From NCBI GenBank assembly GCA_028679775.1, contig JAJRAX010000063.1:1-11752 (forward strand): a DNA stretch of 11,752 bases, read 5' to 3'. Source of the DNA: Methanothrix sp. Lineage in GTDB: Archaea; Halobacteriota; Methanosarcinia; Methanotrichales; Methanotrichaceae. The notes beneath the pieces were generated by a model. It did not search any database. It saw nothing but the letters and a program-made list of their open reading frames with translations, and was not told where the DNA came from. The translations under genes and the position numbers were made by a program. Shown piece after piece: positions 1 to 11,752 of this stretch (position 1 is the stretch's first letter; every line of letters starts with the position of its first letter).

Positions 1-1886
1 AAAAGGGAGCCCGCGAGAGTGAAGAAATCGGCGCGAGTGATTCGTGGCCACTTCCAGATGAATGTTATATTTGCACAGATGGCTGCAGCCCCTTCGATCA
101 ATTTCTCAGCCTTTGCCGCCCGGTCGGTTCGGTCTGATCTCTCAGATTGATCGCCCAAGATCGGCTCGAAATAGACCCGGTCGCATCCTCCGTCGATCGC
201 TCCTCTCACAGTCTCCAGGCTATCGGCATAGACTGCCAGGCTGAGGCCGCGGCCTGCAGGGGCTGACGGTGTGGCTGCCGCAAGAGAAGACCGCGTCTTG
301 TCTGCCAGTTTCATCTCTCTGTAGCTGGCTAAAGCCACCTCAACCTTTTCTCTGCTGGGTCGTCTCTTCTCAAGCAGTGCTTCTTTTACCTTCTCCAAAA
401 GATCGCGACGCAACTGATTCAATGCGCTCAGAGGTGCGAAGAGATCCTCGTTATAGTCCATGCTGATCTTGCGGACGACGAAGGGCGTTCCTCCAGTGCG
501 GCGCAGCTGCGACTCAATCTGCTGGCGGGTGATGGGCTGGTTCTTCGCTTTCTCCATCTGGAATGAAGCCGTCACTGAAATGCTCTTTGCGTCATTCAGC
601 CGAGCCTCCGCCACAGGCCGGCCCTCCTGCCAGGTGAGGCTGATGTCCAGGGGAATCTCGGTCTTTCCTGATGCGATGATCTTCTGTGCCTTCTTGGCGA
701 GGGCTGTGCTGCCAGTGAGGTAGACTCTGGCGCCCGGCCTTATCCTCTCTGGAGTCATAAGTCGGAGCATGCCATCCTTTTGCACAACCTTCTGGACCAC
801 CAGGCCAACCTCCTGTCCCGGTGCCTGGAAGACCAGGCCGTCTCCTTTTTCCGGGCAGAGTGGCCCGGAGAGCCTCACAGCAGCCTCGCCCCTCTGAGTG
901 TCGAATGAGGCCACGCTGCCGACTAAAACGCCCCGGTTGTCTGACGCCTCCCGGCCCATCACATCCTTAGATTCCAGGAGATGACCTTCAGTAAAGCTGC
1001 GGTTGAATGCCAGGGCAAGGTCTCTTTCATCCTCGGCGGAGGGCGTCCATTTTCCTGCCGCTATGGCGTCCAAGGCCTTTCGGTAGATGCAAGTCACTAT
1101 GGCCACGTACTCCGGGGACTTCATCCGTCCTTCGATCTTGAGGGAGGAGACCGGCGAGCGGACGATCCTGTCCAGATGCCGGTAGGTACACAGGTCGCGA
1201 GTGGAGATAAGAAACCGCCCTTTCTGCGGCTGGGCAGAGAGGCCTATTGGCCGGCCGTACTGGTCCTTTTCGCCCTTGAGCAGCACGTAGGCCTTTCGAC
1301 ATGGCTGAGCGCACATCCCCCGGTTGCCGCTACGCCCCCCGATGGCCGAGGAGAGAAGGCATTGTCCTGAGTAGGAGTAGCAGAGAGCCCCGTGAACGAA
1401 GACCTCAACGCCGATTCCCTGGGGATTAATCTCTTTGATCTCATTCAAGCTCACCTCTCTGGCCAGGACGGCTCTCTTGAATCCTGCTCTCTGGGCCCAG
1501 AGCAGGCCTGGAGCGTTGTGGATGGTCATCTGGGTGGAGGCGTGCCTCTCAAGTTCTGGGACGATCTGGCTCGCTAGCAGGGATATGCCCAAATCCTGCA
1601 ACAGCACAGCGTCTGTGCCCATCCGGTAGAGGCGGACCAGGTATTCGCCCACGTCGTCAAGCTCGTTCTCCCTGATGAGTGTGTTGACAGTCACATAGAC
1701 CCTGACGCCGCGCAGGTGAGCGTAGTCGATGGCCTCTCCTAGAGCTGCATCATCAAAGTTGGCAGAGAATTTTCTAGCTCCAAATCGCTTGCCGCTCAGG
1801 TAGACTGCATCGGCTCCAGCGGCGATTGCTGCCTCCAGGGCTTCTCTTGATCCCGCGGGGGCGAGCAGTTCAGGGATTCGTCTCAA
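1..1886 (-). CDS. U32-family protein (RlhA/UbiU-like, Fe-S), C-terminus off window
   Basis: The frame is open from TTG at 1886 to the left edge (628 residues seen, no stop), so the gene is partial at its 3' end. The N-terminus reads PELLAPAGSREALEAAIAAG and is followed by GADAVYL and FGARKFSANF, typical of the U32 TIM-barrel. The signature GALCYSYSGQC...RGMCAQPCR is present. Cys169, Cys176, Cys192 and Cys233 fall almost exactly where UbiU-type U32 proteins bind a [4Fe-4S] cluster. Residues about 385-510 fit the DUF3656-type extension of RlhA (note LNQLRRDLLEKV). From about residue 545 a second barrel-like unit begins (LAVYADSLETVRGAIDGGCD). Known relatives RlhA and TrhP hydroxylate 23S rRNA or tRNA; the substrate here is unknown and the label 'peptidase' or 'collagenase' is probably misleading. 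The only in-frame start after the upstream TAG is TTG1886, with GGAG 7 bases ahead. It overlaps the stop of the upstream gene by 4 bases, implying translational coupling. Confidence 0.9.
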   Translation of the reverse strand, partial: MRRIPELLAPAGSREALEAAIAAGADAVYLSGKRFGARKFSANFDDAALGEAIDYAHLRGVRVYVTVNTLIRENELDDVGEYLVRLYRMGTDAVLLQDLGISLLASQIVPELERHASTQMTIHNAPGLLWAQRAGFKRAVLAREVSLNEIKEINPQGIGVEVFVHGALCYSYSGQCLLSSAIGGRSGNRGMCAQPCRKAYVLLKGEKDQYGRPIGLSAQPQKGRFLISTRDLCTYRHLDRIVRSPVSSLKIEGRMKSPEYVAIVTCIYRKALDAIAAGKWTPSAEDERDLALAFNRSFTEGHLLESKDVMGREASDNRGVLVGSVASFDTQRGEAAVRLSGPLCPEKGDGLVFQAPGQEVGLVVQKVVQKDGMLRLMTPERIRPGARVYLTGSTALAKKAQKIIASGKTEIPLDISLTWQEGRPVAEARLNDAKSISVTASFQMEKAKNQPITRQQIESQLRRTGGTPFVVRKISMDYNEDLFAPLSALNQLRRDLLEKVKEALLEKRRPSREKVEVALASYREMKLADKTRSSLAAATPSAPAGRGLSLAVYADSLETVRGAIDGGCDRVYFEPILGDQSERSDRTDRAAKAEKLIEGAAAICANITFIWKWPRITRADFFTLAGSL

Positions 1887-2458
1887 GGTTGATCTCCACT
1901 ATTGCCATCTATGTCTTCAATGGCCTTTACGATGCTCTGCCATTCCTGGCAGTAGATGACCTGATCTGGGTAATCCAAAATGTTCGTGTCGTTCAAGCTC
2001 CAGGGGTGCAAGAAGAGCACACCGCGTCGATTCTCGTCGCTTTTCACAAACTCCACAATGTTGAGATCGAGGTCGTCAATCAGCAGATCGCATGGTATGC
2101 TGTGCTTTGTACCTGTTCGGGCATGATGATATTGCTTTAAGCAAGGGAAGTTGGCCTTGAGCCATCTTCGAGTGGCATCTTCCGTGTGGGGTCTTCGGGC
2201 CGTGACCACCATCAGATCATGTCCGGCGAGCTGTTTTACTGCGCGCTGAGCTCCCTCGATTGTGGGGACTCGCATGACGTATTCCGGATCGGACAAAAGT
2301 CGTGAGATCTCAGTCCAGATCTCAATTCCGTCAAAGCTCCAGTGGGCTCTTGTGATATCGCTCTTGCTGTACCTCCGTCCATAATCCTTCTCGATCTCCT
2401 TGAGCACAGCGCTGACCTGGTCAGCCAAGACTCCGTCGATATCAATCCCGATCTTCAA
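1883..2458 (-). CDS. 5'(3')-deoxyribonucleotidase-like HAD phosphatase (NT5C type)
   Basis: This is a 191-residue cytoplasmic HAD-superfamily protein resembling the NT5C family, which removes phosphate from deoxynucleoside monophosphates. Motif I is KIGIDIDGVLAD (nucleophile Asp6, acid/base Asp8). Motif II is VVTAR (Thr86). A lysine near 118 (TKH) suits motif III, and motif IV is CDLLIDD (Asp128, Asp129). The C-terminal GVLFLHPW and the final helix also fit the family. I chose TTG at 2458 because AAGGAG (2467-2472) lies 8 bases ahead and the catalytic motif begins directly after it. A longer frame from TTG 2581 would add 41 unconserved-looking residues and run through the probable promoter. 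It is the first gene of an operon with the U32 gene, whose TTG start overlaps this stop. The exact substrate is not shown by sequence; other small phosphates are possible. Confidence 0.82.
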   Translation of the reverse strand: MKIGIDIDGVLADQVSAVLKEIEKDYGRRYSKSDITRAHWSFDGIEIWTEISRLLSDPEYVMRVPTIEGAQRAVKQLAGHDLMVVTARRPHTEDATRRWLKANFPCLKQYHHARTGTKHSIPCDLLIDDLDLNIVEFVKSDENRRGVLFLHPWSLNDTNILDYPDQVIYCQEWQSIVKAIEDIDGNSGDQP

Positions 2459-2505
2459 AGCACGATCTCCTTGGTTGCGTCTCTTGGTTAAGTGGGGTTG
2501 AGTAG

Positions 2506-2520
2506 TGATAAATCTTTTCC
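2506..2520 (-). promoter_or_regulatory. Probable TATA/BRE for the nucleotidase-U32 operon
   Basis: On the minus strand the sequence reads GGAAAAGATTTATCAC, a purine-rich BRE-like run followed by a TATA-like TTTATC. Its centre is about 50 bases before the TTG at 2458, leaving a leader of roughly 25 bases that contains the AAGGAG site. It is inferred from spacing only. Confidence 0.4.
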
Positions 2521-2580
2521 AATTCCAATTATCGGATAGCGCCGTCAATTTATCTGCGGCACTTCTACAATAATATGACA

Positions 2581-2592
2581 AATTTTAAATAG
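2581..2592 (+). promoter_or_regulatory. Probable TATA box for the secreted deaminase
   Basis: AATTTTAAATAG follows a GACA-AA stretch and is centred near 2587. A start of transcription about 26 bases later would give a leader of roughly 30 bases that includes the GGGGG ribosome site at 2632-2636. The divergent operon promoter lies about 70 bases away. Confidence 0.4.
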
Positions 2593-2644
2593 TATCCGCG
2601 GCTGTCATAATGGATTATTCATCATTTATTTGGGGGATATAGAT

Positions 2645-4192
2645 TTGAAGCTCAGATCCATTGAGGTTGTATTTTTGATTGTGCTTTTAGCATTTTCAGC
2701 CCCGGTTCTCTTTGCTGATGGAAGCGATGATGTGGGCAGTGCGACATCGAGAGAAGAGCTAGTCGCACGGCAGTTCGACGCCTTAAGGCAGAATCCTGAG
2801 GAATTGAGGGCCTTCTTTCTGGCCATGCCCAAGGGCGGAGATATCCACAACCATTTGACTGGAGCAGTTTATGCCGAGAATCTGATAGATCAGGCAGTTG
2901 CAGGGGACCTTTGCGTAAGTCTAGATAACTACACGGTCTCAGCCAATTACTGCGACACGAACAACTCAGAACCTGTTGATGACGCCTATTCGAACTCCAA
3001 GCTGTATGGCAAAATAGTCGACGCTTGGTCAATGAGGGATTCCGAGTTGCTCGACGATGAGGACGAGAGCCAGCGCGACCATTTCTTCAACACCTTCGGA
3101 ACCTTCGGAGGAACGACAGGAAATACCAGCGCTCTGTTGGCATATCTTCGGTCCAGCGCGTACCGGGAGAATGTGGCGTATCTTGAAATCATGACCGGCG
3201 CCGGATCAGCTGCAGCTAACCTGGGCAGCACTGTTGGGTGGGACGACAACCTATCGGCGTTTTACAGCAAGCTCGTAGACAACGGCCTTGGTTCTGTCTC
3301 CCAAAGCCTGAGCGATTACATAAATGATACTGATAGCGGTTCATTGAGCATTCTTAATAATGAGGGCGATCCTGGGAGCAGCATCCCTGTCCGTTACATT
3401 CTATCAGGCACCAGGACGATGTCTAAAGAGAGGGTCTTCGGCCAGCTCGCGGCGGCCTTCGATGCTGTTAATAGATCAAGCCTGGCAGTAGGCGTGACAC
3501 TCCTGGCAGCCGAGGACAATTGGCGATCCAGAGAGGACTACTCCCTGCAGATGGAGATGGTCGGTTTCCTTCACAGCATCTATCCAAATGTCAGCATAGC
3601 TCTGCATGCAGGAGAGCTGAATCTCGGGCTCGTGCCGACTGATGACCTTAGGTTCCACATAAAAGAGGCTGTTGAAGTCGCACACGCTTCAAGAATCGGA
3701 CACGGAGTGGATATTATGTGGGAGCTGGACTCCGATGAGACCCTTAAAGAAATGGCCAGGAACCATGTGGCAATTGAGATCATGCCTGTGAGCAACCGGG
3801 TTATCCTCGGGGTAACCGGAAAGGACCATCCGTTCCCTGTCTACTTTGAGCGCGGGGTGCCTGTTGTTCTGGCTTCAGACGACGCTGGAGTGCTGCGTAC
3901 TGATCTCGGCGAGCAGTTTGTGGTCATAGCTTCTGATTATCCCCAGATCAAGTACCAGGATTTCAAAAAATTTGTGAGAAACAGCATCGAATACAGCTTC
4001 CTGGAGGGAAAAAGCATATGGTCGTCCAAAGGAGATTACACCAGATTGGTCCCCGAATGCTCAGGCTGCAATCCGGGATCCGATAACCTTGAAGCAAAGT
4101 GCAAGGCCTTCCTAAACGGGAACAATAAGGCCAAAATCCAATGGAAGCTGGAAGGTGATTTAGCTGCATTCGAGGAAAAGTATTCTAAGTGA
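2645..4192 (+). CDS. Secreted adenosine deaminase-family metallohydrolase
   Basis: This is a 515-residue member of the adenosine/AMP deaminase amidohydrolase family, which removes the 6-amino group of adenosine to give inosine using one zinc ion. The metal and catalytic residues are complete: HNH (His68, His70, in GGDIHNHLTGA), HAGE (His321, Glu324), IGHG (His353) and ASDDAG (Asp412, Asp413). TTG at 2645 is preferred because GGGGG lies 8 bases ahead and the product then begins with a clean signal peptide: KLRS, a hydrophobic run (IEVVFLIVLLAFSAPVLFA), then DGSDD. A TTG at 2630 in frame lacks a ribosome site. The protein is therefore predicted to act outside the membrane. Extra length over cytosolic enzymes (about 350 residues) lies in an insert before the HAGE motif and a Cys-containing tail (ECSGCNPGS, KCKAF) that could form disulfides; this recalls extracellular ADGF/ADA2-like enzymes. 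Substrate preference is not provable here. Confidence 0.86.
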   Translation: MKLRSIEVVFLIVLLAFSAPVLFADGSDDVGSATSREELVARQFDALRQNPEELRAFFLAMPKGGDIHNHLTGAVYAENLIDQAVAGDLCVSLDNYTVSANYCDTNNSEPVDDAYSNSKLYGKIVDAWSMRDSELLDDEDESQRDHFFNTFGTFGGTTGNTSALLAYLRSSAYRENVAYLEIMTGAGSAAANLGSTVGWDDNLSAFYSKLVDNGLGSVSQSLSDYINDTDSGSLSILNNEGDPGSSIPVRYILSGTRTMSKERVFGQLAAAFDAVNRSSLAVGVTLLAAEDNWRSREDYSLQMEMVGFLHSIYPNVSIALHAGELNLGLVPTDDLRFHIKEAVEVAHASRIGHGVDIMWELDSDETLKEMARNHVAIEIMPVSNRVILGVTGKDHPFPVYFERGVPVVLASDDAGVLRTDLGEQFVVIASDYPQIKYQDFKKFVRNSIEYSFLEGKSIWSSKGDYTRLVPECSGCNPGSDNLEAKCKAFLNGNNKAKIQWKLEGDLAAFEEKYSK

Positions 4193-4277
4193 GTGACAAA
4201 TGCAAAATTCGCGGCTCAGCGGTCCGATTTTAACGGCAAGGACGCTGGCCGCTTGCATTGCGTGGATTGGGGGTAAA

Positions 4278-4418
4278 GTGACTTCCTCCCATGCCACTGA
4301 AGGGGCAGGGCTTCCTGCTTCATCGAGCACGCGGAGCGAAAGTAATGAAAGGGGTACGATTCATCCCATCTCCTTCAGGGGATGGGTCTTCTCTACCCCT
4401 TTACCCCAACGTTATAAT
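4278..4418 (+). mobile_element. Solo IS200/IS605-type terminus with two hairpins (element scar)
   Basis: GTGACTTCCTCCCATGCC...CTGAAGG...GGGCTTCCTGCTTCA (4278-4323) forms one stem: CCC-A-TGCC against GGCA-GGG, with a bulged A. CCCATCTCC-TTCA-GGGGATGGG (4365-4386) forms a second 9-pair stem with one G-T pair, followed by TCTTCTCTACCCC. These are the shapes and words seen at the right end of IS200/IS605 and IS1341 elements, next to tnpB and including its omega RNA 3' end. No tnpA or tnpB frame is present. A related copy lies at 8291-8355. The 334-base stretch 4193-4526 holds this scar and the kinase promoter; I see no gene in it. Assignment is from remembered terminus patterns. Confidence 0.55.
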
Positions 4419-4484
4419 TTATTTGGTATGTTTGTCTCTATAGTTGGCTTGATTTTGTAGCTAGCTAGATGTATCTAAAATTCC

Positions 4485-4500
4485 CCGAAAGAGATATAAT
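4485..4500 (+). promoter_or_regulatory. Archaeal TATA/BRE promoter of the sensor kinase, leaderless layout
   Basis: CCGAAAGAGATATAAT provides a BRE-like CGAAA followed by ATATAAT centred near 4497. Standard archaeal spacing would place transcription start around 4522-4526, only a few bases ahead of ATG 4527. No Shine-Dalgarno site precedes the ATG, which agrees with a leaderless message. Confidence 0.6.
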
Positions 4501-4526
4501 CTTAGACCATTTGGTTTGTAGTAGTC

Positions 4527-6935
4527 ATGAGCAACGACATTGTAGACCACTTGCGTGTTGAGGAAGCTTTGCAGGACCCTACGCAAGTCTCAGAAATCAG
4601 CAAAGCTCAGTACGAGCAAGTCGTCTCAATGATATCCGATATCATCTGGCGCTATGATGTCGATGCCAAAGGAGAGAACGCAGGCTCTTATATCTCGCCG
4701 GTTGCAGACCGATTGCTCGGCCTGCCGGATGGTAGCATCAGCAATAGCTTTGAGAGATATTTTTCCTATGTCCATCCTGATGACTTGCCAGTTGTTCGGC
4801 AGATGCTCTTTGAGGGAATTCGGACGCTCGGCAAGGAGTGGACAAAAGAATACCGTTTGATTAAAGCAGACGGATCGATCCTCTGGGTTCGGTCCAGAGG
4901 TTCTGCCTATCGCCTGGAAAATGGCCTGATGGTCGGATTTGGGACCACGAGCGATATTACCGACAGCAAGCGGGCGGAAAAATCACTCATTAACAGCGAG
5001 GAGCGATACAGATCCGTCGTCGAAAATGCAGCAGAAGGGATTGTTGTTGCTCAGGATGACAAATTGCAGTATGCGAATCCTCGTGCCCTCCGGATGCTTC
5101 AGGTCAGTCTCAAAGAGATCGGAGATGCGTCATTCGTCTACTTTATCCATCCTGATGATAGAGCATTCGTCTTCGATCGTTACCAGAAGCGTATCAGGGG
5201 CGAGGATGTTGTCCAGAACTACGATTTTCGGGTGTTAGGCAAGAGCGGACTGCTGACATGGGTCCAGATCTCAGCAGTGAGGATCATATGGAACAATCGG
5301 TCTGCGACGCTAAACTTTCTCATCGACATAACCGAGCGAAAAAAGATGGAAGATGCACTGCATTATAGCGAAACACGGTATAAGGAATTATTTGACAATA
5401 TCAGCAGTGGTGTGGCTATTTATAGAGCCATAGACGATGGCAACGATTTTATCATCGAGAATCTTAACAAGGCAGGAGAAAAGCTGGACGGCGATTTTAA
5501 GAGAGATCTCATTGGCAAGAGCATCTTAGAAGCTCGCCCAGGCATTAAGGAATTTGGGCTTTTTGATGTCTTAAAAAGGGTGTGGGAGACCGGCGTTCCG
5601 GAGCATTTCCCAATAGCTCATTACCAGGATACCAGGCTCTCAGGATGGTATGAGAACTATGTATACAGATTGCCTTCTGGGGAAATCGTTGCCGTCTATG
5701 ACAATCTCTCCGAGAGAAAGCTGGCTGAGGAGGAATTGCTGAAAACAAATCATCAACTTGAGGAAATCATCGTCCAGGCCAAAGAATTGGCCCTGCAAGC
5801 AGAGATGGCCAGCATCGCCAAGAGCGAATTTCTGGCTAACATGAGTCATGAGATCAGAACCCCCATGAATGCGATCATAGGCATGACTGGTCTTCTACTG
5901 GATGAGAATCTCACTTCTGAGCAGAGAGAATATGCCGAGATCATTCGTAGCAGTGGGCAAGGGTTGCTTGTCATCATAAACGACATCCTCGACTTCTCAA
6001 AGATAGAAGCGAACAAGATCGAGCTGGAGTGCCAGCCCGTTTGCCTTGGGAGATGTGTTAGGGAGGCTCTGGATATTGTCGAGATTGCGGCTTTTGAAAA
6101 GGGACTGAAGACCTCATACCTAATCGAGAAAGACACTCCTGAGATCGTTTTGGGTGACTCCACAAGGATCCGGCAGGTTTTGGTCAATTTACTGAATAAT
6201 GCTGTCAAGTTCACGAATAAGGGCGAAGTGACTGTCTTGGTCTCCAGCAGAAAACTTGAAGGCATCAGTCATGAGATCCATTTCGAAGTGAAGGATACAG
6301 GAATCGGGATTCCTGATGAGAAGAAGAACCGCTTATTCCAATCCTTCAGCCAGGTTGATGCATCGACTACACGCAAGTATGGTGGTACAGGGCTTGGCCT
6401 GGCCATAAGCAAGAGGCTCGTAGAGCTAATGGGCGGGAGAATTTGGGTTGATAGTGATGTCGGAGAGGGGTCTATATTTCATTTTACCATCCGAGTTGAG
6501 CCTACAATCTGCAAACCGGTAGCATTCAACCAGCTCAGCTCTCTGGATTTGGCTCATCCTGCAAACCACGACCTGCAGATACTGCTTGCCGAAGATAACA
6601 CGGTTAACCAGATGGTGACTCAGAAAATGCTTAACAAGCTCGGTTACAGGGCAGATGTGGCGGCAAACGGCATCGAGGTCCTGCAGGCTTTAGAGCAAAA
6701 GGCCTACGATGTCATCTTGATGGATTTACAGATGCCGGAAATGGATGGTTTGGAGGCGACCCGAATCATACGCCAAAGATGGACTGATGAACTCAGGATA
6801 ATCGCAATGACTGCATCAGCACTGGTGGGCGATCGTGAGATGTGTCTTGCTGCGGGCATGGATGGCTATATCAGCAAACCGGTAACCTTCGAGGAGCTGC
6901 ATGCAGCTCTTCAATCCTGCGAAAAGAGTAAATAA
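4527..6935 (+). CDS. PAS-PAS-PAS-HisKA-HATPase-REC hybrid sensor histidine kinase
   Basis: This 802-residue protein has no membrane segment or signal peptide, so it should sense a cytoplasmic signal. Three PAS modules occupy about 30-150, 157-272 and 283-400. The first two carry PAC endings (FGTTSDITDSKRAE, NFLIDITERKKMED) and the third ends VYDNLSERKLAEEE. A short coiled linker follows. HisKA holds the phosphoacceptor His441 in FLANMSHEIRTPMNA. The ATPase domain has an N box (NLLNNAVKF, Asn557), G1 (DTGIGI, 590-595) and G2 (GGTGLGLAIS, 619-628). The C-terminal receiver (683-800) has acidic Glu689/Asp690, phosphoacceptor Asp733 (MDLQMPEMDG), Thr762 and Lys784, so all key residues are intact. 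No Hpt domain, response regulator or output protein is nearby, so the phosphate route is unknown. It stands alone between an insertion-element scar and a small basic protein gene. Confidence 0.95.
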   Translation: MSNDIVDHLRVEEALQDPTQVSEISKAQYEQVVSMISDIIWRYDVDAKGENAGSYISPVADRLLGLPDGSISNSFERYFSYVHPDDLPVVRQMLFEGIRTLGKEWTKEYRLIKADGSILWVRSRGSAYRLENGLMVGFGTTSDITDSKRAEKSLINSEERYRSVVENAAEGIVVAQDDKLQYANPRALRMLQVSLKEIGDASFVYFIHPDDRAFVFDRYQKRIRGEDVVQNYDFRVLGKSGLLTWVQISAVRIIWNNRSATLNFLIDITERKKMEDALHYSETRYKELFDNISSGVAIYRAIDDGNDFIIENLNKAGEKLDGDFKRDLIGKSILEARPGIKEFGLFDVLKRVWETGVPEHFPIAHYQDTRLSGWYENYVYRLPSGEIVAVYDNLSERKLAEEELLKTNHQLEEIIVQAKELALQAEMASIAKSEFLANMSHEIRTPMNAIIGMTGLLLDENLTSEQREYAEIIRSSGQGLLVIINDILDFSKIEANKIELECQPVCLGRCVREALDIVEIAAFEKGLKTSYLIEKDTPEIVLGDSTRIRQVLVNLLNNAVKFTNKGEVTVLVSSRKLEGISHEIHFEVKDTGIGIPDEKKNRLFQSFSQVDASTTRKYGGTGLGLAISKRLVELMGGRIWVDSDVGEGSIFHFTIRVEPTICKPVAFNQLSSLDLAHPANHDLQILLAEDNTVNQMVTQKMLNKLGYRADVAANGIEVLQALEQKAYDVILMDLQMPEMDGLEATRIIRQRWTDELRIIAMTASALVGDREMCLAAGMDGYISKPVTFEELHAALQSCEKSK

Positions 6936-6993
6936 TCGGCAATCGATTTATTCATCAAAGTGGGCACACTACCTCCTGCACAATGGTACAGGG

Positions 6994-7002
6994 ATATTAT
7001 TA
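6994..7002 (+). promoter_or_regulatory. Possible TATA box for the small lysine-rich gene
   Basis: ATATTATTA is centred near 6998. A transcription start about 26 bases on would leave a leader of about 29 bases carrying GAGGTGAT ahead of ATG 7053. The BRE side is weak. Confidence 0.35.
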
Positions 7003-7052
7003 AGACGGAAAGAGTTAAAGAGGATCAGCCAAAGGCGTAGCGAGGTGATTGC

Positions 7053-7190
7053 ATGCCAACAAGTAAGAAGCAGCTGGAGAAGCTGAACAAAGTGAAAAAG
7101 GCCAAGGCAGAAGAGCTCTCGAAGCAGGCAGCTTTGGGTAGCGAATCCGCTAAGAAGAAGCTCAAGAAGCTTCAGAAGAAAATCAAGTGA
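7053..7190 (+). CDS. Small lysine-rich hypothetical protein (45 aa)
   Basis: ATG at 7053 is preceded by GAGGTGAT (7042-7049), a strong ribosome site at good spacing, and the frame ends in TGA at 7188-7190. The 45-residue product starts MPTSKKQLEKLNKVKKAKAE and contains 16 lysines, no cysteine or aromatic residue, and alternating hydrophobic positions (L, V, A, I). It is probably one or two highly charged amphipathic helices, possibly binding nucleic acid. No known family is recognised. The stop is followed by a U-rich run (TTATTTCCTTTTTAACG, 7210-7226) that could end transcription. The ribosome site, clean codons and terminator-like tail support a real gene despite the length. Confidence 0.65.
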   Translation: MPTSKKQLEKLNKVKKAKAEELSKQAALGSESAKKKLKKLQKKIK

Positions 7191-7325
7191 ACCGCCTGGC
7201 CGTTCCACATATCTTATTTCCTTTTTAACGGGCCAAATTTTTCTCGGCAGAGTGCGGCTGGTCAATCACATATCCAACGATAACTATAACAAGATTGCAT
7301 TACGATCAGGTTGTGGTGACATACA

Positions 7326-7580
7326 ACGGATACTATCGATTTTGACATCCTGAAAGCATTAAACGACCTTAAGGTTCCATATCCAAAGGCAGATCGAATT
7401 AATTCTTTGTTGAAACTTGATCCGGAAGAGCTTGGGGCACGCCTTGGTGTCTTGGAGATGCAGGGATACATCAAGACTAAAACTGAAACTGATATGGAAG
7501 GCTTTTGCCTTCCCAACGGCATATGTGCGGCGGGGTTGACTAATGACGGGAAAAGAGCTCTAGCTGGGCCGAGATGGTAA
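7326..7580 (+). CDS. Winged-helix-like small protein with non-canonical start
   Basis: The frame from 7320 to the TAA at 7578-7580 encodes a coherent small domain: DFDILKALNDL (helix 1), DPEELGARLGVLEMQGYIKT (helix-turn-recognition helix and start of the wing), then GLTNDGKRALAG as the usual closing strand and helix. This resembles archaeal winged helix-turn-helix regulators, about 84 residues. A TGA in frame at 7317-7319 and no ATG, GTG or TTG before residue 28 leave ACG at 7326 as the best-placed start: it sits 6 bases after GGTGA and is one base away from ATG. CTG at 7350 is another option. A TATA-like ACTATAAC (7283-7290) fits this start. It may be a gene with a rare start, a frameshifted gene, or a recently damaged one. 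No Cys pair or ligand domain is evident. Confidence 0.5.
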   Translation, partial: TDTIDFDILKALNDLKVPYPKADRINSLLKLDPEELGARLGVLEMQGYIKTKTETDMEGFCLPNGICAAGLTNDGKRALAGPRW

Positions 7581-7672
7581 ATTATCCCAAAAGGGTACCT
7601 CCTCTTCTGCCCAGTCCTGCCCATGAGCAGCCATATGCGAGCATGTGGCAGTCAAGGAATCGACTATCAAAA

Positions 7673-8011
7673 TTAGATCTTAGATGATGAGTTCTTGACA
7701 GTGGATGCCTTCTTAAGGTTTTGACTGGAAACGAGTTGAGATGCAGTCTGAGAGCTGGCCTTCCCGCGCATCAGTTTATATGCTATTTCCGGATCAATTT
7801 TATATTTATCCAGATATTCGCTCTGAGAGAGATGCTCTCCATTGCCAGAAATGTAAATGGGATCGCCAACGATCGGTGTGATTTTTCCGGCGGGCAATGT
7901 CCATTCAAAGCCTGTCGGCAGATCACAATCCAGCCAATCGCCACTGTCTGATATTGTAGCATCTTCTGCTTCATTGACTACTCCGCAGTTGCGGCAAATG
8001 AATTTTTTCAT
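7673..8011 (-). CDS. Hypothetical protein with N-terminal CxxC knuckle (112 aa)
   Basis: ATG at 8009-8011 is preceded on the minus strand by GGGAG nine bases ahead; an in-frame GTG at 8017 would sit too close to that site. The product begins MKKFICRNCGVVNEAEDA, with Cys6 and Cys9 as a zinc-knuckle-like pair. Only one further Cys (Cys29, DWLDCDLPTG) follows, so a full four-ligand zinc ribbon is missing and any metal site would need a dimer or another ligand. The middle (GFEWTLPAGKITPIVGDPIYI) looks beta-rich. A helical part with DKYKIDPEIAYKLMRGKA follows, and the last 25 residues are Ser/Lys/Gln-rich and probably disordered. There is no signal peptide. No family is recognised. It converges with the winged-helix frame and has its own promoter at about 8052. 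Confidence 0.72.
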   Translation of the reverse strand: MKKFICRNCGVVNEAEDATISDSGDWLDCDLPTGFEWTLPAGKITPIVGDPIYISGNGEHLSQSEYLDKYKIDPEIAYKLMRGKASSQTASQLVSSQNLKKASTVKNSSSKI

Positions 8012-8047
8012 ATTCACTCACTCCCTGACAATAAGTAAATTCTACCA

Positions 8048-8058
8048 ATATATAAATA
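8048..8058 (-). promoter_or_regulatory. TATA box for the CxxC protein gene
   Basis: On the minus strand this reads TATTTATATAT, a strong archaeal TATA box centred near 8053. Expected transcription start is around 8026, giving a leader of about 15 bases that still contains the GGGAG ribosome site before ATG 8011. Confidence 0.6.
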
Positions 8059-8113
8059 AGTGGTACACGCAATTAGATTGCAGTCTAATACAAATATAAT
8101 TCTAGTTTCGGTC

Positions 8114-8355
8114 AATTACCCACCAATGAATTGGCGGGCATGAGCACCACCGATATTGGGGGCTTGTAGCTGCGCAAAAAGTCGCGCTACGATAGGCCGG
8201 TTGCCATCAGGCCTGCAAAGCCCTGCACAGTCCTCATTAGACCAGACCCACGTTGTCCCAGAGCGCCTGTAGGAAATCGAATGGTGTAATGTGACTTCCT
8301 CCCATGCCCCTGAAGGAGATGGGTCTTCTCTACCCTTTTACACCAACGTTATAAA
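8114..8355 (+). mobile_element. Probable decayed or non-autonomous IS200/IS605 derivative
   Basis: The left hairpin CCCACCAA-TGAA-TTGGCGGG (8118-8137, one A/C mismatch) sits in CAATTACC...GCATGAGC. The right side is GTGACTTCCTCCCATGCCCCTGAAGGAGATGGGTCTTCTC (8291-8330), shared with 4278-4295 and 4381-4395; I describe it by position and the key words CTTCCTCCC, CTGAAGG and GGGTCTTCTC. Similarity with the first copy continues through the CCAACGTTATAA word (8342-8353). Compared with 4278-4418, about 75 bases between the two hairpins are gone, as if recombined across the CTGAAGG loop. The interior has no intact frame; no tnpA or tnpB is seen. This block fills the gene-free stretch 8018-8419 together with the promoter at 8053 and the terminator at 8369. 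Confidence 0.45.
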
Positions 8356-8368
8356 ATAATAGGCCTTA

Positions 8369-8392
8369 GGCCTGCTCAGTCGTGAGCAGGCC
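8369..8392 (-). terminator. Perfect 10-bp hairpin terminator downstream of the 238-aa secreted protein
   Basis: GGCCTGCTCA-GTCG-TGAGCAGGCC is a perfect 10-pair stem with a 4-base loop, 27 bases after the stop at 8420. In the reading direction it is followed by a T-rich run (TATTATTTTATAACG). A second palindrome, AGGCC-TTA-GGCCT (8361-8373), overlaps its foot and could form instead. Confidence 0.6.
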
Positions 8393-8419
8393 CAAAGCTT
8401 GATTTGCATCTTTTCCAAT

Positions 8420-9136
8420 TTACACGCAGGGCAGCCAATCAACGCTGATTGAACCGCATGTGGAGTTGCCCCAGAGCTGAATGAACTTCTCGATGGAGAA
8501 GACACCAGTCAGGTCCTCGACGGATCTGCCATACTCAGCATGGCGGCCTTTAAGCTGATTGTCAGCTGTGGGGTCCCTGGAAATCCATCCGATGTGAGCG
8601 ACGCCGATGACATTGCTGTTCAGGTTGGCTTCGAGAACGCCTGTGCAGCACGGCATTTGAGTCGCGTTATTATATCCCCTGGTCTTGATCTCGGTGGTCT
8701 TCTGCAGGTGCTCGGCATGAGTGTACATTTCAGTCAAAACTGCACCGATCTTGTAGTTCTGCACGCAGAGTTTGTCTACCCACTTCTGGTCATAAGTGCC
8801 GGTCTGGTAAGAAACGGGCATATACTCCAGCTCCTGCTCGGAGGTGAAGTTGATGTAATCCATGGGATAATCCGCACCGGTTGGCCAGTCACAATCCAGA
8901 TTCGAAGGCTGCCTCTCAGCTTCCAGCTCAATTCTTGAAGTGATCACATTTCCTGAGCCGGACTGCTTCTCAACCAGCTTCTGTCCGTGAAAGCCACTCT
9001 CTGTGGATATGACGATCTCAAGGCTCCTGTAGCCCACACCTTTTACAGACGATTTCTCGTACATGTAATTGGCAGCGCCCGCCATTCCCACAAGTGTCAT
9101 GGCAATTACTGCTAAAACCAATAGCTCTCTCTTCAA
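8420..9136 (-). CDS. Secreted protein of the GxG/IGAxVxE family (238 aa)
   Basis: TTG at 9136 is chosen because GGAGGT lies 8 bases ahead and the product opens with a signal peptide, MKRELLVLAVIAMTLVGMAG, cut before or near ANYMYEKS. The mature part is about 215 residues, with seven cysteines including CC (163-164) and a tail STCGSISVDWLPCV suggesting disulfides. It shares three landmarks with the next two genes: a V-x-G-x-G opening (31-35) with a second GSG at 60-62, YKIGAVLTEMY (128-138), and DLTGVFSIEKFIQLW (208-222). No enzyme motif or membrane anchor is visible, so it is predicted to be released or held on the cell surface. Its C-terminal 31 residues are identical to those of the partial gene at the right edge. 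A TATA-like TGATATAATT (about 9202-9211) implies a leader of roughly 45 bases. Function unknown. Confidence 0.8.
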   Translation of the reverse strand: MKRELLVLAVIAMTLVGMAGAANYMYEKSSVKGVGYRSLEIVISTESGFHGQKLVEKQSGSGNVITSRIELEAERQPSNLDCDWPTGADYPMDYINFTSEQELEYMPVSYQTGTYDQKWVDKLCVQNYKIGAVLTEMYTHAEHLQKTTEIKTRGYNNATQMPCCTGVLEANLNSNVIGVAHIGWISRDPTADNQLKGRHAEYGRSVEDLTGVFSIEKFIQLWGNSTCGSISVDWLPCV

Positions 9137-9352
9137 TCCACACTACCTCCTATAGCCTGGGCACTCCGCACGTTGAGAATCCAGTTGCGTCATCCTCTTT
9201 AATTATATCAGAGGTGACAGATCCAAAACAATTCCAGGCCGTCACTCTCATAATACCCTAGCACCCGTTTAGACGTTCTCAGGAGCCTATTTTAATGTTT
9301 TGGCTGGCATTATCAAAATGACGAAATCCTTCGAAAAAGAGATGGAACAGAC

Positions 9353-10531
9353 TTACTTGCCAAACGAGTTCAGTCTGTTCACGAAGTTGTTGCAGGAGAT
9401 GCTATTGCATGGACTGACAACCTTGGGCTTGACCGATACCGGCGCAGAAGCGCTAGCTACACCCTGACAGTCTCCCTCTTGGCAAGCGGCAGTCGATTTG
9501 GTATCATCTCTGAAGAGTATCCTTCTGCTGATCTCAAATGATCCGAAATACTCCTCGAACTCTTTGAGATTCTTCTGTCCGGGAATTACCTGCTTGGCAT
9601 CAATCAGATAATATCCTGTGAAATTGTCTGCTGTCTTGAATTCAGCCGTCTTCTTCAATGATCCAGTCTGATGCAATGTGAAATCCTGGTTCTTGAACTC
9701 CATCTGCTGCACATCATAGCTCTCGCGTACTTTAGCCCCGACTCCGCCAAAGATTGCAGAGCTCTTGAAGCTCTCAGTTCCAGTTAGCGCGTCTCCTGCC
9801 GAGACCGCATTGTAATTGTCAACGGCATCTTTTTCCTGGAAATTGGCGTTCTTGCCCTTGGCCGCGTCTACAAGATATTCATTCTTCACCAGAGCATCAA
9901 CGCTGCCGGAAAAGATGACATCCTTAGTGGACTTGATCCCGGAATCCATGCTCCGCAGGTTTTTGGTCATCTGGAACTGTCCGGAGCCGCTCACAGTGGT
10001 CTCTGAGGCATAATCAAATGCCTGTACCTTGAATTTTGCAGATCTCTGTCCTGAGGTGCGGCATTTCCCGCTGGCCTCCACAGCAAAGCTGTACTCTCCG
10101 GCAACAGCCTCGCTGTCCGGCTGAACCTGCAAGGACACTGATCGAGAAACGCCTGCAGGAATTGTCAACGTAGTGGTCGTCCAGCTAAACCAATCGAATG
10201 AGCAGCCTTCTGGCTTGACGCAGACCTCAGCGTCCACATCTGTAACGCCATCGTTCTCTACAGTGACCATGAAGTCCAGCGGCTTACCCTGGGTGGTATA
10301 TCCTTTATCTGGCTCAGACTCCGGCCCAGTAAGACCGATCTTGACATCCAGCGTGCCCGAATCGCCAGAGCAGGGACTGGGCAGATACGTAGGCAAGGAT
10401 GGAGACGTGGTTTGGGTCCAGGGGCTGCTCGAAACATCACCTGCGGCGGTGCCTGTGTCCTCTACAGTGGCCTGTGCAAGCCCTGCCGCCAGGATTGATG
10501 TTATTGTTAACCAAATCATCAATCTTTTCAT
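9353..10531 (-). CDS. Secreted NEW3/CARDB-like protein fused to the GxG/GGVGAxV family domain
   Basis: ATG at 10529-10531 follows GGGGG a few bases upstream and starts a signal peptide (MKRLMIWLTITSILAAGLAQ). An upstream in-frame start at 10576 lacks one and is less likely. The 392-residue product has a Ser/Thr/Pro-rich linker (30-55). A beta-sandwich of the NEW3/CARDB type covers about 60-170 (KPLDFMVTVENDGVTDVDAE, then IPAGVSRSVSLQVQP, AGEYSFAVEA). The family domain covers about 178-345: TVSGSGQF, GSVDALVKNEYLV, FGGVGAKVRESYDVQQME (261-278) and YFGSFEISRRILF (328-340). The tail has paired cysteines (C350/C355, C375/C380). Such sandwiches usually act as surface adhesion or spacing units, so this member probably presents the family domain away from the membrane. 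No anchor is evident. The intergenic stretch 9137-9352 has only the promoter of the next gene and a T-rich run after this stop. Confidence 0.78.
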   Translation of the reverse strand: MKRLMIWLTITSILAAGLAQATVEDTGTAAGDVSSSPWTQTTSPSLPTYLPSPCSGDSGTLDVKIGLTGPESEPDKGYTTQGKPLDFMVTVENDGVTDVDAEVCVKPEGCSFDWFSWTTTTLTIPAGVSRSVSLQVQPDSEAVAGEYSFAVEASGKCRTSGQRSAKFKVQAFDYASETTVSGSGQFQMTKNLRSMDSGIKSTKDVIFSGSVDALVKNEYLVDAAKGKNANFQEKDAVDNYNAVSAGDALTGTESFKSSAIFGGVGAKVRESYDVQQMEFKNQDFTLHQTGSLKKTAEFKTADNFTGYYLIDAKQVIPGQKNLKEFEEYFGSFEISRRILFRDDTKSTAACQEGDCQGVASASAPVSVKPKVVSPCNSISCNNFVNRLNSFGK

Positions 10532-10542
10532 GCTAACCCCCA

Positions 10543-10560
10543 TTAAAACTAAAAAAAGAA
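10543..10560 (-). terminator. T-rich stretch between two secreted-protein genes
   Basis: On the minus strand, 20-odd bases after the stop at 10582, the sequence runs GGTTTTTCTTTTTTTAG and then reaches the GGGGG ribosome site of the next gene. Archaeal transcripts often end in such U-runs without a hairpin. Because it lies within the next gene's leader it may cause partial termination rather than a full stop. Confidence 0.4.
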
Positions 10561-10581
10561 AAACCGCTGGCCACAATGGGC

Positions 10582-11379
10582 CTAGCAGTCTATGCCCTCG
10601 CAGGGAACTGGGATCCTTTCTGGCACTGGGTTCTCATGGAACTTGATGGTCTTCTCGGCTTCGAACACTCCCGTGAACATCTCGTGGGCTTTGATGTCCT
10701 TGTAGAAGATCTTGTGCCAAGTTGCATCTGTTCCCCAGGTACCATTGAAGGAGTTCTTGGTCTCAAGGCCAATCAGGTGCGCAGGATTGTATATGCCATT
10801 CTCGTCGGTCATGAGGGCCTCAACTGCCTCAGTATCCCTGCCTGCATTCTTGAGCAGGCTTGGTAGATTCTCAGGCTTTACGTTGTTGGCCGGCTCGTAT
10901 GGTGTGGTTGACGAGAAGAATGCGGTCTGATCCTGTTCCATCTCATTTACTGAGAACAGCTCCTGCACATTAGCTCCAATTCCGCCGTAGAACGCCTTGG
11001 AGTTGAGAAGCTTTCCGCCTGTCAAGGGCGTCTCGCCTGAATAAGTCATCTTTTTTGTCTGATAAAGATTAAATGCAGCGAGGTTGCTTCCATTGACGGA
11101 GGAGACATTTCTCTTAAGCTTATCGGCATCCTGAGAATATGCAGTCTCCTGGTCAAGCTCGATATCACCATCACCATTCATTGTATCGTAATATTCGAGA
11201 GCTATTTTTTTGTCGATTACAGATGTGCTGACATCGACTACGCCAGTTCCTGAAACCTTATGGCTTTCGCAAAACTGCTCATACTGTACGGGCGGAACTA
11301 TGGGCGGATTAGCCATCACAGTGCCGCATAGCCCTAAAAGGGCAATTGCAAGTACTACTATTCCTACTACTCCCTTCAT
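10582..11379 (-). CDS. Secreted protein of the GxG/GGIGAxV family (265 aa)
   Basis: ATG at 11377-11379 is preceded by GGGGGTGA 7 bases ahead and begins a strong signal peptide (MKGVVGIVVLAIALLGLCGT, then VMA and NPPIVPP). An upstream frame extension from 11583 adds 68 residues without a ribosome site and is rejected. Landmarks are KVSGTGVVDVSTSVIDKK (41-58), MNGDGDIELD (67-76), LTGGKLLNSKAFYGGIGANV (119-138), LFSVNEME (141-148) and FTGVFEAEKTIKFHE (235-249), with a short tail PVPERIPVPCEGIDC. The pattern of Gly-x-Gly turns and alternating residues suggests beta structure. Three cysteines occur: Cys37, Cys260 and Cys265. No known domain is recognised. It leads a run of three same-strand members and could share transcripts with 9353-10531, 50 bases downstream. 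Confidence 0.8.
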   Translation of the reverse strand: MKGVVGIVVLAIALLGLCGTVMANPPIVPPVQYEQFCESHKVSGTGVVDVSTSVIDKKIALEYYDTMNGDGDIELDQETAYSQDADKLKRNVSSVNGSNLAAFNLYQTKKMTYSGETPLTGGKLLNSKAFYGGIGANVQELFSVNEMEQDQTAFFSSTTPYEPANNVKPENLPSLLKNAGRDTEAVEALMTDENGIYNPAHLIGLETKNSFNGTWGTDATWHKIFYKDIKAHEMFTGVFEAEKTIKFHENPVPERIPVPCEGIDC

Positions 11380-11605
11380 GCTACATTCACCCCCGATGTT
11401 GATGTAACAGCTATATCCCATTGATTGCAGGCCATCTATCGCATGAAGAAGCGATCTATGGACTACTAGATATACTGTGGCGTTTTTATTTGATATAAAT
11501 CTATCTGTTATTTTCCCGGAAAAGAAGATTATCTGATCAAAGGCGGCGCGAATATCATATGTTCTTCGATTAATGAAAAGCAAGACAGATAAAATATAGA
11601 AAGAA

Positions 11606-11626
11606 CTCCAGGCATAATGCCCGGAG
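11606..11626 (-). terminator. Hairpin terminator after the truncated right-edge gene
   Basis: On the minus strand, CTCCGGGCA-TTA-TGCCTGGAG forms a 9-pair stem (one G-T pair) starting 31 bases after the stop at 11657, followed by TTCTTTCTATATTTTATC. Its position matches the hairpin after the near-identical gene end at 8420, though the sequence differs. Confidence 0.6.
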
Positions 11627-11656
11627 CCAGGTTCTAATGTTGTAGTTTTAGGCTAT

Positions 11657-11752
11657 TTACACGCAGGGCAACCAGTCAACGCTGATTGAGCCGCATGTGG
11701 AGTTGCCCCAGAGCTGGATGAACTTCTCGATGGAGAAGACACCAGTCAGGTC
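11657..11752 (-). CDS. C-terminal end of a near-identical paralogue of the 238-aa secreted protein (partial)
   Basis: Only the last 31 residues and stop are inside the window: DLTGVFSIEKFIQLW, then GNSTCGSISVDWLPCV. They are identical in protein to the end of the gene at 8420-9136. Over the 96 shared bases I count four differences, all silent (CTG/TTG, GAT/GAC, GGT/GGC, ATT/ATC). The start and the rest lie beyond the right edge. The gene belongs to the same minus-strand secreted-protein cluster. Confidence 0.9.
   Translation of the reverse strand, partial: DLTGVFSIEKFIQLWGNSTCGSISVDWLPCV

Follow-up and report, generated by a model that had tools for sequence, protein, structure and literature searches.

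Three complete genes and one truncated gene of a Methanothrix contig, here called A, B, C and D, encode archaeal sheath (SH) proteins, and it is very probable that these paralogs build the amyloid-like tube around the Methanothrix filaments. The SH protein family is already known, having been surveyed by Medvedeva et al. 2024 (PMC11576556), and is still without a named database model. According to that survey, SH proteins occur in all Methanotrichales in up to 40 copies, are clustered, and carry Ig-like domains in a subset of members; the proteins described here are likewise multi-copy, clustered, equipped with an Ig-like domain in some cases, and present throughout the family. An excerpt of PMC10470525 assigns Methanothrix a major role in methane emissions. 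The organism lives inside the tube and therefore meets viruses and partners at the sheath.

The genes and their orthologs

In the window (the whole stretch of 11,752 nucleotides that was analysed), the four genes lie on the minus strand, as the preliminary description had reported. Gene A (8420-9136) has a TTG start and encodes 238 aa, gene B (9353-10531) encodes 392 aa from an internal ATG, and gene C (10582-11379) encodes 265 aa with a C-terminal PCEGIDC and no Ig domain. Of a second A-type gene, D, only the 3′ end (11657-11752) is present, as the contig stops at 11752; its last 31 residues are 100% identical to the end of A, and the DNA is 96% identical over 98 nt. The three landmarks reported earlier were found in common order in A, B and C, respectively: VKGVG, VSGSG and VSGTG; IGAVLTEMY, VGAKVRESY and IGANVQELF; and LTGVFSIEKFI, YFGSFEISRRI and FTGVFEAEKTI. 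Within the window, D shows only the third. The N-termini of A, B and C are hydrophobic as judged by eye. These three proteins have no accepted Pfam or NCBIfam match and no useful PHROGs match, a phmmer search of A against the PDB returned a single match (E 0.4), and Rfam has no match in the window.

The orthologs were identified in a genome (G104) that we take to be M. thermoacetophila PT, which is a single contig of 1,879,471 bp. The identity of the orthologs is 73% for A, 55% for C and 58% for B (over 310 columns), and A, C and B stand side by side in the same order as in the window. Eight ORFs of at least 131 aa separate A from a nearby S-layer gene in that genome; this count was obtained from 12 naive ORFs by setting aside four (60-106 aa) by judgement, and retaining one of the four would shift it. 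The gap of eight fits the step from Mthe_0668 to Mthe_0677, which an excerpt of PMC10470525 gives as the S-layer gene, and by this count A, C and B correspond to Mthe_0668, Mthe_0667 and Mthe_0666. Taking identity, gene order, gene count and the identification of the genome together, we infer that A, C and B are the orthologs of these three genes. PMC11576556 gives Mthe_0668 and Mthe_0667 as the most transcribed SH genes and leaves Mthe_0666 unnamed in its main text. Mthe_0625 is not placeable by such a count, as 62 naive ORFs, many of them within a repeat array, lie between A and the gene of a fourth paralog class of the family (the D class, which is distinct from gene D). The preliminary description had called the family unnamed, and the probable orthology to Mthe_0667 and Mthe_0668 corrects this by placing it in the SH family of Medvedeva et al. 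2024; its guess at a sheath is borne out.

The cluster and the family are conserved. B directly follows C for 25 of the 28 C genes of named loci, a count that allows for overlapping stop-to-stop ORFs. The A profile matches all 26 genomes of the genus with 3-27 matches each (E below 1e-100 in 22). A search of the phylum matched 22 of 392 genomes, of which 15 belong to the own family and seven to three other families, and no own-family genome is among the 20 listed of the 370 that did not match. In this genome alone, SH-like sequences, some of them fragments, occupy 18 or more places on 15 contigs.

Evidence for a single family

The three complete genes and the truncated D belong together as one family, and further paralogs link them more closely than chance would. 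B and C match directly in a profile comparison (P 1e-7). With the first profiles, A had no significant match to B or C; broader profiles gave P 0.002 for both, and the best direct matches reached P 1.6e-4 for A-B (score 38.3) and P 0.0011 for A-C. Ten control families, some of them probably antisense ORFs, scored no higher than 16.6 with A and 19.4 with B. The weak direct match of A to B and C is bridged by the D class, which matches A with P 1.3e-19 over 225 columns and C with P 2.2e-7 over the N-terminal 111 columns; the comparison of the D class with B was not significant (P 0.009). The earlier claim of one family is thereby upheld, and the expected profile linkage of the three proteins was found directly for B-C and by way of the D class for A. 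One of the relatives sets retained 80 of 129 sequences, and the protein searches returned the best 120 each.

Iterated hmmsearch of 3672 ORFs reached 213 ORFs from the D-class seed, 184 from the A seed, 211 from the C seed and 214 from the B+C seed. Every run except the A-seeded one shared 208 ORFs, and the A-seeded set includes the C of the window and lacks its B. When 3672 reversed decoys were added, the D-class, A and C seeds gave 211, 213 and 207 matches with zero decoys, and the B+C seed gave 33 decoys among 246 matches. That the shared landmarks arose by convergence among secreted beta-rich proteins would agree with the weak A-B and A-C matches and with the D class-B result, but is extremely unlikely given the two strong D-class matches and the three of four iterated searches that converge without decoys.

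Structure models, conserved frame and variable loops

The AlphaFold2 model of B (391 aa; mean pLDDT 76, pTM 0.59) predicts an Ig-like domain ahead of a core of long beta strands. Residues 57-171 (10016-10360, minus strand) resemble the CARDB and NEW3 Ig-like domains (3idu, PF10633) in predicted fold, with a Pfam score below the cut-off; this likeness concerns one domain of B only, and the VIA-align matches of B to PDB structures cover the same domain only. The SH core follows at residues 173-340 (9509-10012, minus strand) with seven predicted strands (block pLDDT 71-89); archaeal SH proteins are characterised by a core of two beta sheets of six strands each. The A model, built from a shallow alignment, has a mean pLDDT of 32, so the fold of A as an SH core is proposed from homology.

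In A, variation is concentrated in loop 1, residues 76-90 (8867-8911, minus strand), which contains Cys82, and loop 2, residues 155-163 (8648-8674, minus strand), which ends in Cys163. Two of three strand-transfer alignments, one of them lacking strands 6-7, agree on this placement; in both, loop 1 overlaps the mapped end of strand 2, and in the third, made with a D-class seed, strand 6 crosses loop 2. The comparison of the loops drew on full-length ORFs of at least 54% identity at loci L023-L099, 89 in number, of which 88 are unique, together with the A of the window. Loop 1 is 12-72 residues long and has at least one cysteine in 88 of 89 sequences, and loop 2 is 9-44 residues long (89 sequences). 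The frame of the A-type paralogs averages 92% identity within a genome, and the loops change 5-10 times faster per site than the frame. C varies at positions matching the loops of A, placed by strand transfer from the B model: residues 85-102 (11074-11127, minus strand) match loop 1 and residues 159-200 (10780-10905, minus strand) match loop 2, with lengths of 16-75 and 6-84 residues among 137 sequences. The core of B is nearly constant in length (164-170 residues in 131 sequences), and B varies outside it, in the N-terminal Ig region and the tail. This pattern of core and loops maps the fixed parts, as assembly would require, against the parts that are free to vary. We found no description of two-loop variation on a conserved A-type frame in the literature searched, and the words "hypervariable" and "variable" are absent from the main text of PMC11576556.

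Concerted evolution through gene conversion was tested as the cause of the conserved A frame and is not supported, because frames of the same loop type share more synonymous codons between genomes (0.739, 33 pairs) than do frames of different types from one genome (0.634, 134 pairs), and in the one quartet that could be used the grouping follows loop type. For 29 of 73 frames, the nearest neighbour comes from the same genome. We also observed a weak signal of opposite sign, as different loop types share 0.634 within and 0.587 between genomes (3595 pairs).

Assembly of the sheath and alternative readings

According to the proposed mechanism, each protein is probably secreted via its N-terminal signal, and the shared core of putative long antiparallel beta strands would polymerise into amyloid-like beta-rings, which would stack to form the tube of the sheath. 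The probable orthologs of the two most transcribed M. thermoacetophila SH genes, A and C, are likely to be the bulk subunits, and a comparable abundance would be expected in this species. B would contribute its Ig-like domain, and the conserved cores would allow different paralogs to co-polymerise. The variable parts, namely the two loops of A and C or the N-terminal Ig region and tail of B, would presumably face outward and decorate the tube, and the cysteines of the A loops and C-terminal tails may cross-link rings through disulfides. The SH core is common to Methanothrix SH proteins and to Methanospirillum hungatei SH/MspA (WP_011449234.1) by the published description in PMC11576556. An excerpt of PMC10593813 gives the M. 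hungatei protein, also treated in PMC6242892, an outer-face cap and a cysteine-bearing linker; the cap, of six helices and a beta sheet, is unlike the proteins of the window. The sheath data statement in the excerpt of PMC10593813 names EMDB maps only. M. thermophila MspA (ABK14853.1), a reported sheath component, is a different gene; an excerpt of PMC10470525 labels Mthe_1069 as mspA, and PMC11576556 argues that this MspA was misidentified as the main sheath component.

Alternatively, the proteins might serve chiefly for contact, as adhesins or surface proteins that bind partners, rather than for tube building. The Ig-like domain of B, the highly variable A loops, and a paralog in this genome, with an open frame of 1124 aa and sub-threshold DUF7507 and CARDB matches ahead of its SH core, all fit such a role, but the most transcribed SH genes are probably orthologous to A and C, and C has no domain that Pfam recognises. 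We therefore regard this reading as improbable; B may combine contact and tube-building roles. It is very unlikely that A-D are S-layer or other lattice proteins. Although the N-termini are hydrophobic, the genes are multi-copy and an S-layer gene lies near the cluster in the comparison genome, A, B and C have no match to the S-layer Pfam profile (PF07752) at E up to 1, and the S-layer protein of that genome (720 aa, PF07752 E 3e-177) is encoded by a separate gene and belongs to a different family. It is also highly improbable that the genes belong to a provirus, as SH-like egress factors of viral origin: A-type proteins are encoded by 16 IMG/VR loci (62-85% identical in the best segment), but for the 13 viral ORFs that were compared, the best agreement with a host A is 0.82-0.88 of the frame, gene order within the cluster is kept throughout the family, and the remaining window genes tested with Pfam are of ordinary cellular kinds (PHROGs having been run on A, B and C alone). 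No C type was found in IMG/VR and no A in phage records, and a Foldseek comparison of the B model with viral predicted structures gave query TM-scores of at most 0.26 among the 50 rows listed, which is uninformative.

Within the sheath-building reading, the preliminary description had suggested a variable surface repertoire. Its sequence side holds in part, in that the A-type paralogs of a genome have a common frame and most of their differences fall in two loops; its functional side is our tentative proposal, which we consider possible but rather doubtful. A-type proteins could act as a display scaffold in which the amyloid frame stays nearly fixed and two cysteine-bearing loops have diversified into many paralogs per genome; each filament would then have a mosaic outer face, on which recognition by viruses or syntrophic partners could depend. 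The viral A-type copies, which might then serve as blank subunits, have mostly short loops and a host-like frame.

Kinship of the four genes

The minus strand of the window carries three complete open reading frames, A (8420-9136, 238 aa), B (9353-10531, 392 aa) and C (10582-11379, 265 aa), and one partial A-type gene, D (11657-11752), as the preliminary description had claimed. The window is contig C286 of a genome that is 83% complete, and base 11752, the end of this contig, falls within D. The landmarks of the proposed family occur in the claimed order in A, B and C, but in D only the last one is visible. An accepted Pfam or NCBIfam match was absent for all three complete proteins; B had a NEW3-type Pfam match below threshold.

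Protein searches at E up to 1e-3 found 2365 relatives of A, 673 of C and 306 of B. Among the best 120 matches listed for each, the names are mostly Methanothrix or Methanosaeta, and otherwise Methanotrichaceae, Methanosarcinales, Euryarchaeota or uncultured archaeon, which suggests a Methanothrix species as the source. The profiles of B and C matched each other (P 1e-7). A fourth paralog class, which ends in LPCC-x-GGW and which we call the D class (distinct from gene D), matched A (P 1.3e-19) and, in the N-terminal half only, C (P 2.2e-7); its comparison with B gave no significant match. These three matches bear out the proposal of one family for A, B and C, to which A is joined, on profile similarity, via the D class. 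Iterated searches of 3672 ORFs from four seeds recovered overlapping sets of 184-214 ORFs each. When 3672 reversed decoys were added as a specificity control, three of the four seeds were free of decoys at 207-213 matches, and the B+C seed drew in 33 decoys within 246 matches.

Sheath proteins and their gene order

The preliminary observation is correct and its guess at a sheath was good, but the family that it called unnamed is already known as the archaeal sheath (SH) proteins. According to the main text of Medvedeva et al. (2024; PMC11576556), all Methanotrichales have SH proteins, up to 40 per genome; their genes are clustered, their caps are varied and include Ig-like domains, and the most transcribed are Mthe_0668 and Mthe_0667.

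In the genome of one relative, G104, the orthologs of A, C and B (73%, 55% and 58% identical, respectively) adjoin one another. This genome, one contig of 1,879,471 bp, is presumably that of strain PT. Eight ORFs of at least 131 aa lie between its A gene and a PF07752 S-layer gene. Since Mthe_0677 is described as carrying an S-layer-related duplication domain (PMC10470525), counting ORFs to the S-layer gene suggests that A is Mthe_0668, C is Mthe_0667 and B is Mthe_0666. The A-C-B cluster is separated from a D-class gene by a repeat-rich stretch at ~671-678 kb (L174) that resembles a CRISPR array by eye.

C is followed by B for 25 of the 28 C genes in the named loci, one of the three exceptions being at a stretch end; A is present in every named locus because the loci were fetched by A. 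The two contigs of another relative, G001, give A-A-A-C-B-A on a single strand, with C assigned by a B+C core profile match.

The A profile matched in 26 of 26 genus genomes, with E below 1e-100 in 22 and only more distant A-like matches in the remaining four. The D-class profile also matched in all 26 and, across the phylum, in 22 of 392 genomes (15 from the same family and 7 from three others). SH-type proteins are present at three loci from other families of the phylum (L163, L164, L165), that of L163 looking A-type by eye.

The genome of the window has at least 18 SH-like places on 15 contigs, including short fragments on C348 and C318. The C348 fragment (8721-8822, in L010), an A-type N-terminus of 34 residues at the contig end, is 71% identical to A and could belong to the opposite end of D or of a further copy. 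At 4983-5270 of contig C273 (L020), an SH core lies inside a 1124-aa open frame, preceded by matches to DUF7507 and CARDB, both sub-threshold, resembling the sheath adhesins described in PMC11576556.

Frame and loops

A-type proteins combine a conserved frame, with a mean identity within genomes of 92% (142 pairs), and two loops of 12-72 and 9-44 residues (n=89 sequences). Every A copy had a distinct loop pair in 19 of the 20 genomes with at least two unique copies, the difference sometimes being one residue. Against the 120 closest listed relatives, per-site change in the loops, with gaps scored as changes, was 5-10 times that of the frame, already at the smallest divergences. Gene conversion as the source of frame conservation was tested and unsupported.

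In C (n=137 sequences), the loops span 16-75 and 6-84 residues and the core segments are steady at 48-57. The B core is 164-170 residues long (n=131 sequences). Its mean share of the top residue, 0.89, exceeds that of the Ig domain (0.74) and those of the N-terminal stretch and tail (0.62-0.65).

The frame-and-loop pattern may be the new part of these findings. Among the best 20 of 85 search results, judged by title and abstract opening, none addressed how the loops of SH proteins vary, and the main text of PMC11576556 describes diverse cap domains without using "hypervariable" or word-initial "variable". Within the literature searched, the gene names Mthe_0668, Mthe_0667 and Mthe_0666 led to one paper.

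A-type genes also occur at 16 IMG/VR loci, in agreement with the viral SH-like proteins reported in PMC11576556. Among 13 viral ORFs compared, near-duplicates included, ten have loop 2 at the 9-residue minimum, two have long loops and one has only loop 2 long.

Other features of the window

An adenosine-deaminase-family protein (2630-4192; PF00962, E 3.8e-17) is possibly secreted, because its N-terminus is hydrophobic by eye. A hybrid histidine kinase (4527-6935) contains PAS domains and, at its C-terminus, a receiver domain. The window also has two copies (4270-4426 and 8283-8363) of a short dispersed repeat of ~60-75 bp, which may be an insertion-element end or a miniature element; 52 matching stretches occur in this genome, many close to contig ends.
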